Below, one piece after another: positions 1 to 64,000 of a stretch of DNA of 64,000 nucleotides. The stretch is taken from NCBI GenBank assembly GCA_902765625.1, contig CACXAO010000010.1, positions 22,400 through 86,399 on the forward strand, written 5' to 3'. The notes beneath the pieces were generated by a model that was given only the letters and a program-made list of their open reading frames with translations, made no database searches and was not told the origin of the DNA. This stretch comes from an uncultured Ruminococcus sp. (GTDB lineage: Bacteria; Bacillota; Clostridia; Oscillospirales; Acutalibacteraceae). The position numbers were made by a program, and so were the translations under genes. Position 1 is the stretch's first letter. The number at the start of each line of letters is the position of its first letter.

Positions 1-2268
1 GTCAGAGAGGAAGTGCATTTCTATCTTTATAATTCCGTCGCCCTGACATGCCTCGCACCTGCCGCCCTTGACGTTGAACGAGAAACGGCTCTGGTCGAAA
101 CCGCGCATCTTTGCGTCCTGAGTTGTGGCAAACAGCGCGCGGATGTCGGTGAACAGCCCGGTATAAGTCGCGGCGTTCGAACGCGGCGTTCTGCCGATCG
201 GGCTTTGGTCGATCTCAATCACCTTGTCGAGGTTCTCGATGCCGCGCAGCTCCTTGTGCTTTCCCGAAATCGTCTTGGCGCGGTTCAGCTCGCGTGCGAG
301 GGTCTTGTAGAGAATCTCGTTGATGAGCGAGCTTTTGCCCGAGCCTGAAACGCCCGTTACGCAGACAAGCTTGCCGAGCGGAATCTTAACATTGATATTC
401 TTCAGGTTATTCTCGGCGGCTCCGCGAATCTCGAGGAACTTGCCGTTGCCCTTTCGCCTTTCAGCAGGAACGGGAACCGCGCGTCTGCCGCTCAGATACT
501 GACCGGTTATTGAAGCCTCGCACGCCTTGATTTCGTCCACGTTGCCGGTGCAGACGATCTGACCGCCGTGGATTCCGGCGCCGGGTCCCACGTCAACAAT
601 GCAGTCGGCGGCGTACATTGTATCCTCGTCGTGCTCGACCACGATCACCGTATTGCCGAGGTCGCGCAGCCGCTTGAGAGTGCCGAGAAGCTTCTCGTTG
701 TCGCGCTGATGAAGTCCGATGCTAGGCTCGTCGAGGATATAGAGAACACCCATCAGCGAGCTGCCGATTTGCGTGGCAAGGCGGATCCTCTGGCTTTCGC
801 CGCCGCTCAGGGTGCCCGCGCTGCGCGAAAGGGTCAGGTAGCCCAGACCCACGCTCTTGAGGAAGTTGAGGCGTTCGGTGATCTCCTTTATGATTTCCTC
901 GCCGATTATCTTCTCCTTCTCGCTCAGCTCGAGCGACTGAATGAAGTCGATCGCGTCGACAACGCTCTTTTTGCAGAAGTCGGCAATATTGATTCCGCCC
1001 ACGGTGACGGCTAAGCTCTCCTTGCTCAGGCGGTCGCCCTTGCAGTCGTCGCAGGGGATTTCAGCCATATAGCTGCGGATCTCGTCCTTTATCCAGTTGG
1101 ACGAGGTCTCGCGGTAGCGGCGGTCGAGGTTAGTTATCACGCCCTCAAACGGGTGCTCGTAGGTGCCGCTGCCGTAGACGTTCCGGCGGTGCATGGTGAG
1201 CTTTTCGTCGCCCGTGCCGTAGAGTATCTTCTGAACAACGTCGTCGGGCAAATCGCGGATAGGCGTGCTCAGCGAGAACTTGTAGCGCCTGGCGAGCGCG
1301 TCGAAGTACATAGCCGCTATGGTGCTGCCCTCCATCGCCCAGCCGCCGCCTTTTACGCCGCCGTCCTTTATGCTTTTATTCCTGTCGGGAATTATTTTAT
1401 TCTCGTCGATCTTGAGGAAAACGCCCAGACCCGTGCACTTCGGGCAGGCTCCGAACGGATTGTTGAACGAGAACATACGCGGCGTAAGCTCGTCGATGCT
1501 GACCCCGTGGTCGGGACAGGCGTACTTCTGCGAAAATACTACGTCCTCGTCGCCGAAATTGACCATGACGATGCCGCCGCTGTGCTTTGAGGCGGTCTCG
1601 ATGCTGTCGGAAAGCCGCGAGGTTATCTCGGGCTTGATCACCAATCTGTCGACGATGATTTCTATATTATGCTTTTTATTTTTCTCTAAAGGAATTTTCT
1701 CTTGGAGATCGTAGACTATTCCATCGGCGCGTACGCGTACAAAGCCTGCCTTTCGCGCGCTGTCGAGCACCTTGGCGTGCTCGCCCTTTCTGCCGCGGAC
1801 AACGGGCGACATTACCTGAATCTTCGTTCCAACGGGATAGGTCATTATTTTGTCGACGATCTGGTCTACCGTCTGCTGGCGTATCTCGCGGCCGCAGACC
1901 GTGCAGTGAGGCACGCCGATCCTCGCGTAAAGCAGTCGCAGGTAGTCGTAGATCTCGGTTACGGTGCCGACGGTCGAACGCGGATTCTTGGATGTGGTCT
2001 TTTGGTCGATCGAAATCGCCGGGGATAGTCCCTCTATGCTCTCGACGTTCGGCTTGTCCATCTGACCGAGAAACATTCGCGCATACGACGACAAGCTCTC
2101 GACATAGCGGCGCTGACCCTCGGCGTAGATCGTATCGAAGGCGAGCGAGCTTTTGCCCGAGCCGGACAGACCCGTGATGACCACGAGCTTCTCTCGCGGG
2201 ATTTCGACGTCTATATTTTTAAGGTTGTGTTCCTTTGCGCCTTTTACAATAATTCTTTCAAGTGACAT
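1..2268 (-). CDS. uvrA: UvrA, excinuclease ABC subunit A (partial, C-terminus off the window)
   Basis: This is the damage-recognition ATPase of nucleotide excision repair, which loads UvrB on damaged DNA in the cytoplasm. The first 756 codons are visible and the rest lies beyond the left edge. The protein opens [16 protein letters not shown]. The first Walker A (GLSGSGKSS) is near residue 33 and the ABC signature LSGGE is in the middle. The second Walker A (GVSGSGKSS) is near residue 639, and the C-terminal zinc site starts as CEAC at about 738. The first zinc module reads C-P-D-H then C-P-K-C, so a His probably replaces one Cys ligand. The gene has its own promoter and is separated from ftsH by a terminator. 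Family assignment is certain. Confidence 0.97.
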
Positions 2269-2300
2269 AGCTCTGATTCCTGTCGTATATTATTTATATT

Positions 2301-2329
2301 AGTATACCACATTTATTTTAAAATATCAA
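2301..2329 (-). promoter_or_regulatory. sigma-A-type promoter of uvrA
   Basis: On the minus strand TTGATA and TATACT are separated by exactly 17 nt, with TGTGG directly before the -10 (extended -10). It lies about 30 nt upstream of the uvrA ATG. No LexA-type box was recognised here by eye. Confidence 0.7.
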
Positions 2330-2363
2330 GCGTTTTTCGTAAGTTTGTTCGAAATCTTGGCAA

Positions 2364-2397
2364 CAAAAAGCGGCGGAAGCTTATTACTCCCACCGCT
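2364..2397 (-). terminator. intrinsic terminator after ftsH
   Basis: The arms at 2387-2397 and 2369-2379 form an 11-bp GC-rich stem with two G-T wobbles and a 7-nt loop. In the minus direction they are followed by five to six T residues. It lies just past the ftsH stop and closes the rnjA-to-ftsH transcription unit before the uvrA promoter. Confidence 0.8.
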
Positions 2398-2402
2398 CGT
2401 TA

Positions 2403-4427
2403 TTATTCTTCTGCGGAATTATTATCCTTATTTTCGGTCGTGCCGTCAACAGTGTTCGCTGTTGCTTCGGCAAACCCGGAAACAGACTCTTCTTCCTCGG
2501 GCTCCTCGGCAGGCTCCACGTAAGTGCCGTTCATAACAGCCTCAAAGTCCGCGCCGCTCATCTTTTCGTGCTTGATCAGATACGCGGCGATCTCGTGCAG
2601 CTTGTCGATGTTCTCGCTGAGCAGCTTCTCTGCCTTTGCGTAGGCGTCGTTGACTATCTCAAGCACAAGCTCGTCGATCTTGGCGGCGGTAGCCTCGCTG
2701 TAGTCCTGAGTGCGCGCCATATCCCTGCCGAGGAATACGCTGCCGCTCTCGGAGCCGTAGTTTACGCAGCCAAGCTCCTTGGTCATGCCGTACTTGGTGA
2801 CCATCGCGCGCGCGGTCTTTGTCGCACGCTCGATGTCGTTGGACGCGCCTGTTGAGATGTCGTCGAGGATCAGCGCCTCAGCAACGCGTCCGCCGAGGGA
2901 TACCACGATATCCTCGAGCATTTCACTGCGCGAATTGTACGACTTGTCCTCGGTGGGCAGAGGCATTGTGTAGCCGCCTGCCATGCCGCGGGGTATGATC
3001 GAGATCTCGTGAACGGGATCCTGAGTTTCGAGCACGTCGAAGAGGATCGCGTGACCTGCCTCGTGATAAGCGGTCAGCTTCTTCTCCTTGTCGCTCATTA
3101 CCTTGCTCTTTTTCTCCGCGCCGACTACGACCTTGATCGTCGCTTCCTCGATCTCCTTCATGGTGATCGCCTTTTTATCGGCACGCGCCGCGAGGAGAGC
3201 TGCCTCGTTGAGCAGGTTTTCGAGGTCGGCTCCGGTGAAGCCCGCGGTGGTCTTGGCGATGGTGCGGAGCTTTACGTCGGGAGCAAGCGGCTTTTTGCGC
3301 GCGTGAACCTTGAGGATGGCCTCACGGCCGTTAACGTCGGGATAGCTTACGACAACCTGACGGTCGAAACGTCCGGGTCTGAGGAGAGCCGGGTCGAGAA
3401 CGTCGGGACGGTTGGTCGCGGCGATCAGGATTACGCCCTCGTTAACGCCGAAGCCGTCCATCTCTACAAGCAGCTGGTTGAGGGTCTGCTCGCGCTCGTC
3501 GTTGCCGCCGCCGAGACCTGCGCCTCTCTGTCTGCCGACAGCGTCGATCTCGTCGATAAAGATGATACACGGAGCGTTCTTCTTCGCCTGGTCAAAGAGG
3601 TCGCGGACGCGCGACGCACCTACGCCGACGAACATCTCTACGAAGTCCGAACCCGAAATTGAGAAGAACGGAACGCCTGCCTCGCCTGCAACTGCGCGCG
3701 CAAGGAGGGTTTTACCGGTTCCGGGAGGTCCCACGAGCAGCACGCCCTTTGGAATGCGCGCGCCAAGCTTGTTGAACTTATCGGGATTTTTAAGGAACTC
3801 GACTACCTCGGCAAGCTCTTCCTTCTCCTCGTCGGCTCCTGCAACGTCGTCGAAGGTTGTCTTGCGCTTTTCGTCGTTTGTATTTTTGATTTTAGCCTTG
3901 CCGAAGTTCATCTCTCTGCCGATGCCTCCGCTGCCCATGCGCTTCATCAGGAATATCCATGCGCCGATGAAGATGGCAACCATGATGATCGTCGGGATGA
4001 GCTCGAGCAGGAACGAATTGTCGCTCGCACGGATGTAGTTGTACTTTACAGGCTCGTCGGGCGTTGACTTCTCGTTGATCTGGTCGATAAACAGGCGGAT
4101 ATCGGCGAGCTGTCCCTTGACGACGACCTTGGACTTGGTTTCGGTCTGCTCTCCTACCCCCGCGAGAGCTGTGAGCGGATTGCTGGCGGCGCTCTCCTCG
4201 GTTTTGGGATACGCCTTCTCGCCCTCCTTGAGGGTGATTTCAATCGCGCCTGTGCCGTAGTTGATCGTGTAGCTGTCAACCTTGTCGTCGATGAAGTACT
4301 GCACAAGCTCGGAGGTCTTGGGAGAGTCCGACTGGCGCGTACTGAGGAAAATCGCGGCGACAATAATCAGCACAATCGGGATTGCGAGATAGAGCAGCAG
4401 GTTGCGCGTCCTCTTTTTATTGTCCAA
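2403..4427 (-). CDS. ftsH: FtsH, ATP-dependent zinc metalloprotease
   Basis: This is a membrane-anchored AAA+ protease that degrades misfolded and regulatory proteins. The 674 residues show a first membrane segment at about 8-28, an extracytoplasmic domain, and a second membrane segment at about 143-162. Walker A GPPGTGKT is at 233-240, Walker B ends in IIFIDEID near 288-295, and the zinc site HEAGH is at 455-459. The tail is acidic. The start codon is TTG, with an AAGGAG-type ribosome site about 11 nt upstream. It follows hpt by 86 nt, the same tilS-hpt-ftsH order as in Bacillus, and is the last gene before a terminator. Confidence 0.97.
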
Positions 4428-4513
4428 ATTATTTCACACTCCTTGGATAATTGGTGGTCAGCGTAACACGGTCAGGCGTCTTTTTAAAAGGAAACTGACC
4501 GATAATCACTGTT

Positions 4514-5056
4514 TTATTCATAAACGGAACGCTTGAGAATTCCGATATAAGGCAGGTTGCGGTATTTCTCGTCATAGTCGAGACCGTAGCCGACAATGAA
4601 TTCGTCGGGGATTTCGGCTCCGCAGTAGTCGGGCACAAGCGGAACCTTGCGGCGCGAGGGTTTGTCGCAGAGGGTGCAGACCTTTACGGAGTTCGCGCCC
4701 TTTGTCATAAGATAGTTCATAACGAAGTTGAGGGTGTTGCCCGAATCGATGATGTCCTCAACAATGAGAACGTCCTTGCCCTGAACAGGCAGAGTGAGGT
4801 CGCTGACGATTTTGACCCTGCCCGAGCTTTCGGTGCCGCTGCCGTAGCTGGAGGCGACCATGAAATCGATAGAAAAGTCAAGATTTATGCGCTTCATCAG
4901 GTCAGCCATGAACGCGACGCTGCCCTTGAGCAGTCCGATCATCATAAACTCTTTGTCATTATAATCTTTTTCGATCTGTTTTGCAAGAGACTTCACAATT
5001 TTTTCAAGTTTTTCCTGCGAAAGCAATACGGATTCAACGTCCTTGTGTAACATCAT
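4514..5056 (-). CDS. hpt: Hypoxanthine phosphoribosyltransferase
   Basis: This purine-salvage enzyme converts hypoxanthine or guanine plus PRPP to IMP or GMP. The 180-residue product has the usual length, with the PRPP-binding loop VLIVEDIIDSGNTL in the middle and a C-terminal VPDYCGAEIPDEFIVGYGLDY region typical of the family. The gene starts inside the end of tilS (overlap of about 20 nt), so the two are probably translationally coupled. Two adjacent ATGs (5056 and 5053) are possible; the ribosome site spacing suits the second better. Confidence 0.95.
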   Translation of the reverse strand: MMLHKDVESVLLSQEKLEKIVKSLAKQIEKDYNDKEFMMIGLLKGSVAFMADLMKRINLDFSIDFMVASSYGSGTESSGRVKIVSDLTLPVQGKDVLIVEDIIDSGNTLNFVMNYLMTKGANSVKVCTLCDKPSRRKVPLVPDYCGAEIPDEFIVGYGLDYDEKYRNLPYIGILKRSVYE

Positions 5057-6341
5057 AGCACCTCTCCTCGCTCAGTTCAATGGTTAGTTTTTGGCTTTTA
5101 ACGTATTTTTTACCCTGTTCCGAATAACCCAGAGCCTCGCACCAGAGCACCGCTGCGCCCTCGCACAGACATAGCACACTGCCGCGCAGCTGCGACGGAA
5201 CGTTGATCTCGCGGAGAGCCTTGCCCAAAGGCTTGGTTATATTTCTTTTTTGGAAAGAAAACACATCGCCCTCGCGGCGTGTGCGGAAAACCAGGGTTTT
5301 ATTTTCTTTTTCGGAATTATTTATTGAAGCGGTAACGCGCTTTCCTTTAAAATGAAAGCTCACGCTTCCGTTAAGCTCGATTTCAGGCTCGTCGGACAAA
5401 ACGCTCTCGGCGATGCAGAAAACATTGCGCCTGCAAACCGCCGTGAAGCTTCGGTTCAGCTCAACAGCGCCGCCGCTTTTGAGGATATCCGAGATCAGAA
5501 CGAGCTTTTTGTAATCGGTTTGAATATTATATTTCTTTAACAGAATATTAATCGCCGTGTTGAGCACAGCCGCATGGTTGCTCATCAGGCTGTCGGCACG
5601 GTAGCCGCAGTCCGATTCGGCGTTTTTGAGCGCGCTACGCGCCTGAATGTCGAGATAATCCGCGGTCTCGGCGGCTGAATTTGTGAAGCGCATAACGGCG
5701 GCTTCAAACGACGGATTCAGCTCTCGCAAAACGGGAATCACGCGGTGGCGGATTTTGTTCCGGGAATAATCGTCGCCGAGGTTGGTGCTGTCGGTGACGA
5801 AGTCAAGTCCGTTTTGCCTGCAATACTCCTCGATTTCGGCGCGTGTGACCCCGATAAGCGGACGGATTATCCTGCCGCGCTTAGGCGGTATGCCTGCCGC
5901 GCCGCGAAGCGAGCTGCCGCGCGTCAAATTGAAAATCAGCGTTTCGGCGTTGTCGTCGGCGTTGTGGGCGGTGGCGATTTTGGCGTTAAGCTCATCTGCG
6001 AGCGATTCGAGAAAGGCGTAGCGCTCCTCTCTGCCGCAAAGCTCCTCGCTTAGCTGCCGCTGACGTGCAAGCGCCGGAATATCGACGGTTTTAGAGTAAA
6101 ACGGGATATTATATTTCCCACAGAGAATTTTGCAGAAGCTTTCGTCGCGGTCGGCTTCCTCGCCGCGAATGCCGTGGTTGAGGTGGGCGGCATAGACTGT
6201 GAGATTATATTTTTCTTTTACAGAATAAAGAAAATGCAGCAGCGCGGTGGAATCCGCGCCTCCCGAAAGCGCGGCGACAACTGCGCCGCCGTTTTCGAGC
6301 ATATTATATTTTTCGCAGGCTGCGAGCGCTTTAGGCGTCAT
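5034..6341 (-). CDS. tilS: TilS, tRNA(Ile)-lysidine synthetase
   Basis: TilS changes C34 of the CAU-anticodon tRNA-Ile to lysidine, so that the tRNA reads AUA. The N-terminal PP-loop motif SGGADST is at residues 26-32, followed by an adenylation core (HLNHGIRGEEADRDE) and a C-terminal tRNA-binding domain ending near QLRGSVLCLCEG. At 435 residues it has the normal length. It overlaps dnaB by 11 nt upstream and hpt downstream, which indicates tight operon packing. It is an essential gene in most bacteria. Confidence 0.95.
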   Translation of the reverse strand: MTPKALAACEKYNMLENGGAVVAALSGGADSTALLHFLYSVKEKYNLTVYAAHLNHGIRGEEADRDESFCKILCGKYNIPFYSKTVDIPALARQRQLSEELCGREERYAFLESLADELNAKIATAHNADDNAETLIFNLTRGSSLRGAAGIPPKRGRIIRPLIGVTRAEIEEYCRQNGLDFVTDSTNLGDDYSRNKIRHRVIPVLRELNPSFEAAVMRFTNSAAETADYLDIQARSALKNAESDCGYRADSLMSNHAAVLNTAINILLKKYNIQTDYKKLVLISDILKSGGAVELNRSFTAVCRRNVFCIAESVLSDEPEIELNGSVSFHFKGKRVTASINNSEKENKTLVFRTRREGDVFSFQKRNITKPLGKALREINVPSQLRGSVLCLCEGAAVLWCEALGYSEQGKKYVKSQKLTIELSEERCYDVTQGR

Positions 6342-7698
6342 ACTTCTTCTCCATGCCCGTGAAGCGCATAAACTCGCCCTGCCAGTGGAGCTTGACGGTG
6401 CTTGTTTCGCCGTGACGGTTCTTTGCCACGATGCACTCGCCCGAATTCATGTCCGCCTGCGGAGTCGGGTTGTCGCCGCCCTCGCGGTCGTAGTAGCCCT
6501 CGCGGAAGAGGAAAAGCACGATGTCGGCGTCCTGCTCGATTGAACCGGAGTCGCGGAGGTCGGAAAGCTGCGGACGGTGGTCGCCCGTGCGCTGCTCGGA
6601 CGCACGCGAAAGCTGCGAGAGCGTGATGATCGGCACGTTTAGCTCCTTAGCCATGATTTTGAGGTTTCGGGTGATCGCGGAGATCTCCTGAACGCGGTTG
6701 TCTATCCTTCTGCCGCTCGCCATGAGCTGGAGGTAGTCGATTACTACCAGATCGACCTGCTTGAGCCTTCTCAGCCGCGCCTTCATCTCGGTTATCGTGA
6801 TGGTCGAGGTGTCGTCGAGGTAGAGGTTCGCGTTTTTGAGAACGTCGCTTGCGGGAATCAGCCTTGCCCAGTCGCTGTTGTCGAGCTTGCCGGTGCGCAG
6901 CTTGGTGCCGCTGACGAGAGCCTCCGACGAGAGAAGTCGGCTGGCGAGCTGCTCCCGCGACATTTCGAGCGAGAAGAACGCGACGGTTTTCTTTGACTGG
7001 CACGCCACGTTGCGCGCGATATTGAGCGCAAAGCTCGTTTTGCCCATACCAGGTCGAGCCGCGAGAATGATAAGGTCGCTGCGGTTGAGCCCGGTTATCA
7101 TGCGGTCGAGGTCGCCGATGCCCGTCGGGATTGCCCTTGTGTTGCTGTCGCGGTCGGAGTTGAGGTCGTCGAGGCGGTCGAAGGTCTGCAAAATGACCGA
7201 ATTTATCCTCTCAAGACCCTTTGACGATTCGTCGCTGCGGATGTCGAACAATCTCTGCTCGGCGGCGTCGAGAATGAGCGATACGTCCTCGGCTCCCTCG
7301 GAGGCGTCGTCGATGATAGCTCGCGAGGCGGCGACAAGCTGCCTGAGCTTGTACTTCTCGGCGACGATGCGCGCGTACTGACCGGCGTTGCTGTAGGACG
7401 GGCAGGAGTCCGCGATATTGATGATATAGGTTTTGCCGCCGCTGCCCTCAAACTCTGGGTTGCCCTCGAGCCTGTCGATAAGGGTGACGGGGTCGATGGG
7501 GACGCCGCTGTTCATCATCAGCAGCATTTCCTTGTAAATCAACTTGTGAACGCCGATAAAGAAATAGTCGGGGTTTTTGATGAAGTCGAGCACCTCGTCG
7601 AGCATGGAGCTTTCGAGCAACACAGCGCCCAGAACGCTCTGCTCAGCCATTGTGCTGTACTGCACGCTGCCGAGGTCGGAAGTGTACTCCTCCGCCAT
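6331..7698 (-). CDS. dnaB: DnaB, replicative DNA helicase
   Basis: This is the hexameric 5'-3' helicase at the replication fork (called DnaC in Bacillus). An N-terminal primase-interacting domain is followed by a RecA-like core with Walker A ARPGMGKTS, the Walker B region VDLVVIDYLQLM, and the arginine-containing C-terminal segment RDSGSIEQDADIVLFLFR. An in-frame TTG at 7704 would overlap rplI. The ATG at 7698, with GAGG 7 nt upstream, is preferred and gives 455 residues beginning MAEEYTSD. It lies 2 nt after rplI, the conserved gdpP-rplI-dnaB order. Confidence 0.96.
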   Translation of the reverse strand: MAEEYTSDLGSVQYSTMAEQSVLGAVLLESSMLDEVLDFIKNPDYFFIGVHKLIYKEMLLMMNSGVPIDPVTLIDRLEGNPEFEGSGGKTYIINIADSCPSYSNAGQYARIVAEKYKLRQLVAASRAIIDDASEGAEDVSLILDAAEQRLFDIRSDESSKGLERINSVILQTFDRLDDLNSDRDSNTRAIPTGIGDLDRMITGLNRSDLIILAARPGMGKTSFALNIARNVACQSKKTVAFFSLEMSREQLASRLLSSEALVSGTKLRTGKLDNSDWARLIPASDVLKNANLYLDDTSTITITEMKARLRRLKQVDLVVIDYLQLMASGRRIDNRVQEISAITRNLKIMAKELNVPIITLSQLSRASEQRTGDHRPQLSDLRDSGSIEQDADIVLFLFREGYYDREGGDNPTPQADMNSGECIVAKNRHGETSTVKLHWQGEFMRFTGMEKKYDA

Positions 7699-7700
7699 GA

Positions 7701-8144
7701 TCAAGCCTCGGAGACCTGAACGTCGATCGAAGCGGAAATGCCGGTGTAGAGCTTTACCTCTGCCTTGTAGGTGCCGAACTCCTTGATGTCGCGCTCGAGA
7801 ACTACCTTGCGCTTGTCAACGGCGATGCCGTACTGCTTTTTGATTTCCTCGGCGATCTGCTTTGAGGTGACGCTGCCGAAGAGCTTGCCGTTGTTGCCGT
7901 TCGCCTTCATCCTGAACACCTTGCCCTCAAGCTTCTGCTTGTCCTGCTCAGCCTGAGCCTTTGCGGTGGCGATCTTGTAGTTCTTTGAGTTTTCGGCGTT
8001 TTTATACTCGTTCATAGCCTGAGCGTTGGCTTCCTTGGCGAGCTTCTTGGGGAGCAGGTAGTTTCTGCCGTAGCCCTCGGATACCTCGGCGAGCTCGCCC
8101 TTTTTGCCGAGCGCCTTGATGTCCTGCAAGAGAATTACTTTCAT
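7701..8144 (-). CDS. rplI: Ribosomal protein bL9
   Basis: This large-subunit protein binds 23S rRNA. The 147 residues begin MKVILLQDIKALGKKGELAEV, which leads into the N-terminal domain motif GYGRNYLLPKKLA. A long central helix and the C-terminal domain follow. It sits 5 nt after gdpP and 2 nt before dnaB. Confidence 0.97.
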   Translation of the reverse strand: MKVILLQDIKALGKKGELAEVSEGYGRNYLLPKKLAKEANAQAMNEYKNAENSKNYKIATAKAQAEQDKQKLEGKVFRMKANGNNGKLFGSVTSKQIAEEIKKQYGIAVDKRKVVLERDIKEFGTYKAEVKLYTGISASIDVQVSEA

Positions 8145-8149
8145 TTATA

Positions 8150-10135
8150 TCAGTCCTTTTTTTGAATTTTCAGCTTGTCGCTGTTTTCCTCCTCCTCGGC
8201 TTCGTCGAGGACGGCGTCGATCGCCTCAAGCAGCAGCCTGCGCGATTCTTCGATCGACGAATTGTATATCTGGGTAGCAGCCATGGTCTGGTGACCGCCG
8301 CCGCCCAGCTTCTCCATTATCAGCTGGACGTTGATTCTGCCGTAGCTGCGCGCGGAGATGTTGATTTTCTTGTGGTCGCCGAAGATCACGAAGGACGCGA
8401 CTATGCCCTTGAGGGTGAGCATCTCGTCAGCCGCCTGTGCGGAAGCGAGACGTATATCGTCGGTGATCTTGTCTGAGGTCGAGATCGCGCAGCCGCGGTG
8501 AACCTCGCTGCGGACTACGATGTCGACCTTCTCGCGGTAGGTATCGATGCTGCCCGAGAACAACTCCTTGACGGTGAGTGTGTTCGCGCCCTTGCGCCTC
8601 AGATACGCCGCCGCCTCAAAGGTGCGCACGCCGGTTTTGAGCACGAAGTTCTTTGTATCGAGCATGATGCCCGAGAGCAGCGCGTCAGCCTGAATATAGC
8701 CGAGCGGCTTGTCGTCGAGATAGCTGATTATCTCGCAGCACATCTCGCACGCGGACGAAGCCGACGGCTCGTGACAGAACACAAGCGCGTTGTTTATGTA
8801 ATTGACCGCCTTGCGGTGGTGGTCGATAACTACGATCTTCTTTGCCCTCTCGTAGAGCTCGCGGCTCTCAAGGGAGGTCGCGAGGTGAGTGTCGACGATG
8901 ATAAGCAGCGACTTTGGCGTGATTCCGCGAAGCGCTTCTTCGGGAGTGGTATAGATATCGCTCTCAAGGCGCTCGTCGGTGTACTCGATAAGCTGCTGCG
9001 CCATCGAGGTCTCGCGGTTTATTACGACCTTGCTGTACTTTTTGAAGGTCTTGTCCATAATGCACTGCATACCTATCGCAGCGCCCACGCAGTCGAGGTC
9101 AGAGAAGCGGTGACCCATGACGTAGACCTTGTCGGCGTCCGCAACGGCACGGCTGATGGCGTTTGCGATTACGCGCATGCGCACCTTGCTGACCTTTTCA
9201 GCCGCGGCGGCGGTTCCGCCGAAGAACTCGTAGGTGTTGTCGCGGATGATGGCGACCTGATCGCCGCCGCGTCCGAGAGCCATTTCGAGCGCCTTGCGGG
9301 CGTTGAGCTCGCTCTCACGGACGGTCTTGCTGCCGCGGCAAAGTCCTACCGAAATAGTCGCGATATGGCGCGCGGTGCCGATCGAGCGGATATCCCTGAG
9401 AATCGGGAAGCGCTGATTGACCATGTGGTCGATATCGGCGTCGCGGAAGATAATCATATAGCGGTTATTGGTGATCTTCTTGTACATCGCCTTGTACTCG
9501 TTCGCCCAGCGCTGCAGATTCGCCTCGACCGAAATCGCGACGGTGGAGTAGTACTCCTCTGAGCTTGAAACAAAGTCCTCGGCGTTGTCGAAGGTTATCA
9601 GCGCCACGCACGGGATCGAAGCGTGGTACTCGCGGACGGTGGACTTGTAGTAGGTGTTCTCAATGAAGTGGCAGACCGTGCTGCCGTCGGCATTGAGACA
9701 GTAGACGGTGAACTCTCTGCCGTCAACCGCAACGTCCACGCCCTCGCTGTCTATGATATCCACGATGTCGTAGCCTGATATATAATTGTTGATGTGGTTA
9801 CCCTCGGGGCTGCGTCCGCCGATCGCCTTGCGGAAACGGGCGTTGCACCATACGATGTCGCCCTCCATGCCAACAACGGCAACGGGGTACTTGTAGCGTT
9901 CGAGGTATTCGTGGTCGATGCCGTTTATCCTGTCGGCGGTAGACCTGACGATTCCGCGGATGTACGCGCTGAAACGCAGGCTCAGTGCGATTACGGCGGC
10001 AATGGCAAGCACCGTTATGCCCAGCTCGACGTAAAACACCGTCATGTCAAAATTCGCGGATATCGTCGTCATGAGCAGCATCACAATCGCAAAGATTATG
10101 AACCACGGAGTTAGCATCCAATGTTTTCTTTTCAT
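8150..10135 (-). CDS. gdpP: GdpP-type cyclic-di-AMP phosphodiesterase
   Basis: This membrane enzyme hydrolyses c-di-AMP and so affects osmotic balance, K+ transport and cell-wall homeostasis. The 661 residues contain two N-terminal membrane helices (about 8-55), a PAS-like domain (MEGDIVWCNARFRKAIG), a degenerate GGDEF domain without the signature, and DHH and DHHA1 domains. The metal-binding motifs are visible: GHRFSDLDCVG, VIDHHRK and GGGHQTMAA. It is followed directly by rplI and dnaB, the same order as yybT-rplI-dnaC in Bacillus. All catalytic motifs are intact, so an active enzyme is expected. Confidence 0.93.
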   Translation of the reverse strand: MKRKHWMLTPWFIIFAIVMLLMTTISANFDMTVFYVELGITVLAIAAVIALSLRFSAYIRGIVRSTADRINGIDHEYLERYKYPVAVVGMEGDIVWCNARFRKAIGGRSPEGNHINNYISGYDIVDIIDSEGVDVAVDGREFTVYCLNADGSTVCHFIENTYYKSTVREYHASIPCVALITFDNAEDFVSSSEEYYSTVAISVEANLQRWANEYKAMYKKITNNRYMIIFRDADIDHMVNQRFPILRDIRSIGTARHIATISVGLCRGSKTVRESELNARKALEMALGRGGDQVAIIRDNTYEFFGGTAAAAEKVSKVRMRVIANAISRAVADADKVYVMGHRFSDLDCVGAAIGMQCIMDKTFKKYSKVVINRETSMAQQLIEYTDERLESDIYTTPEEALRGITPKSLLIIVDTHLATSLESRELYERAKKIVVIDHHRKAVNYINNALVFCHEPSASSACEMCCEIISYLDDKPLGYIQADALLSGIMLDTKNFVLKTGVRTFEAAAYLRRKGANTLTVKELFSGSIDTYREKVDIVVRSEVHRGCAISTSDKITDDIRLASAQAADEMLTLKGIVASFVIFGDHKKINISARSYGRINVQLIMEKLGGGGHQTMAATQIYNSSIEESRRLLLEAIDAVLDEAEEEENSDKLKIQKKD

Positions 10136-10204
10136 AGCAGTCCTTATTAAAGTGGTTTGTCGGAAGTTGTCGGCGGTCAGCCGCGAATAAGCTTCAAACT
10201 ATTC

Positions 10205-11989
10205 TTATACTTCCTGTAGAATCGGGAGAATCATCGGCGCACGGCGGGTTCTCTGGGCGATGAGCTTTGAGATCTCGTCCTTGATGCGGTTCTTGATTAT
10301 ACCCCATTCGTGAATATTCTTGTCGGCGCAGTCCTCGAGGATCTCGAGCGCAAGCTTGCGTACCTCCTCGAGAAGCTTCTCGCTTTCGCGCACATATACG
10401 AAGCCGCGCGATACAACGTCGGGTCCGCTGATAACGTGACCGTCGTAAACGTCGAGAGAGGCTACGATGATGATAAGTCCGTCCTGACCGAGGTGCTTTC
10501 TGTCGCGCAGAACGATGCTTCCGACGTCGCCGACTCCGAGTCCGTCGACAAATACCTTGCCTGCCGGTACCGGCGCGATCTCCTTCATGTAATCCTCGTT
10601 GATCTCAACCGTGCTGCCTACGTCGCCGATAAAGATATTCTTGCGCTCCATGCCGAGGAATTCGGCAAGCTCGGCGTGCTTGCGCAGGTGCTTCTGCTCG
10701 CCGTGAACCGGAATGAAGAACTTCGGCTTGACGAGGCGGTGGATGATTTTAAGCTCCTCCTGACAGGCGTGACCCGAAACGTGAACCTCGTACATCGACT
10801 CGTAAATGACCTTGCAGCCGCGCTTGAGCAGCTCGTCGACTACGTTGCCGACGGTCTTTTCGTTGCCGGGGATCGGGTTTGCCGAGATGATGATGAAGTC
10901 GCCCTCGCCAACCATGACCTTGCGGTGATCGGAATAAGCCATTCGCGAAAGAGCGCTCATAGGCTCGCCCTGACTGCCTGTTGTGACGAGAACGATCTGC
11001 TCGCGCGGATACTTGTCGAGCATATCGAGGTCGATGAGGATATTGTCGGGAACGTGGAGATAGCCGAGCTTCTTTGCCACGTCCATGTAGTTGACCATGC
11101 TTCTGCCTGAGAACGCGACCTTTCTGCCGTACTTGGCGGCGCAGTCGATAATCTGCTGAACGCGGTTGACGTTCGAGGCGAAGGTCGCGATGATGATACG
11201 GTAATTTTCGGCGCTGCTGAACAGCATATTCAGACTGTCGGACACATTGCGTTCGGTGCGCGTAAAGCCCGGACGGGACGCGTTCGTGCTCTCCGCAAGA
11301 AGCGCGAGAACTCCTTCGTCGCCTGCCTGAGCAAAGCTTGAAAAGTCGATTGCCTCGCCGAGAATAGGCGTGCAGTCGATTTTGAAGTCGCCCGTATGAA
11401 TAAGCGTGCCCGCGGGAGTGCGTATCGCGAACGCCACCGCGTCGGGAATGCTGTGGTTGACGTGGATGAACTTTACGTCCATGCAGCCGAGCTTGATGGT
11501 GTCGCCGGCGTTGACCACGTTGAGCTTCGCCTTGTTGAACAGGCTGTGCTCCTTGAGCTTGTTTCCTACAAGACCGAGGGTCAGCGGAGTGCCGTAAATC
11601 GGGATGTTCACACGCGAAAGCAGGAACGGAAGTCCGCCGATATGGTCCTCGTGACCGTGGGTGAGCACAATGCCCTTTACCTTGTCGACATTCTGCTCGA
11701 TATAGGTGAAATCGGGGATGACGAGGTCTACGCCGAGCATGTCTCCGTCGGGGAACGCCATGCCGCAGTCGATTACGAGCATATCGCCCTCGCACTCGAT
11801 AACCGTTATGTTCTTGCCGATCTCGTTGAGTCCGCCGAGGAAGGACACGCGTACCGACGGCTTGGCGACCTTCTTGGGCTGGCGGTTAGGTTTTGATTTA
11901 TTATTTTTATTTGAGCTGTTTCTCACGGGGTTTTTGCCGTGATTTGTGCTTTTGAGCTTAAAGTTGTTCTTTTTGCGTTCTTTGCTCAC
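10205..11989 (-). CDS. rnjA: Ribonuclease J
   Basis: This is a beta-CASP metallo-beta-lactamase RNase with endo- and 5'-3' exonuclease activity in mRNA decay. The zinc motif HGHEDH is at residues 111-116, followed by HVNHSIPDA, HTGDFK, the beta-CASP domain, and a C-terminal domain containing VPVHGEQKHLRKHAE upstream of it. The first 45 residues are a Lys/Asn/Arg-rich extension, probably disordered and RNA-binding. The start codon is GTG with GGAGG 7 nt upstream. It is probably the first gene of a long operon, since no terminator is visible in the 69 nt before gdpP. Confidence 0.95.
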   Translation of the reverse strand: MSKERKKNNFKLKSTNHGKNPVRNSSNKNNKSKPNRQPKKVAKPSVRVSFLGGLNEIGKNITVIECEGDMLVIDCGMAFPDGDMLGVDLVIPDFTYIEQNVDKVKGIVLTHGHEDHIGGLPFLLSRVNIPIYGTPLTLGLVGNKLKEHSLFNKAKLNVVNAGDTIKLGCMDVKFIHVNHSIPDAVAFAIRTPAGTLIHTGDFKIDCTPILGEAIDFSSFAQAGDEGVLALLAESTNASRPGFTRTERNVSDSLNMLFSSAENYRIIIATFASNVNRVQQIIDCAAKYGRKVAFSGRSMVNYMDVAKKLGYLHVPDNILIDLDMLDKYPREQIVLVTTGSQGEPMSALSRMAYSDHRKVMVGEGDFIIISANPIPGNEKTVGNVVDELLKRGCKVIYESMYEVHVSGHACQEELKIIHRLVKPKFFIPVHGEQKHLRKHAELAEFLGMERKNIFIGDVGSTVEINEDYMKEIAPVPAGKVFVDGLGVGDVGSIVLRDRKHLGQDGLIIIVASLDVYDGHVISGPDVVSRGFVYVRESEKLLEEVRKLALEILEDCADKNIHEWGIIKNRIKDEISKLIAQRTRRAPMILPILQEV

Positions 11990-12093
11990 ACAATTACCTC
12001 CATATTCTTTAGATTTTTCCGATCATATTCAAATCCTTAAAAGGATAAAAACCAAATTGGGTATACTGATTTCAGCATACATATACATTGTAT

Positions 12094-12123
12094 ATTTTAC
12101 CTCAACCTTTACCGCCGTGTCAA
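12094..12123 (-). promoter_or_regulatory. promoter of the rnjA operon
   Basis: The minus strand reads a perfect -35 TTGACA, an 18-nt spacer and -10 TAAAAT, about 105 nt upstream of the rnjA GTG. It probably drives rnjA through ftsH. Confidence 0.65.
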
Positions 12124-12171
12124 TATGTTATTGGAATTAAGAAATATTTTTTCCAAATTTCCCCTGCCCTC

Positions 12172-12200
12172 TTGTTATTATGGACGTTTTGTGAGAAAAT
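12172..12200 (+). promoter_or_regulatory. possible promoter of rnhA
   Basis: TTGTTA and GAAAAT lie 17 nt apart, each matching 4 of 6 consensus positions, and end 35 nt before the rnhA ATG. This is weak and is kept because rnhA is divergent from rnjA and needs its own start. Confidence 0.35.
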
Positions 12201-12235
12201 ATAGCTCAGTAAGAGTGTTGCGAAAGGAGATATAT

Positions 12236-12673
12236 ATGAAAAGAGTTCAGGTTTTTACAGACGGCGCGTGCAGCGGCAATCCCGGTCCGGGCGGCTGGGG
12301 CGCTGTTCTGAGGTACAACGGAGTTGAAAAGGAGCTTTCCGGCGGCGAACGCGAGACCACCAACAACCGCATGGAGCTTTGCGCCGTGATTTTTGCGCTT
12401 GAGGCGCTCAAGGAACCGTGCGAGGTTGAGCTTTACAGCGATTCGCAGTACGTTTGCAACGCGCTCAAGCTCGGATGGGCTAAAAAATGGCGTTCTCAGG
12501 GCTGGATGCGCAATAAAAAGGAAAAGGCGCAGAATCCCGACCTCTGGGAAAGACTGCTCAACCTCTGCGACAGACATCAGCTTGAAATAAACTGGGTAAA
12601 GGGTCACGCAGGTCACCCCGAAAACGAACGCTGCGACAGACTCGCCGTTGCCGAAGCAAAGAAGTTCATGTGA
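12236..12673 (+). CDS. rnhA: Ribonuclease HI
   Basis: RNase HI cleaves the RNA strand of RNA:DNA hybrids, removing R-loops and primers. It has 145 residues. The catalytic D-E-D-D set is visible in [14 protein letters not shown] (first Asp), [10 protein letters not shown] (Glu), LYSDSQYV (Asp) and ERCDRLA (last Asp), with the HAGHPEN loop near the end. An upstream in-frame ATG at 12125 is not used, because AAAGGAG lies 7 nt before the ATG at 12236 and the protein then starts as usual ([10 protein letters not shown]). A long heptamer array begins 20 nt after the stop. Confidence 0.96.
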
Positions 12674-12692
12674 CAAGTCCGGAACGAGGCGA

Positions 12693-13280
12693 CCAACTAC
12701 CAACTGCCGACTACCAACTGCCAACTACCAACTGCCAACTACCAACTGCCAACTACCAACTGCCAACTACCAACTGCCAACTATCAGCTACCAACTGCCA
12801 ACTGCCAACTACCAACTATCAACTACCAACTGCCAACTACCAACTACCAACTACCAACTACCAACTACCAGCTACCAACTGCCAACTGCCAACTATCAAC
12901 TACCAACTACCAACTGCCAACTACCAACTACCAACTACCAACTATCAGCTGCCAACTGCCAACTGCCAACTGCCAACTATCAACTACCAACTACCAACTG
13001 CCAACTACCAACTATCAACTACCAACTACCAACTGCCAACTACCAACTACCAACTACCAACTATCAGCTGCCAACTATCAACTACCAACTGCCAACTACC
13101 AACTGCCAACTATCAGCTACCAACTGCCAACTGCCAACTACCAACTATCAACTACCAACTGCCAACTGCCAACTGCCAGCTACCAACTGCCAACTACCAA
13201 CTGCCAACTATCAACTGCCAACTGCCAACTGCCAACTGCCAACTGCCAGCTACCAACTGCCAACTACCAACTGCCGACTA
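12693..13280 (+). repeat. 84-unit tandem heptanucleotide array, consensus CCAACTR
   Basis: Exactly 84 head-to-tail 7-nt units without a phase break fill the gap between rnhA and the nrdR terminator. Most units are CCAACTA or CCAACTG; minority forms are TCAACTA, TCAGCTA/G and CCAGCTA. The rare unit CCGACTA occurs only as the third and the last unit, so the same three-unit order (CCAACTA, CCAACTG, CCGACTA) begins and ends the array. The plus strand is C-rich and G-poor. The minus strand carries GG doublets about every 7 nt. All three plus frames are open because 7 is 1 modulo 3, but there is no ribosome site, so coding is unlikely. It is not a CRISPR array because it has no spacers. Confidence 0.97.
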
Positions 13281-13282
13281 AC

Positions 13283-13312
13283 AAAAAATCAGCCGTCCAA
13301 AGCGGGCGGCTG
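13283..13312 (-). terminator. intrinsic terminator after nrdR
   Basis: A 9-bp stem (13290-13298 with 13304-13312, one G-T pair) has a 5-nt loop and is followed on the minus strand by six T residues. It may also stop transcripts coming through the heptamer array from rnhA. Confidence 0.75.
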
Positions 13313-13327
13313 TGTTGCTTTTAAATC

Positions 13328-13786
13328 TTACTTTTTCTCGGTGAGGAGCTTGTTCAACTCCTCCATAAAGGTGTTGATGTCCTTGAACTGGCGGTAAACC
13401 GAGGCGAAACGCACGTACGATACCTCGTCGACCGATTTCAGCTCCTCCATTGCAAGCTCGCCTATCTGACGGGTGGTTATCTCGCGGTCGAGCATGCTCT
13501 GGATCTTCGCCTCGATGCGGTCAACCATCTTCTCTATCTGAGTGAGCGAAACGGGACGCTTTTCGCAGGCGCGGAGTATGCCGGCGGTCAGCTTGTTGCG
13601 GTCGAATACCTCGCGTGACTTGTCGCGCTTTACTACGATTATCGGGACGGTCTCGATGACCTCGTGGGTGGTGAAACGCTTGCCGCATTTGAGACATTCT
13701 CTGCGGCGGCGGATCCTCTCGCCGTCGTCCGCCGAACGCGAGTCGATAACCTTGCTCTCTTCAAAGCTGCAATATGGACATTTCAT
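13328..13786 (-). CDS. nrdR: NrdR, transcriptional repressor of ribonucleotide reductase genes
   Basis: NrdR senses ATP/dATP and represses nrd operons. The 152 residues open with a zinc ribbon (CPYC at residues 3-6 and CLKCGKRF about 30 residues later) and continue with an ATP-cone domain ([21 protein letters not shown]). No ribonucleotide reductase gene is in the window, so it acts in trans. It has its own promoter immediately after the dacF stop codon. Confidence 0.97.
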
Positions 13787-13833
13787 AACCGTTCACCCCG
13801 TGATATAATTCTTTATAATAATTCCATAAAGAA

Positions 13834-13862
13834 ATTATACCACAAGATATAGGAAATTACAA
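13834..13862 (-). promoter_or_regulatory. promoter of nrdR
   Basis: The minus strand reads TTGTAA, a 17-nt spacer and a perfect TATAAT preceded by TGTGG. It lies between the dacF stop and the nrdR ATG, with a leader of roughly 40 nt. Confidence 0.75.
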
Positions 13863-13889
13863 CTACATATTGTTTACAATTTAATTACA

Positions 13890-15230
13890 TCAGAAGTTGC
13901 GGTACTTTTTGACCTTTCTTCTCTTCCTCTGTCTTGCGCGGTGAACCTTGGACGCGATCACGTAGATAACAACTATCAGAGCGATGATTCCGATGATCAC
14001 GATGAACCAGTATGACTTGAAAATAGTGCCGATAACGTCGAGCACGGCGAGGATTCCGCTGCGGTCGATGTTCTCTGCGGGAACGAGATTTACCGTCGCG
14101 ACGGGCTGCTTGTCGCCCGATTTGGTGTCGACATAGTAAACCACTGCGGTGCCGACGGGAGTGTCGGTTCTGAGCGGAGCCTCGATCTCTTCGGGAAGGT
14201 TGGTTTCCACCTCAATGTTCTCGGGCTTCAAGTCCTTGGGCATAACGGCGTTGAGGTTCTTTTCGGGAACGAGGGTGACCTTGTTTTTACCCCACGCGAG
14301 CTTTACCTTCGCCTCGCAAATCGGGGTCTGGGTGGACTTGACGGTCTGCATTTCGAGGTCGACGAGCGCCCAGCGGAACAAATCGGCGGCGTCGGTAAAG
14401 GTGTAGTACTCCTCCATTTCGCCTGCCTTGTAGGGCGCGCCGAGCAGAACGAGGATATATGAGTTTCCGTCGGCTGTGGCGGTGGTGACAAGACAGCGTC
14501 CGGCTTCGTCGGTGGTGCCGGTCTTGATTCCCTGCGCGTAGCGGTAGTAATACTCGCCGCCGCGGTACTGGTCGATAAGATAGTTGGTGGTGGTGAGCGT
14601 GTAGTCGTCGCCCTTGCACCTGTATTCGGTCGTGTTTGAGATCTCGAAGAAGTGCGGAAGGGTCAGCGCGTAGGTGGTGATTTTGTACAAATCACGCGCG
14701 GTGGTGTAGTGGTCGTCGTCGTGAAGGCCATCGGGGTTCATGAAGTGGGTGTTCTCACAGCCAAGCTCCTCCGCCTTTTCGTTCATCAGCTCAACAAACT
14801 TGTCGACGTCGCCGTCGCCGACGTAATCAGCGAGGGTAAGCGCCGCGTCGTTGCCCGAAGGAACCATCATCGAATAGAGAAGGTCGATCGCGCTCATCTT
14901 CTTGCCGACGTGCTCCGAAAGGTTCGCGGTGGAGCTTTCGGTGTCCTTGAGCTTGTCGAGAACCGACTTCTTGATCGGAATCTGGGCGTTGTCGATGTCG
15001 GGAATATTCTCATATGCCACGATGTAGGTCATGATCTTGGTGGTGGAGGCGGGATAGCGCTTCTCGTCGGCGTCCTGCTCAAAAACTACCTGACCTACGT
15101 CGCGGTTGACAAGCAGAATGGATTTTGAGCGGGTGACAACGTTGTTTGAGAAGCTGATTGCGCCCGCGGGCAGAACTGCCGCCGTCAGCAGCACGCAAAG
15201 CACGCAGATTGCGCAAATAAACTTTTTCAT
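13890..15230 (-). CDS. dacF: D-alanyl-D-alanine carboxypeptidase, DacF/DacA family
   Basis: This low-molecular-weight penicillin-binding protein trims the terminal D-Ala from peptidoglycan stem peptides. The 446 residues contain a signal peptide (1 to about 24), the active-site tetrad STTK in PASTTKIMT, SGN in VPSGNDAA, and KTG in GIKTGTTDEAG. A beta-rich C-terminal domain, a membrane helix near 415-435 and a basic cytoplasmic tail follow. It lies 10 nt after recG. Homologues act in vegetative wall or spore cortex; which role applies here cannot be told from sequence alone. Confidence 0.92.
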   Translation of the reverse strand: MKKFICAICVLCVLLTAAVLPAGAISFSNNVVTRSKSILLVNRDVGQVVFEQDADEKRYPASTTKIMTYIVAYENIPDIDNAQIPIKKSVLDKLKDTESSTANLSEHVGKKMSAIDLLYSMMVPSGNDAALTLADYVGDGDVDKFVELMNEKAEELGCENTHFMNPDGLHDDDHYTTARDLYKITTYALTLPHFFEISNTTEYRCKGDDYTLTTTNYLIDQYRGGEYYYRYAQGIKTGTTDEAGRCLVTTATADGNSYILVLLGAPYKAGEMEEYYTFTDAADLFRWALVDLEMQTVKSTQTPICEAKVKLAWGKNKVTLVPEKNLNAVMPKDLKPENIEVETNLPEEIEAPLRTDTPVGTAVVYYVDTKSGDKQPVATVNLVPAENIDRSGILAVLDVIGTIFKSYWFIVIIGIIALIVVIYVIASKVHRARQRKRRKVKKYRNF

Positions 15231-15240
15231 ATACTCACTC

Positions 15241-17286
15241 CTAATTCATTGTATTGTGACCGCCGCGGCTGAACAATCTGTCGATTTCGGCGTTGAGCAG
15301 CCGAAGCTCGTCGTTTCGGAGATCCCTGTAGCGGAACATGATATCATCGGCGATCTTCTGAGAAAGCTCAAGGCTCTTGGTGTCGGCAAAATCGGCGATG
15401 GCGAGCTGCGGCAGACCGTGCTGTCGTTCTCCGAAAAAGTCGCCGGGTCCGCGCATCTTCAAATCCTCGTCGGCGATTTTGAAGCCGTCGTTGGTGGCGC
15501 ACATGACCTCGAGCCGCTGACGCGTGACCTGATTCATGCGGTCGCTTATCAGCACGCAGAAGGACTGCGCCTCTCCTCTGCCCACTCTGCCGCGAAGCTG
15601 GTGGAGCTGAGAAAGCCCGAACCGCTCGGCGTTCTCGATAACCATTACCGACGCGTTCGGAACGTCAACCCCGACCTCGATTACGGTTGTCGCGACGAGA
15701 ATCTTGTATTCATTTCGTGCAAAGCCGTCCATAACGGCGTCCTTTTCGGCGGGCTTGAGCTTTCCGTGAACCACGCCGACGGGTATATCGGGGAAGTGAT
15801 TAAGCATTAGCTCGGCGGCGTACTCCTCGGCGGAAGCTACTCCGTCAAGCTCGCCCTCCTCGACGAGCGGACAGACGATATATGCCTGCCTGCCGTTCGA
15901 GACCTCCTCGCGGATAAAATTATATATTCTGCTTCGTCCCGAAGCAGGCAGCAGCACTGTGCGCACGGGCTTGCGGTTCGGCGGAAGCTCGTTGATAACC
16001 GAAATATCGAGGTCGCCGAAGATGATAAGCCCGAGGGTTCGCGGAATCGGCGTTGCGCTCATTACGAGCAGGTGCGGATTGTCGCCCTTTGACAGCAGCT
16101 TTGCGCGCTGCGCCACTCCGAAGCGGTGCTGCTCGTCGGTGACGGCGAGTCCGAGGTTACAAAACTCGGTCTTATCGGTGATCAGCGCGTGGGTGCCGAT
16201 GACGAGCTGAATCGTGCCGTCGGCGATTCCTAAGCGGACGCGCTTCTTCTCGCTCTCCTTCATGGAGCCTGTGAGCAGTCCGACGCTGACCCCCGCGCCG
16301 CCGAGATGCTTTTGAAAGGTCTCGAAGTGCTGCGCGGCGAGGATCTCGGTCGGAGCCATGAACGCCGCCTGAAAGCCGTTCTTTATCACGGTGAAGCACA
16401 CCGACGCGGCAACCGCCGTTTTACCGGAGCCTACGTCGCCCTGTACAAGGCGGTTCATCTGCGACGGCTTATTGAGCATATCGTTCACGCAGTCCGAGAT
16501 CGCGCGTTTCTGCGCGCCCGTCAGCTCAAACGGCAGAAGCTTTTCGAACTTCGCCGAATGGTCGCTGCGGATTTTTACGCCGCTCAGAGTGCGGCTGTGG
16601 TCGCGCAGGCTGCGCATTCCGAGGTTGAGCACGACGAGCTCCTCTGTGACGAGCCTCTTTCGCGCGTACTCAAGCTCGGCGGTGGTTTTCGGAAAATGGA
16701 TATCCTCCATCGCCTGACGAAGTCCGCACAGATCGTACTTTTTGCGGATAGGCTCAGGCAGAGGGTCGCCTACCGTTTCGGGCAGCATTTTGAGCGACTT
16801 CTGCACCGCGCCTTCGATAGTCTTTGAGTTAAGACCCGCGGTCGAGCGGTACACCGGGTGGATATGCGGACCCTGACGCGAGGGTGAAAACGCCGGAGCT
16901 ACCATCTGAGCGCCGTAGCCGTCGATGGTTATTTTTCCGAAAAAGAAATATTCTGCGCCGTAAGCGAGCATCTGACTTATGTATTTATTATTGAAGAACA
17001 CGAGCTTTAAGGTTCCCGTGTCGTCGTAAACCGTGGTTTTGCAGAGAAAGCGTCCGCCCGGAAGCACTGCGTTTGAGACGGCTGAGCCGACGACCGCCTT
17101 TACGCAGTAGGTGCCCTCCTCGGTGATATCGGCGATTTTCGTGACCTCGCTCCAGTCCTCGTACGCTCTGGGATAGAACTGGATAAGCTCGCCGACAGAG
17201 GAAATTCCGAGCTTTTCGAACTGCTCTGCGCGTTTGGGTCCCACTCCCGGAAGAGCGGAAACCGGGGTTTTGAATAGTGATGGCAT
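15241..17286 (-). CDS. recG: RecG, ATP-dependent DNA helicase
   Basis: RecG remodels stalled replication forks and branched DNA, and removes R-loops. The 681 residues hold the N-terminal wedge/OB domain (LPGVGPKRAEQFEKLGI at the start), the helicase core with Walker A GDVGSGKT and DEQH box, motif VMSATPIPRTL, and the C-terminal motif QLRGRVGRG. The start is the normal family start, yet no Shine-Dalgarno sequence is visible. A heptamer array ends only 12 nt upstream of the ATG. A terminator lies between fakA and the array, so the source of recG transcription is unclear. Confidence 0.96.
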   Translation of the reverse strand: MPSLFKTPVSALPGVGPKRAEQFEKLGISSVGELIQFYPRAYEDWSEVTKIADITEEGTYCVKAVVGSAVSNAVLPGGRFLCKTTVYDDTGTLKLVFFNNKYISQMLAYGAEYFFFGKITIDGYGAQMVAPAFSPSRQGPHIHPVYRSTAGLNSKTIEGAVQKSLKMLPETVGDPLPEPIRKKYDLCGLRQAMEDIHFPKTTAELEYARKRLVTEELVVLNLGMRSLRDHSRTLSGVKIRSDHSAKFEKLLPFELTGAQKRAISDCVNDMLNKPSQMNRLVQGDVGSGKTAVAASVCFTVIKNGFQAAFMAPTEILAAQHFETFQKHLGGAGVSVGLLTGSMKESEKKRVRLGIADGTIQLVIGTHALITDKTEFCNLGLAVTDEQHRFGVAQRAKLLSKGDNPHLLVMSATPIPRTLGLIIFGDLDISVINELPPNRKPVRTVLLPASGRSRIYNFIREEVSNGRQAYIVCPLVEEGELDGVASAEEYAAELMLNHFPDIPVGVVHGKLKPAEKDAVMDGFARNEYKILVATTVIEVGVDVPNASVMVIENAERFGLSQLHQLRGRVGRGEAQSFCVLISDRMNQVTRQRLEVMCATNDGFKIADEDLKMRGPGDFFGERQHGLPQLAIADFADTKSLELSQKIADDIMFRYRDLRNDELRLLNAEIDRLFSRGGHNTMN

Positions 17287-17298
17287 AGTTTTATATCT

Positions 17299-17417
17299 TA
17301 GTTGGTAGTTGGTAGTTGGTAGTTGGTAGTTGATAGTTGATAGTTGGTAGTTGGCAGTTAGCGGTTGGTAGTTGATAGTTGGTAGTTGATAATTGATAGT
17401 TGGTTGTTGGCAGTTGG
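17299..17417 (-). repeat. 17-unit tandem heptamer array upstream of recG, same family as the rnhA array
   Basis: Seventeen 7-nt units read TAGTTGG/TAGTTGA on plus, which is CCAACTA/TCAACTA on minus. They lie between the fakA terminator and the recG start. The units furthest from recG are the most degenerate (CAGTTAG, CGGTTGG, TAATTGA, TTGTTGG) and the four nearest recG are identical, which suggests recent expansion at that side. The CCAACTR strand is the coding strand of recG, just as in the other array it is the coding strand of rnhA. Confidence 0.95.
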
Positions 17418-17430
17418 TTTTGATAATAAC

Positions 17431-17474
17431 AAAAAACGGTCAGCGGAGGCGAAATCACCGCCGGACGCTGACCG
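17431..17474 (-). terminator. intrinsic terminator after fakA
   Basis: Perfect 9-nt arms at 17466-17474 and 17437-17445 (CGGTCAGCG and its complement) enclose an inner GGCGGTG/CGCC hairpin. On the minus strand they are followed by six T residues. It should isolate fakA from recG. Confidence 0.85.
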
Positions 17475-17489
17475 CAATATTTTTTTGAA

Positions 17490-19142
17490 TTACTCGATGC
17501 TGAGGATGAAGTAGTAAACGGGCTGGTCGCCTTTGACGAGAGATACGTCGGCGCGTGAACCGAACTTATCCTGAAGCTCGTCAAACGCCTTCTGAGCGTC
17601 CTCCTCCTCGATGTCCTCGCCGTAAATCAGTGTGATGAACGAGGTGTCGCGGGTAACCATGCTCTTTGCGAGCTTTACGAGAGCCTTGACGGCGCTCTTC
17701 TCGGTGATGGTGAGCTTGCCGTTCTGGAGAGCGATGATGTCGCCTTCCTTGATCTTCCTGCCGCCGAACTCGCTGTTGCGCGCCGCGAAGGTGACAAGAC
17801 CGGTGTCTACGTTATGAGCCGCGTCCATCATCAGCTGAGCGTTGCTCTCCGCTGAGATCTCGGGGTCAAAGTTGAGCAGCGCGGTCATGCCCTGGGGAAT
17901 GGTACGTGTGGGAACGATGATAACGTTTCTGTCGGTAACCATGGGCACGGTCTGCTGAGCCGCAAGAATGATGTTCTTGTTGTTGGGCAGCACGATTACG
18001 TTCTTTGCCGGAGTCGCGAGAACTGCCTCGTAAATATCGTCTGTGCTGGGGTTCATGCTCTGTCCGCCCGAAACAACGTTTATGCAGCCAAGCTCCTTAA
18101 AGAGGTTCTTCATGCCCTCGCCTGCCGCTACAGCGACAAATCCGATATCCTCGGTAGGCTCGGCGAACTCGAACTTCTCCTTCTTAGCCTTCTTGGACTT
18201 CTTGCTTGCCTTTTTGGCGTTCTTATGCTGCTCCTTCATGTTCTCGACCTTGACAGCCAGAAGCTGACCGTAGGTAAGACCCTTTTCGAGAACAACGTTG
18301 GGGGTTTCGGTGTGAACGTGAACCTTGATGATCTCCTCGTCGTTGACTACGACTACGCAGTCGCCGATGGTCTGTAAATATGTGCGAAGGTCGTCGGGCT
18401 CGAGAGTGCACTCGGTATCTCTGCCGACGATGATTTCCGTGCAGTAGGTGAACTCGATGTCGTCGTCGAACTCAGCGGCGGCGCTCTCGAAGGTATCTAC
18501 AGTGGGAGCGCTCGTCTCCTCGTAGGGAACGACCTCTCCGTCGCGGAAGAAGCTGAGCATGCCCTCGAAGATCGTGCAAAGACCCTTGCCGCCCGCGTCT
18601 ACCACGCCCGCCTTTTTGAGAACGGGGAGAAGCTCGGGAGTAAGAGCAAGCGCGTCGTTAGCCTTGTTGACGATCGTCTGCCATACAAACAGCGCGTTGT
18701 GGTTGTCCTTTGAAGCCTCAACGCCTGCCTCGTAAGCCATGCGGGCTACCGTGAGGATAGTACCCTCGGCAGGCTTGGTGACAGCCTTGTAGGCTGCGTC
18801 AACGCCGATTCCGAGAGCAGCGGCAATGTTTTTGCCGTTGACCTCCTCCATGCCCTTGAGACCCTGACCGAAGCCGCGGAACAGAATCGAGGTGATAACG
18901 CCGGAGTTTCCTCTCGCGCCGCGAAGCATTGCCTTAGCCGCAAGCTCCGCAACCTCGCCGGCGTTTGTGCTCTCGCAGTCCTCAAGAGCCTTAGCCGCCG
19001 CCATCACGGTCATCGACATGTTTGTGCCGGTATCGCCGTCTGGCACCGGGAAGATATTGAGATCGTTAATATGGTTCTTCTGAGCGCTGATATTGTGGGC
19101 GCCTGAAATTATCGCCTGCTTTAACATCTCACCGTTAATCAT
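17490..19142 (-). CDS. fakA: FakA-type DAK2/DegV-linked fatty acid kinase (YloV family)
   Basis: Proteins of this family phosphorylate fatty acids presented by a FakB (DegV) partner, feeding exogenous fatty acids into phospholipid synthesis. The N-terminal DhaL/DAK2 nucleotide domain carries the metal motif PVPDGDTGTN at residues 32-41. A middle domain and a C-terminal DAK1-like domain follow, with a Lys-rich linker (KKASKKSKKAKKEK) between them. A GTG at 19151 is too close to the AAGGA site, so the ATG at 19142 (MINGEMLKQ, 550 residues) is chosen. Its position just upstream of recG matches the yloV-recG neighbourhood of Bacillota. No fakB is in the window. Confidence 0.88.
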   Translation of the reverse strand: MINGEMLKQAIISGAHNISAQKNHINDLNIFPVPDGDTGTNMSMTVMAAAKALEDCESTNAGEVAELAAKAMLRGARGNSGVITSILFRGFGQGLKGMEEVNGKNIAAALGIGVDAAYKAVTKPAEGTILTVARMAYEAGVEASKDNHNALFVWQTIVNKANDALALTPELLPVLKKAGVVDAGGKGLCTIFEGMLSFFRDGEVVPYEETSAPTVDTFESAAAEFDDDIEFTYCTEIIVGRDTECTLEPDDLRTYLQTIGDCVVVVNDEEIIKVHVHTETPNVVLEKGLTYGQLLAVKVENMKEQHKNAKKASKKSKKAKKEKFEFAEPTEDIGFVAVAAGEGMKNLFKELGCINVVSGGQSMNPSTDDIYEAVLATPAKNVIVLPNNKNIILAAQQTVPMVTDRNVIIVPTRTIPQGMTALLNFDPEISAESNAQLMMDAAHNVDTGLVTFAARNSEFGGRKIKEGDIIALQNGKLTITEKSAVKALVKLAKSMVTRDTSFITLIYGEDIEEEDAQKAFDELQDKFGSRADVSLVKGDQPVYYFILSIE

Positions 19143-19196
19143 AAGCTGCACGTCCTTTTTGTAAACTAAGAAAATGACATTCTTTCAAACATACCT

Positions 19197-19225
19197 ATTA
19201 TACAAGATTTCTGCAAAATTTTCAA
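19197..19225 (-). promoter_or_regulatory. promoter of fakA
   Basis: The minus strand reads TTGAAA, a 17-nt spacer and a perfect TATAAT, about 55 nt before the fakA ATG. Confidence 0.75.
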
Positions 19226-19269
19226 TAGTCAAAACAGATATTAATCCTATTTTTCTTATTAAAATTTTA

Positions 19270-20043
19270 TTATTCTATGCGCAAACTTTCAGAAGTCAGG
19301 CACTTTCCGCTTTTGTCATCGATCTCAAACAGCGCCGCCTCTATTCTGCAGTCGCCCTCTGCCTGCTCAAACCGCCCGGGAAGCTTGGTTTTCAGGCGGT
19401 TGATGATGATCTCGGTCTTTACCCCGAGGACGGAGTGGATAACGCCCGTCATGCCGACGTCGGTGATGTAGCCGGTTCCTTTGGGAAGAACCTGCGCGTC
19501 GGAGGTCTGAACGTGGGTGTGGGTGCCGAACACCGCCGAGACCCTGCCGTCGAGATAATACCCCATCGCGCGCTTTTCGCTGGTGGTTTCGGCGTGAAAG
19601 TCGACGATGATTATCCTGCTCTCAGCCTGCGAAAGCATTCTGTCTGCGCACTCGAAGGCGTTTTCAAGCCCCTCCTCCATGCCGAGGTTGCCCATGAGGT
19701 TGACGAGCGTGATAACACGCCTGCCGGTATCGATATTTATAATGCCCTTGCCGGGCGTGGTTTTTGACGGGAAATTCGCCGGGCGGACTATGAACGGGCT
19801 TTCGTCGAGCAGATCGTAGACCTCCCTGCGGCGGAAGGAGTGGTTGCCCAGAGTGATCGCGTCGACTCCGCTGTCAAAGAGATACTGCGCCGACAGCGGC
19901 GTGATACCGTTGCCGTCGGCTGAGTTTTCGCCGTTGCAGATCACAAAATCGACTCCGTGGAACCGCTTGAGCGACGGCAGCTTTGAGCGCAAAAAGCGGC
20001 ACCCTACGCCGCCGACCACGTCGCCGATACATAATATTCGCAT
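19270..20043 (-). CDS. ymdB: YmdB-like metallophosphoesterase (2',3'-cyclic nucleotide phosphodiesterase family)
   Basis: This small cytoplasmic calcineurin-like phosphoesterase affects biofilm and motility choice in Bacillus. The 257 residues include the metal-binding motifs GDVVG (Asp8), NGENSADGNG (Glu39, Asn40), LGNH (Asn67, His68), DFHAE and GTHTHVQTSD. The ribosome site AAAGGAGG is strong. The gene lies between fakA and a heptamer-ended repeat element, and no clear sigma-A promoter is seen directly upstream, so it may be read from yqfC-yqfD. Confidence 0.88.
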   Translation of the reverse strand: MRILCIGDVVGGVGCRFLRSKLPSLKRFHGVDFVICNGENSADGNGITPLSAQYLFDSGVDAITLGNHSFRRREVYDLLDESPFIVRPANFPSKTTPGKGIINIDTGRRVITLVNLMGNLGMEEGLENAFECADRMLSQAESRIIIVDFHAETTSEKRAMGYYLDGRVSAVFGTHTHVQTSDAQVLPKGTGYITDVGMTGVIHSVLGVKTEIIINRLKTKLPGRFEQAEGDCRIEAALFEIDDKSGKCLTSESLRIE

Positions 20044-20062
20044 AAAAAACCTCCTTTTATCA

Positions 20063-20251
20063 GAGTGGAGTGTTGAGATTTAAGAGTGGAGAGTTGAGAG
20101 TGGAGAGTTGAGTTAAGGTTGCGCAGACAGCGCGGACTGTAAATATAAATCGGCGCCCGACTGAATCAATATTGCGCGTTACTTTTCCGCAAAAATCGGG
20201 TGCGGGCAGCGCCCGCCATTCGCTTCACTCTTAACTCTAAACTCTTAACTC
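20063..20251. repeat. inverted-repeat element with heptamer ends (copy 1)
   Basis: This intergenic element is about 189 bp. Its left end is seven consecutive heptamers (GAGTGGA, GTGTTGA, GATTTAA, GAGTGGA, GAGTTGA, GAGTGGA, GAGTTGA). Its right end (20224-20251) is four heptamers of complementary type (TTCACTC, TTAACTC, TAAACTC, TTAACTC). Inside, 20197-20220 holds a GC-rich hairpin (GCGGGC, AGC loop, GCCCGC) that recurs exactly at 29040-29063. It lies between ymdB and yqfD. No ORF is inside, so it resembles a non-autonomous, MITE-like element. Confidence 0.85.
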
Positions 20252-20273
20252 TGAAAATAATTATACCACAAGC

Positions 20274-21452
20274 TCAGTCCTCTGTCACGCTGAATTCGGC
20301 GGTTTGCGCGATATTTTCATTAAAAACACAGTTGAACTCGCAGGAATAGCCGTTTTCGTCCTCGTTCACAACGAATTTGCGGCTGACAGGACGGCTGTCA
20401 GGCTTCGAAAACGCCTCGTAGAGCAGCTCTGCGTTGCGGAAGATCTCGCTCGCCGAGGCTTCGTTTGTCGCGGCGCGGCACATCTCAAGCTCACGCGTGG
20501 TCTCAACGCTCGTTCCCACAGGCAAAACGGTTCCGTTGAGCACAAGCGAACGGTCGCGCACGGTCACCGCACGGTGATCAAAGCTGCCGAAGCTAAGCGA
20601 CAGCGGCATTTCGAACCAGAGGAATTTCAGCCGCGTACGGTCTATTTTATTTTCTGTTAAGGAATAATAACTGTAGCTTTTCAGGATTTTTAATTCTCTT
20701 TTAGAAATAACATCAGCGTAGATATCCGCGTCGGCGTGCATATAGCGCACACCGCCCTGCTTTGTGGGGTTGAAGCCGCTCACGATCAGCTCGCCTGCCG
20801 CAACTCCGCTGCCCTCCTTGACCGCCGCGAAACCCTCGCGAACCTTGAGCTTTGTGATAACGCCGTCCGCCTTTGCCACTACGTTGCACGGCTCCATGCT
20901 CTGTATCTCGGGCTTCTGAGCCTTTTGGCGAACCTCCACGTCGGCGGTGCAGCCCATCAGGTTGACGCTGACCCACGTTATGCCGTCAAGCTCGCGCAGC
21001 AGGTTGCGTTCAATCGGCTCCACGTCGAGATCGCCGAGGTACGTGCCGACCGAAATTCCGTTTTCGGCAAGAACGCGGCGTATGTGCTGCTCGCTCAGGC
21101 TGTCCGCGCCGAGCACGCGGTACGACCACAAAAACTGCGAGAGCACTCCGACCGCGACCGCGCCGAGTACCGCGCCTGCAGCAAGACCGTACCTGCCGCG
21201 GTACCTGCGCAGCACAAACGGAAGTCCTCTGCGGCGGTTGACCCTCAGCCTGACCCTCGCTCTGCGCGCAAGCGGACGGATACGGCGGTAATCCGAAACC
21301 GACATGATTCCGCCGACTCCGCCCTCGACGGGACGCGGATCTGCGATATTTACCCCTCTCACGGCGGCGAGATTCAGCAGCCGCTCGGGGAACCTGCCCG
21401 TCGCGGTAAAACCGACATAGCCGCGGAACCATCTGACAACTCCGACCAACAT
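20274..21452 (-). CDS. yqfD: YqfD, sporulation protein
   Basis: This stage-IV-type sporulation membrane protein of unknown biochemistry is conserved in spore-formers. The 392 residues begin with VGVVRWFRGYVGF and contain a basic stretch (RRARVRLRVNRRRGLPFVLRRYRGR). One membrane helix at about 90-110 and a long extracytoplasmic part with the conserved YLGDLD and GITWVSVNLMG segments follow. It lies 9 nt after yqfC, and GAGG is 7 nt before the ATG. The phoH and ybeY genes that often follow in other genomes are absent here; a repeat element and ymdB are found instead. Confidence 0.9.
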   Translation of the reverse strand: MLVGVVRWFRGYVGFTATGRFPERLLNLAAVRGVNIADPRPVEGGVGGIMSVSDYRRIRPLARRARVRLRVNRRRGLPFVLRRYRGRYGLAAGAVLGAVAVGVLSQFLWSYRVLGADSLSEQHIRRVLAENGISVGTYLGDLDVEPIERNLLRELDGITWVSVNLMGCTADVEVRQKAQKPEIQSMEPCNVVAKADGVITKLKVREGFAAVKEGSGVAAGELIVSGFNPTKQGGVRYMHADADIYADVISKRELKILKSYSYYSLTENKIDRTRLKFLWFEMPLSLSFGSFDHRAVTVRDRSLVLNGTVLPVGTSVETTRELEMCRAATNEASASEIFRNAELLYEAFSKPDSRPVSRKFVVNEDENGYSCEFNCVFNENIAQTAEFSVTED

Positions 21453-21461
21453 AGCGCCACC

Positions 21462-21707
21462 TCAGCTGATAAACTCGATTTTTGTTATGAAGCCCTCGAT
21501 CTCGACGCAGGAGCCTGAGATGCACCGCACGCTCAGACCGCGCCCCTCAAACGAGAGCACCATGCGGCTTGTGCTCACCTTGATATTTCCGGTTTCGTAA
21601 AGCAAAATACCTGTGGAACCCTCGACGTTTACGCGGCGGTTGCCGCTCATTTCAATCAGCGGCACGGTTCCGAGGTCGAGCTGCACCGCGCTGAGGTTCT
21701 TTTTCAT
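21462..21707 (-). CDS. yqfC: YqfC, small sporulation protein
   Basis: This is an 81-residue beta-rich protein of the YabP/YqfC family, expressed in the mother cell in Bacillus. The sequence LIEMSGNRRVNVEGSTGILLYE is typical. Of two ATGs, 21716 abuts the AAGGAG site, whereas 21707 has it 9 nt upstream, so 21707 (MKKNLSAVQ) is preferred. It forms an operon with yqfD and is divergent from ylbJ across 82 nt, suggesting a shared sporulation control region. Confidence 0.9.
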   Translation of the reverse strand: MKKNLSAVQLDLGTVPLIEMSGNRRVNVEGSTGILLYETGNIKVSTSRMVLSFEGRGLSVRCISGSCVEIEGFITKIEFIS

Positions 21708-21789
21708 TAAAGCCATCTCCTTTTCGGGGCGTTTTGCCCCTCCGAGAAATATTTATGCGGCGGCGGTCATATATATTAGCGGTGATGTG

Positions 21790-22812
21790 ATGTTTGCACG
21801 GATTTCAACGCGGCGTTTCGGGACTTTGGGCGCGGCTTTGGCGGCGGCAGGCTGCTTTATGCTGATGGTACTCTTTCCCGAGGGCTGCAAAGAAGGCGCC
21901 GCCGAGGGCATGAACCTCTGCCTGAGCGTGCTCGTTCCCTCGCTGTTCCCGTTCATGGCGGCGGCAGGTCTCGCGGTGAAGCTCGGGCTGTGCAGGTTCG
22001 GCGGCAAAAGGCTTCCGCTGATGCCCGTCATGCTGCTCTCGCTGATCGGCGGCTATCCGGTCGGCGCGAGAGCTGCGGCTGAGATGTACAGAAGCGGTCA
22101 GCTCTCCGAAGCTCAGGCTAAAACCGCCGTTTACTGCTTTGTATGCGCGGGACCGGGCTTTCTGCTCGGTTTCGTCGGCGGAATGTACGGCGGCGAAGCG
22201 GTCGGACTGATTATTTACACGGCTCAGGCTTTGTCGGTTATATTGCTTACAGTCGGCACTAATATTCTTTTTCGGAATAAAGAAACAACCGCCGCCGCGC
22301 CCGGATTTACTCCTCTGCCCTTTGGCACGGCGCTCGTTGAAGCGACTCACGACGCGGCGGTCAGCATGGTCAGTATCGGCGGTCTGGCGGTGCTGTTCGG
22401 CGCGTTCGGCGGTATTCTCGACTCGGTCATCCCAAACGAGGAGGTCAGGCGGTATCTTGTTTCATCGCTCGAGGTGTGTACCGCCGTGAGACTGCTTGGC
22501 AGCTGCCCGATAGAGTTCTGCGCGTTCGCGGCGGGCTTCGGCGGAGTCTGCGTTCACTTTCAGATTTTTGCCGCGCTCGGCGGACTGAAAATCAACAAGC
22601 TGCTATTTTTCTTTATTCGAATATTGCAAGGTCTGCTCACCGCTCTGCTAAGTCACGTCGGACTGCGGCTTTTCGTCAGAGAAACGGCGGTTTTTTCGAC
22701 GGCAGAGGTGGGCAAGTCCGGATTTTTCGGCGGCAGCGTGCTATCCGGCGCGGCGCTGCTGACAGTCGCGGTGTGCTTTTTGCTTTCACTGCGAAATCAA
22801 CACGGGAGGTAA
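21790..22812 (+). CDS. ylbJ: YlbJ-like sporulation integral membrane protein
   Basis: This 340-residue polytopic membrane protein has nucleoside-transporter-like Gate domains. Motifs such as LIGGYPVGARAAAEMY, FVCAGPGFLLGFVG and the second half LGSCPIEFCAFAAGFGGVCVHFQ match YlbJ, which is needed for spore cortex formation in Bacillus. Reading is open further upstream to 21613, but that part overlaps yqfC antisense. Start candidates are GTG 21787 and ATG 21790; no strong ribosome site is seen. The stop codon overlaps the asnB ribosome site, so the two are co-transcribed. Confidence 0.85.
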   Translation: MFARISTRRFGTLGAALAAAGCFMLMVLFPEGCKEGAAEGMNLCLSVLVPSLFPFMAAAGLAVKLGLCRFGGKRLPLMPVMLLSLIGGYPVGARAAAEMYRSGQLSEAQAKTAVYCFVCAGPGFLLGFVGGMYGGEAVGLIIYTAQALSVILLTVGTNILFRNKETTAAAPGFTPLPFGTALVEATHDAAVSMVSIGGLAVLFGAFGGILDSVIPNEEVRRYLVSSLEVCTAVRLLGSCPIEFCAFAAGFGGVCVHFQIFAALGGLKINKLLFFFIRILQGLLTALLSHVGLRLFVRETAVFSTAEVGKSGFFGGSVLSGAALLTVAVCFLLSLRNQHGR

Positions 22813-22817
22813 TTTTT

Positions 22818-24653
22818 ATGTGCGGAATCGCGGGATGGATTGAAAAGGATTGTATGATGACGGAGAGGCGCGACAGGCTGCAGGCTATGTCCGAAACGCT
22901 TGAGCGGCGCGGCCCCGACGAAAACGGTATGTACCTAAACGGCGGCGCTGCTCTGATTCACCGCAGGCTCGTCGTCATTGACCGCGAAAACGGCAAGCAG
23001 CCGATGGCGGCTCGTCACGGCGACTCGACCTACGTTATCGTCTACAACGGCGAGCTTTACAACACTGCCGAGCTGCGCGATGAACTGCGCTCAAAAGGCT
23101 TTCACTTCCGCGGTCACAGCGACACCGAGGTCGTGCTCAAGGCGTTTATTCAGTACGGCGAGCGGTGCCCCGAAAAGCTGAACGGAATCTTCGCCTTCGC
23201 AGTTTTCAACACGCGCGACAGGACGCTTTTTCTCTGCCGCGACAAAATCGGCGTTAAACCGCTGTTTTATCACGAATACGACGGCGGTCTTGTCTTTGGC
23301 TCCGAGATAAAAGCCCTGCTCGCAAGCGGCGTTGTCAGACCGCGTATCGACGAACAGGGCTTGAACGAGATATTCTTCCTCGGTCCCGCGAGAACTCCCT
23401 CGTGCGGAGTTTTCAAGGGCGTTTTTGAGCTGAACCCCGGCGAGTGCGCCGTCTACAAAAACGGCAGGCTCCGCCGCAGAACGTACTTTGCGATAGAAGC
23501 GCGCGAGCACGGCGAAAACGAAGCCGAGACGATCGAAACCACGCGTTACCTGCTGACCGACGCGATACAGCGGCAGCTCATAAGCGACGTGCCGAGGTGT
23601 CTTTTTCTCTCGGGCGGACTTGACAGCTCGATCATCGTTAAAACCGCCGCGGGCTATCACCGCGAAAACCGCATGGGCCGCGTTCACACCTACTCCGTTG
23701 AGTACCGCGACAACGCTGAGTTCTTTCAAAAGAGCCTGTTTCAGCCGAACTCCGACAGCGACTACATCGGCCTGATGGTCAGGGACGCCGACACGAAGCA
23801 CCGCGAGGTAATCCTCGACAACCGTCTCCTTGCCGACGCGCTTTACGACAGCGTTGAAGCGCGCGATCTGCCGGGTTACGCCGACGTTGACTCGTCGCTC
23901 CTGCTCTTTTGCCGCGAGATCAAAAAGGACTACACCGTCGCGCTCTCGGGCGAATGTGCCGACGAGCTTTTCGGCGGCTACCCGTGGTATCACAACAAGG
24001 ATATCCTCTTTGAGGACTGCTTCCCGTGGTCGCGCAGTCAGGACGTGCGGCGAAAGCTGCTCAAAAAAGGCTTGCTTCCGCGCGGCGAGGAATACGTGCG
24101 GCAGCGTTACCTCGACACGATCTCGATCGCGCCTAAGCTGAGCACTGACAGCCGCCTTGAAGCCAGAATGCGCGAGATGTTTTTTCTGAATTTCTACTGG
24201 TTCATGCAGTGCCTGCTCGAGCGCAAGGATCGCTGCTCGATGTACAGCGGACTTGAGGTGCGCGTGCCGTTCTGCGACTACAGGCTCGTTGAGTACGCCT
24301 ACAACATGCCGTGGAAGCTCAAGGCTTACGGCGGCAGAGAAAAGGGAATCGTGCGCAAGGCGTTTGAGGACATTCTGCCCGAAAAAATCGCGTGGCGCAA
24401 AAAGTCGCCGTACCCCAAAACCCACAATCCGATTTACTTTGAGGAGTGCGCCAAGCGTGTGCGGTTAATTCTGCAAAAGAAAAATATCCTTACCGAAATG
24501 CTCGACAAAGCAGCCGTTGAGGAAATCATCGACCACCCCGAGAGCGTAACAGAGCCGTGGTACGGTCAGCTGATGAAGGCTCCGCAGATTTTGGCGTACA
24601 TCATTGAGCTTGACTGCTGGTTTGAAAAATACGGAGTTGAAATCGCGGCGTGA
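22818..24653 (+). CDS. asnB: Asparagine synthetase (glutamine-hydrolysing)
   Basis: This enzyme makes asparagine from aspartate, glutamine and ATP. It has 611 residues. Cys2 (MCGIAGW) is the glutaminase nucleophile after Met removal. The N-terminal Ntn domain shows RGPDENG, RLVVID and YNGELYN. The synthetase domain shows the ATP-PP motif SGGLDS at 265-270 and SGECADELFGGYPW. GGGAGG lies 8 nt before the ATG. It starts 5 nt after ylbJ, an unusual pairing of a sporulation gene with amino-acid synthesis. A role in amidating another substrate, as some AsnB paralogues have, cannot be excluded. Confidence 0.93.
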   Translation: MCGIAGWIEKDCMMTERRDRLQAMSETLERRGPDENGMYLNGGAALIHRRLVVIDRENGKQPMAARHGDSTYVIVYNGELYNTAELRDELRSKGFHFRGHSDTEVVLKAFIQYGERCPEKLNGIFAFAVFNTRDRTLFLCRDKIGVKPLFYHEYDGGLVFGSEIKALLASGVVRPRIDEQGLNEIFFLGPARTPSCGVFKGVFELNPGECAVYKNGRLRRRTYFAIEAREHGENEAETIETTRYLLTDAIQRQLISDVPRCLFLSGGLDSSIIVKTAAGYHRENRMGRVHTYSVEYRDNAEFFQKSLFQPNSDSDYIGLMVRDADTKHREVILDNRLLADALYDSVEARDLPGYADVDSSLLLFCREIKKDYTVALSGECADELFGGYPWYHNKDILFEDCFPWSRSQDVRRKLLKKGLLPRGEEYVRQRYLDTISIAPKLSTDSRLEARMREMFFLNFYWFMQCLLERKDRCSMYSGLEVRVPFCDYRLVEYAYNMPWKLKAYGGREKGIVRKAFEDILPEKIAWRKKSPYPKTHNPIYFEECAKRVRLILQKKNILTEMLDKAAVEEIIDHPESVTEPWYGQLMKAPQILAYIIELDCWFEKYGVEIAA

Positions 24654-24665
24654 TTGTGGTAAAAT
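24637..24665 (+). promoter_or_regulatory. possible internal promoter for the PAP2 gene
   Basis: TTGAAA, a 17-nt spacer and TAAAAT preceded by TGTGG overlap the last codons of asnB and end 28 nt before the PAP2 ATG. Confidence 0.55.
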
Positions 24666-24693
24666 AAACCCGATATCATTCGAGGTTTTGACA

Positions 24694-25194
24694 ATGAACA
24701 GAAAACGTTACGAAACTACCGTGCGGTTCTTCTCCGAGAACAAAATCGCAAACACAATTTTACTGATTATTTACAAGGCGCTGCCGTACATCGTATTTGT
24801 CGCCTACCCTGCGCTGCTGATTTACAAGTTCTTTGAAATCGGCTACGGTATCGAGTGGCAAAAGCTGATTTTGGTGCCGCTCGGCGTGCTTATCCTCGTC
24901 ACTGTGCTCAGGATCGTGATTAACGAGGAACGCCCTTACGAAAAATACGGCATGGACTCCGTCTTTCACAAGAAAACCGTTCACAAAAGTATGCCCAGCC
25001 GCCACACCGCGAGCGCGTACATCATTGCGATGACGTTTTTGAGCGTGAACGTTCCTCTCGGAATAGTCGCGCTGTGCTTTGCATCGATGATCGAGGCTTC
25101 GCGCGTTATGGCAGGCGCGCACTTTATCCGCGACGTTGTGGTAGGCGCGCTGATAGGTATTACCGCAGGCGTGATATTCTATTTTATTCTATAA
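24694..25194 (+). CDS. PAP2-family membrane phosphatase
   Basis: This is a 166-residue membrane protein of the phosphatidate phosphatase/undecaprenyl-pyrophosphatase type. The three PAP2 motifs are readable: a variant first motif ending in ERPYEKYG (Arg instead of Lys at its start), PSRH in MPSRHTASAY, and SRVMAGAHFIRDVVVG. Four to five hydrophobic helices surround them. Reading is open upstream, but GAGG about 9 nt before the ATG at 24694 fixes the start. The substrate is unknown; lipid or polyprenyl phosphates are the likely class. Confidence 0.85.
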   Translation: MNRKRYETTVRFFSENKIANTILLIIYKALPYIVFVAYPALLIYKFFEIGYGIEWQKLILVPLGVLILVTVLRIVINEERPYEKYGMDSVFHKKTVHKSMPSRHTASAYIIAMTFLSVNVPLGIVALCFASMIEASRVMAGAHFIRDVVVGALIGITAGVIFYFIL

Positions 25195-25201
25195 AAAAAA
25201 A

Positions 25202-25235
25202 GAGGTAATGATCGGCAGCAGCCTTTCATTACCTC
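25202..25235. terminator. bidirectional terminator between PAP2 gene and mscL
   Basis: Perfect 10-nt arms (GAGGTAATGA at 25202-25211, its complement at 25226-25235) are followed by nine T on the minus strand and by GATTTTT on the plus strand. It serves two convergent genes. Confidence 0.85.
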
Positions 25236-25253
25236 GATTTTTATGTAAGGATT

Positions 25254-25697
25254 TTATTTCTTTTTCTTGTCAAGTTCGCTGGTGCAGTGCGGGCATCTGG
25301 TAGCCTTGATGTCGATTTCGCTGCAGCAGAACGGGCAGGTCTTGGTCTTGGGAGCTTCCTCGACCTCTTCCTTCTTCTTGAGAGAAGCGAGCTTGTTGAA
25401 GCCCTTGACGATCAGGAAGATGATGAACGCCATGATGATGAAGTTGATGATTGCGGCGATGAACGCGCCGAAATCGATGGGGTTGTCCGCGGGACCCACC
25501 TTGAGCATGCTGGTCATTTCCTCAATGCTCTTGCCTGCGATGGTGCCGATGATGAGATTGATCAGCGGAGTGATAATCTTTTCGCAGAGTGCGGTTACGA
25601 TGGCGTTGAACGCTCCGCCGATCATAACGCCGACTGCGAGGTCGAGCACGTTGCCGCGGCTGATGAATTCCTTGAACTCACCGAAGAATTTTTTCAT
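25254..25697 (-). CDS. mscL: MscL, large-conductance mechanosensitive channel, with C-terminal zinc ribbon
   Basis: This is the emergency osmotic release channel of the cell membrane. The first 110 residues are a normal MscL, with N-terminal MKKFFGEFKEFISRGNVLDLAVGV, TM1 with its Gly-rich gate, and TM2 at about 78-98. The C-terminal helix is followed by a zinc ribbon (C121-x2-C124 and C135-x2-C138) and a Lys tail, making 147 residues. The ribbon is an addition not found in the E. coli protein. It lies 55 nt after tyrS, probably co-transcribed. Confidence 0.94.
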   Translation of the reverse strand: MKKFFGEFKEFISRGNVLDLAVGVMIGGAFNAIVTALCEKIITPLINLIIGTIAGKSIEEMTSMLKVGPADNPIDFGAFIAAIINFIIMAFIIFLIVKGFNKLASLKKKEEVEEAPKTKTCPFCCSEIDIKATRCPHCTSELDKKKK

Positions 25698-25752
25698 TGA
25701 TACTTTCCTTCTTTCCTCTTTTTATAATTAGCAGAAATCTCTGCCTGAAGCC

Positions 25753-26937
25753 TTACTTTAAGATAGCCTTGTGGAATACCTTTTTGCCCTTTTTGATTAC
25801 GACAAAGCCCTTTTCGAACGCGTCCTTTGTGAGCCTTGCGGTGACCTCGGTGACCTTTTCGTCGTCTACCGAAACGCCACCCTGCTCGATAAGACGTCTG
25901 CCCTCTTTCTTGGAGGGAATGAGTCCGCACTTTGAGAGCAGATCGAGCACGCCTATGCCGTCCTCGCCGAAGTCTGCGTCCTCAAGCTCGGTTGAAGGCA
26001 TGTTGTCGGTGTTCTGCTTGCTGCCGAAGAGTGCGCGCGCTGCCTCCTGAGCCTTGTCTGCCTCGTCCTTGCCGTGGATCATCTCGGTGAGCTCGTGCGC
26101 CAAGATCTCCTTAGCCTTGTTGATTTCGCTGCCCTCGAGCTGAGCGAGCTTTTCGATCTCCTCAAGCGGAAGGAAGGTCAGCATTTTGAGGCACTTGACA
26201 ACGTCAGCGTCGTCAATATTGCGCCAGTACTGATAGAAATCGTAGGGGCTGGTCTTTTCGGCGTCGAGCCAAACCGCGCCCGACTGGGTCTTGCCCATCT
26301 TTTTGCCCTCGGAATTGAGAAGCAGGTTGATGGTCATGGCGTAAGCGTCCTTGCCGAGCTTGCGGCGGATAAGCTCCGTGCCGCCGAGCATGTTGCTCCA
26401 CTGGTCGTCGCCGCCGAACTGCATGTTGCAGCCGTAGCGCTGATAGAGAGCGTAGAAGTCGTAGGACTGCATGATCATATAGTTGAATTCGGCAGCGAGC
26501 ATTCTGTTTACAGAGAAGCAAGCGCCTACCTCGCGGAGAAGCTCCACGTAGTTGAGGTCGAGAAGCCACTCGGCGTTGTCGACCATAAGAGCCTTGCCGT
26601 CCGAGAAGTCGATAAAACGGCTCATCTGCTTTTTGAAGCACTCGACGTTGTGCTGAATCTGTTCCTTTGTGAGCATCTGGCGCATATCGGTACGTCCCGA
26701 GGGGTCGCCGATCATGCCGGTGCCGCCGCCGAGAAGCGCGATAGGCTTGTTGCCTGCCATCTGCAGACGCTTCATAAGACAGAGCGCCATAAAGTGACCT
26801 ACGTGAAGGCTGTCGGCTGTGGGGTCAAAGCCGATATAAAATACCGCCTTGCCGGTATTTACCAATTCTCTGATTTCTTCTTCGTCTGTTACCTGAGCAA
26901 TCAGACCTCTTGCAATGAGTTCCTCATATACTCCCAT
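25753..26937 (-). CDS. tyrS: Tyrosyl-tRNA synthetase
   Basis: This class I synthetase charges tRNA-Tyr. The 394 residues carry the HIGH-type motif HVGH (LHVGHFMAL), the KMSKS-type loop KKMGKT, and a C-terminal S4 RNA-binding domain (GRRLIEQGGVSVDDEKV). A TTG one codon upstream is possible, but ATG 26937 is the better start. No T-box leader is visible in the 100 nt upstream, which holds only a promoter. Confidence 0.96.
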   Translation of the reverse strand: MGVYEELIARGLIAQVTDEEEIRELVNTGKAVFYIGFDPTADSLHVGHFMALCLMKRLQMAGNKPIALLGGGTGMIGDPSGRTDMRQMLTKEQIQHNVECFKKQMSRFIDFSDGKALMVDNAEWLLDLNYVELLREVGACFSVNRMLAAEFNYMIMQSYDFYALYQRYGCNMQFGGDDQWSNMLGGTELIRRKLGKDAYAMTINLLLNSEGKKMGKTQSGAVWLDAEKTSPYDFYQYWRNIDDADVVKCLKMLTFLPLEEIEKLAQLEGSEINKAKEILAHELTEMIHGKDEADKAQEAARALFGSKQNTDNMPSTELEDADFGEDGIGVLDLLSKCGLIPSKKEGRRLIEQGGVSVDDEKVTEVTARLTKDAFEKGFVVIKKGKKVFHKAILK

Positions 26938-26977
26938 CAATCTAATCCTTTCTTACATTAATACATAATACTTTTAT

Positions 26978-27006
26978 ATTATAGCCTCTAATATTGTTTC
27001 GGTCAA
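26978..27006 (-). promoter_or_regulatory. promoter of tyrS
   Basis: The minus strand reads TTGACC, a 17-nt spacer and a perfect TATAAT, about 40 nt before the tyrS start. Confidence 0.75.
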
Positions 27007-27046
27007 GGCTTTTTTAGTTAAATTTGCATAATTAATTCGTGTAATC

Positions 27047-28900
27047 TCATTTTTTTCTCGAATAACGCGCGTACTTGTTTTTCTTCGGCTTGCTTTTTCC
27101 CGCCATTCCCGCGGGCGCGGTGACAAGGCATTTTTTGCCGCTGCCTATCAGATCGCGCCGTCCGGTTTTGAGCAGAGCCTTTATTACGAGCGGCTTGTTC
27201 TCCGGGATAAAATACTGCAACAGCGCGCGCTGCATTGCCTTTTCGCTCTCGGACTTCGGCACGTAGACCGGCTCGAGGGTGAACGGGTCAAGCTCTGTAT
27301 AGAACATCGCCGTCGAGATCGTTCCGGGCGTGGGATAGAAATCCTGTACCTGCTTTGGGTGGATGTTCTCAGCCTTACAGAACTGCGCAAGCTCGACCGC
27401 GTCCTTCAGACGGCAGCCCGGGTGGCTGCTCATCAGGTACGGCACGATGTACTGGTCTTTTTTCGCTTTGCCCGTCAGAGAATAGAACCTGTCGCAGAAG
27501 CGCTTGTAGACCTCAATATGCGGCTTGCCCATTTTGTCGAGAACCGCCGCCGAACAGTGCTCCGGCGCTACGCGGAGCTGACCGCTGATGTGGTACTTTA
27601 TCAGCTCGGAGAAGAACTCGTCGCTCTCGTCCTCCATCAGGTAGTCAAAGCGGATTCCGCTGCGGATAAACACCCTCTTTATGCCGTCGAGGTTTCGCAG
27701 CTTCCGCAGCAGATCGAGGTACTCGACGTGCGAGACCTGCATATTCGGGCACGGAGTCGGCGCAAGGCACATGCGGTTTTTGCACAAGCCGTGCCTTTGC
27801 TGCTTTTCGCACGAGGGCAGGCGGAAATTCGCGGTGGGTCCTCCCACGTCGCTGATGTAGCCCTTGAAGTGCGGATTATCGAGAAAGCTCTGAGCCTCAC
27901 GGATAACGCTCTCCTCGCTGCGGACGGTCACGGCTCTTCCCTGATGAAACGCCAAAGCGCAGAAGTTGCAGGCTCCGAAGCAGCCGCGGTTGTGGGTTAT
28001 CGAGAACTCGACCTCGGCAACGCCGGGCACTCCGCCCTGTTTTTCGTAGCACTTTGGGTACCACCGCATATACGGCAGCGAATAGACCCGGTCGAGCTGC
28101 TCGGTATTGAGCGGCTGCATGGGCGGATTCTGAACCAGAATATATTTTCCGTGGCGCTGGATAAGGATTTTTCCGCGAACCGCGTCGGCTTCCTCAAGCT
28201 CGCGGCGCGCTGCGACGGCGTAATCGCGCTTTGATTCGCGCACACGCTCAAGCGACGGCAGCTCGACCGCCGACTTGGGAACGTAGTCCGTCGTCCTCAC
28301 CTTGAAGCAGGTGCCGCGGATATCCTGCAGCGCCTCCACAGGGTAGCCGTCATTAAGGCGCTTTGCGATTTCAACGGTTTGAAGCTCGCCCATGCCGTAG
28401 ACGAGCAAATCTGCGCCGCTGTCAAAAAGAACCGACGGCATAACGCTGTCGCTCCAGTAGTCGTAGTGGGCAAAACGGCGCAGCGAAGCCTCGAGACCGC
28501 CGATGATTATCGGGCTGTCGGGATAGCATTCGCGGATTTTGCGGCAGTAGACCGTGACCGCGCGGTCAGGCCGTCTGCCTGTTTTGCCGCCTGCGGTATA
28601 GGCGTCGTCGTGACGTCTGCGCTTTGCGGCGGTGTAGTGGGCGACCATGCTGTCGATGTTACCTGCCGACACCATGAAGCCCAGACGCGGCTTGCCGAAC
28701 CGCATAAAATCGCGCGTCGTTCTCCAGTCGGGCTGCGATAGAAACGCCACGCGCATTCCGCAGTCCTCGAGAACGCGCGTTATTATTGCCGCGCCGAAGG
28801 ACGGGTGGTCGACATAGCTGTCGCCGCAGACATATACAAAATCAACGCTGTCCCAGCCGCGCGCTTTTACCTCGTCGGCTGTCATCGGCAAAAAAGCCAT
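27047..28900 (-). CDS. ygiQ: YgiQ-family radical SAM protein
   Basis: This large radical SAM enzyme belongs to the UPF0313/YgiQ family, whose reaction is unknown. The 617 residues show the N-terminal family start (MAFLPMTADEVKARGWD), a B12-binding-like region (VYVCGDSYVDHPSFG), and the 4Fe-4S motif C-x3-C-x2-C in RGCFGACNFCAL. A Cys-rich segment (KNRMCLAPTPCPNM) and a Lys/Arg-rich tail follow. A GTG at 28909 overlaps the AAGGGG site; ATG 28900 has it 8 nt upstream and is chosen. It lies between tyrS and a repeat element. Confidence 0.9.
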   Translation of the reverse strand: MAFLPMTADEVKARGWDSVDFVYVCGDSYVDHPSFGAAIITRVLEDCGMRVAFLSQPDWRTTRDFMRFGKPRLGFMVSAGNIDSMVAHYTAAKRRRHDDAYTAGGKTGRRPDRAVTVYCRKIRECYPDSPIIIGGLEASLRRFAHYDYWSDSVMPSVLFDSGADLLVYGMGELQTVEIAKRLNDGYPVEALQDIRGTCFKVRTTDYVPKSAVELPSLERVRESKRDYAVAARRELEEADAVRGKILIQRHGKYILVQNPPMQPLNTEQLDRVYSLPYMRWYPKCYEKQGGVPGVAEVEFSITHNRGCFGACNFCALAFHQGRAVTVRSEESVIREAQSFLDNPHFKGYISDVGGPTANFRLPSCEKQQRHGLCKNRMCLAPTPCPNMQVSHVEYLDLLRKLRNLDGIKRVFIRSGIRFDYLMEDESDEFFSELIKYHISGQLRVAPEHCSAAVLDKMGKPHIEVYKRFCDRFYSLTGKAKKDQYIVPYLMSSHPGCRLKDAVELAQFCKAENIHPKQVQDFYPTPGTISTAMFYTELDPFTLEPVYVPKSESEKAMQRALLQYFIPENKPLVIKALLKTGRRDLIGSGKKCLVTAPAGMAGKSKPKKNKYARYSRKK

Positions 28901-28921
28901 ATTAATCACCCCTTTATCTGA

Positions 28922-29087
28922 GAGTTAAGAGTGGAGAGTTTAGAGTGGAGTTAAGTTTCGAAAAATATTCGGGTGCGGGTGTCCCGCCCAAAATTATTCA
29001 TTTTTAAGTCTTCAGTTTTCAGTATTAATTAAATATTTTCGGGTGCGGGCAGCGCCCGCCATTAACTTAACTCTTAACTCTCCGCTC
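28922..29087. repeat. inverted-repeat element with heptamer ends (copy 2)
   Basis: The left end has four heptamers (GAGTTAA, GAGTGGA, GAGTTTA, GAGTGGA) at 28922-28949. The right end has TTAACTC, TTAACTC and TCCGCTC at 29067-29087. Two GC-rich hairpins lie inside, one at 28970-28989 (GCGGG, TGT loop, CCCGC) and one at 29040-29063 identical over 24 nt to 20197-20220 of copy 1. The region between them is AT-rich. It fills the whole gap between ygiQ and ftsK. No ORF is inside. Confidence 0.85.
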
Positions 29088-29092
29088 TGACA

Positions 29093-31858
29093 TCAGTCTT
29101 GCTGATTCTGCATTGCGTTGCGGCGTTCTGCCCATTCGCTGTAGGTCATAAGAACGTCGCGCGGCTTGGAGCCCTGGTGAGGTCCTACCACGCCGAGCTG
29201 CTCCATGTCGTCTATCATTCGTCCTGCCCTCGCGTAGCCTACCTTAAGGCGGCGCTGCAGCATTGAGGTAGAGGCTTGTCCCGACTCGATTACGAACTGT
29301 ATCGCTTCCTCCATCTTGGAGTCGACGCTGAGTCCGTCGTCGCCGCCGTCCGAGCCGCCCTTCTTGCCCTGAGCGATCTCCTCGGTCGCGATACGCTTGA
29401 TGCTCTCCTCGATTTCGGCGTTGTACTCAGCCTTCGCGGACTTCTTGATATAGCCCGTTACGCCCTCGATTTCCTCCTCGGAGGCGTAGCAGCCCTGAAC
29501 GCGTATCGGCTTGGGCGTACCTACGGGAGAGAACAGCATATCGCCGCGTCCTATGAGCTTTTCGCCGCCGCCCGTGTCGAGGATAGTACGGCTGTCCATG
29601 TTGGAGCTTACCTTGAGCGCGATTCGGCTCGGCACGTTCGCCTTGATAAGACCCGTGATTACGTTTACGGTGGGTCGCTGGGTCGCGAGAATAAGGTGCA
29701 TGCCTGCGGCACGCGCCATCTGGGCGAGTCGGCAGATGCTGTCCTCAACCTCGCTGGGAGCCGCCATCATCAAATCGGCAAGCTCGTCTATCGCGATCAC
29801 AACGCGGCTCATCCTCTCCTTGGCTACGGGAAGTCCGCCGACCTCCATAACGGGCTGGACAAGCTCGCCCTCCTCGTTCTCAACGGGAGGATTCTCGCGC
29901 ATATAGCGGATATTTTTTTCTATCAAAGAATTATAGGAGTCGATATCCTTGCAGTCGTACTCCGAAAAGATCTTGTATCGGTTGAGCATTTCGTTGACCG
30001 CCCAGCCCAGAGCTGCGGCAGCCTTCTTTGCGTCGGAAACGATCGGCACAAGCAGGTGCGGAATGCCCTTGTACTTTGAGAATTCAACCATCTTGGGGTC
30101 GATAAGCAGCAGCTTGACCTCGTCGGGAGTCGCCTTGTAAAGAATCGAGATAAGAATCGAGTTTACGCAGACGGATTTACCTGAGCCTGTGGTACCGGCG
30201 ATAAGCAGGTGAGGCATTTTGGCGATATCCGTTACCACGATGTCGCCCGAGATATCCCTGCCCAGAACGGCGGTCAGCTTGCTCTTTGAATTGCGGAAAA
30301 CGTCGGAGTCGATAAGCTCGCGCATCGAAACCATGCTGACGACCTTGTTCGGCACCTCGATACCCACGGCAGCCTTGCCGGGAATGGGCGCTTCGATACG
30401 AACGCCGTTGGCGGCGAGGTTGAGGGCGATATCGTCGGAAAGATTTGTTATCTTGCTGATTTTAACGCCGGGAGCCGGCTGCAGCTCGTAGCGCGTTACC
30501 GACGGACCTCGGCAGATGTTAACGATTTTGGCGTTTACGCCGAAGCTCTGGAGGGTGTCGACAAGCTTGCGCGAATTCTGCTCAAGCTCCTCGCGCGCGC
30601 TGAGGTCGTTGTTGTTTTCGTTGAGGCGCAGCAGCTGGATGGGAGGATAGTGATATATCTTCTTTTCCTCGTGAGGCTGCTCAGCCCTGTAGCCTACGTT
30701 GTCGAACTCGGACGGCTCGGCGGCAGGCTCCGCAGGCTTTTTGGGCTGCCCGCGCTTAGAAACCGCAACGGGCACGGTCTCGGGGTCTGCCTGAACCGCT
30801 CCCTGAGAGATGTGCTGCGAACGCTTCTCCTGCGAGATATCGTCGGCTATGTGGTCGACGGTCGAATCGGTGTTGTTGTCGTAGGAACGCTCCGCGCGGC
30901 TGATGATATTTATCAGGTCGGTCGAGAGGTCAAGCTCAGAGGCGTTGCCCTCGTTTGAATCGGAATAATCGACCTCGGTGTTGTTTATTTCAACCTTTTC
31001 CTCGGGCATGTCCTTACGCTTGCGGCGCTTCTTTTTGGGAGAATCGAGCGGAATGTCTATCGCGCCTGTGCCCGAGGGCTTATACTGCGGCAGGTCGGTC
31101 GCGTATCTGTCGGATATGTACTCCTCCTGCTCGCGCCTGCTGCGCTCCTCTTCCTCGCGCTGACGGCGGTACTCCATCTTCTCGCGGTAGCGGCGGCGCT
31201 GCTCCTCGCCTGCTCTTTTGGCGCGGTCCATTGTGCGGCTCGCGGCTCTCGCAACGTCCTTGACGCTGAGGTTGGTCAGGATAAAAATCAGCACAACGAG
31301 CACTACTATGGTGAGGATAAGCGCGACGGTGGTTCCGCAGAAAAACGCGAGCGGATAGCCCAGAATGCCGCCTATCATGCCGCAGACGAGCGGAATATAG
31401 CCCTTGTCGCCGAAGCCGTCGAGATAGAGGTTGCCGAGCGCCGCGAAGTAGTTCATATCCTGATGCTTCGCGCCGCCGACCATGTAGACGAACGCGCCTG
31501 CAACGAGGATGGTCAGCACACACAGCGCGACCTTTGCCTCAAAATGCGCGACGCAGCGCTCCTTCTCGTTCATCACGGTCATATAGATGAAAAACGCCGG
31601 AATAAGGAGCATTCCCAGACCGAAGATGCCGAAGAAGAACGAGCGGACAGCCGTCCAGACGTTGCTTCCGGGGATGAAAACCATTACGCCGAAGATTATC
31701 GCCAGCGCGACGTACAGTATCGATTTTATTCTCGGGCTGAGCTGAGGCTTTCGCTGCGGAGCGGTCCGCGCTGAGGTTTTGGCGCGTTTTGCGCGGCTCG
31801 GCGCGCCCGATTTTGATTTGGTTGTTGTTTTTTTGTTTGACTGCTTTTTTGCTGCCAA
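29093..31858 (-). CDS. ftsK: FtsK/SpoIIIE-family DNA translocase
   Basis: This septum-located ATPase pumps chromosomal DNA at division or into the forespore. It has 921 residues: a basic N-terminus, four membrane helices at about 45-195, a charged linker rich in Arg/Glu, then a RecA-like motor with Walker A GTTGSGKS. Its Walker B segment runs into the IDELADLMM motif, and a C-terminal winged-helix gamma domain ([21 protein letters not shown]) reads KOPS-like sequences. GTG 31867 abuts the ribosome site; TTG 31858 with GGAG 8 nt upstream fits better. It is the last gene of tepA-uppP-ftsK, and tepA beside spoIIIE is also the Bacillus order. Confidence 0.95.
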
Positions 31859-31883
31859 AGCTGTCACTCCTATGTTTTGTTTA

Positions 31884-32864
31884 TCAGGCGACAGGTATCG
31901 GGAACAGGTTATTTCCGATGGGAGCGCCGGTAAAGAGGTTTGTGCCGTTCATGATCTCGATGACGGAAACTACGATAAGTCCTACGCCGACAACGGCGGT
32001 GTAGATCACAAAAATAATCATCTTGTCGGACTTGAGGAACCACTTGAAGATCCAGATAGCGAGGTAGCCGACCACAGCCGAAACCGCCATGCCGATAAGG
32101 GTGGGAACAAGCTCGATATTCGCCGCCGAGGGATTTTTGATAACGTCAACTCCCTCGAGAGCGGCTGCCGCGATGATCGCCGGGGTGCCGAGAACGAAGG
32201 TGTAGTCGAGCGCCTTCTGCTTGTTGATACCGCGCATTTCACCTACCGCGAGGGTGGAGCCCGAACGCGAGATACCCGGCAGAAGCGCCGCGGCTACCTG
32301 CATAAGACCAACGCAGAGCGCGTCGACTACCGTATAGCTCTCTCTGCCCTTTGCGCCCTCGGAGCTGCCCTTCATGTGCTTGAAGCTAACCTGAGAATTG
32401 CGCTTGTTGCAGATAATTCCGATAAACAGCAGTGCGCTTGTTACGCACAGCGAAACTGCGGTGACGATGAGCACCGGCGAGGCTGAGAAAACGTCCGCAA
32501 GATCCTTGAGCTTCATGCCTGTGCCGGGAATCGGGATAAACATGAGCACCAGAGGCAGAAGTCCGATGATGAGCATCATGATGAGGCTGCGCTCGTAGTT
32601 CATGTTCTTCCAGCTGAATTTGCCTGTGAAAATGTCCTTGAGCATGCGGAAAAACTCCACTATCAGGCTGCCGATGAGCTTGTGGTAAAACACGATTACC
32701 GCAGCAAGCGTGCCGATGTGAAGCATTACGTCGAAGAACAGGTTGCTCTCTCCGCTGACTCCGAGAACGTGCTGGGTGATCGCGAGGTGTCCGCTGCTCG
32801 ATACGGGCAGGAACTCGGTAAGACCCTGAACGATGCCCTGGATCACCGCGTCTAAAATTGTCAT
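31884..32864 (-). CDS. uppP: Undecaprenyl-diphosphatase (BacA/UppP)
   Basis: This membrane enzyme recycles the peptidoglycan lipid carrier by removing one phosphate from undecaprenyl pyrophosphate, and confers some bacitracin tolerance. The signature motifs are present: [14 protein letters not shown] near residues 14-27 and PGISRSGST later. About eight membrane helices make up the 326 residues, slightly longer than the E. coli protein owing to an inserted loop ([21 protein letters not shown]). AGGAGG lies 7 nt before the ATG. It sits 25 nt upstream of ftsK. Confidence 0.95.
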
Positions 32865-32933
32865 ATGTAACCTCCTAATTTGTCGGGCAAGCGCCGCTGC
32901 CGCGGAAATTGCGCAGTAACGGCGTTTGCGTTT

Positions 32934-33662
32934 TTACTGACTGATTATCAGTTCATACAGTGCGTCTATCGCGTCGGAAACCGTGCCGACGCTGTCTATC
33001 AGACCCTCGCGCACCGCGTCCTCTCCGTCGAGAATGGTGCCGACGTCGGTGACAAGCTCGCCCGTGTTGAGCACAAGCTCGCTGTAGCGCTCGGGTGTGA
33101 CATTTGAATTTTCCACCACAAAGTTCGTTATCCTGTCCTGCATCCTGCGGAAATACTCGAAGGTCTGCGGCACGCCGAGAGTAAGTCCCGTTGTGCGCAC
33201 GGGATGAACGGTCATTGACGCGCTCTTTGCTATAAAGCTGCGCTTTGCCGCCACCGCCAACGGTATTCCGATCGAATGCCCTCCGCCGAGAACGATGGAT
33301 ACGGTGGGCTTGCGCAGTCCCGAGATGACCTCGGCTATAGCCAAGCCTGCCTCTACGTCGCCGCCGACGGTGTTGAGCAGGATCAGCAGTCCGTCTATTC
33401 TCTCGTCCTCCGCTATCGACACGAGAAGCGGCAGGATATGCTCGTACTTTGTGGTTTTGCTGCGGTCGGAGAGCAGATAGTGACCCTCTACCTGACCGAT
33501 TATCGTCAGGCAATGAATGATTTTGTCCTTATGCGCAAAGAGCATTGAGCCTGTATCCGGCAGCTGACACTGCTGTCTGTCGTCAGGCTCCGGTTCCGCT
33601 TCCTGTTCGCCCGGATTGCGTACAAATTCATCATCGCCGTTTCGCAAAAGCTTTCTGTTCAT
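32934..33662 (-). CDS. tepA: TepA/ClpP-like serine protease
   Basis: This cytoplasmic ClpP-fold protease is related to Bacillus TepA, proposed to act on signal peptides or in sporulation. Visible family features in its 242 residues are [17 protein letters not shown], the nucleophile region GGGHSIGIP and the His region [16 protein letters not shown]. The first 35 residues are polar and probably disordered ([12 protein letters not shown]). GGAGG lies 7 nt upstream of the ATG. It is the first gene of tepA-uppP-ftsK, with a strong promoter. Confidence 0.88.
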
Positions 33663-33744
33663 TTCGCACCTCCGGATTTATTTTTCCCGAAGCGCCGACG
33701 GTAATACATATGACTTTCGCGAAAACGATATGAAACCATTTTGT

Positions 33745-33773
33745 ATTATATCATCAAACGCCATCTTTTTCAA
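33745..33773 (-). promoter_or_regulatory. promoter of the tepA-uppP-ftsK operon
   Basis: The minus strand reads TTGAAA, a 17-nt spacer and a perfect TATAAT with TGA before it. The leader is about 75 nt. Confidence 0.75.
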
Positions 33774-33863
33774 GATTTTCACGTTATATTTCTAATAAAT
33801 AATAATTATTTTACAGAATTATTGTACTATTATTGTAATTATACTATCTTGGAGTGAGTTTCT

Positions 33864-35138
33864 TTGGATTCCAACATAATAATGGGCGTCGTCATCGGTC
33901 TGCTCGTGCTTTTATCGGCATTCTTTTCGGCGACCGAAACCGCGTTTTCCTTTGTAAACCGCATTCGCGTTCAGCATGCGGTCGAAAGCGGCGACAAAGG
34001 CGCGGTAAATGTGCTCTACATTATCGAGCACTTCGACAACGCCCTGACAGCTATATTAATTTGCAATAATATTGTAAACCTCGGCTGCTCGTCTATCGCG
34101 ACGGTGCTCTGTCTGCGGCTTTTCGGCGACATAGGCTCCGCTATCGCGACGGGAGCGACCACCCTGCTCGTTCTGACCTTCGGCGAGGTCATCCCCAAGT
34201 GTCTTGCCAAGGAGCACTGCGACGACTTTTCCGCTAAGACCGCGGGATTTCTGAAATTCCTCACCATAGTTCTCACGCCGCTTGTTTTCATCTTTATGAA
34301 GCTGCGCTCGCTCGCGCTGAAAATCGCGGGCAAAAGCGAGGACTCTCCGTCAGTCACCGAAAACGAGCTTAAATACATAGTTGAAAGCATTGAGGAGGAA
34401 GGCGTGCTCGAGGAGAGCGAAAGCGAGATGGTTCGCTCGGCGCTGGACTTTGACGAAACCACCGCCGAGGAGATCCTCACGCCGCGCGTCGACGTCGTTT
34501 TCATCAACATCGAGGACTCGCAGCAGAAAATCAAGGACATCATCATCGAGAACCGCTACTCGCGCATTCCCGTTTACGAGGAGACCATCGACAACATCGT
34601 CGGCATTCTGCACACGCGCGACTACCTTGAATCCCTCGCCGACGGCAAGGCTCCCGAGCTTAAAGAGATCATTCAGCCGCCGTTCTTCGTATTCAAGTCG
34701 CAGCAGCTCTCAAAAATCCTGAGCAACTTCAAGCGCACCAGAAACCACATCGCCATCGTCACCGACGAATACGGCGGCACCCTCGGCATCGTCACGATGG
34801 AGGATCTGCTTGAGGAGATCGTAGGCGACATCTGGGACGAGGACGAGGAGATCGAGCACAGCTACTACAAAATCGGCAAGGACGAGTTCCTTGTCAACGG
34901 CGACATCGAGCTTGACGACATGCTCGCGCTCTTTAACGTGGACGAAGGCTCGCTTGAGAGCGATTCGATCACCGTGGGCGGCTTTATTCTGGAGCACGCA
35001 GGTACAATCCCTAAAAAACGCGAGAGCATTGAGTCCGACGGCTTCCGCTTTACCGTGATGGAGGTTCAGAACCAGCGCATTATGCGCGTGGTGGTAAAGA
35101 AGCTCGAAAAGCCTGCCGAGGAAACCGACGAGGCTTGA
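33864..35138 (+). CDS. CNNM/CorC-type membrane protein with CBS domains
   Basis: This hemolysin-C/CorC family protein is linked to Mg2+ or Co2+ homeostasis. The 424 residues have an N-terminal DUF21/CNNM membrane domain of about 190 residues ([29 protein letters not shown]), two CBS domains ([12 protein letters not shown] and the segment around [35 protein letters not shown]), and a C-terminal CorC/HlyC domain. The start codon is TTG with GGAG 9 nt upstream. It is monocistronic, divergent from tepA. Confidence 0.92.
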
Positions 35139-35162
35139 CCAAACAACCTAATTACCAATCAT

Positions 35163-35205
35163 AAAAAAGCAGGAAAGGCTTGAGTAAAATCAGACCTTTC
35201 CTGCT
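35163..35205. terminator. terminator between the CNNM gene and trxB
   Basis: An 11-bp stem (35168-35178 with 35195-35205) is followed by six T on the minus strand, ending the gpx-trxA-trxB unit. The plus direction has only three T, so termination there may be weaker. Confidence 0.8.
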
Positions 35206-35212
35206 TTGCCGT

Positions 35213-36118
35213 TTATTTGGAATTGATATAATTTACCGCCGCCGTTGCAGCTACGGCTCCGTCGGCTGCTGCCGTCACGAGCTGTCGGACTTCTTTTTGA
35301 CGGTTGTCGCCGGCTACGAAGATTCCCTCCGTCTTGGTGCGGCAATCCTCGCCTGCCACAGCGTAGCCCGAGCCGTCAAGCTCGATGACCGACGCGAAGT
35401 TTTGGTTCTCGGGGATCCTGCCGACGGCGACGAAGAGTCCGTCGACCTCCAGAGTGCGCTCCGCACCCGACTTGCCGGCTACAGTCACGGCGTTCAGCTT
35501 CTTCTCAAAGTGAAGCTGTTTTACCGTGCTGTTGAGCACAAGCTCCACGTTTTCGCGCTCTCTCAGAAGCGCGGCTGTCGCCTCCTCGCCTCTGAACGAA
35601 TCGCGGCGGTGAATGAGATACACCTTCTCCGCGACCTCGGCGAGATACAGCGCGTCCTCAAGGGCTGTGTTGCCGCCGCCCACGACCGCGACCTTCTTCT
35701 TTCGGTAAAATGCGCCGTCGCAGGTCGCGCAGTACGAGATTCCTCTGCCGACGAGCTTATCCTCGTTCTCAACGCCTAACTTGCGGTTCTCGCTGCCCGT
35801 CGCGATGATCACCGCCCTTGCGGCATACTCGTTCTTCTTGGTGCGGACGAGCTTGTCCTCCGCCCTGTTCTCAATTTCGAGAGCCTTCTCAAACTTGAAC
35901 TCCGCACCCAGCTCCTTTGCCTGATTGTAAACGCCGGTTGCGAAGTCGAAGCCCGAAACATGGGCTGCCGCAGGGTAGTTTTCGATATCGGGGGTGTTGA
36001 TTATCTGTCCGCCGTAGCTGAGCGCCTCGAGGACGAGAACGGTCTTTGCCGCCCGTCGCGCGTAAATCGCGGCGGTCATGCCGGCGGGTCCCGCGCCTAT
36101 TACAATGATATCATACAT
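35213..36118 (-). CDS. trxB: Thioredoxin reductase
   Basis: This NADPH-dependent FAD enzyme reduces thioredoxin. The 301 residues show the FAD Rossmann motif GAGPAGMTAAIYA at the start, the redox pair C130-A-T-C133, the NADPH motif GGGNTALEDA, and the C-terminal FAD motif IFVAGDNR (one residue off the usual D-C-R). It overlaps trxA by 1 nt (TGATG), indicating coupled translation. It is the third gene of gpx-trxA-trxB. Confidence 0.96.
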   Translation of the reverse strand: MYDIIVIGAGPAGMTAAIYARRAAKTVLVLEALSYGGQIINTPDIENYPAAAHVSGFDFATGVYNQAKELGAEFKFEKALEIENRAEDKLVRTKKNEYAARAVIIATGSENRKLGVENEDKLVGRGISYCATCDGAFYRKKKVAVVGGGNTALEDALYLAEVAEKVYLIHRRDSFRGEEATAALLRERENVELVLNSTVKQLHFEKKLNAVTVAGKSGAERTLEVDGLFVAVGRIPENQNFASVIELDGSGYAVAGEDCRTKTEGIFVAGDNRQKEVRQLVTAAADGAVAATAAVNYINSK

Positions 36119-36423
36119 CAGAGCAGCTCCTCAAGCGCCTCGCGGGGTTTCAGACCGACGCTTCTGTCTGCCTCCATGCCGTCCTTAATCAGCACAACGC
36201 ACGGGATCGCGCTTACGTCGAACTGCTCGGCAAGCTCGTCCTCCTCGTCGATATTGATCGAAACGACCTTTACGTCCTGTCTGTCGTCCGAGATTTCCTC
36301 AAGTATGGGTCTGAGCATTTTGCACGGTCCGCACCAGTTTGCGTAGAAATCCGCGAGAACCGGTCGGTCGGACTGTAATACTTCCTTCTCAAAGGTTGCG
36401 CCTGTAACTTCCAATACTGCCAT
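36118..36423 (-). CDS. trxA: Thioredoxin
   Basis: This small dithiol protein of 101 residues has the active site W-C31-G-P-C34-K and the cis-Pro region SAIPCVVLI. A TTG at 36441 would overlap the gpx end; ATG 36423 with AAGGAAGG 6 nt upstream is the clear start. An extra Cys sits next to the cis-Pro (IPC). It lies between gpx and trxB. Confidence 0.96.
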   Translation of the reverse strand: MAVLEVTGATFEKEVLQSDRPVLADFYANWCGPCKMLRPILEEISDDRQDVKVVSINIDEEDELAEQFDVSAIPCVVLIKDGMEADRSVGLKPREALEELL

Positions 36424-36437
36424 CTTTATCCTTCCTT

Positions 36438-36977
36438 TCAAATCAGCTTTGCGATATCCGCTTCTATATCCTTTGGCGGACAGGTCGGGTTGTAGCGCTT
36501 AACCACGCTGCCCTCTCTGTCTACAAGGAACTTTGTGAAATTCCACTTTATGTCGGCTGCCGCCTTGGCGGTCGTGCTCATTTTGGCAATCGCCTTCATA
36601 GCGAGCTTGTTTTTAACGCCCTTTACCTCCTCGGTCGGCGCCTGCGCCTTGAGGAAGGTGTAGAGCGGAAGCTCGTTTTCGCCGTTTACCTCAGCCTTCG
36701 CCATCTGGTCGAACTGCGTTTTGAACCGCGCGGTGCAGAACTCGTGGATCTCATCGTCCGTACCCGACGCCTGATTGGCGAACTGGTTGCAGGGAATGTC
36801 GAGCACCTCAAAGCCCTTGTCGTGATACTTCTCATAGAGAGCCTCGATGCCCTCATACTGCGGAGTGAAACCGCAGCCTGTGGCGGTGTTGACAACGAGA
36901 ACCACCCTGCCGCGCCAATCCGCGAGGTCAAGCTCGCCGCCTCTGCGTTTTTTTAGCTTATAATCGTAAAATCCCAT
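36438..36977 (-). CDS. Glutathione peroxidase-family thiol peroxidase
   Basis: This Cys-type peroxidase reduces hydroperoxides. In bacteria of this kind the reductant is usually thioredoxin rather than glutathione, and trxA and trxB follow in the same operon. It has 179 residues. The catalytic set is Cys35 in NTATGCGFTPQY, Gln in CNQFANQ, and Trp-Asn in KWNFTKFLVD. Residue 35 is Cys, not selenocysteine. An ATG nine codons upstream is rejected because AAAGGAGG lies 7 nt before ATG 36977. The promoter is overlapped by a perfect dyad, suggesting redox control. Confidence 0.93.
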   Translation of the reverse strand: MGFYDYKLKKRRGGELDLADWRGRVVLVVNTATGCGFTPQYEGIEALYEKYHDKGFEVLDIPCNQFANQASGTDDEIHEFCTARFKTQFDQMAKAEVNGENELPLYTFLKAQAPTEEVKGVKNKLAMKAIAKMSTTAKAAADIKWNFTKFLVDREGSVVKRYNPTCPPKDIEADIAKLI

Positions 36978-37002
36978 TTCTCTGCCTCCTTTAATTGTGT
37001 TC

Positions 37003-37026
37003 AATTAGATTGTATCAAATCTAATT
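37003..37026. promoter_or_regulatory. perfect dyad over the gpx-trxA-trxB -10 region (candidate operator)
   Basis: AATTAGATT, 6 nt, AATCTAATT is a 9-6-9 perfect inverted repeat. It covers the -10 box and the expected transcription start of the peroxide-defence operon. The symmetry is seen directly; the identity of the regulator (MarR/OhrR, Fur/PerR or other) is not known. Confidence 0.6.
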
Positions 37027-37037
37027 TCATTTGTCAA
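37009..37037 (-). promoter_or_regulatory. promoter of gpx-trxA-trxB
   Basis: The minus strand reads a perfect TTGACA, a 17-nt spacer and TACAAT. It is about 30 nt upstream of the gpx ATG and overlaps the dyad at 37003-37026. Confidence 0.8.
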
Positions 37038-37123
37038 TAGTATTATGCAAAAATTTTCGTAAAATAAACAAGAGGTCTGACGAAACCGCCAAACCTCTCC
37101 ACTTGCGCTGTTTAATTGTATTG

Positions 37124-37681
37124 CTACGCCCACGGATTTGTGCTCTCGGGCGGTCTGATTCCGACCAGAATGAACTGCTCCCAAAGGTACCACTTGCCGT
37201 CCTTGGCGAGCCTGAGCTGCACCTGACGCGGACTGTCGGCTCCGCCCGAACGGATATGAAGCGTGGCGTAGTTCTCGTTCTGATAGGAATAGGGGTTTTC
37301 GCTGACACGGACGCGGTACGGCTCCGAGGGCAGGTAGTCGTTCTGCGGAGTCGCGCCCTCAAAGTACGATCGCGGAACATAGTCGCCGTCGCGGAAGCGG
37401 TCTACGATAAAGCTCTTGTCGTAGCCGCTGAGAGGTCGCGGACCTCTGAGGTACTCGATCATCGAAAGGGACAAATCGGGGTCTTCGGGATAATAGCAGA
37501 ACGCGAGCACCGTGAGCGCCGCGGTATCGAACGGCGTTTTCAGACGCGCCTGCGGAAGCGCGATGAACTCCTCAAAGCTCTCGGGAAGGCGGTCAAAAAC
37601 GATTTCCTCGGTGCGGCTGCCGCCCGAAGAATAACCCGACGGCTTTTGAGCTGATTTGTTAACGCTGTCAAAAAGTCCCAT
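37124..37681 (-). CDS. conserved-looking hypothetical protein, cytoplasmic
   Basis: I do not recognise this 185-residue protein. It has no signal peptide, membrane helix or obvious catalytic motif. The first 25 residues are polar and Ser/Gly rich, and the remainder reads as a compact mixed fold with many aromatics (FCYYPEDPDL, KDGKWYLWEQFILVGIRPP). The start at 37681 (MGLFDSVNK) has AAGGAGG 9 nt upstream; an ATG 17 codons earlier lacks this. A good promoter precedes it and it appears monocistronic. The upstream dyad-controlled gpx operon lies downstream of it on the same strand. A functional link is unproven. Confidence 0.8.
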   Translation of the reverse strand: MGLFDSVNKSAQKPSGYSSGGSRTEEIVFDRLPESFEEFIALPQARLKTPFDTAALTVLAFCYYPEDPDLSLSMIEYLRGPRPLSGYDKSFIVDRFRDGDYVPRSYFEGATPQNDYLPSEPYRVRVSENPYSYQNENYATLHIRSGGADSPRQVQLRLAKDGKWYLWEQFILVGIRPPESTNPWA

Positions 37682-37723
37682 CTGCCAATTCCTCCTTATA
37701 TAGTTCTCATTTTTTACATCTAT

Positions 37724-37752
37724 ATTGTACAATAAAACCGCGCGAAAATCAA
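37724..37752 (-). promoter_or_regulatory. promoter of the hypothetical gene at 37124-37681
   Basis: The minus strand reads TTGATT, a 17-nt spacer and TACAAT, about 40 nt upstream of the start codon. Confidence 0.7.
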
Positions 37753-37884
37753 CCGTCTAATCGAGAAACCCGAATTTATTCGCATATTAAGCCAAGTCTG
37801 CGCAAATCTGCGGCCGTGAACACGTAAAACACGCAGAAATTTTCAAAAGGGCGCATTTTAAAGAATAAAAAATACAAAAACACC

Positions 37885-37913
37885 TTGTAAACATTTTGAA
37901 TTTATGTTACAAT
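37885..37913 (+). promoter_or_regulatory. promoter of the flavodiiron protein gene
   Basis: TTGTAA, a 17-nt spacer and TACAAT preceded by TATGT (extended -10) end 46 nt before the ATG at 37960. Confidence 0.7.
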
Positions 37914-37959
37914 TTAAGAAATATATATCCATATCAAAAATGAAAGTGAGGAAAAACCT

Positions 37960-39750
37960 ATGGAAATTACCAAAGACATCCGCTATGTGGGCGTTAACGA
38001 CCACAAAATCGATTTGTTTGAGGGTCAGTACGACGTTCCCAACGGCATGGCGTACAACTCCTACGTTATCCTTGACAGCAAAACCGCCGTCATGGACACC
38101 GTTGACCGCAACTTTACCCACGAATGGCTCAACAACCTCGAGGAAGCCCTCGGAGAGCGCAAGCCCGACTACCTCGTCGTTCAGCACATGGAGCCCGACC
38201 ACTCCGCGAACATCTTCAACTTCATGAAGAATTATCCCGACGCGACCATCGTTTCGAGCGCAAAGGCGTTCAACATGATGCAGAACTTCTTCGGCACTCA
38301 GTTTGAGGACAGAAGGATCGTCGTAGGCGAGGGCGACACGCTTGAGCTCGGCGAACACACCCTCACCTTCGTCACCGCTCCGATGGTTCACTGGCCCGAG
38401 GTCATCGTCACCTACGACAGCAAGGACAAGGTTCTCTTCTCCGCAGACGGCTTCGGCAAGTTCGGCGCTCTCGACGTTGACGAGGACTGGGCATGCGAGG
38501 CAAGACGCTACTACATCGGCATCGTAGGCAAGTACGGCGCTCAGGTTCAGAACCTGCTCAAGAAAGCCGCCAAGCTCGACATTCAGATCATCTGTCCGCT
38601 TCACGGCCCCGTTCTCACCGAGAATCTCGGCTACTACCTCGATCTCTACAACACATGGTCAAGCTACGGCGTTGAGACCGAAGGCATTATGATCGCCTAC
38701 ACCTCCGTTTACGGCAACACCAAAAAGGCGGTTGAGCTGCTCGCCGAGAAGCTCCGCGTCAAGGGCTGCCCGAAGGTAGTTGTAAACGACCTCGCTCGCG
38801 AGGATATGGCTGAGTGCGTTGAGGACGCGTTCCGCTACGGCAGGATCGTTCTCGCAACCACCACCTACAACGCCGAGATCTTCCCGTTCATGCGCGAATT
38901 TATCAACCACCTCACCGAGCGCAACTTCCAAAACAAGACCATCGGTCTTATAGAAAACGGCTCATGGGCTCCTCTCGCGGCAAAGACCATGAAGAAGATG
39001 CTCGAGGGCTGCAAGAACCTCGAATTTACCGACACCACCGTCCGCATCATGTCAGCGCTCAACGACCAGAGCAAGGAACAGCTCGAAAACCTCGCTAACG
39101 AGCTCTGCAAGGACTACCTCGCCCAGCACGACGAGACCGCCGACAAAAACGACCTCACCGCGCTGTTTAACATCGGCTACGGTCTGTATGTAGTCACCTC
39201 GAACGACGGCAAGAAGGACAACGGCCTTATCGTAAACACCGTCACTCAGGTCACCAACTCCCCCAACCGCATCGCGGTCTGCATCAACAAGCAGAACTAC
39301 TCGCACCATGTTATCAAGAACACGGGCGTTATGAACGTCAACTGTCTCTCGGTTGAGGCTCCGTTCAAGGTATTCGAGACCTTCGGCTTCCAGAGCGGCA
39401 GAAACGTCGACAAGTTCAAGGACTGCGAGCCTCTCCGCTCGGACAACGGCCTTGTTTTCCTGCCCAAGTACATCAACTCGTTCATGTCGCTCAAGGTTGA
39501 GAGCTACATCGACCTCGACACCCACGGAATGTTCATCTGCACCGTCACCGAGGCGAGAGTTACCTCCGACAAGGAGACCATGACCTACACCTACTACCAG
39601 AACAACGTTAAGCCCAAGCCCCAGACAGACGGCAAAAAGGGCTGGGTCTGCAAGGTCTGCGGCTACATCTATGAGGGTGAGGACCTTCCCGAGGACTTCA
39701 TCTGTCCGCTCTGCAAGCACGGCGTTGCCGATTTTGAACCGATTGAATAA
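37960..39750 (+). CDS. Multidomain flavodiiron protein (diiron, flavodoxin, flavin reductase, rubredoxin)
   Basis: Flavodiiron proteins reduce O2 to water and/or NO to N2O, protecting anaerobes. The 596 residues hold four modules. A lactamase-fold diiron domain occupies about 1-240, with likely ligands H76, E78, D80, H144, D163 and H215. A flavodoxin domain starts at about 243 (YTSVYGNTKKA). A flavin-reductase-like FMN domain covers about 405-555, and a C-terminal rubredoxin has Cys pairs C-K-V-C and C-P-L-C. The fusion supplies its own electron-transfer chain. GAGG lies about 10 nt before the ATG. It is monocistronic and ends at a good terminator. Confidence 0.93.
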   Translation: MEITKDIRYVGVNDHKIDLFEGQYDVPNGMAYNSYVILDSKTAVMDTVDRNFTHEWLNNLEEALGERKPDYLVVQHMEPDHSANIFNFMKNYPDATIVSSAKAFNMMQNFFGTQFEDRRIVVGEGDTLELGEHTLTFVTAPMVHWPEVIVTYDSKDKVLFSADGFGKFGALDVDEDWACEARRYYIGIVGKYGAQVQNLLKKAAKLDIQIICPLHGPVLTENLGYYLDLYNTWSSYGVETEGIMIAYTSVYGNTKKAVELLAEKLRVKGCPKVVVNDLAREDMAECVEDAFRYGRIVLATTTYNAEIFPFMREFINHLTERNFQNKTIGLIENGSWAPLAAKTMKKMLEGCKNLEFTDTTVRIMSALNDQSKEQLENLANELCKDYLAQHDETADKNDLTALFNIGYGLYVVTSNDGKKDNGLIVNTVTQVTNSPNRIAVCINKQNYSHHVIKNTGVMNVNCLSVEAPFKVFETFGFQSGRNVDKFKDCEPLRSDNGLVFLPKYINSFMSLKVESYIDLDTHGMFICTVTEARVTSDKETMTYTYYQNNVKPKPQTDGKKGWVCKVCGYIYEGEDLPEDFICPLCKHGVADFEPIE

Positions 39751-39767
39751 AACAAAACGCATAACAA

Positions 39768-39800
39768 AAGACCGACGCAGCCGCGCCGGTCTTGTTTTTT
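39768..39800. terminator. bidirectional terminator between the flavodiiron gene and cotH
   Basis: Arms AAGACCG (39768-39774) and CGGTCTT (39787-39793) are followed by GTTTTTT on plus and TTTGTTATG on minus. The two genes are convergent. Confidence 0.75.
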
Positions 39801-39810
39801 GCTTACTATT

Positions 39811-41814
39811 CTACCAGACCCAGAATTTGGAGCCTGTAACGCCTGTGCCCGTAAGCTCCGCGAGGTACTTCTGAACGCAGGTAGCGTCGAGAACGTTCAC
39901 CTCGCCGTCGCCGTTTACGTCGGCTGCAAAGAGCGAACGCCTGTCGGGCGCGGTCACCTCGGCGGCGATCTTCTGCGATTCGGTAACGTCGTTTACGTCT
40001 ATCCCACCGCTGCTGTCGGCGTCGCCCATTGTTACAAAGTCGAACTCATAGCTCTCGCCGTACTGCGCGGACAGCCACGCTGCGCGGCTGTAGCACCAGT
40101 CGGCGGCGTAGTTATACATATCGGTATAGTCGCGCTGATTGTAGGTCATGGAGTGCTTGCTCAGCTTGACGCCGCTCTCGTCGATCGTGAACGAGAGGTT
40201 GTCGAGGGTGGTGTGGTCGGCGACCCAGTCGCTCGTCTTTATCAGCCATCCGCTCGTGTAGTTCATGGCGGCGCTGTCGGTCAGCAGATTGCGGTACTCG
40301 CTGATCGTGTACATCTCGCTCTCGATCTTCGCGCTCGGGAAGATGCCGTAGAAGTTGTAGAGCGCGGGAATGAACTTCTCGAACCAGATCCTCGGCGCGG
40401 CTTCCTGAACCTCGGTGTTCTGCGCGATTCGCGCCATGATGTTGGTCGGGGTCTTTGTGCCCGTCGGAGTGCCCTTGTAGCGGCACCACCAGCCCGTAGG
40501 CTCCTCGTAGTCGGTTACGCCGATGCTGCGCAGATCGCGCGATACGCCTGTCGCGTTGCCGAGGGAGTTGTCGTAGTCCCACACGGGCGAGCCGTAGAAT
40601 TTATACTTGCCGTTTTCGTCGGGCTTGAAGGTGAAGAACGTGCTCGAAACGCCGCTGTCCCAATTCTTGCCAAGCTCGTTGATAAGATACAGCTTTGTGA
40701 CCGACTCAACGTCGGCGTAATCCGAAAGGTTCATCAGCTTTGAGGCTGTCGCGTTGTAGAACTTGTCGAACTTGCTCTTTACATACGCCTTGACCTCGTC
40801 GTAATACGGCTGACCGGCCTCGATTTTGGGAGATTTGATGGTGAGCTTCAAGCCCTTTGTGCTGACGTAGTAATCTCCGTCGCCTGCGCTCGCGTCGACC
40901 TCGGCGATAAACGGGAAGTCGTCCCTGAGCGTGCCGTCCTCGTTGAGATAGCCCTCGTCGTCAACGTCGGCGACAAGACTGCCTGCCTCGACCTTCTCGC
41001 ACACCAGGTAGCTGCCCCAGTAGAAGCCGTTTACATAGAAATCCACAAAACGCGAATCGGAGGCGTAAGGCATACCCACCGCGTCAGAGAGGTCGTAGAG
41101 AACACGGTTGCGCGCAAGCGAATCGTCCTGATAATTGGCGAGGATGGAGTATTTCTTGTTCTTCTCCATGCCGGCTACGCTGACCTTCTTGTCGTAGGTG
41201 ATGTTGTAGCCCTTCTTCGGCTTGCCCCACGAGGTGTTGCCCCTGCCCTTTATCTTCTTTACCGGGGTGTTGTCGATTTTGCCGTCGGGAGTTACTATCG
41301 CGCCTGTCGCGGTCGCCTTGCGCTCCTTGTCGGCATTGAGGTAGGTCATAAGGTCGGTGCCGCTGCCGTCGGCGTCGCTGTTGTTGATGTAGACCGCCGC
41401 CTCAGCGCCGGACTTCATGACCCTGAGCGTATAGCTTGAACCGTCAGCGCTGACGGCATAGCTCTCGTTTGTTTTGTACGGAACAGACTCCGTGGTCTGC
41501 GAAGCGATGCTCACTCCGTTTACCGTGACGCTGCCGGCAAAGCCGTTGAAAACGTCGATGGTGTCGCCGTCCGCGGACGACGGCAGAAAGAAATATTTTT
41601 CATCCGGATCAGGCTCGTTGAAGTCCTCGTCGTGAACGCTCTGCCACTTCTGCCACGCCTCTCCGTCGGAGGAACCGAGAACTGCGTGCACATAAAGCGC
41701 TTCGGAGGTGGTAAATCCGGTTGGTTTTCCGCTCTCTGCGGCTGACGCGGCGCACACAGGCAGCGCGCTAAGCAGCAGTACGGTTGTCAAAATTAACGCC
41801 AATACTTTTTTCAT
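39811..41814 (-). CDS. Secreted CotH-kinase family protein with C-terminal type I dockerin
   Basis: This is an exported protein of 667 residues. A signal peptide covers about 1-26. A polar N-terminal part is followed by a CotH domain from about 170, with RGNTSWGKPKKGY at 191-203 and a DYDNSLGN motif further on. Residues 594-667 contain two calcium-binding repeats (DADSSGGIDVNDVTESQKIAAE and DVNGDGEVNVLD, each followed by a helix), the hallmark of dockerin I. The dockerin predicts docking to a cohesin scaffold at the cell surface. CotH proteins are atypical protein kinases in spore coats; the role on a scaffold is unknown. No cohesin or carbohydrate-active gene is nearby. Confidence 0.92.
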   Translation of the reverse strand: MKKVLALILTTVLLLSALPVCAASAAESGKPTGFTTSEALYVHAVLGSSDGEAWQKWQSVHDEDFNEPDPDEKYFFLPSSADGDTIDVFNGFAGSVTVNGVSIASQTTESVPYKTNESYAVSADGSSYTLRVMKSGAEAAVYINNSDADGSGTDLMTYLNADKERKATATGAIVTPDGKIDNTPVKKIKGRGNTSWGKPKKGYNITYDKKVSVAGMEKNKKYSILANYQDDSLARNRVLYDLSDAVGMPYASDSRFVDFYVNGFYWGSYLVCEKVEAGSLVADVDDEGYLNEDGTLRDDFPFIAEVDASAGDGDYYVSTKGLKLTIKSPKIEAGQPYYDEVKAYVKSKFDKFYNATASKLMNLSDYADVESVTKLYLINELGKNWDSGVSSTFFTFKPDENGKYKFYGSPVWDYDNSLGNATGVSRDLRSIGVTDYEEPTGWWCRYKGTPTGTKTPTNIMARIAQNTEVQEAAPRIWFEKFIPALYNFYGIFPSAKIESEMYTISEYRNLLTDSAAMNYTSGWLIKTSDWVADHTTLDNLSFTIDESGVKLSKHSMTYNQRDYTDMYNYAADWCYSRAAWLSAQYGESYEFDFVTMGDADSSGGIDVNDVTESQKIAAEVTAPDRRSLFAADVNGDGEVNVLDATCVQKYLAELTGTGVTGSKFWVW

Positions 41815-41837
41815 TTAAATTCCCCCTTTATGCCTGA

Positions 41838-41866
41838 ATTATAACACAAAATCCTACCCTAATCAA
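41838..41866 (-). promoter_or_regulatory. promoter of cotH-dockerin
   Basis: The minus strand reads TTGATT, a 17-nt spacer and a perfect TATAAT preceded by TGTGT, about 25 nt before the start codon. Confidence 0.75.
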
Positions 41867-41878
41867 TAATAAAAAACG

Positions 41879-41907
41879 TTGAAAATATACTTGTTATATG
41901 CTAAAAT
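41879..41907 (+). promoter_or_regulatory. promoter of glpK and the hydrolase
   Basis: TTGAAA, a 17-nt spacer and TAAAAT preceded by TATGC. The expected transcription start near 41914 leaves a leader of about 25 nt to ATG 41939, which argues against the upstream ATG at 41924. It lies back to back with the cotH promoter, only 12 nt apart. Confidence 0.75.
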
Positions 41908-41938
41908 GGAAGGTGAAATTATTATGGCAGGTGGGCGT

Positions 41939-43429
41939 ATGAAAAAGTACATTCTGGCTCTCGACGAGGGCACAACAAGCGCGCGAAGCATACTCTTTGA
42001 CAGGAACCAAAACGTCGTCAGCGTTTCGCAGCACGAGCTTCCGCAGATTTTCCCTCATGCGGGCTGGGTCGAGCAAAATCCGATGGACATCTACGCCAAC
42101 CAGTACGCCTCGATGACCGAATGCGTGGCTAAAAGCGGAGTTTCTCCCGACGAGATCGCCGGAGTGGGCATCACCAACCAGCGCGAAACCGCGATCGTCT
42201 GGGAGAAGAGCACCGGCAAGCCCGTTTACAACGCCATCGTTTGGCAGTGCCGCCGCACCGCCGATATCTGCGACAGGCTCGTCAAGGACGGACACAGCGA
42301 CTATATCCAACAGGCGACCGGGCTTAAAGCCGACGCGTATTTCAGCGCGACGAAGATAAAGTGGATACTCGACAACGTTCCCGGCGCGCGCGAAAAGGCT
42401 GAAAAAGGCGAGCTGCTTTTCGGCACCGTCGACACATGGCTTGTGTGGAAGCTGACCGGCGGCAGGGTTCACGTGACCGACCGCACCAACGCCTCGCGCA
42501 CAATGCTGTATAATATTCACACGCTTTCGTGGGATAATAAGCTCTGCGAGCTGCTGGGGATTCCGATGTGCATGCTGCCCGAGGTAAAGAGCAGCAGCGA
42601 GATCTACGGCGAAACCGAACTGATGGGCGCAAAGGTTCCGATCTGCGGAATCGCCGGCGACCAGCAGGCGGCGCTTTTCGGGCAGGGGTGCTTCGGCGCA
42701 GGCGACATGAAGATCACCTACGGCACGGGCTGCTTCCTGCTTTCGAACACCGGAAACGAGCCTGTGCAGAGCCGTCACGGATTGCTCACCACCATTGCCG
42801 CGACAGAGAAAGACCGCGAAGTTGAGTACGCGCTTGAGGGCAGCGTTTTCACCGGCGGCGCTGTTGTTCAGTGGCTGCGCGACGGTCTGAGACTTATCGC
42901 CGACGCCAAGGACACCGACTACTTTGCCCGGAAGGTCAAGAGCAGCAACGGCGTTTATGTGGTTCCGGCGTTTTCGGGTCTCGGCGCGCCGCACTGGAAC
43001 ATGAGAGCAAGAGGAATCATCACCGGGCTGACGATGGGCAGCACGCGCGAGCATATCATACGCGCCGCGCTTGAATCGATCGCCTACCAGACCGCCGACG
43101 TTATCGCCGCGATGGGCAGCGACACCGGCAGGAAAATCTCCTGTCTGCGCGCTGACGGCGGCGCTTCGGCAAACAACTTCCTCATGCAGTTCCAGTCGGA
43201 TATCGCGGACACACAGGTCATCCGTCCGAGTCAGAAGGAGGCCACCGCGGCAGGCGCGGCGTTCCTCGCCGGACTTGCGGTCGGATTCTGGCAGAGCCGC
43301 GAGGAAATCATGCGGAACGCCTCGGCAGAGAGCGTATTCAGACCCGCAATGGACAAAAACGAAAGAGATAAACTGCTCGGCGGCTGGCACCGCGCCGTCA
43401 GAGCCTGTACGGGGGTAACAAATGATTGA
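41939..43429 (+). CDS. glpK: Glycerol kinase
   Basis: Glycerol kinase makes sn-glycerol 3-phosphate from glycerol and ATP. The 496 residues show the FGGY-kinase motifs [43 protein letters not shown] and the C-terminal [18 protein letters not shown]. The ATG at 41939 gives the standard start, with AGGTGGG upstream. An ATG at 41924 lies almost at the transcription start. The loop that carries the HPr-phosphorylated His in enterococcal GlpK reads [14 protein letters not shown] here with no His, so that PTS control is probably missing (from memory of the family). The end overlaps the next gene by 8 nt. Confidence 0.96.
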
Positions 43430-44324
43430 CGTAATTGAAAAACGCTTTCCGTCAGCGGACGAAAAGCACGAGCTGTACGCAAGAATATACGTGCCCGAGG
43501 GCGAAATAAAGGGACTGTTCCACGTCGTCCACGGCATGATCGAGCACATAGGCAGATACGACGGCTTTATGCGGACTATGGCCGAAAACGGCTGGCTCTG
43601 CTACGGCTACGACAACCTCGGCCACGGCAAAACCGCCGCCGACAGCAGCGAGCTTGGCTTTATGGGCGGCTACCGCTACCTTCTCGCGGACGTGCGCCGC
43701 TTCACCGCCGAGATGAAAAACGAGTACGGCGACGACCTCACCTGCATTCTGATGGGTCACAGCATGGGCTCGTTTATCGCGCGCTGCACCTTTACGAACA
43801 AGCTGTGGGACAAGCTTATCATCATGGGAACCGCGGGTCCCAACCCTGCGGCGTACATGGGCACCTCGCTGCTCGACCGCCTGATCGCCGCAAAGGGCAA
43901 GAGGTATATTTCGAAAACCATCGAAAAAATGATGTTCGGCACCTACAACAACCACTTCGACGAGGAGGACGCTCACGCGTGGCTCAGCAGCATCAAGGAA
44001 ACGCGCGACCTCTATCATGCCGACCGCTACTGCGCCTTTCACTTCTGCGTTGACTCGATGAACGACCTGCTGCAGATGCTGCTTATCTGCAACCGCAAGG
44101 CGTGGTACTGCCGCGAGGAGCTTAACGCGCCGATCATCCTGCTCTCGGGTGAGGAGGATCCCGTAGGCAACTACGGAAAGGGCGTTCAGGAGGTTTTCAA
44201 GCGGCTGATCAAGCACGGCAAAAACGCGCAGATCAAGCTCTACCCCAACTGCCGCCACGAAATTCTCAACGACACCTGCCGCGACGAGGTAATAAGGGAT
44301 ATTCTGGTCTTTGTCGACAGATAA
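43422..44324 (+). CDS. Alpha/beta hydrolase, monoacylglycerol-lipase/lysophospholipase type
   Basis: This is a 300-residue cytoplasmic serine hydrolase. The lid/oxyanion region is [17 protein letters not shown], the nucleophile is S114 in GHSMGS, and the likely acid and base are D246 (SGEEDPVG) and H279 (NCRHEILND). The pattern fits the MGLL/serine aminopeptidase S33 group. Its ATG lies 8 nt inside glpK, so the two are coupled. Hydrolysis of monoacylglycerol or lysophospholipid would release glycerol for GlpK or fatty acid for re-use. The substrate is inferred from context only. Confidence 0.88.
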
Positions 44325-44334
44325 TAATTCCGAT

Positions 44335-44513
44335 AAAAAAGCCTCCCCTTCGAGGGGAGGTGGCTCGGCAAATAAGCCGAGTCGGAAGGGTGGGTTCGGA
44401 AGATGATACTTTTTCAAATGATGTCAGTATGGTAATGAACCTGCCTTTGTCCACACCCTTCAGTCACGCCGCTTTGGGCGGCGCGACAGCTCCCCTCTGA
44501 GGGGAGCCTTTAA
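44335..44513. mobile_element. hairpin-rich MITE-like element
   Basis: This non-coding stretch of about 180 bp has imperfect inverted ends (left AAAGCCTCCCCT, right complement AAAGGCTCCCCT). It contains a chain of hairpins: CCTCCCCT/AGGGGAGG (44343-44360), CTCGGC/GCCGAG, the long-range pair AAGGGTG/CACCCTT (about 44386-44460), GTCACGCCGC/GCGGCGCGAC with one mismatch, and GCTCCCC/GGGGAGC. It lies between the hydrolase stop and a strong terminator. Similar sequences are, in my recollection, widespread in gut Clostridia. There is no transposase and no clear target duplication. Confidence 0.7.
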
Positions 44514-44569
44514 ACGTCAGAATACTATTTTTCTATCATCTGTGCAAATAAGTCATTCTTTCGACAAAC

Positions 44570-44607
44570 AGACGGAAGGGTTCGCCGCCCTTCCGTCTTG
44601 TTTTTTT
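44570..44607 (+). terminator. intrinsic terminator for glpK-hydrolase
   Basis: Perfect 11-nt arms AGACGGAAGGG (44570-44580) and CCCTTCCGTCT (44588-44598) are followed by TGTTTTTTT. It lies about 245 nt after the hydrolase stop with the MITE-like element in between. The T run overlaps the end of the convergent patatin gene. Confidence 0.85.
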
Positions 44608-45454
44608 AAATATTCATAAACCGCTTTAATGCTTCAAGATTCCTCTCGCCTATCGCCCTGCCTATGTTGTATGCGGCGCGCATTTTGTCCGCGTCGTGCT
44701 CGATCCTGCCTATCGGAAGCGGCTCGTCGGGACAGATAACAAACGCTCTGCCTGCCTTTTCCTCCGCAAAAACAAGTCTGCGGCTGTTGTTGTAGTTGTT
44801 GTGGCGGTTATTCATCGCGTCGAGCAGATTCGGGTACCTGCGCAGCGTGAGCTTCATCATCGGCATCATCGACGCAGGCTGCTTTTCGTAGCCGCGCGGC
44901 CGGGTGAGCACCACGACGTTCTTTTCAAAACCGCCGCGGATCATGAATTTCAGCGGAATCGAGTCGGAAATACCTCCGTCGAGCAGCATTTTGCCCTCAA
45001 GCTCAACGGGCTTTGAAACCAGCGGCATTGACGCGGACGCGCGTATCCACTCAAAACAGGTATCGTCAGCGACGTCGCAGCGCTTATACACAGGCAAGCC
45101 CGTTGCGCAGTCGGTGCAGACAAGGTAAAATTCCATAGGAGAATTATTAAACGCTTCCCTGTCAAAAACATCGAGCTTATTCGGCACGGTATGGTAGCAG
45201 AATTTCGCACCGAAAAGGTCGCCCGTGCGAACAAGCGACTGCATGCTGCAATAGCGTTTGTCCTTTGCGAAGCGCGTATTATAGCGGACGGCTCTGCCGT
45301 GCTGACCGGATTTATAGTTGCAGCCGAACGCCGCGCCCGCCGAAACGCCGACAAGGCGGTCAAAGCTTATTCCGTTTTCCATCATCACGTCGGTAACGCC
45401 TGCGCTGAACAGTCCGCGCATTGCGCCGCCCTCGAGAACCAAGCCTGTTTTCAT
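44606..45454 (-). CDS. Patatin-like phospholipase
   Basis: This is a 282-residue patatin-family acyl hydrolase. The oxyanion motif GGAMRG is at about 9-14 and the nucleophile is S38 in GVSAG. The catalytic Asp is in LLDGGISDSIPLKFM. Reading is open upstream to 45541, but ATG 45454 (MKTGLVLEGGAMRG) is the family start and has an AAGGA site. The group resembles small bacterial patatins of the YjjU/RssA type. It is cytoplasmic with no signal peptide. It follows nhaC after a terminator. Confidence 0.9.
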   Translation of the reverse strand: MKTGLVLEGGAMRGLFSAGVTDVMMENGISFDRLVGVSAGAAFGCNYKSGQHGRAVRYNTRFAKDKRYCSMQSLVRTGDLFGAKFCYHTVPNKLDVFDREAFNNSPMEFYLVCTDCATGLPVYKRCDVADDTCFEWIRASASMPLVSKPVELEGKMLLDGGISDSIPLKFMIRGGFEKNVVVLTRPRGYEKQPASMMPMMKLTLRRYPNLLDAMNNRHNNYNNSRRLVFAEEKAGRAFVICPDEPLPIGRIEHDADKMRAAYNIGRAIGERNLEALKRFMNI

Positions 45455-45507
45455 AAAAACACATCCTTCCGACGGATATGTTACCACAAAATCAAAATTT
45501 TGTAAAC

Positions 45508-45538
45508 AAAAACCGCCGCTGGTTTTCTCCGGCGGCGG
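45508..45538 (-). terminator. intrinsic terminator after nhaC
   Basis: Arms GCGGCGG/CCGCCGC (45532-45538 and 45513-45519) are followed by TTTTTG on the minus strand, directly after the nhaC stop. Confidence 0.7.
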
Positions 45539-45555
45539 CATTATTGCTTATTGAA

Positions 45556-47229
45556 TTATTTCCTGACTGTCTTTTTGTCGTCCTTGCCGACGATGAGCCT
45601 GATGCCGAAGAGCACGGCGATCATGAGAACAACCGAAACGCCGAGTACGACGAATACGTTCTGCACAAAGCCTGCGAGGAGGTAGCCTGCAGCCGCAACG
45701 CCCGCAACGGTGAGAGCGTAAGGCAGCTGGGTTGAAACGTGGTTAACGTGGTCGCACTGCGCGCCCGTTGAAGCCATGATAGTGGTATCCGAAATCGGTG
45801 AGCAGTGGTCGCCGCAGACCGCGCCGGCGAGGCATGCGGAGATGCAGACGATAACCATTGAGGGGATCGTGCCGTCGGTAACGTCGGCGAGCTGAGACTG
45901 GAACACGCCCGTAACGATCGGAATGAGAATACCGAAGGTGCCCCAAGAGGTGCCTGTCGCGAAAGAAAGACCGAGAGCGACGACAAAGAGCAGCAGCGGC
46001 AGGAGGATCTGGATAGCGGTTGCGCTTTCAACGATACCTCTTACGAACTCAGCGGCGCCGAGCTGGTTGGTCATGGTCTTGAGGGTCCATGCGAACACGA
46101 GAATCAGGATAGCCGGAACCATCTGCTTGAAGCCGGCGACGAGAGAGCTCATGCACTCGCTGAACTTGAGCACGCCGCGGAGCATGTAGTAGATCATAAT
46201 AACGATGAGCGCGCCGATAGAGCCGAGCGAAAGTCCTACGGAAGCGTCGCAGTTAGCGAACGCGTCGATGATATTGGTGCCCTCAAAGAGACCGCCTGTG
46301 TAGAGCATGCCGACAACGCAGAACGCGATGAGCAGGAGAACAGGCAGAATGAGGTCAACGACCTTGCCCTTGGTGTGATCAGGCTCGTCGTCCTTGTCGT
46401 AAACGCTGTTGCGCGTTGTAAAGAGGTCGCCGTTGATCGCGTTGATTTCGTGGGTGCGCATGGGACCGTAGTCAACGTTCGAAACGGAGATGAAAATCAC
46501 CATGATAAGGGTGAGGATAGCGTAGAGATTGTAGGGAATGGTGCTGATAAAGAGCTGAATGCCGTTTACGCCGTCAACCGTGCCGCTGACAGCCGCCGCC
46601 CATGAGGAGATCGGCGCGATAATGCAGACAGGAGCCGCGGTTGCGTCAATGATATAGGCGAGCTTTGAACGGGATATCTTGTGCTTGTCGGTGACAGGGC
46701 GCATAACCGAGCCGACAGTGAGGCAGTTGAAGTAGTCGTCAACAAAAATCAGGACGCCGAGCAAGAATGTCGCGATGCTCGCGCCTATGCGTGTGTGGAT
46801 ATGCCTTGCAGCCCATTCGCCGTAGGCACGGCTGCCGCCAGCGCGGTTCATGAGAACGACTATCGCGCCGAGCACTACGAGGAAAATAAGGATACCTACG
46901 TTGTAGCTGTCGGCGATGTTGGCGATAAGTCCGTCGTTTACGACCGAGGTCATAACGCCCACAAAGCCGGTGCCCATTGCGATCGCGTGGAGCACAGCGC
47001 CCGAGATGATACCGATGAACAGCGAGGAATAAACCTCCTTGGTGACGAGCGCGAGACCGATGGCGATAATCGGCGGCAGCAGCGACCACCATGAGCCGAC
47101 CGATACGGCTTCCTCACCCGTTCCGGTGACGGTCACAGCCTGAGTGATCGGCGTTTGGGTAAAGCAGAACACGATATAGGCGATGACTGCGCCTATGAAG
47201 ATCAGGTTCTTTACCAGATTCTTTTTCAT
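45556..47229 (-). CDS. nhaC: NhaC-family Na+/H+ antiporter
   Basis: This polytopic membrane protein of 557 residues has about twelve helices. Typical segments are SSLFIGIISGAVL, FVDDYFNCLTVGSVMRPVTDKHKISRSKLAYIIDATAAPVCIIAPISSW (spread over 170-220), FATGTSWGTFGILIPI and GDHCSPISDTTIMAS. These place it in the NhaC branch that includes malate/lactate and tetracycline-related antiporters, so the exact substrate could also be an organic anion. It is monocistronic, with its own promoter and terminator. Confidence 0.9.
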   Translation of the reverse strand: MKKNLVKNLIFIGAVIAYIVFCFTQTPITQAVTVTGTGEEAVSVGSWWSLLPPIIAIGLALVTKEVYSSLFIGIISGAVLHAIAMGTGFVGVMTSVVNDGLIANIADSYNVGILIFLVVLGAIVVLMNRAGGSRAYGEWAARHIHTRIGASIATFLLGVLIFVDDYFNCLTVGSVMRPVTDKHKISRSKLAYIIDATAAPVCIIAPISSWAAAVSGTVDGVNGIQLFISTIPYNLYAILTLIMVIFISVSNVDYGPMRTHEINAINGDLFTTRNSVYDKDDEPDHTKGKVVDLILPVLLLIAFCVVGMLYTGGLFEGTNIIDAFANCDASVGLSLGSIGALIVIMIYYMLRGVLKFSECMSSLVAGFKQMVPAILILVFAWTLKTMTNQLGAAEFVRGIVESATAIQILLPLLLFVVALGLSFATGTSWGTFGILIPIVTGVFQSQLADVTDGTIPSMVIVCISACLAGAVCGDHCSPISDTTIMASTGAQCDHVNHVSTQLPYALTVAGVAAAGYLLAGFVQNVFVVLGVSVVLMIAVLFGIRLIVGKDDKKTVRK

Positions 47230-47290
47230 TTTAATTCTCCTATGAAATTATTTTTGCCGAAACGACAATTTTCGACAAATGAACACTAGT

Positions 47291-47319
47291 ATTTTACCAC
47301 ATTAAAGCGATAAGCGCAA
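47291..47319 (-). promoter_or_regulatory. promoter of nhaC
   Basis: The minus strand reads TTGCGC, a 17-nt spacer and TAAAAT preceded by TGTGG, about 60 nt before the nhaC ATG. Confidence 0.65.
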
Positions 47320-47529
47320 TAATTTTTTTATTCCGAATAGATTTTTAGGAAATACGCACAACAATCTGCGCACCAAATTGGACAGTCTGAACAGTCAGCA
47401 GCGCAATTATGTACATACCCACGGCATCGGCGGCGAGGATTGAGGTTATTGCACAGTCGTTTCTTCGTTATACTGCACAATTAGTTGCCGCTTGCTCCAT
47501 ATATTCTGCACAAAACTACTCTCTACCTC

Positions 47530-47558
47530 TTGACAAAATGAATAAAAAGTGAGATAGT
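47530..47558 (+). promoter_or_regulatory. promoter of the acyl-CoA ligase operon
   Basis: A perfect TTGACA, a 17-nt spacer and GATAGT (4 of 6 matches). The start of transcription would be near 47565, only 10 nt before a terminator-like hairpin. Confidence 0.6.
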
Positions 47559-47574
47559 AGTAAGGTAATCGCGT

Positions 47575-47607
47575 CCCCGATATCGTATTGGTTTCGGGGT
47601 ATTTTTT
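47575..47607 (+). terminator. leader terminator (possible attenuator) before the acyl-CoA ligase gene
   Basis: Arms CCCCGA (47575-47580) and TCGGGG (47594-47599) are followed by TATTTTTT. It lies between the promoter and the first gene, with no plus-strand gene upstream that it could end. It could be a conditional attenuator or the end of a very short RNA. Confidence 0.6.
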
Positions 47608-47680
47608 CGGGCAGTCTGCTTTAGCCATTTAAATCGCAAAAAACGGTCTGCCGTCCCATCAAACTTAAAGGAGCATGATT

Positions 47681-49351
47681 ATGCCAATCACAGAGTTTCT
47701 GACAAGAAACGCAACCTATTTCAAAAACGACATCGCGCTCGTTGAGATTAATCCCGAGGTCAAGAACATTCCTCACGTCACATGGCGCGAATACTCGCTT
47801 ATCGAGGCGGCGAGAGGCGGCGCGTTCCGCAAGCAGCTCACCTGGGGCGAGTTTGAAAAGCAGGCTAACCGCTTCGCGAACCTCCTGCTCACAAGAGGTA
47901 TCAAAAAGGGCGACAAGGTTGCCATTCTGCTTATGAACTGCCTCGACTGGCTGCCGATCTACTTCGGTATCCTCAAGGCAGGCGCGGTCGCGGTGCCGCT
48001 CAACTTCCGCTACACCGCCGAGGAGATCAAGTACTGCCTTGAAAAATCCGACTCCGACATCCTCGTTTTCGGCCCCGAATTTATCGGCAGAGTCGAGGAG
48101 ATCCGCGACAGGATCCCCAGACTCAAGGACTGCTTCTACGTGGGCGACGAGTGTCCGAGCTTTGCCGACAGCTACGACAGGCTGCTCAACTACTGCTCGT
48201 CGCAGGCTCCCAGCGTTTACATCACCGACGAGGACGACGGCGCGATCTACTTCTCCTCCGGCACAACGGGCTTTCCGAAGGCCATTCTTCACGCTCACGC
48301 CGCTCTTGTTCACTCGGCAAAGGTCGAGCAGGCTCACCATCACCAGAAAAAGGACGACGTTTTCCTCTGCATTCCTCCGCTCTACCACACAGGAGCTAAA
48401 ATGCACTGGTTCGGCAGCCTTATCTCGGGCGGCAAGGCGGTATTGCTCAGGGGCGTTTCTCCCGAATGGATAATCCGCACCGTAAGCGAGGAAAGATGCA
48501 CAATCGTCTGGCTGCTCGTTCCGTGGGCGCAGGACATCCTCGACGCTATCGAGAGCGGCAGGGTCGACATCAGCAACTACGAGCTGGGTCAGTGGAGACT
48601 CATGCACATCGGCGCTCAGCCCGTTCCTCCCACGCTCATCAAGCGCTGGAAGTCGGTATTCCCTCACCACAGCTACGACACCAACTACGGTCTGAGTGAG
48701 AGCATAGGCCCCGGCTGCGTTCACCTCGGCATGGAGAACGTACACAAGGTCGGCGCGATCGGCGTTCCCGGCTACGGCTGGCAGGTCAAGATCGTCGACG
48801 AGAACCGCAATGAGGTCAAGGACGGCGTAGGCGAGCTGGCGGTCAAAGGCCCCGGCGTTATGAAGTGCTACTACAAGGACAAAAAATCCACCGACGAGGT
48901 CCTCGACAGCGAGGGCTGGCTCTATACGGGCGACATGGCGGAGCGCGACGGGGACGGCTTTATCTACCTCGTCGACAGAAAGAAGGACGTTATCATCACC
49001 GGCGGCGAGAACATCTACCCCGTTCAGATCGAGGACTTCCTGCGCTCCAACCCGAACATAAAGGACGTTGCGGTCATCGGACTGCCCGACCAGCGTCTCG
49101 GCGAGATAGCAACCGCGATCATCGAGGTCAAGGAAGGCTTCCGTCTCTCCGAGGAGGAGGTAAACAACTTCTGTCTTGATTTGCCGCGCTACAAAAGACC
49201 GCGCAGGGTCATCTTCGCGAAGGTTCCGCGCAATCCCACCGGCAAAATCGAAAAACCCGTGCTCAGAAAAATCTACTGCGGCGAAAGCGTTGTCGCCCAG
49301 CAGAATGAGATAAATTCAAATAAGCGATACGCATATTCCGTGTTCGCTTAA
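47681..49351 (+). CDS. AMP-forming acyl-CoA synthetase (class I adenylate-forming enzyme)
   Basis: This enzyme activates a carboxylic acid to acyl-AMP and then acyl-CoA. The 556 residues contain the P-loop motif FSSGTTGFPKA, the YGLSE motif, the hinge region YTGDMAERDGDGFIYLVDRKKD, the GGENIYPVQIED motif and the C-terminal catalytic Lys region PTGKIEKPVLRK. ATG 47681 has AAAGGAG 7 nt upstream; an ATG six nt earlier is too close. It is followed after 15 nt by a sodium:solute symporter, so the acid is probably imported by that carrier. The substrate class (fatty, aromatic or bile-type acid) cannot be read from sequence. Confidence 0.9.
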   Translation: MPITEFLTRNATYFKNDIALVEINPEVKNIPHVTWREYSLIEAARGGAFRKQLTWGEFEKQANRFANLLLTRGIKKGDKVAILLMNCLDWLPIYFGILKAGAVAVPLNFRYTAEEIKYCLEKSDSDILVFGPEFIGRVEEIRDRIPRLKDCFYVGDECPSFADSYDRLLNYCSSQAPSVYITDEDDGAIYFSSGTTGFPKAILHAHAALVHSAKVEQAHHHQKKDDVFLCIPPLYHTGAKMHWFGSLISGGKAVLLRGVSPEWIIRTVSEERCTIVWLLVPWAQDILDAIESGRVDISNYELGQWRLMHIGAQPVPPTLIKRWKSVFPHHSYDTNYGLSESIGPGCVHLGMENVHKVGAIGVPGYGWQVKIVDENRNEVKDGVGELAVKGPGVMKCYYKDKKSTDEVLDSEGWLYTGDMAERDGDGFIYLVDRKKDVIITGGENIYPVQIEDFLRSNPNIKDVAVIGLPDQRLGEIATAIIEVKEGFRLSEEEVNNFCLDLPRYKRPRRVIFAKVPRNPTGKIEKPVLRKIYCGESVVAQQNEINSNKRYAYSVFA

Positions 49352-49366
49352 AATGGGGGTAAAAAA

Positions 49367-50905
49367 ATGGTTTTAAAAATTGTAATGTTGGTTCTGTTCT
49401 TCGGCGTAATGGTCGGCGTGGGCATTTACTGCCGCAAAAACGCCACCGACGTCAACGGCTTTGTGCTCGGCGGCAGAAGCGTAGGTCCGTGGCTTACGGC
49501 GTTCGCCTACGGCACATCGTATTTTTCGGCGGTTATCTTCATCGGCTACGCCGGTCAGTTCGGCTGGAAGTACGGTATCGCGTCCACCTGGATCGGTATC
49601 GGCAACGCGCTTATCGGCTCGTTCCTCGCATGGGCTGTTCTCGGCCGCCGCACGCGCATTATGACCCAGCACCTCAACTCCGCTACTATGCCCGAGTTCT
49701 TCGGCAAGCGCTTTGACAGCAAGGGTCTTAAAATCGGCGCGTCGATCATCGTATTCATCTTCCTCATTCCCTACACCGCTTCTCTTTACAACGGTCTTTC
49801 CAGACTGTTTGAGATGGCGTTCGGAATCCCTTACATCTGGTGCATCCTCGCGATGTCGGTGCTCACGGGTATCTACGTTATCGCAGGCGGCTACATGGCT
49901 ACCGCTATCAACGACTTTATCCAGGGTATCATCATGCTCATCGGCATCGTTGCGGTAATCGCGGCTGTTCTCAGTCAGCAGGGCGGCTTCCTCGAGGCTC
50001 TCAAGGGTCTTTCTCAGGTTACCGACGAGACCGTCAGCGACATGCCCGGCGCGTTCAATTCGTTCTTCGGCCCCGATCCGCTCAACCTGCTCGGCGTTGT
50101 TATCCTGACCTCGCTCGGCACCTGGGGTCTGCCTCAGATGGTTCAGAAGTTCTACGCCATCAAGCACGAGAAGGACATCCGCAAGGGCACCGTTATCTCA
50201 ACGGGCTTCGCGATCATCGTCGCAGGCGGCTGCTACTTCCTCGGCGGCTTCGGCAGACTCTTCGACGTTGACGTTGCCGCAAACGGCTTCGACTCAATCA
50301 TTCCCACAATGCTCTCGACCCTGCCCGATATCCTTATCGCGGTGGTTGTTATCCTCGTTCTCTCGGCTTCGATGTCAACCCTCAGCTCGCTCGTTATCGC
50401 GTCGAGCTCCACCCTGACCATCGACCTGCTCAAGGGCAACATCATCAAGAAGATGAGCGACAAAAAGCAGGTTGTGCTTATCAGGATCTTCATCGTTGTA
50501 TTCATCGCGATCTCGGCGTTCATCGCTATCTATCAGACCCAGAGTCAGAACGAGAGCGTTAAATTCATCGCTCAGCTCATGGGCGTTTCGTGGGGCGCTC
50601 TCGCAGGCGCGTTCCTCGCACCCTTCCTCTACGGTCTGTACTGGAAAAAGACCACAAAGCTCGCCTGCTGGGTCAGCTTTATCTTCGGTGCGGGCGTTAT
50701 GGTGCTCAACCTCTTCTTCCGCTCCTTCTTCCCCGTTATTCTCCAGTCGCCCATCAACTGCGGCGCGTTTACAATGATCGCGGGTCTTATCCTCGTTCCT
50801 CTCGTCAGCCTCATTTCTCCGAAGCCCGAAAAGAAGCTCGTTGACGACGCCTTCGCCTGCTACGAAAAGCGCGTTCCCGCCGCTCAGAAGAGATCGCTCG
50901 ACTGA
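49367..50905 (+). CDS. Sodium:solute symporter (SSS family)
   Basis: This membrane carrier has 512 residues and about thirteen helices. Family features include DVNGFVLGGRSVGPWLTAFAYGTSYFSAVIFIG at the start, GAYxA-like ASTWIGIGNAL, and ILSLSASMSTLSSLV-type LVLSASMSTLSSLVIASSS, where the Na+ site Ser/Thr residues lie. The nearest general class is PutP/PanF-like. It is flanked by the acyl-CoA ligase (15 nt) and overlaps the K+ channel gene by 1 nt (TGATG). The transported acid is inferred to be the ligase substrate. Confidence 0.9.
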   Translation: MVLKIVMLVLFFGVMVGVGIYCRKNATDVNGFVLGGRSVGPWLTAFAYGTSYFSAVIFIGYAGQFGWKYGIASTWIGIGNALIGSFLAWAVLGRRTRIMTQHLNSATMPEFFGKRFDSKGLKIGASIIVFIFLIPYTASLYNGLSRLFEMAFGIPYIWCILAMSVLTGIYVIAGGYMATAINDFIQGIIMLIGIVAVIAAVLSQQGGFLEALKGLSQVTDETVSDMPGAFNSFFGPDPLNLLGVVILTSLGTWGLPQMVQKFYAIKHEKDIRKGTVISTGFAIIVAGGCYFLGGFGRLFDVDVAANGFDSIIPTMLSTLPDILIAVVVILVLSASMSTLSSLVIASSSTLTIDLLKGNIIKKMSDKKQVVLIRIFIVVFIAISAFIAIYQTQSQNESVKFIAQLMGVSWGALAGAFLAPFLYGLYWKKTTKLACWVSFIFGAGVMVLNLFFRSFFPVILQSPINCGAFTMIAGLILVPLVSLISPKPEKKLVDDAFACYEKRVPAAQKRSLD

Positions 50906-51333
50906 TGAAAAGACCTATAAGGCGTATGATTCACCTGCTGAACCATACGGGAACGATAAAAGTCTTTTTCGCGTACGTTATTGTGCTCTGCATCGGCGCG
51001 GTGCTGACGTGGATTTTTGAACCTCAGGTGCAGTCGCTCTGGGACGGCTTCTGGTTCTGCTTCGTAGCCTCGACTACGATCGGCTTCGGCGACATTACCG
51101 CCGTCACCGTGATTGGAAGGCTCGTGGTCATCTTCGTCACGCTCTGCGGTATTCTCACCGTCGCGATGGTTCCGGGAGTGGTTGTCGCATACTACACCGA
51201 GTATCTGAGAAAGCGCGAGGAGGATACGGTTTCGACCTTCCTCGAGAAGCTTGAGCATCTGCCCGAGCTGCAAAAAAAGGAGCTTGAGGAGATTTCGGAG
51301 CGCATTAAGAACTTTAATAAAAAACGCAAATAA
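50905..51333 (+). CDS. Small two-helix K+ channel
   Basis: This is a 142-residue protein of the ion-channel (KcsA-like, two-TM) class. TM1 is at about 18-38, and the pore helix and selectivity filter TTIGFGD lie at residues 57-63. TM2 is at about 68-95 and is followed by a charged cytoplasmic helix rich in Glu/Lys (LEKLEHLPELQKKELEEISERIKN), likely a coiled coil. No ligand-binding RCK or cyclic-nucleotide domain is attached. Translational coupling to a Na+ symporter is unusual and suggests compensation of charge during electrogenic uptake. Confidence 0.88.
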   Translation: MKRPIRRMIHLLNHTGTIKVFFAYVIVLCIGAVLTWIFEPQVQSLWDGFWFCFVASTTIGFGDITAVTVIGRLVVIFVTLCGILTVAMVPGVVVAYYTEYLRKREEDTVSTFLEKLEHLPELQKKELEEISERIKNFNKKRK

Positions 51334-51340
51334 AATTCAG

Positions 51341-51371
51341 CGCCGGCGGACAAAATCCGTCGGCGTTTTTT
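51341..51371 (+). terminator. terminator of the ligase-symporter-channel operon
   Basis: Arms CGCCGGCGGA (51341-51350) and TCCGTCGGCG (51356-51365), one G-T pair, have a 5-nt loop and six T. Confidence 0.9.
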
Positions 51372-51372
51372 G

Positions 51373-51401
51373 TTGAAATCGCGTGTGGTTTATGATAAAA
51401 T
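51373..51401 (+). promoter_or_regulatory. promoter of the DNA methyltransferase gene
   Basis: TTGAAA, a 17-nt spacer and TAAAAT preceded by TATGA. It begins 2 nt after the preceding terminator, and AGGAGG precedes the ATG. Confidence 0.75.
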
Positions 51402-51422
51402 ACTATCAGACAGGAGGCCGCT

Positions 51423-52355
51423 ATGAAATCCGCAAGAAACAAGACTATCGATATCAGCGTTGACGACGGCAGAGAGTACCTCGACCGCTGCGTGAGCATA
51501 AACCGTCCGCCGCTGCCTGAGGACGTGCTCGACAAAACTATCCTCGGCGACTGCTTTTCGGTTCTGCCGCTGCTCCCGAAGGGAATTGCAGACCTTATCA
51601 TCGTCGATCCGCCGTATAACCTGACAAAGGACTTTCACGGCAGCACCTTCCGCGAGACCACCGCGGACAAGTACCTCGGTTACACCGAGAGCTGGCTCAG
51701 TATGCTCGAACCTTTATTAAAGGAAACCGGAAGCATGTACGTCTGCTGCGACTGGAAATCGAGCATCGTCATAGGTCAGGCGCTCGCAAAGCGGTTTCTT
51801 ATCCAGAACCGTATCACGTGGCAGCGTGAAAAAGGCAGAGGAGCCGTCCGCAACTGGAAAAACAGCATGGAGGATATCTGGTTCGTCACAAAATCAAAGG
51901 ACTACACCTTCAATCCCGACGCGGTCAAGCTGCGCCGCAGGGTGATTGCGCCCTACAGGGTCGCAGGCAAGCCCAAGGACTGGGAGGAAACCGCCGAGGG
52001 CAACTTTCGCAACACGGGAGCTTCGAACTTCTGGGACGATATCTCGATCCCCTACTGGTCGATGCCCGAGAACACCGCGCACCCCACCCAGAAGCCCGAA
52101 AAGCTGCTCGCGAAGCTGATTCTCGCGTCCTCGGACAAAGGCGATACAGTGCTTGACCCGTTCCTCGGCTCAGGCTCCACCTCGGTCACAGCCAAAAAGC
52201 TCGGACGGCGCTACATCGGCATTGAGCAAAATCCGCAGTACTGCGTCTGGGCTGAAAAACGCCTTTGCGACGCTGAAACAAACAAGTCAATCCAAGGCTT
52301 TGAGGACGGCGTTTTTTGGGAGAGAAACGCGGGTCACAGACCTAAAAGCCGGTAA
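51423..52355 (+). CDS. Orphan DNA methyltransferase (beta-type N6-adenine/N4-cytosine)
   Basis: This is a 310-residue SAM-dependent DNA methylase. The catalytic motif IV DPPY is at 62-65, before motif I FLGSGST at about 247-253, which is the beta-class order. The target-recognition part lies between them (around NWKNSMEDIWFVTKSKDYTF). DPPY usually indicates N6-adenine methylation. No restriction endonuclease or specificity gene is near, so it is an orphan, possibly regulatory. It is followed after 12 nt by a glycosyltransferase. Confidence 0.9.
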   Translation: MKSARNKTIDISVDDGREYLDRCVSINRPPLPEDVLDKTILGDCFSVLPLLPKGIADLIIVDPPYNLTKDFHGSTFRETTADKYLGYTESWLSMLEPLLKETGSMYVCCDWKSSIVIGQALAKRFLIQNRITWQREKGRGAVRNWKNSMEDIWFVTKSKDYTFNPDAVKLRRRVIAPYRVAGKPKDWEETAEGNFRNTGASNFWDDISIPYWSMPENTAHPTQKPEKLLAKLILASSDKGDTVLDPFLGSGSTSVTAKKLGRRYIGIEQNPQYCVWAEKRLCDAETNKSIQGFEDGVFWERNAGHRPKSR

Positions 52356-52367
52356 CGGAGGCTAATT

Positions 52368-53078
52368 ATGCTTAAAAACACCTCAAAAATCGCGCTGATT
52401 CCAGCCTATAATCCCGACCATAAGATTATCGGCGTGGTTCGCGGTCTTAAAAACAGCGGCTTCACCGTGATTATCGTCAACGACGGCAGCGACCCCGAGT
52501 TCGACTCCCTCTTTGACAAGTCAAACGGTGCCGACGAGGTTATTAATCACGAAGAAAACAGAGGCAAGGGCATTGCGCTCAAGACGGGTCTGCGCTGGAT
52601 CTACAAAAACTGCACCGCGCCGTACACCGTCGTCACCGTCGACGCGGACGGACAGCATCTGACCGCCGACGCGCTCAAGGTTTCATCCGCCGCCCGGCGA
52701 TGCCCGTCGACCCTTATAATAGGAAGCCGCAGACTAAAGCGAGACGCGCCGTTTCGCAGCAAAAGCGGCAACTTTATTACGCGCGCGTTCCTCAACACGC
52801 TGACCTCGGTCAAGGTTTACGACACCCAGAGCGGTCTGCGCGGCTTTACTCACGACCTTATCCCCGTGCTGACACAGATCGACGGCAGCAGGTACGAATA
52901 CGAAATGCAAATGCTGATAGATGTTGACAGACGCGGGATCCCGATAAAGGAGGTTCCGATCGAGGCGGTTTACATCGGCACCAACAGCACCTCGCACTTC
53001 CGCACCATCTACGATTCAAAGCGGCTGTACAAGGTCATCTTCAAAAACGCGGGCAAACGGAAGAAAAAGCGGAGGTAG
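52368..53078 (+). CDS. Glycosyltransferase family 2
   Basis: This is a 236-residue GT-A glycosyltransferase of the dolichyl-/polyprenyl-phosphate sugar synthase type. It shows the UDP-binding strand IALIPAYNPD, VIIVNDGSDPEFD, the metal site DADGQH (DxD) and GSRRLKRDAPFRSK. DTQSGLRGF and a basic C-terminus (KNAGKRKKKRR) follow, with no membrane helices. The acceptor is probably a lipid-phosphate or a cell-surface glycan precursor. It shares a transcript with the methyltransferase, but no functional link is evident. Confidence 0.9.
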   Translation: MLKNTSKIALIPAYNPDHKIIGVVRGLKNSGFTVIIVNDGSDPEFDSLFDKSNGADEVINHEENRGKGIALKTGLRWIYKNCTAPYTVVTVDADGQHLTADALKVSSAARRCPSTLIIGSRRLKRDAPFRSKSGNFITRAFLNTLTSVKVYDTQSGLRGFTHDLIPVLTQIDGSRYEYEMQMLIDVDRRGIPIKEVPIEAVYIGTNSTSHFRTIYDSKRLYKVIFKNAGKRKKKRR

Positions 53079-53082
53079 ACCG

Positions 53083-53160
53083 ATGGAGCCCGAAAAACCG
53101 CATAAAATCTATGTAAAGAGATACTTTCTTTACTTTTTTGAAGAAAAAATATATACTTGA
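53083..53160 (+). CDS. candidate 25-residue micro-ORF
   Basis: An ATG with GGAGG exactly 7 nt upstream opens a 25-codon frame (MEPEKPHKIYVKRYFLYFFE, then EKIYT) ending in TGA, 4 nt after the glycosyltransferase stop. The ribosome site is as good as those of real genes here. Against it, its last third coincides with a plausible promoter (53129-53157) and its AT-rich codons may only reflect that. The product would be a basic, aromatic, amphipathic peptide. Unproven. Confidence 0.35.
   Translation: MEPEKPHKIYVKRYFLYFFEEKIYT
53129..53157 (+). promoter_or_regulatory. possible promoter of the small membrane protein and XRE regulator
   Basis: TTTACT, a 17-nt spacer and TATACT end 28 nt before the ATG at 53186. 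It overlaps the 25-residue micro-ORF. Confidence 0.5.
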
Positions 53161-53185
53161 CTCATCAACTCAGGGAGGTGAGCCT

Positions 53186-53368
53186 ATGGGATGGCTTCTT
53201 ATTCCGTTTATCATCATAATCATTATCATCGGTGTTGCCGTCGCGAGAAACCGCAATCAGGATTTCAGATTCGGCTCGGGACTTTTTAAGAGCAGCGAAT
53301 ACAACCTCGACGAAAAGGACGAGTTTGTTGACAAGGACTACTACGACAAAGACGGTCTTATGAAATGA
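53186..53368 (+). CDS. small single-pass membrane protein
   Basis: This is a 60-residue protein of unknown function. One very hydrophobic N-terminal helix (GWLLIPFIIIIIIIGVAVA) is followed by a basic stop (RNRNQ) and an acidic, Tyr-rich tail (DEKDEFVDKDYYDKDGLMK). GGGAGGTG lies 5-6 nt before ATG 53186. It ends 7 nt before the XRE membrane regulator gene, so a role as partner or signal protein of that regulator is plausible but not shown. Confidence 0.7.
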   Translation: MGWLLIPFIIIIIIIGVAVARNRNQDFRFGSGLFKSSEYNLDEKDEFVDKDYYDKDGLMK

Positions 53369-53375
53369 GGCGGCC

Positions 53376-54869
53376 ATGACCTTCGGACAAAATTTACAGA
53401 AACACAGAAAAGAAAAACGCCTCTCGCAGGAGGCGCTTGCGAATCAGCTCTTCGTAACGCGGCAGAGCGTCAGTCAGTGGGAAAACGACAGGACTATGCC
53501 CTCGGTCGACCTGCTGCTCAAGCTCAGCGAAATTTTCGGCACCACCGTCGACGCGCTCCTCGGCAAGCCCGAAACCGAGAGCATTCCGCAGCCGATCTCT
53601 TCGGTTAATATTCTGAAAGAGAAAAAAGACATTCGTTCCGCTATGCGCGGCTCGCTGCACACGGCGGCTGTGATCACGTTCTCCGTCGCGCTGTTCTTCG
53701 GCGTTCTCAGCGGAATGATGTACTTTTTCAAATGCAATATCTACCATACGCCCGTTGCGTTCTCGCACACTGACTGGGATATGATCGCAAGGTACGGTCT
53801 TATCGCTCTGCTCTGTGCGGCAGCAGGCGTTGTGCTCGCGGTAATCGGAGAAATCGCGGCGAGAAGGGCGGTAAGCTTCGGCAAAGACCATCCGTGCTCG
53901 CTGAGGTTCTTCTACGACCACCTCGAAATCGAGGAGGAAAACGCCGAGCCGCTCAGCCTGTTTTACTCAAATATCCGCGCGATCACCGAGACCGACGGTT
54001 ACTTTGTTTTCAAAATGCAGAACAAGTCGCTCCTTTGCGTGGACAAAAAGGACGCCGGCAATTCGGAGGAGCTTTCGAAGCTGCTGAAATCTACCGCGCA
54101 TTACCGCGACCGCAGGCTGTGCAAGACCCGTCAGACGGACGGAATCAAGCTGAGAATACTGCAAGCCGAAAGGGATTTCCTGTTTGTCTCGGCGTTCTTC
54201 ACTCTGCCGGCGTTGCTTATCATTTTCGGCTGGCTGAACACCTTCATCACCGAAAATCAGCCGCTCAGGATATTCCTCTGGCTTCTGCCGCTTTTGTGGG
54301 CGGCTGCTGTGGCGGCGCTCGGCGTTGTGCTCGTTATCAGGCATGTGCGCGCGCTGCGGCTGATCATCGCAGGCGGCGTTGCACTGCTTGTCTGCGCGGC
54401 GTTCAGCTTTCTTATCAATACTGCGAACGTGCTCTACAACCTGCAGAACGAGCGGCTGACCGCCGGGAGCTTTACCGAATACATGGAGGCTCACGGCATG
54501 ACCGTGGATAACACGATAAAAGGCAGAGAGGAGCTTTACATCACCTCGTGCCTGACCGCGCACCCAAAGAACAACGGCTTTAATATAATGCTGCTGGAGT
54601 TTGACGAGTATTCGCAGCTAAACGGACTTTTCTCTGCGCACGAAACCTGCGGCGAGCTTATCAACAAGGTTCTTTCCACTCCGCGGCGGACAACGCGCTA
54701 TACCTCGCAGGATTTCTCGTTCAACACGTTTTACACCGAAACGACGGGCGACCGGATCGCATACGTATCGCTCAACGAGTACACGGTGATCTACTTTGAC
54801 GTTCCGCTCGAAAAAAGAGATCAGCTCAGAGAGGTTATGAGCGACCTTGAATTACATTTTCCATATTAA
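53376..54869 (+). CDS. Membrane-bound XRE-family regulator with YcxB-like domain
   Basis: This is a 497-residue one-component regulator anchored in the membrane. Residues 4-62 are an XRE helix-turn-helix (LSQEALANQLFVTRQSVSQWEND). Two membrane helices lie at about 95-118 and 138-160. A cytoplasmic segment at about 172-245 resembles the YcxB domain (LRFFYDHLEIEEENAEPLS and on). Three more helices follow at about 268-288, 298-321 and 328-348. The last 145 residues are likely extracytoplasmic and could be the sensor. It is preceded by a small membrane protein gene. The DNA target and signal are unknown. Confidence 0.85.
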   Translation: MTFGQNLQKHRKEKRLSQEALANQLFVTRQSVSQWENDRTMPSVDLLLKLSEIFGTTVDALLGKPETESIPQPISSVNILKEKKDIRSAMRGSLHTAAVITFSVALFFGVLSGMMYFFKCNIYHTPVAFSHTDWDMIARYGLIALLCAAAGVVLAVIGEIAARRAVSFGKDHPCSLRFFYDHLEIEEENAEPLSLFYSNIRAITETDGYFVFKMQNKSLLCVDKKDAGNSEELSKLLKSTAHYRDRRLCKTRQTDGIKLRILQAERDFLFVSAFFTLPALLIIFGWLNTFITENQPLRIFLWLLPLLWAAAVAALGVVLVIRHVRALRLIIAGGVALLVCAAFSFLINTANVLYNLQNERLTAGSFTEYMEAHGMTVDNTIKGREELYITSCLTAHPKNNGFNIMLLEFDEYSQLNGLFSAHETCGELINKVLSTPRRTTRYTSQDFSFNTFYTETTGDRIAYVSLNEYTVIYFDVPLEKRDQLREVMSDLELHFPY

Positions 54870-54873
54870 TAGA

Positions 54874-54913
54874 AAAGGAAAGGCATGACAAAGCGTCGTG
54901 CCTTTCCTTTTTT
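54874..54913. terminator. bidirectional terminator between the XRE regulator and the RND gene
   Basis: Perfect 12-nt arms AAAGGAAAGGCA (54874-54885) and its complement (54899-54910) run into six T on plus. The minus direction ends in TTTTC. The genes are convergent. Confidence 0.85.
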
Positions 54914-54918
54914 GCTTT

Positions 54919-57900
54919 TTACAGTACGCCCTCGGGCAGTTCAAGCTCCTTTTCCTCAACGCGCTTCATTTCTCTCTTGTTGAACGCGTCGTAAATCAGC
55001 GGAATGATAAAGAGCGTCATAAACGTCGCGTAGAGCAGTCCGCCTATGCAGACGATAGCAAGCGGCTGCATCATCTCGGCGCCTGTGCCTATGCCCAGCG
55101 CCATTACCGACAGTCCCAAAACGGTGGTCAGCGCCGTTATAAAGATCGGGCGCATTCTCGTTTTGCCTGCCTCGACAATCGCCTCTACCCTCTCCTTGCC
55201 GCTGAGCCGCAGGACGTTGATGTAGTCGACGAGGACGATGCCGTTGTTTACGATTATGCCGCAGAGCATTACGAAGCCTATCATCGAGATTACGCTCACG
55301 TCGAAGCCCGTGACGAGAAGTCCGAGGAAGCCGCCCGTGAACGCAAGCGGTATCGTGAACATGATGATGAACGGCGACTTCAGACTCTGGAACTGCGCCA
55401 CCATGATGAGGTAGATCATGATAACGCCGAGGAGCATCATCAAGGCGAGCTGCCTCATGGCGTCCATAGTCATCTTGTCGGAGCCGTCATACTCAACCGA
55501 GCAGCCCGGCGGAAGCTCGTAGGACTCCATCATGCTGCGGACGTCGTTGGTCGCGGCGGTCAGGCTGTGACCCTCAGCCACGGTGCCGGAAATGATCAGG
55601 TTGCGCTTCTGGTCGGTGCGGCGGATCATGTCGAGGGTCTCAGCCTCCGAGATGTCCGCGACTGACGAAAGCGAGGTTTTCTTCTCCTTACCCTCGGAGT
55701 CGGTGTAGGTCAGGTCGATTTTGCCTACGCTGCCGGAGGTGGTCTTGTTAGAATCGTCCTTGACAATGACAACGTCGATGTTTCTGCCGTCCTCGCCGCG
55801 CATGGTCACGGAGGTCTTTTCCTCAGCCACCGCCGCCGATACCTGCGAGAACACCTGCGCTACGGTAAGTCCCTTTTCAGCCGCCTTTGCGCGGTCAACC
55901 GTCACCTTGATCTCGGGCGAGGTCGCGCCTAAGCCGCTGTCGGCCTTCGATATGCTGTCGAGCTCCTCAAGCCTTGCCGCAATATCCTTTGCCGTGTCCT
56001 GCATTTTGGGCAGATCGTCGCCCGTCAGCCTGAGCTGAACGCTGCCGTCGCCGAGCAGGGTCGACATCGAGCTTGTGGAGCCGCCCATTGTTATCTCGCC
56101 TATTCCCTCAAGCTCAGCTTCAAGCTGCTTTGAGATCTCGGCGCCTTTTTTGGTGGAGCCTGACTTGAGCACGCCGTAAGCCGTTATGCTGCCCGCGTCG
56201 CCCGACGAACCGCCCAGCGACATTCCCATGAGCGAAAGCGAGCTGCCGACGGTCACTCCTACGGTTTCGAAATCGTCGTATTTGAGCATAGCCTCGTTTA
56301 CCTTTTCGGCTGCCTTGACGGTCTCGTCAAAGGTCGCGTTGTCGGGCAGAGTCACGCTGACCGAGACCTCCGTTCCGCTCATATCTGGCATAAAGCTGAA
56401 CCCGCGGGCAAATACCGCGGCTCCGCTGCCGATAAGCAGCGCGATAGCGACGAGAACGGAAACGACCTTATGCGCTAGCACAAAACGCAGGCTGCGCTCG
56501 TAGGTGCGTATGATTTTGCCCTCTCCGCGCTTTTTGTCGCGGATATTGCGGAGCATTCGCTGACTCATTGCCGGAACGAGGGTGAGCGCGATGATCAGGC
56601 TTGCGATGAGCGAATATCCGATTGTGAGCGCCATATCGACAAAGAGCTGGCGCGTTAAGCCCTGAACAAAGACGATGGGCAAAAATACGCAGATCGTGGT
56701 TAGCGTTGAGGCGGCGATAGCGCCTGCAACCTGACGCGCGCCGCTGACCGCCGCTGCAGGAGCAGAAACGCCCTTTGCGCGCAGGCGGTAGATGTTCTCG
56801 ATCACGACGACCGAGTTGTCGACGAGCATGCCTACGCCTATCGCAAGACCCGAAAGCGAGATCATGTTGAGCGAAATGCCGCTGAAATACATCATAACTA
56901 TCGCGAAAATCACGCTGACGGGAATCGAGCACGCGACGATCACCGTGGGCTTTATGTCGCGCAAAAACAGGAACAGTATAATTATCGCCAAGACAGCGCC
57001 CATGAGCAGGTTCTGCAGAACGCTGCCGATGATGATCGCTATGTAGTCGCCCTGGCTGTAGAGATTCATGAATTTGAGACCGTCGTACTTTTCCTCGAGA
57101 GAACGCATCTCGGAATTGAGGTTTTCGCAGACGGTCGAGGTCGCGATGTTGCTCTGCTTTGAGAAGCTGAGGATAACGCCGTCGTTACCGTCGATCTTGG
57201 CGTAGATCTCGCTTGAGTTGTCGCTGACGAAAACGTCCGCCGCGTCGCTGAGCTTTACCGTGCCGACGCCGTCGATTTTTGTGTCAAAGAGCACCAGATC
57301 GCTCAGCGCCTTTTCGCTGCGCACCTCGTCGCCTACGCGTACAAGGTAACGCGTGCCGCTGTCGTCGCTCACGTAGCCCGCAGGCATCGAAAAGCTCTGC
57401 GCTTTCAGGATATTCGCAATATTGTCGAGGGTGACCTTGCCCTCCATATCAGCCGAATCTGCGGCTGTTTTCTTTTTCTCCGAGATCGTGTCGAGCGACG
57501 AATCAAGCTCCTTTTGAGCCGATTCAAGCTGAGTTACCGCCGAGTTGACCTCGCTTTGCTTTGTGGTGAGAGAAGCGACGGACGTTGAAAGCTTAAAGTC
57601 CGCGCTGGACTGCTGCTGACTGATCGTTGACAGAGCCTCGCTGACGGAAAGGCTCTGGTCGTCAAGACCCGAGATTGACTCGTCGATCTCGTCCATGCCC
57701 GATTTCAGCTTTGATATCTGCTCGCTGAGGGTGGCTATCGTTGAGTCGAGAGAATCAAAATCGGTGCCTGCCGCGCTGAGCTTCTTGCCAAGCTCCTCAA
57801 TGGCTGAATCAACCTTTGCAAGCGCCGTCTGCGCCTCCGAGAGCGCCGCCGCCAAGCCTTCCTTCTTTATTCCGTACGGCTCAAGCTGCTTGTCAAGCGC

Positions 57901-58953
57901 CTCGAGCTGCGCGTTAAGCTCCGCGCGCCTTTCGTCGGTGGTTTCGGGACGCGTAAGCTCCTCGAGCGCGGAGGTGTAGGCGTCGTTGAGCGCGCTGAGG
58001 GCGGTGATCTTCCCGTTAAGCTCGGTTTTGCTTGTGACGAGGTCGCTGTAGCCCGCCTTTATCGTAAGCAGCGAATTGGAGCTCTCCTCAAGCGTCGCCT
58101 TACTTGACGCGAGAGACGACTTTTGGTCGAGCAGCTGCATTTTTGCCGAGAGAAGCTTTGTTTTGCTGTCGTCCGCGGTCGTCTGCGAGTCTGCAAGCTG
58201 CTGCGAGAGCGACTCCTGCTGGGTTTTGATGTCCTCTATCGACGAGGTTATCGTGCCTGAGCCTTCCTCTGAGGCGGCTATGTTTTTGTCTATCTCGGCG
58301 CGCGCTTCCTTTACCTCGTCCTCTGCGTCGGCGAACTTTACGTCGAGCGCGGCGGTGATCTTCTTGTTGAGCTTGTCGATCTTCTCCTGCGAGAGAACAA
58401 TATTCTCGCGCTCTGTGAGCAATCCCTTGTGCGATACCGACGCAACGCCGTCTACGCCCTCGAGCCTGTTCATAAGCTCGTCGCTGACAAATTCCGAAAT
58501 CTCAGCGCGGGTTTTGCCCTCGTAGTCGACCGCCGTCATCGCGACGGGCAGCATATTGGGGTTGAGCTTAATCAGGTACGGCGTACCGATCGAATCGCTC
58601 CACGCGTCGGACACGGCGTCTATCGACGAACGCATATCCACGGTGGCGGTGTTCATGTCCGTTCCGTCGTTGAACTCGATTATCAAGAGCGAATAGTTCT
58701 CTGCCGACTGCGAGGTGATCTGCTTTACGCCGTCAACAACGGCGAGCGACTGCTCAAGCGGCTTTGTCACCTCTCCCTCGACGGTTTCCGGCGTCTGACC
58801 GGCGTATACCGTCATTATCATCGCGTAGGGCAGGTCCATGTTAGGCAGCAGATCGGGCGTCATACGCGTAAACGCCACCACGCCTAGCACGATTACCATT
58901 ATTACCGCGACGAAGATCGTCATTGGTTTTTTTACACTGAATTTTGAAATCAT
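54919..58953 (-). CDS. RND-family (AcrB-like) exporter with a large coiled-coil insertion
   Basis: This is a 1344-residue exporter with the AcrB fold order: TM1 at about 10-30, porter domain, TM2-6 (from about 640), a second porter domain, TM8-12. Typical motifs are GLAIGVGMLVDNSVVVIENIYR in TM4 and CGIIVNNGIVLVDYINVLR near TM10. The usual second TM4 Asp is Asn and the TM10 Lys is Asn. Residues about 205-500 are an almost uninterrupted Ser/Ala/Leu/Glu/Lys coiled coil inserted in the first porter half, where AcrB has its DN docking domain. No membrane-fusion or outer-membrane partner gene is adjacent. Substrates are unknown. Confidence 0.92.
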   Translation of the reverse strand: MISKFSVKKPMTIFVAVIMVIVLGVVAFTRMTPDLLPNMDLPYAMIMTVYAGQTPETVEGEVTKPLEQSLAVVDGVKQITSQSAENYSLLIIEFNDGTDMNTATVDMRSSIDAVSDAWSDSIGTPYLIKLNPNMLPVAMTAVDYEGKTRAEISEFVSDELMNRLEGVDGVASVSHKGLLTERENIVLSQEKIDKLNKKITAALDVKFADAEDEVKEARAEIDKNIAASEEGSGTITSSIEDIKTQQESLSQQLADSQTTADDSKTKLLSAKMQLLDQKSSLASSKATLEESSNSLLTIKAGYSDLVTSKTELNGKITALSALNDAYTSALEELTRPETTDERRAELNAQLEALDKQLEPYGIKKEGLAAALSEAQTALAKVDSAIEELGKKLSAAGTDFDSLDSTIATLSEQISKLKSGMDEIDESISGLDDQSLSVSEALSTISQQQSSADFKLSTSVASLTTKQSEVNSAVTQLESAQKELDSSLDTISEKKKTAADSADMEGKVTLDNIANILKAQSFSMPAGYVSDDSGTRYLVRVGDEVRSEKALSDLVLFDTKIDGVGTVKLSDAADVFVSDNSSEIYAKIDGNDGVILSFSKQSNIATSTVCENLNSEMRSLEEKYDGLKFMNLYSQGDYIAIIIGSVLQNLLMGAVLAIIILFLFLRDIKPTVIVACSIPVSVIFAIVMMYFSGISLNMISLSGLAIGVGMLVDNSVVVIENIYRLRAKGVSAPAAAVSGARQVAGAIAASTLTTICVFLPIVFVQGLTRQLFVDMALTIGYSLIASLIIALTLVPAMSQRMLRNIRDKKRGEGKIIRTYERSLRFVLAHKVVSVLVAIALLIGSGAAVFARGFSFMPDMSGTEVSVSVTLPDNATFDETVKAAEKVNEAMLKYDDFETVGVTVGSSLSLMGMSLGGSSGDAGSITAYGVLKSGSTKKGAEISKQLEAELEGIGEITMGGSTSSMSTLLGDGSVQLRLTGDDLPKMQDTAKDIAARLEELDSISKADSGLGATSPEIKVTVDRAKAAEKGLTVAQVFSQVSAAVAEEKTSVTMRGEDGRNIDVVIVKDDSNKTTSGSVGKIDLTYTDSEGKEKKTSLSSVADISEAETLDMIRRTDQKRNLIISGTVAEGHSLTAATNDVRSMMESYELPPGCSVEYDGSDKMTMDAMRQLALMMLLGVIMIYLIMVAQFQSLKSPFIIMFTIPLAFTGGFLGLLVTGFDVSVISMIGFVMLCGIIVNNGIVLVDYINVLRLSGKERVEAIVEAGKTRMRPIFITALTTVLGLSVMALGIGTGAEMMQPLAIVCIGGLLYATFMTLFIIPLIYDAFNKREMKRVEEKELELPEGVL

Positions 58954-58988
58954 ATAATCTCCCGAACCGATATAAAATATTTGGTTTC

Positions 58989-59017
58989 ATTTTATTATGT
59001 TTTATAACCGCTGTCAA
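58989..59017 (-). promoter_or_regulatory. promoter of the RND exporter gene
   Basis: The minus strand reads a perfect TTGACA, a 17-nt spacer and TAAAAT, about 35 nt before the start codon. The rest of the 279-nt gap to the ATPase operon shows no other signal except the promoter at 59135. Confidence 0.75.
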
Positions 59018-59134
59018 CCGCTTCGACGCAATTCGGACAAAAATCGGATTTTGCACATTTTTTCGGCAAGGCTGCAAATCTGTTCAAAAAAGCCGCATTT
59101 TGATGAAACGAACAGTGTAAAGTGAATATTTTTA

Positions 59135-59163
59135 TTGATTTCTCGGTCAAAATGTGGTATATT
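59135..59163 (+). promoter_or_regulatory. promoter of the V-type ATPase operon
   Basis: TTGATT, a 17-nt spacer and TATATT preceded by TGTGG. The leader to the first ATG is about 60 nt. Confidence 0.75.
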
Positions 59164-59232
59164 TAATCTTATATAGGTCAGTCAACGATTTTATATCGTA
59201 AGCATTCCTTCATCTTACGGAAAGGAGAGACT

Positions 59233-59544
59233 ATGGCTAAGGATATATTGGACGCGATTCGCGCTGCCGAGGAAGAATGCGGCGCGCGTGAAGCGCAGGC
59301 AAAGGCAGATGCTCAGGAGAAATCCGCTCAGGCTAAAAAGGACGCCGCCGCGCTGATTGAAAAGCGCGAACAGGCCGCCCGCGAAAAGTGCGAACAGTCG
59401 CTCGCGCAGGCGAAGGCAGACGCCGAAAAGTCGCTTGAAGAAGCGAGAGCCTCCGCGGAAAAGCAATGCGCGGAGATCTCGGCAACAGCCGCCAAAAACC
59501 GTGACAAGGTCGTTAAAAGCGCAGCGGAAGCGATTCTGCGTTAA
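59233..59544 (+). CDS. V/A-type ATPase peripheral-stalk subunit H (G)
   Basis: This 103-residue protein is almost entirely alpha-helical and rich in Ala, Glu, Lys and Gln. It is the coiled-coil peripheral stalk subunit that pairs with subunit E. It starts MAKDILDAIRAAEEECGAREAQA. AAAGGAG precedes the ATG. Its place at the head of H-I-K-E-C-F-A supports the call, since the sequence itself is low in complexity. Confidence 0.85.
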   Translation: MAKDILDAIRAAEEECGAREAQAKADAQEKSAQAKKDAAALIEKREQAAREKCEQSLAQAKADAEKSLEEARASAEKQCAEISATAAKNRDKVVKSAAEAILR

Positions 59545-59581
59545 CAAAACAAAACTATCATCAAAAGTGTGGTGAAGCTAT

Positions 59582-62043
<2,462 letters not shown>

Positions 62044-62091
62044 TTCGCCGGCTGAATTGAAGCTGACATACAATTTAAAAGAGGTGAAAGC

Positions 62092-62673
62092 ATGAACGGC
62101 GGAGATATTATACTTAACCGCATTAAGACCGACTGCGACGAGGCAGTAAAGGCTATCCGCCTTGAAGCCGACAAGTCGCGCGACGCCGTGATGGCTGAGG
62201 CTGACAAGGAAGCGCAGTCGAGAGTGAAGGTTATCGTCGAGAAGAACGAGAAAAAGATCCGTCAGACCAAGGCGGCGGCTCAGAGCCGCAGTGAGCTTGA
62301 GATTCGCAACGCCCTGCTCAGACAGCGCAGACGCGAGATCGACAAGACCACCGCTCAGCTGCTCGACTACTTTCTCGGACTGCCCGACGGCGAATACTTT
62401 CAGGCAATTTACAGGCTCGCCGCTCAGCTAAAAGGTAAAAGCGGCGAAATTATGCTCAATAACAAGGATCTGCAGAGACTGCCCCAAGACTTTGAGGGCA
62501 AGATCCGCGAGGCGGGACTTGACGCCTCTGTCTCTTCAACTCCCGCGAACATCCTCGGCGGCTTCGTGCTCAAAAGCGGAGACATCGAGGAAAACATGGA
62601 CTTCCGTGCGCTCATCAACGCCCGCCGCGACGAAATCGAGGACCTTATCAACCGCGAGCTTTTTGAGCATTAA
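62092..62673 (+). CDS. ntpE: V/A-type ATPase subunit E
   Basis: This is the peripheral stalk subunit, 193 residues. A long charged N-terminal helix (about 1-90) pairs with subunit H, and a globular C-terminal domain (about 95-193, with FVLKSGDIEENMDFRALINARRDEI) binds the catalytic head. The residues GGFVLKSGDIEENMDF are typical of the family. It sits between K and C in the usual order. Confidence 0.92.
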   Translation: MNGGDIILNRIKTDCDEAVKAIRLEADKSRDAVMAEADKEAQSRVKVIVEKNEKKIRQTKAAAQSRSELEIRNALLRQRRREIDKTTAQLLDYFLGLPDGEYFQAIYRLAAQLKGKSGEIMLNNKDLQRLPQDFEGKIREAGLDASVSSTPANILGGFVLKSGDIEENMDFRALINARRDEIEDLINRELFEH

Positions 62674-62682
62674 GGAGGAGCT

Positions 62683-63654
62683 ATGGCGTTATCATATGAA
62701 TATTCCATCGGCTCCGTCCGCGCTAGAGAGAAAAATCTTTTGACGCGCAGCGATATCGAGCAGCTTCTGTCGCTTAAAAGCGAGGCTGATATCGCCTCTA
62801 TGCTCAGCGACAAGGGCTACGGCGAGGGCAAGACGGTTGAGGAGATACTCAGCTCTCACACCGCTCAGCTCTGGAGCTATCTCAAGGCTACCGCGCCGGA
62901 TTTTTCGATCTTTGATCCGTTTCTTATTCAGAACGACGTTCACAACTTCAAGGTCATCTTAAAGGGCACGATGGCTGACAGGGATTACGAGCACCTTCTC
63001 GTTGCTCCCTCCACCGTCGAAATCCCCGTTATGAAAAAGGCTATCGAGAGCCGTCTGATGAAACTGCTGCCCGAGTGGCTCAGGGTCAACGCAGACAAGG
63101 CTTACGAGGCTCTCGCCCACACGGGCGACGCGAGACGCTCGGACGCTTACGTCGACAAGGCGGCTATGCTCGAGATGCTGCGCATAGGCGACAGCGGCGA
63201 ATCGCGCTTCCTTGAGGCTTATATCAAGAACTTCGTTTTCTACTGCAACATAAAGACCGTGCTTCGTTCCGCGAGAACGGGCGCGAACCGCGAATACTTA
63301 AAGCGCGCTCTCGTCCGCTACGAGGGCTTCCGCAAGGACGCGCTGATCGCAGCGGCGGCAAAGGGTATCGACGCGCTCACAGACGAGCTGTCCAAGATCC
63401 CCGACTACGACTGCAAAAAGGCGATCGAGGCGTACAAGGAGTCGCCCTCGGCGTTTGAGCGCTGGGTAGACAACCGCCTTATCCTTCTCGCAAAGGAGAG
63501 CTGCAAGCGTGCCGGCGAAGGCGCAGAGCCGCTTTTGGGCTACTACCTCGGCAGCGAGATCGAAAAAAAGGTTATCCACATCATTCAGAGCGGCGTGCGC
63601 ACCAAGAGCGACGCCGATACTATAAGGGAAAGGCTGCGTGAGATCTATGGCTAA
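62683..63654 (+). CDS. ntpC: V/A-type ATPase subunit C (d)
   Basis: This subunit couples the central stalk to the rotor ring. The 323 residues are mainly helical, of the V-ATPase d/AC39 family (YSIGSVRAREKNLLTRSDIEQLL at the start, YYLGSEIEKKVIHIIQSGVRTK near the end). It starts 9 nt after subunit E with GGAGG upstream and overlaps subunit F by 8 nt. Confidence 0.93.
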   Translation: MALSYEYSIGSVRAREKNLLTRSDIEQLLSLKSEADIASMLSDKGYGEGKTVEEILSSHTAQLWSYLKATAPDFSIFDPFLIQNDVHNFKVILKGTMADRDYEHLLVAPSTVEIPVMKKAIESRLMKLLPEWLRVNADKAYEALAHTGDARRSDAYVDKAAMLEMLRIGDSGESRFLEAYIKNFVFYCNIKTVLRSARTGANREYLKRALVRYEGFRKDALIAAAAKGIDALTDELSKIPDYDCKKAIEAYKESPSAFERWVDNRLILLAKESCKRAGEGAEPLLGYYLGSEIEKKVIHIIQSGVRTKSDADTIRERLREIYG

Positions 63655-63970
63655 AAATATTGCCGTTATCGGCGACGCCGAAACCATTAAGGGCTTCTCG
63701 GCTATCGGACTCGATATCTTTCCCTGCGACGACAACGAACAGGCGGCTCACCTGCTGCGCAACATCGCGGACGGCGACAACTACGCGATCATCTACCTCA
63801 CCGAGGAGGTTTACAACTCGGTTGAAAAGGACAGAGCGCGGTATGAGGAGAGGCTCACACCCGCCATTATCCCCATTCCCGGTGTCAGAGGCAGCCTGAA
63901 CACAGGCAGATCGCGGCTTTCGTCCTTTGTCGAAAGAGCGGTCGGCTCCGACATTATCTTCAACGATTGA
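63647..63970 (+). CDS. ntpF: V/A-type ATPase subunit F
   Basis: This is the central-stalk regulatory subunit, 107 residues with a Rossmann-like fold: MAKNIAVIGDAETIKGFSAIGLDIF, YAIIYLTEEVY and the C-terminal PAIIPIPGVRGS. A GTG three codons earlier is possible, but ATG 63647 gives the normal start. It overlaps the end of subunit C by 8 nt. Confidence 0.93.
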   Translation: MAKNIAVIGDAETIKGFSAIGLDIFPCDDNEQAAHLLRNIADGDNYAIIYLTEEVYNSVEKDRARYEERLTPAIIPIPGVRGSLNTGRSRLSSFVERAVGSDIIFND

Positions 63971-63980
63971 GGTGTATTAA

Positions 63981-64000
63981 TTGAAAACAGGAATTATAAC
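63981..64000 (+). CDS. ntpA: V/A-type ATPase catalytic subunit A (start only)
   Basis: A TTG with TGAGGTG 6 nt upstream begins a frame reading (M)KTGII at the very edge of the window. Subunit A is expected here from operon order and often starts M-x-T-G-x-I. Only 20 nt are visible, so the call rests mainly on context. Confidence 0.6.

Follow-up and report, generated by a model that had tools for sequence, protein, structure and literature searches.

Heptamer repeats have long been known in bacteria, and the STRR sequences of cyanobacteria are of this kind; the foldback transposons of animals, which are eukaryotic and longer, carry inverted arms of short tandem repeats. The GGGAATC repeats of Xanthomonas have been described as convergent inverted pairs with a gene-proximal polarity, and both they and the GGGGAYT repeats of Nostoc are defined by G-tracts with G-quadruplex potential, four units being the commonest number (PMC4692102). 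In one Beggiatoaceae genome (BOGUAY), TAACTGA repeats lie mostly in the forward sense, just before start codons, and have been read as possible regulator sites, and between two Cyanothece strains heptamer-repeat indels are mostly of 7 nt (PMC4679880). The sections of these two papers used here give no settled function or origin for heptamer repeats (PMC4692102; PMC4679880). Among other dispersed elements, REPINs are described as inverted REP doublets (PMC3116915), REPs as carrying a GTAG or CGTC tag, with GTAG REPs accompanying RAYT genes (PMC3733652), and the BrickBuilt MITE of Porphyromonas as an element with a tandem array that is always intergenic (PMC4596501).

Here, we set beside these systems an array of 84 heptamers found in a 64,000-nt stretch of DNA from an uncultured Ruminococcus sp., called the window below. 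Many relatives of this array are arms of a small hairpin element, and as far as our search reached, namely open-licence PubMed Central papers, which leave subscription journals mostly uncovered, this element and its five-box arm are new. What should interest specialists is the five-box arm and the way it recurs, not the number 84: once heptamers are tied, in one genus, to a hairpin element that usually has a five-box arm, the vague question "why seven?" becomes the concrete one of what it is that copies or reads five boxes at a spacing of seven.

The array between rnhA and nrdR

The array occupies positions 12,693 to 13,280 and reads CCAACTR on the plus strand, or YAGTTGG on the minus strand, on which it is annotated as running away from nrdR. 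Its presence as initially annotated was confirmed: 84 heptamers fill 588 bp in a single phase, all 83 steps between them measuring 7 nt. The proposed unit, CCAACTR, holds for 68 of the 84 heptamers, the remaining 16 being one- or two-base variants (TCAACTA six times, CCAGCTA three times, CCGACTA, TCAGCTA and TCAGCTG twice each, and TCAACTG once). CCGACTA had been reported near both ends within an identical three-unit block, and it does form units 3 and 84, the block CCAACTA-CCAACTG-CCGACTA making up units 1-3 and again 82-84. This 21-mer has no further copy in the 806 kb of the genome examined (about 38% of it). An 11-unit block is also duplicated within the array (units 10 and 57), a length reached in 11 of 1000 first-order Markov strings, so larger duplications are likely to have occurred too. 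The longest exact repeat within the array measures 89 bp, and the longest one common to it and another array of the stretches examined 51 bp, so that reads of 100-150 bp could resolve it. GGG is absent from the G-rich strand of the 84-mer and present in some sister arrays with 8-nt units.

Two convergent genes flank the array, rnhA at 12,236-12,673 (plus strand) and nrdR at 13,328-13,786 (minus strand); these names, like accC, accD and tgt, are presumptive, being in part those of the initial annotation. The array starts 19 nt past the rnhA stop and ends two bases before the T-tract (13,283-13,288, on the minus strand) of the terminator-like hairpin of nrdR at 13,283-13,312 (minus strand; stem CAGCCG/CGGCTG). 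It is a single array with no facing partner, and the covariance model introduced below finds no core at its inner end, where the gap to the rnhA stop is 19 nt.

A dispersed family of heptamer arrays

In the genome assembly (2.14 Mb in 93 contigs, 88.9% complete, contamination estimate 3.63%), (CCAACTR)x3 has 203 overlapping matches. Absence of the repeat elsewhere, named in the initial annotation as a refutation, is thus false, and the array belongs to a dispersed family. The 806 kb examined hold 50 lag-7 arrays, or 42 once these were merged and those without a gene on each side dropped; contigs C11, C17, C26, C52, C57 and C64 had been picked for their pattern matches, so this density is no genome-wide estimate. 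Two kinds of array are present, A (YAGTTGG) and B (GGAGAGT). At lag 7, the stretches of this genome gave 22 segments, compared with 1 at lag 6, 3 at lag 8, 4 at lag 9, 3 at lag 12 and 13 at lag 15. In 20 stretches from relatives (359 kb, including one stretch fetched for its match) there were 12 segments at lag 7, nine at its harmonic, lag 14, and none at any of lags 4-6, 8-13 and 15, and heptamer arrays in relatives are thus far beyond chance.

The window itself holds a second YAGTTGG array, AGT-type on the plus strand, at 17,299-17,418, between the 5′ end of a gene at 15,241-17,286 and the 3′ end of a gene at 17,490-19,151, both on the minus strand. Like the 84-mer, other long arrays of this genome, for example those in loci L217 and L220, have no core. 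Sixteen of the 24 sampled contigs are without any array; contigs C1-C6, C8 and C9 hold none of the 100 (CCAACTR)x3 places listed (out of 203) and no B-type place, of which there are 27 in total. Arrays are restricted to a subset of contigs that tends to higher GC, with overlap, which might reflect regional clustering or a mixed bin. Beside or inside some arrays lie the palindromes GACAGCC-CTTGTG-GGCTGTC and GACAGGG-ACAAG-CCCTGTC (L010, 5615-5650; L011, 9600-9625; L013, 14,413-14,480), perhaps another dispersed repeat.

Orientation and gene borders

In all 11 pairs of opposite-sense arrays that lie no more than 300 bp apart in this genome, an AGT-type array on the left faces an ACT-type array on the right. 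In 35 of 42 arrays, the outer side, that of AGT entry, is the one closer to a gene (median 42 vs 159 nt); the 84-mer is among the seven that break this rule, with 48 nt on its outer and 18 nt on its inner side. Runs of at least four T are found within 12 nt outside 12 of 26 stop-edge arrays, against 9.9% for random stops at equal distances. Some arrays extend into a gene. At L217:5684-7118, array units code for the last residues of accC (QLVVGS), and one of these units supplies its TGA stop; the eight relatives examined end differently, and accC here has lost the native end.

The arrays at 56.3 kb and 57.4 kb of contig C7 have in common an identical 45-bp terminator after unlike genes, which indicates that flanking DNA can be copied along with an array. 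A RelE/HTH pair lies between two arrays there (L011, 16,230-17,400; C7:56.2-57.4 kb). The idea of a toxin-antitoxin cassette was set aside, as other neighbours of arrays are, by their presumptive names, housekeeping-like genes.

The hairpin core and its arms

Between some facing arms sits a GC-rich hairpin, AAATCGGGTGCGGGC-NNN-GCCCGCC. In 19 aligned copies (14 from this genome and five from relatives; 17 distinct), two of the six stem pairs vary on both sides, a count reached in 152 of 500 shuffles, and seven cells are changed on both sides, a score as high as which was seen in none of 500 shuffles. A loose text pattern for such cores matched 109 times in the stretches of this genome, 53 times in relatives and 65 times in one rough shuffle of our own stretches; because its matches were mostly chance, it was replaced by a covariance model built from the 19 copies, with matches counted at E ≤ 0.01. 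The resulting counts, lower bounds since at most 150 candidates were scored per genome, place the core in 10 of the 24 congeneric genomes searched: 19 matches in our own, 81 in G012, 62 in G017, 51 in G023, 30 in G004, 16 in G007, 13 in G015, 11 in G021, three in G013 and one in G006. The same model at the same threshold found none in the 14 other congeners and none in 15 genomes of other genera; copies were also seen in G052 and G039, outside the 24-genome set. A known RNA family was rejected as the identity of the element, an Rfam search of seven sources (L033, L032, L031, L029, L027, L071 and L072) having returned no match to it; of the three hits in these sources, one was a glmS riboswitch (L029) and the other two did not reach the gathering score.

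Three cores lie in the window, all on the plus strand. One (AAATCGGGTGCGGGCAGCGCCCGCC), with its first arm boxes, spans 20,193-20,236, and its hairpin-side arm (ACTCTNN kind, 20,223-20,252) faces an arm of the second heptamer kind, GGAGAGT, at 20,062-20,113. An arm of the GAGAGTT kind at 28,920-28,950 precedes a core with an ATTATTC-like arm (28,966-29,007), and directly after this follows a further core with an AACTCTT arm (29,036-29,079).

The arms are in phase with the hairpin. From 52 copies, 16 of our own and 36 from relatives, one was dropped for want of an anchor; in the remaining 51, identity within the hairpin-side arm is 0.68 at lag 7 and 0.26-0.31 at other lags. A[CT]T stands exactly 4 nt past the stem in 48 of the 51, and at +11, +18, +25 and +32 in 31, 25, 24 and 23; this phase lock is partly circular, given that the model covers some 20 nt of the arm, though not boxes 4 and 5. 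Of the 268 A[CT]T triplets within 40 nt of the hairpin, 151 share the main phase; two other phases account for 59 and 46, and the remaining phases for 12. The B-type arms of our genome take a first step of 5 nt and hence a different phase.

The number of boxes was counted in 83 copies from eight relatives, second copies per locus, L329 and some weaker matches being left out. A box [ACT]A[CT]T (HAYT) recurs every 7 nt, at positions 1 to 9 in 78, 67, 61, 55, 48, 13, 2, 1 and 4 of the 83 copies; runs end at box five in 38 of them, earlier in 35 and later in 10. Five boxes are the usual arm size in relatives, not a fixed one. The three bases between boxes are mostly alike within a copy and differ between copies (in G012 led by CCT, ATT, GTT and TTC), and heptamers also vary between species while core and phase are constant. 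Behind a second hairpin, 22 of 80 copies have at least four inverted boxes on the far side; reading the same stretch backwards gives 7 of 80. Two short-armed copies fold as single long hairpins: the one at C11:21.9 kb, which has A arms on either side (z −5.5), and a B-armed one, with z −5.8 when the neighbouring terminator is excluded and −8.0 when it is included. Three long mixed-arm copies fold no better than shuffles, so a structural role of long arrays is unsupported. In 15 of 46 copies, the arm ends within 25 nt of the next gene.

Changes between species

Five copy pairs were aligned across both flanks, one of them with only about 30 nt beyond the arm. The arms differ by exactly one heptamer in two pairs (L296/L307, G012 vs G017; L295/L343, G012 vs G004) and show no indel in the other three. 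Sister copies thus change in 7-nt steps, and the 84-mer may have done the same. The initial annotation had proposed growth between fixed borders; growth agrees with these steps in two of five pairs, while nothing in the data makes the end block a border.

The same gene gaps hold different elements in different species. Between accC and accD, our genome, G042 and G039 have elements with three different heptamers, and six species have none within the 130 nt after accC. The rnhA-nrdR gap, which ranges from 84 to 1120 bp among seven species, holds the A-type array of 588 bp in our genome and a core with GGAAAAT-like arms in G052. Copies common to related species allow the gain and loss of units to be counted.

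Comparison with described systems

The facing pairs and the polarity of our family (11 of 11 pairs, 35 of 42 arrays) are those already published for the Xanthomonas repeats, and neither is new (PMC4692102). The 84-mer departs from this pattern, as a single array and an exception to the nearer-gene rule. In contrast to the G-tracts by which the Xanthomonas and Nostoc repeats are defined (PMC4692102), it contains no GGG; that a family with such a longest member obeys the same placement rule argues against G-quadruplexes as a general cause. The sections cited describe neither a hairpin core nor a five-box arm for the Xanthomonas and Nostoc repeats (PMC4692102), and no hairpin element for the Beggiatoaceae repeats, which resemble ours in being dispersed heptamers at gene borders with the same polarity (PMC4679880). 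A Microcystis sample in the latter source runs against our polarity, with eight sets reverse to the start codon and six forward (PMC4679880). Like heptanucleotide long simple sequence repeats and STRR, our family is tandem with a 7-nt unit, intergenic and dispersed.

With REPs and REPINs, as the cited sections present them, the element shares short intergenic palindromes, inverted doublets, many copies and a patchy distribution between species (PMC3733652; PMC3116915). The core family has a palindrome with a covarying stem, a doublet-like far side in 22 of 80 copies and a high copy number, whereas the 84-mer is without a core. Neither a GTAG nor a CGTC tag stands at the stem in the 19 aligned copies, heptamer arms adjoining it instead; A-type units contain GTAG, the letters of a REP tag, by themselves. 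Y1_Tnp is absent from our assembly (88.9% complete) and present in 22 of 40 genomes of the genus, where its presence does not match that of the core, the core-less congeners G009, G010 and G011 having it. An origin through RAYT was rejected on this absence and this distribution. The element is REPIN-like in anatomy and fails the tag and RAYT tests, and hence we have not filed it as a REP. It has the terminal inverted repeats of a MITE and is non-coding, intergenic and repeated, the 84-mer corresponding to a single arm; its inverted arms of short repeats are also, by description, like those of animal foldback transposons. BrickBuilt too is a MITE with a tandem array, but its units are of 23 nt and lie inside the element (PMC4596501), whereas here 7-nt units form the arms.

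Origin of the 84-unit array

We think it rather likely that the 84-mer is an orphaned and overgrown arm of a small, non-coding, dispersed, REPIN-like element of the genus. It is kin to the element arms, since it has the same heptamer as the arms of complete copies such as that at C11:21.9 kb; its descent from an arm we infer from sequence, orientation and position. The lack of a core at its inner end and its exception to the nearer-gene rule speak against such a descent. The interpretation in the initial annotation is supported in part: a free-standing array with special end marks is not supported, many members of the family being arms of a hairpin element, usually of five boxes. The fullest copies of this element run from one arm of five heptamers through two hairpins parted by a spacer to a second, inverted arm of five heptamers. 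Copies lie in gene gaps, often reaching a stop codon, terminator or ribosome-binding site. The heptamers of an arm resemble one another, so that the unit varies from copy to copy and from species to species around a constant hairpin and phase. Unit number changes by a single heptamer at a time, the pattern expected of slippage or unequal recombination. The element may be copied in trans as single-stranded hairpin DNA. In its own species, A-type arms seem to have outgrown five units, up to 84 here, and slippage or recombination could have made the 84-mer grow.

In a rival reading, the array would be a plain long simple-sequence repeat, grown on its own from a chance seed by slippage favouring a 7-nt step, with the hairpin element merely bordering some arrays. 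Lag 7 is the leading period in all sets scanned, orphan arrays exist, CCAACTR occurs in many phyla at loci without the core, and slippage is the cause offered in earlier work cited in the sections of both heptamer papers that we used (PMC4692102; PMC4679880). Free slippage, however, predicts neither phase nor five-box drop nor orientation, and arms keep to the phase of the hairpin in 48 of 51 copies (an agreement to which the model itself contributes in part), thin sharply after box five and face each other in a nearly absolute orientation. These three properties count against a plain repeat, which we regard as possible but doubtful. Phase and box number would be expected to persist under selection if the boxes were putative binding sites, either for an RNA-binding protein or for one that reads heptads in the manner of the ribbon-helix-helix ParB (omega) of pSM19035. 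That protein is reported to read WATCACW at a parS that needs at least four contiguous 7-bp repeats, one dimer on each (PMC9499535), a precedent that would suit the constant A-Y-T, variable spacer, kept phase and usual number of our boxes. Against this, unit sequence varies within one genome, as the four leading spacers of G012 illustrate, and 84 units go far beyond any such need, making binding sites an improbable explanation.

An artefact of assembly or binning, giving a wrong array length or array contigs from another organism, seems very unlikely to us. The contigs C1-C6, C8 and C9, free of listed A-type and of all B-type places, the tendency of array contigs to higher GC and the contamination estimate given above are in its favour; yet G021 is the best-scoring relative both for a protein from an array-rich contig (91%) and for one from an array-free contig (86%), a result that still allows two close relatives in the bin, and the repeats within the array are short enough for reads. 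Least probable of all, to the point that we give it hardly any weight, is telomerase-like synthesis by a reverse transcriptase with a short RNA template that adds heptamers, as DRT10, reported to make tandem-repeat DNA, would do (PMC12632851). Although in-phase arrays joined to many unrelated sites would follow from it, we rejected this origin after a search of the 88.9% complete assembly for RVT_1 gave no match (a control search matched 3 of 14 named genomes), and several kinds of unit in one genome and one-unit differences between copies at the same place also speak against it. The overgrown arm of a REPIN-like element is thus the reading that we retain.

Heptamer arrays outside the genus

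Beyond the genus, (CCAACTR)x4 occurs in at least 116 stretches, and the 80 titles listed include Cyanobacteria, Gammaproteobacteria, Acidobacteria, Bacteroidetes, Chlorobi, Chloroflexi, Planctomycetes, Verrucomicrobia and others. The likeness to cyanobacterial heptamers seen in the initial annotation is borne out by records from Tychonema, Microcoleus and Lyngbya as well as by those from other phyla. The core of our genus has no match in these 116 loci or in 20 further stretches, and the sharing of CCAACTR among several phyla may be due to convergence or transfer. Searches of 18 other-phyla genomes gave matches to the backward control as well in G055 (2), G056 (10), G063 (1) and G064 (20 against 13), so that these genomes contain other heptamer arrays.

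Facing pairs in other phyla run AGT-then-ACT in 29 of 30 cases, the exception being L119 (ACT-then-AGT), and by G-skew they score 33 to 4. At selected loci, the G-rich strand is AGT in 184 of 292 arrays and ACT in 19; in stretches not selected for arrays it is AGT in 15 of 32 and ACT in none, these 32 comprising 16 from other phyla, in genomes known to hold CCAACTR arrays, and 16 from the genus, one of them on a contig fetched for its match. Frames of at least 100 codons end near the AGT side of 90 of 193 other-phyla arrays and near the ACT side of 33. A stop lies in or touches the array in 31 of the 193, and 20 of these stops are TAG.

Arms laid out similarly turn up in unrelated phyla as well. 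Tentatively, and with more doubt than conviction, we suggest that STRR, the Xanthomonas GGGAATC and Beggiatoa TAACTGA repeats and our own arrays could be of one kind: inverted arms, each of a few boxes in which A-N-T recurs at 7-nt intervals, which end hairpin elements with unrelated cores and are copied or read by machinery counting 7-nt steps, long arrays being runaway arms. Some contigs, for example those at L092, L098, L118 and L144, apparently stop within a heptamer array or right next to one, so that assemblies probably break at these arrays and too few of them are counted. In L136 (Planctomycetota), four heptamer pairs face each other along the roughly 7 kb of positions 117-7298. Three of these pairs enclose variants of one unrelated core and may represent a second family of armed elements.
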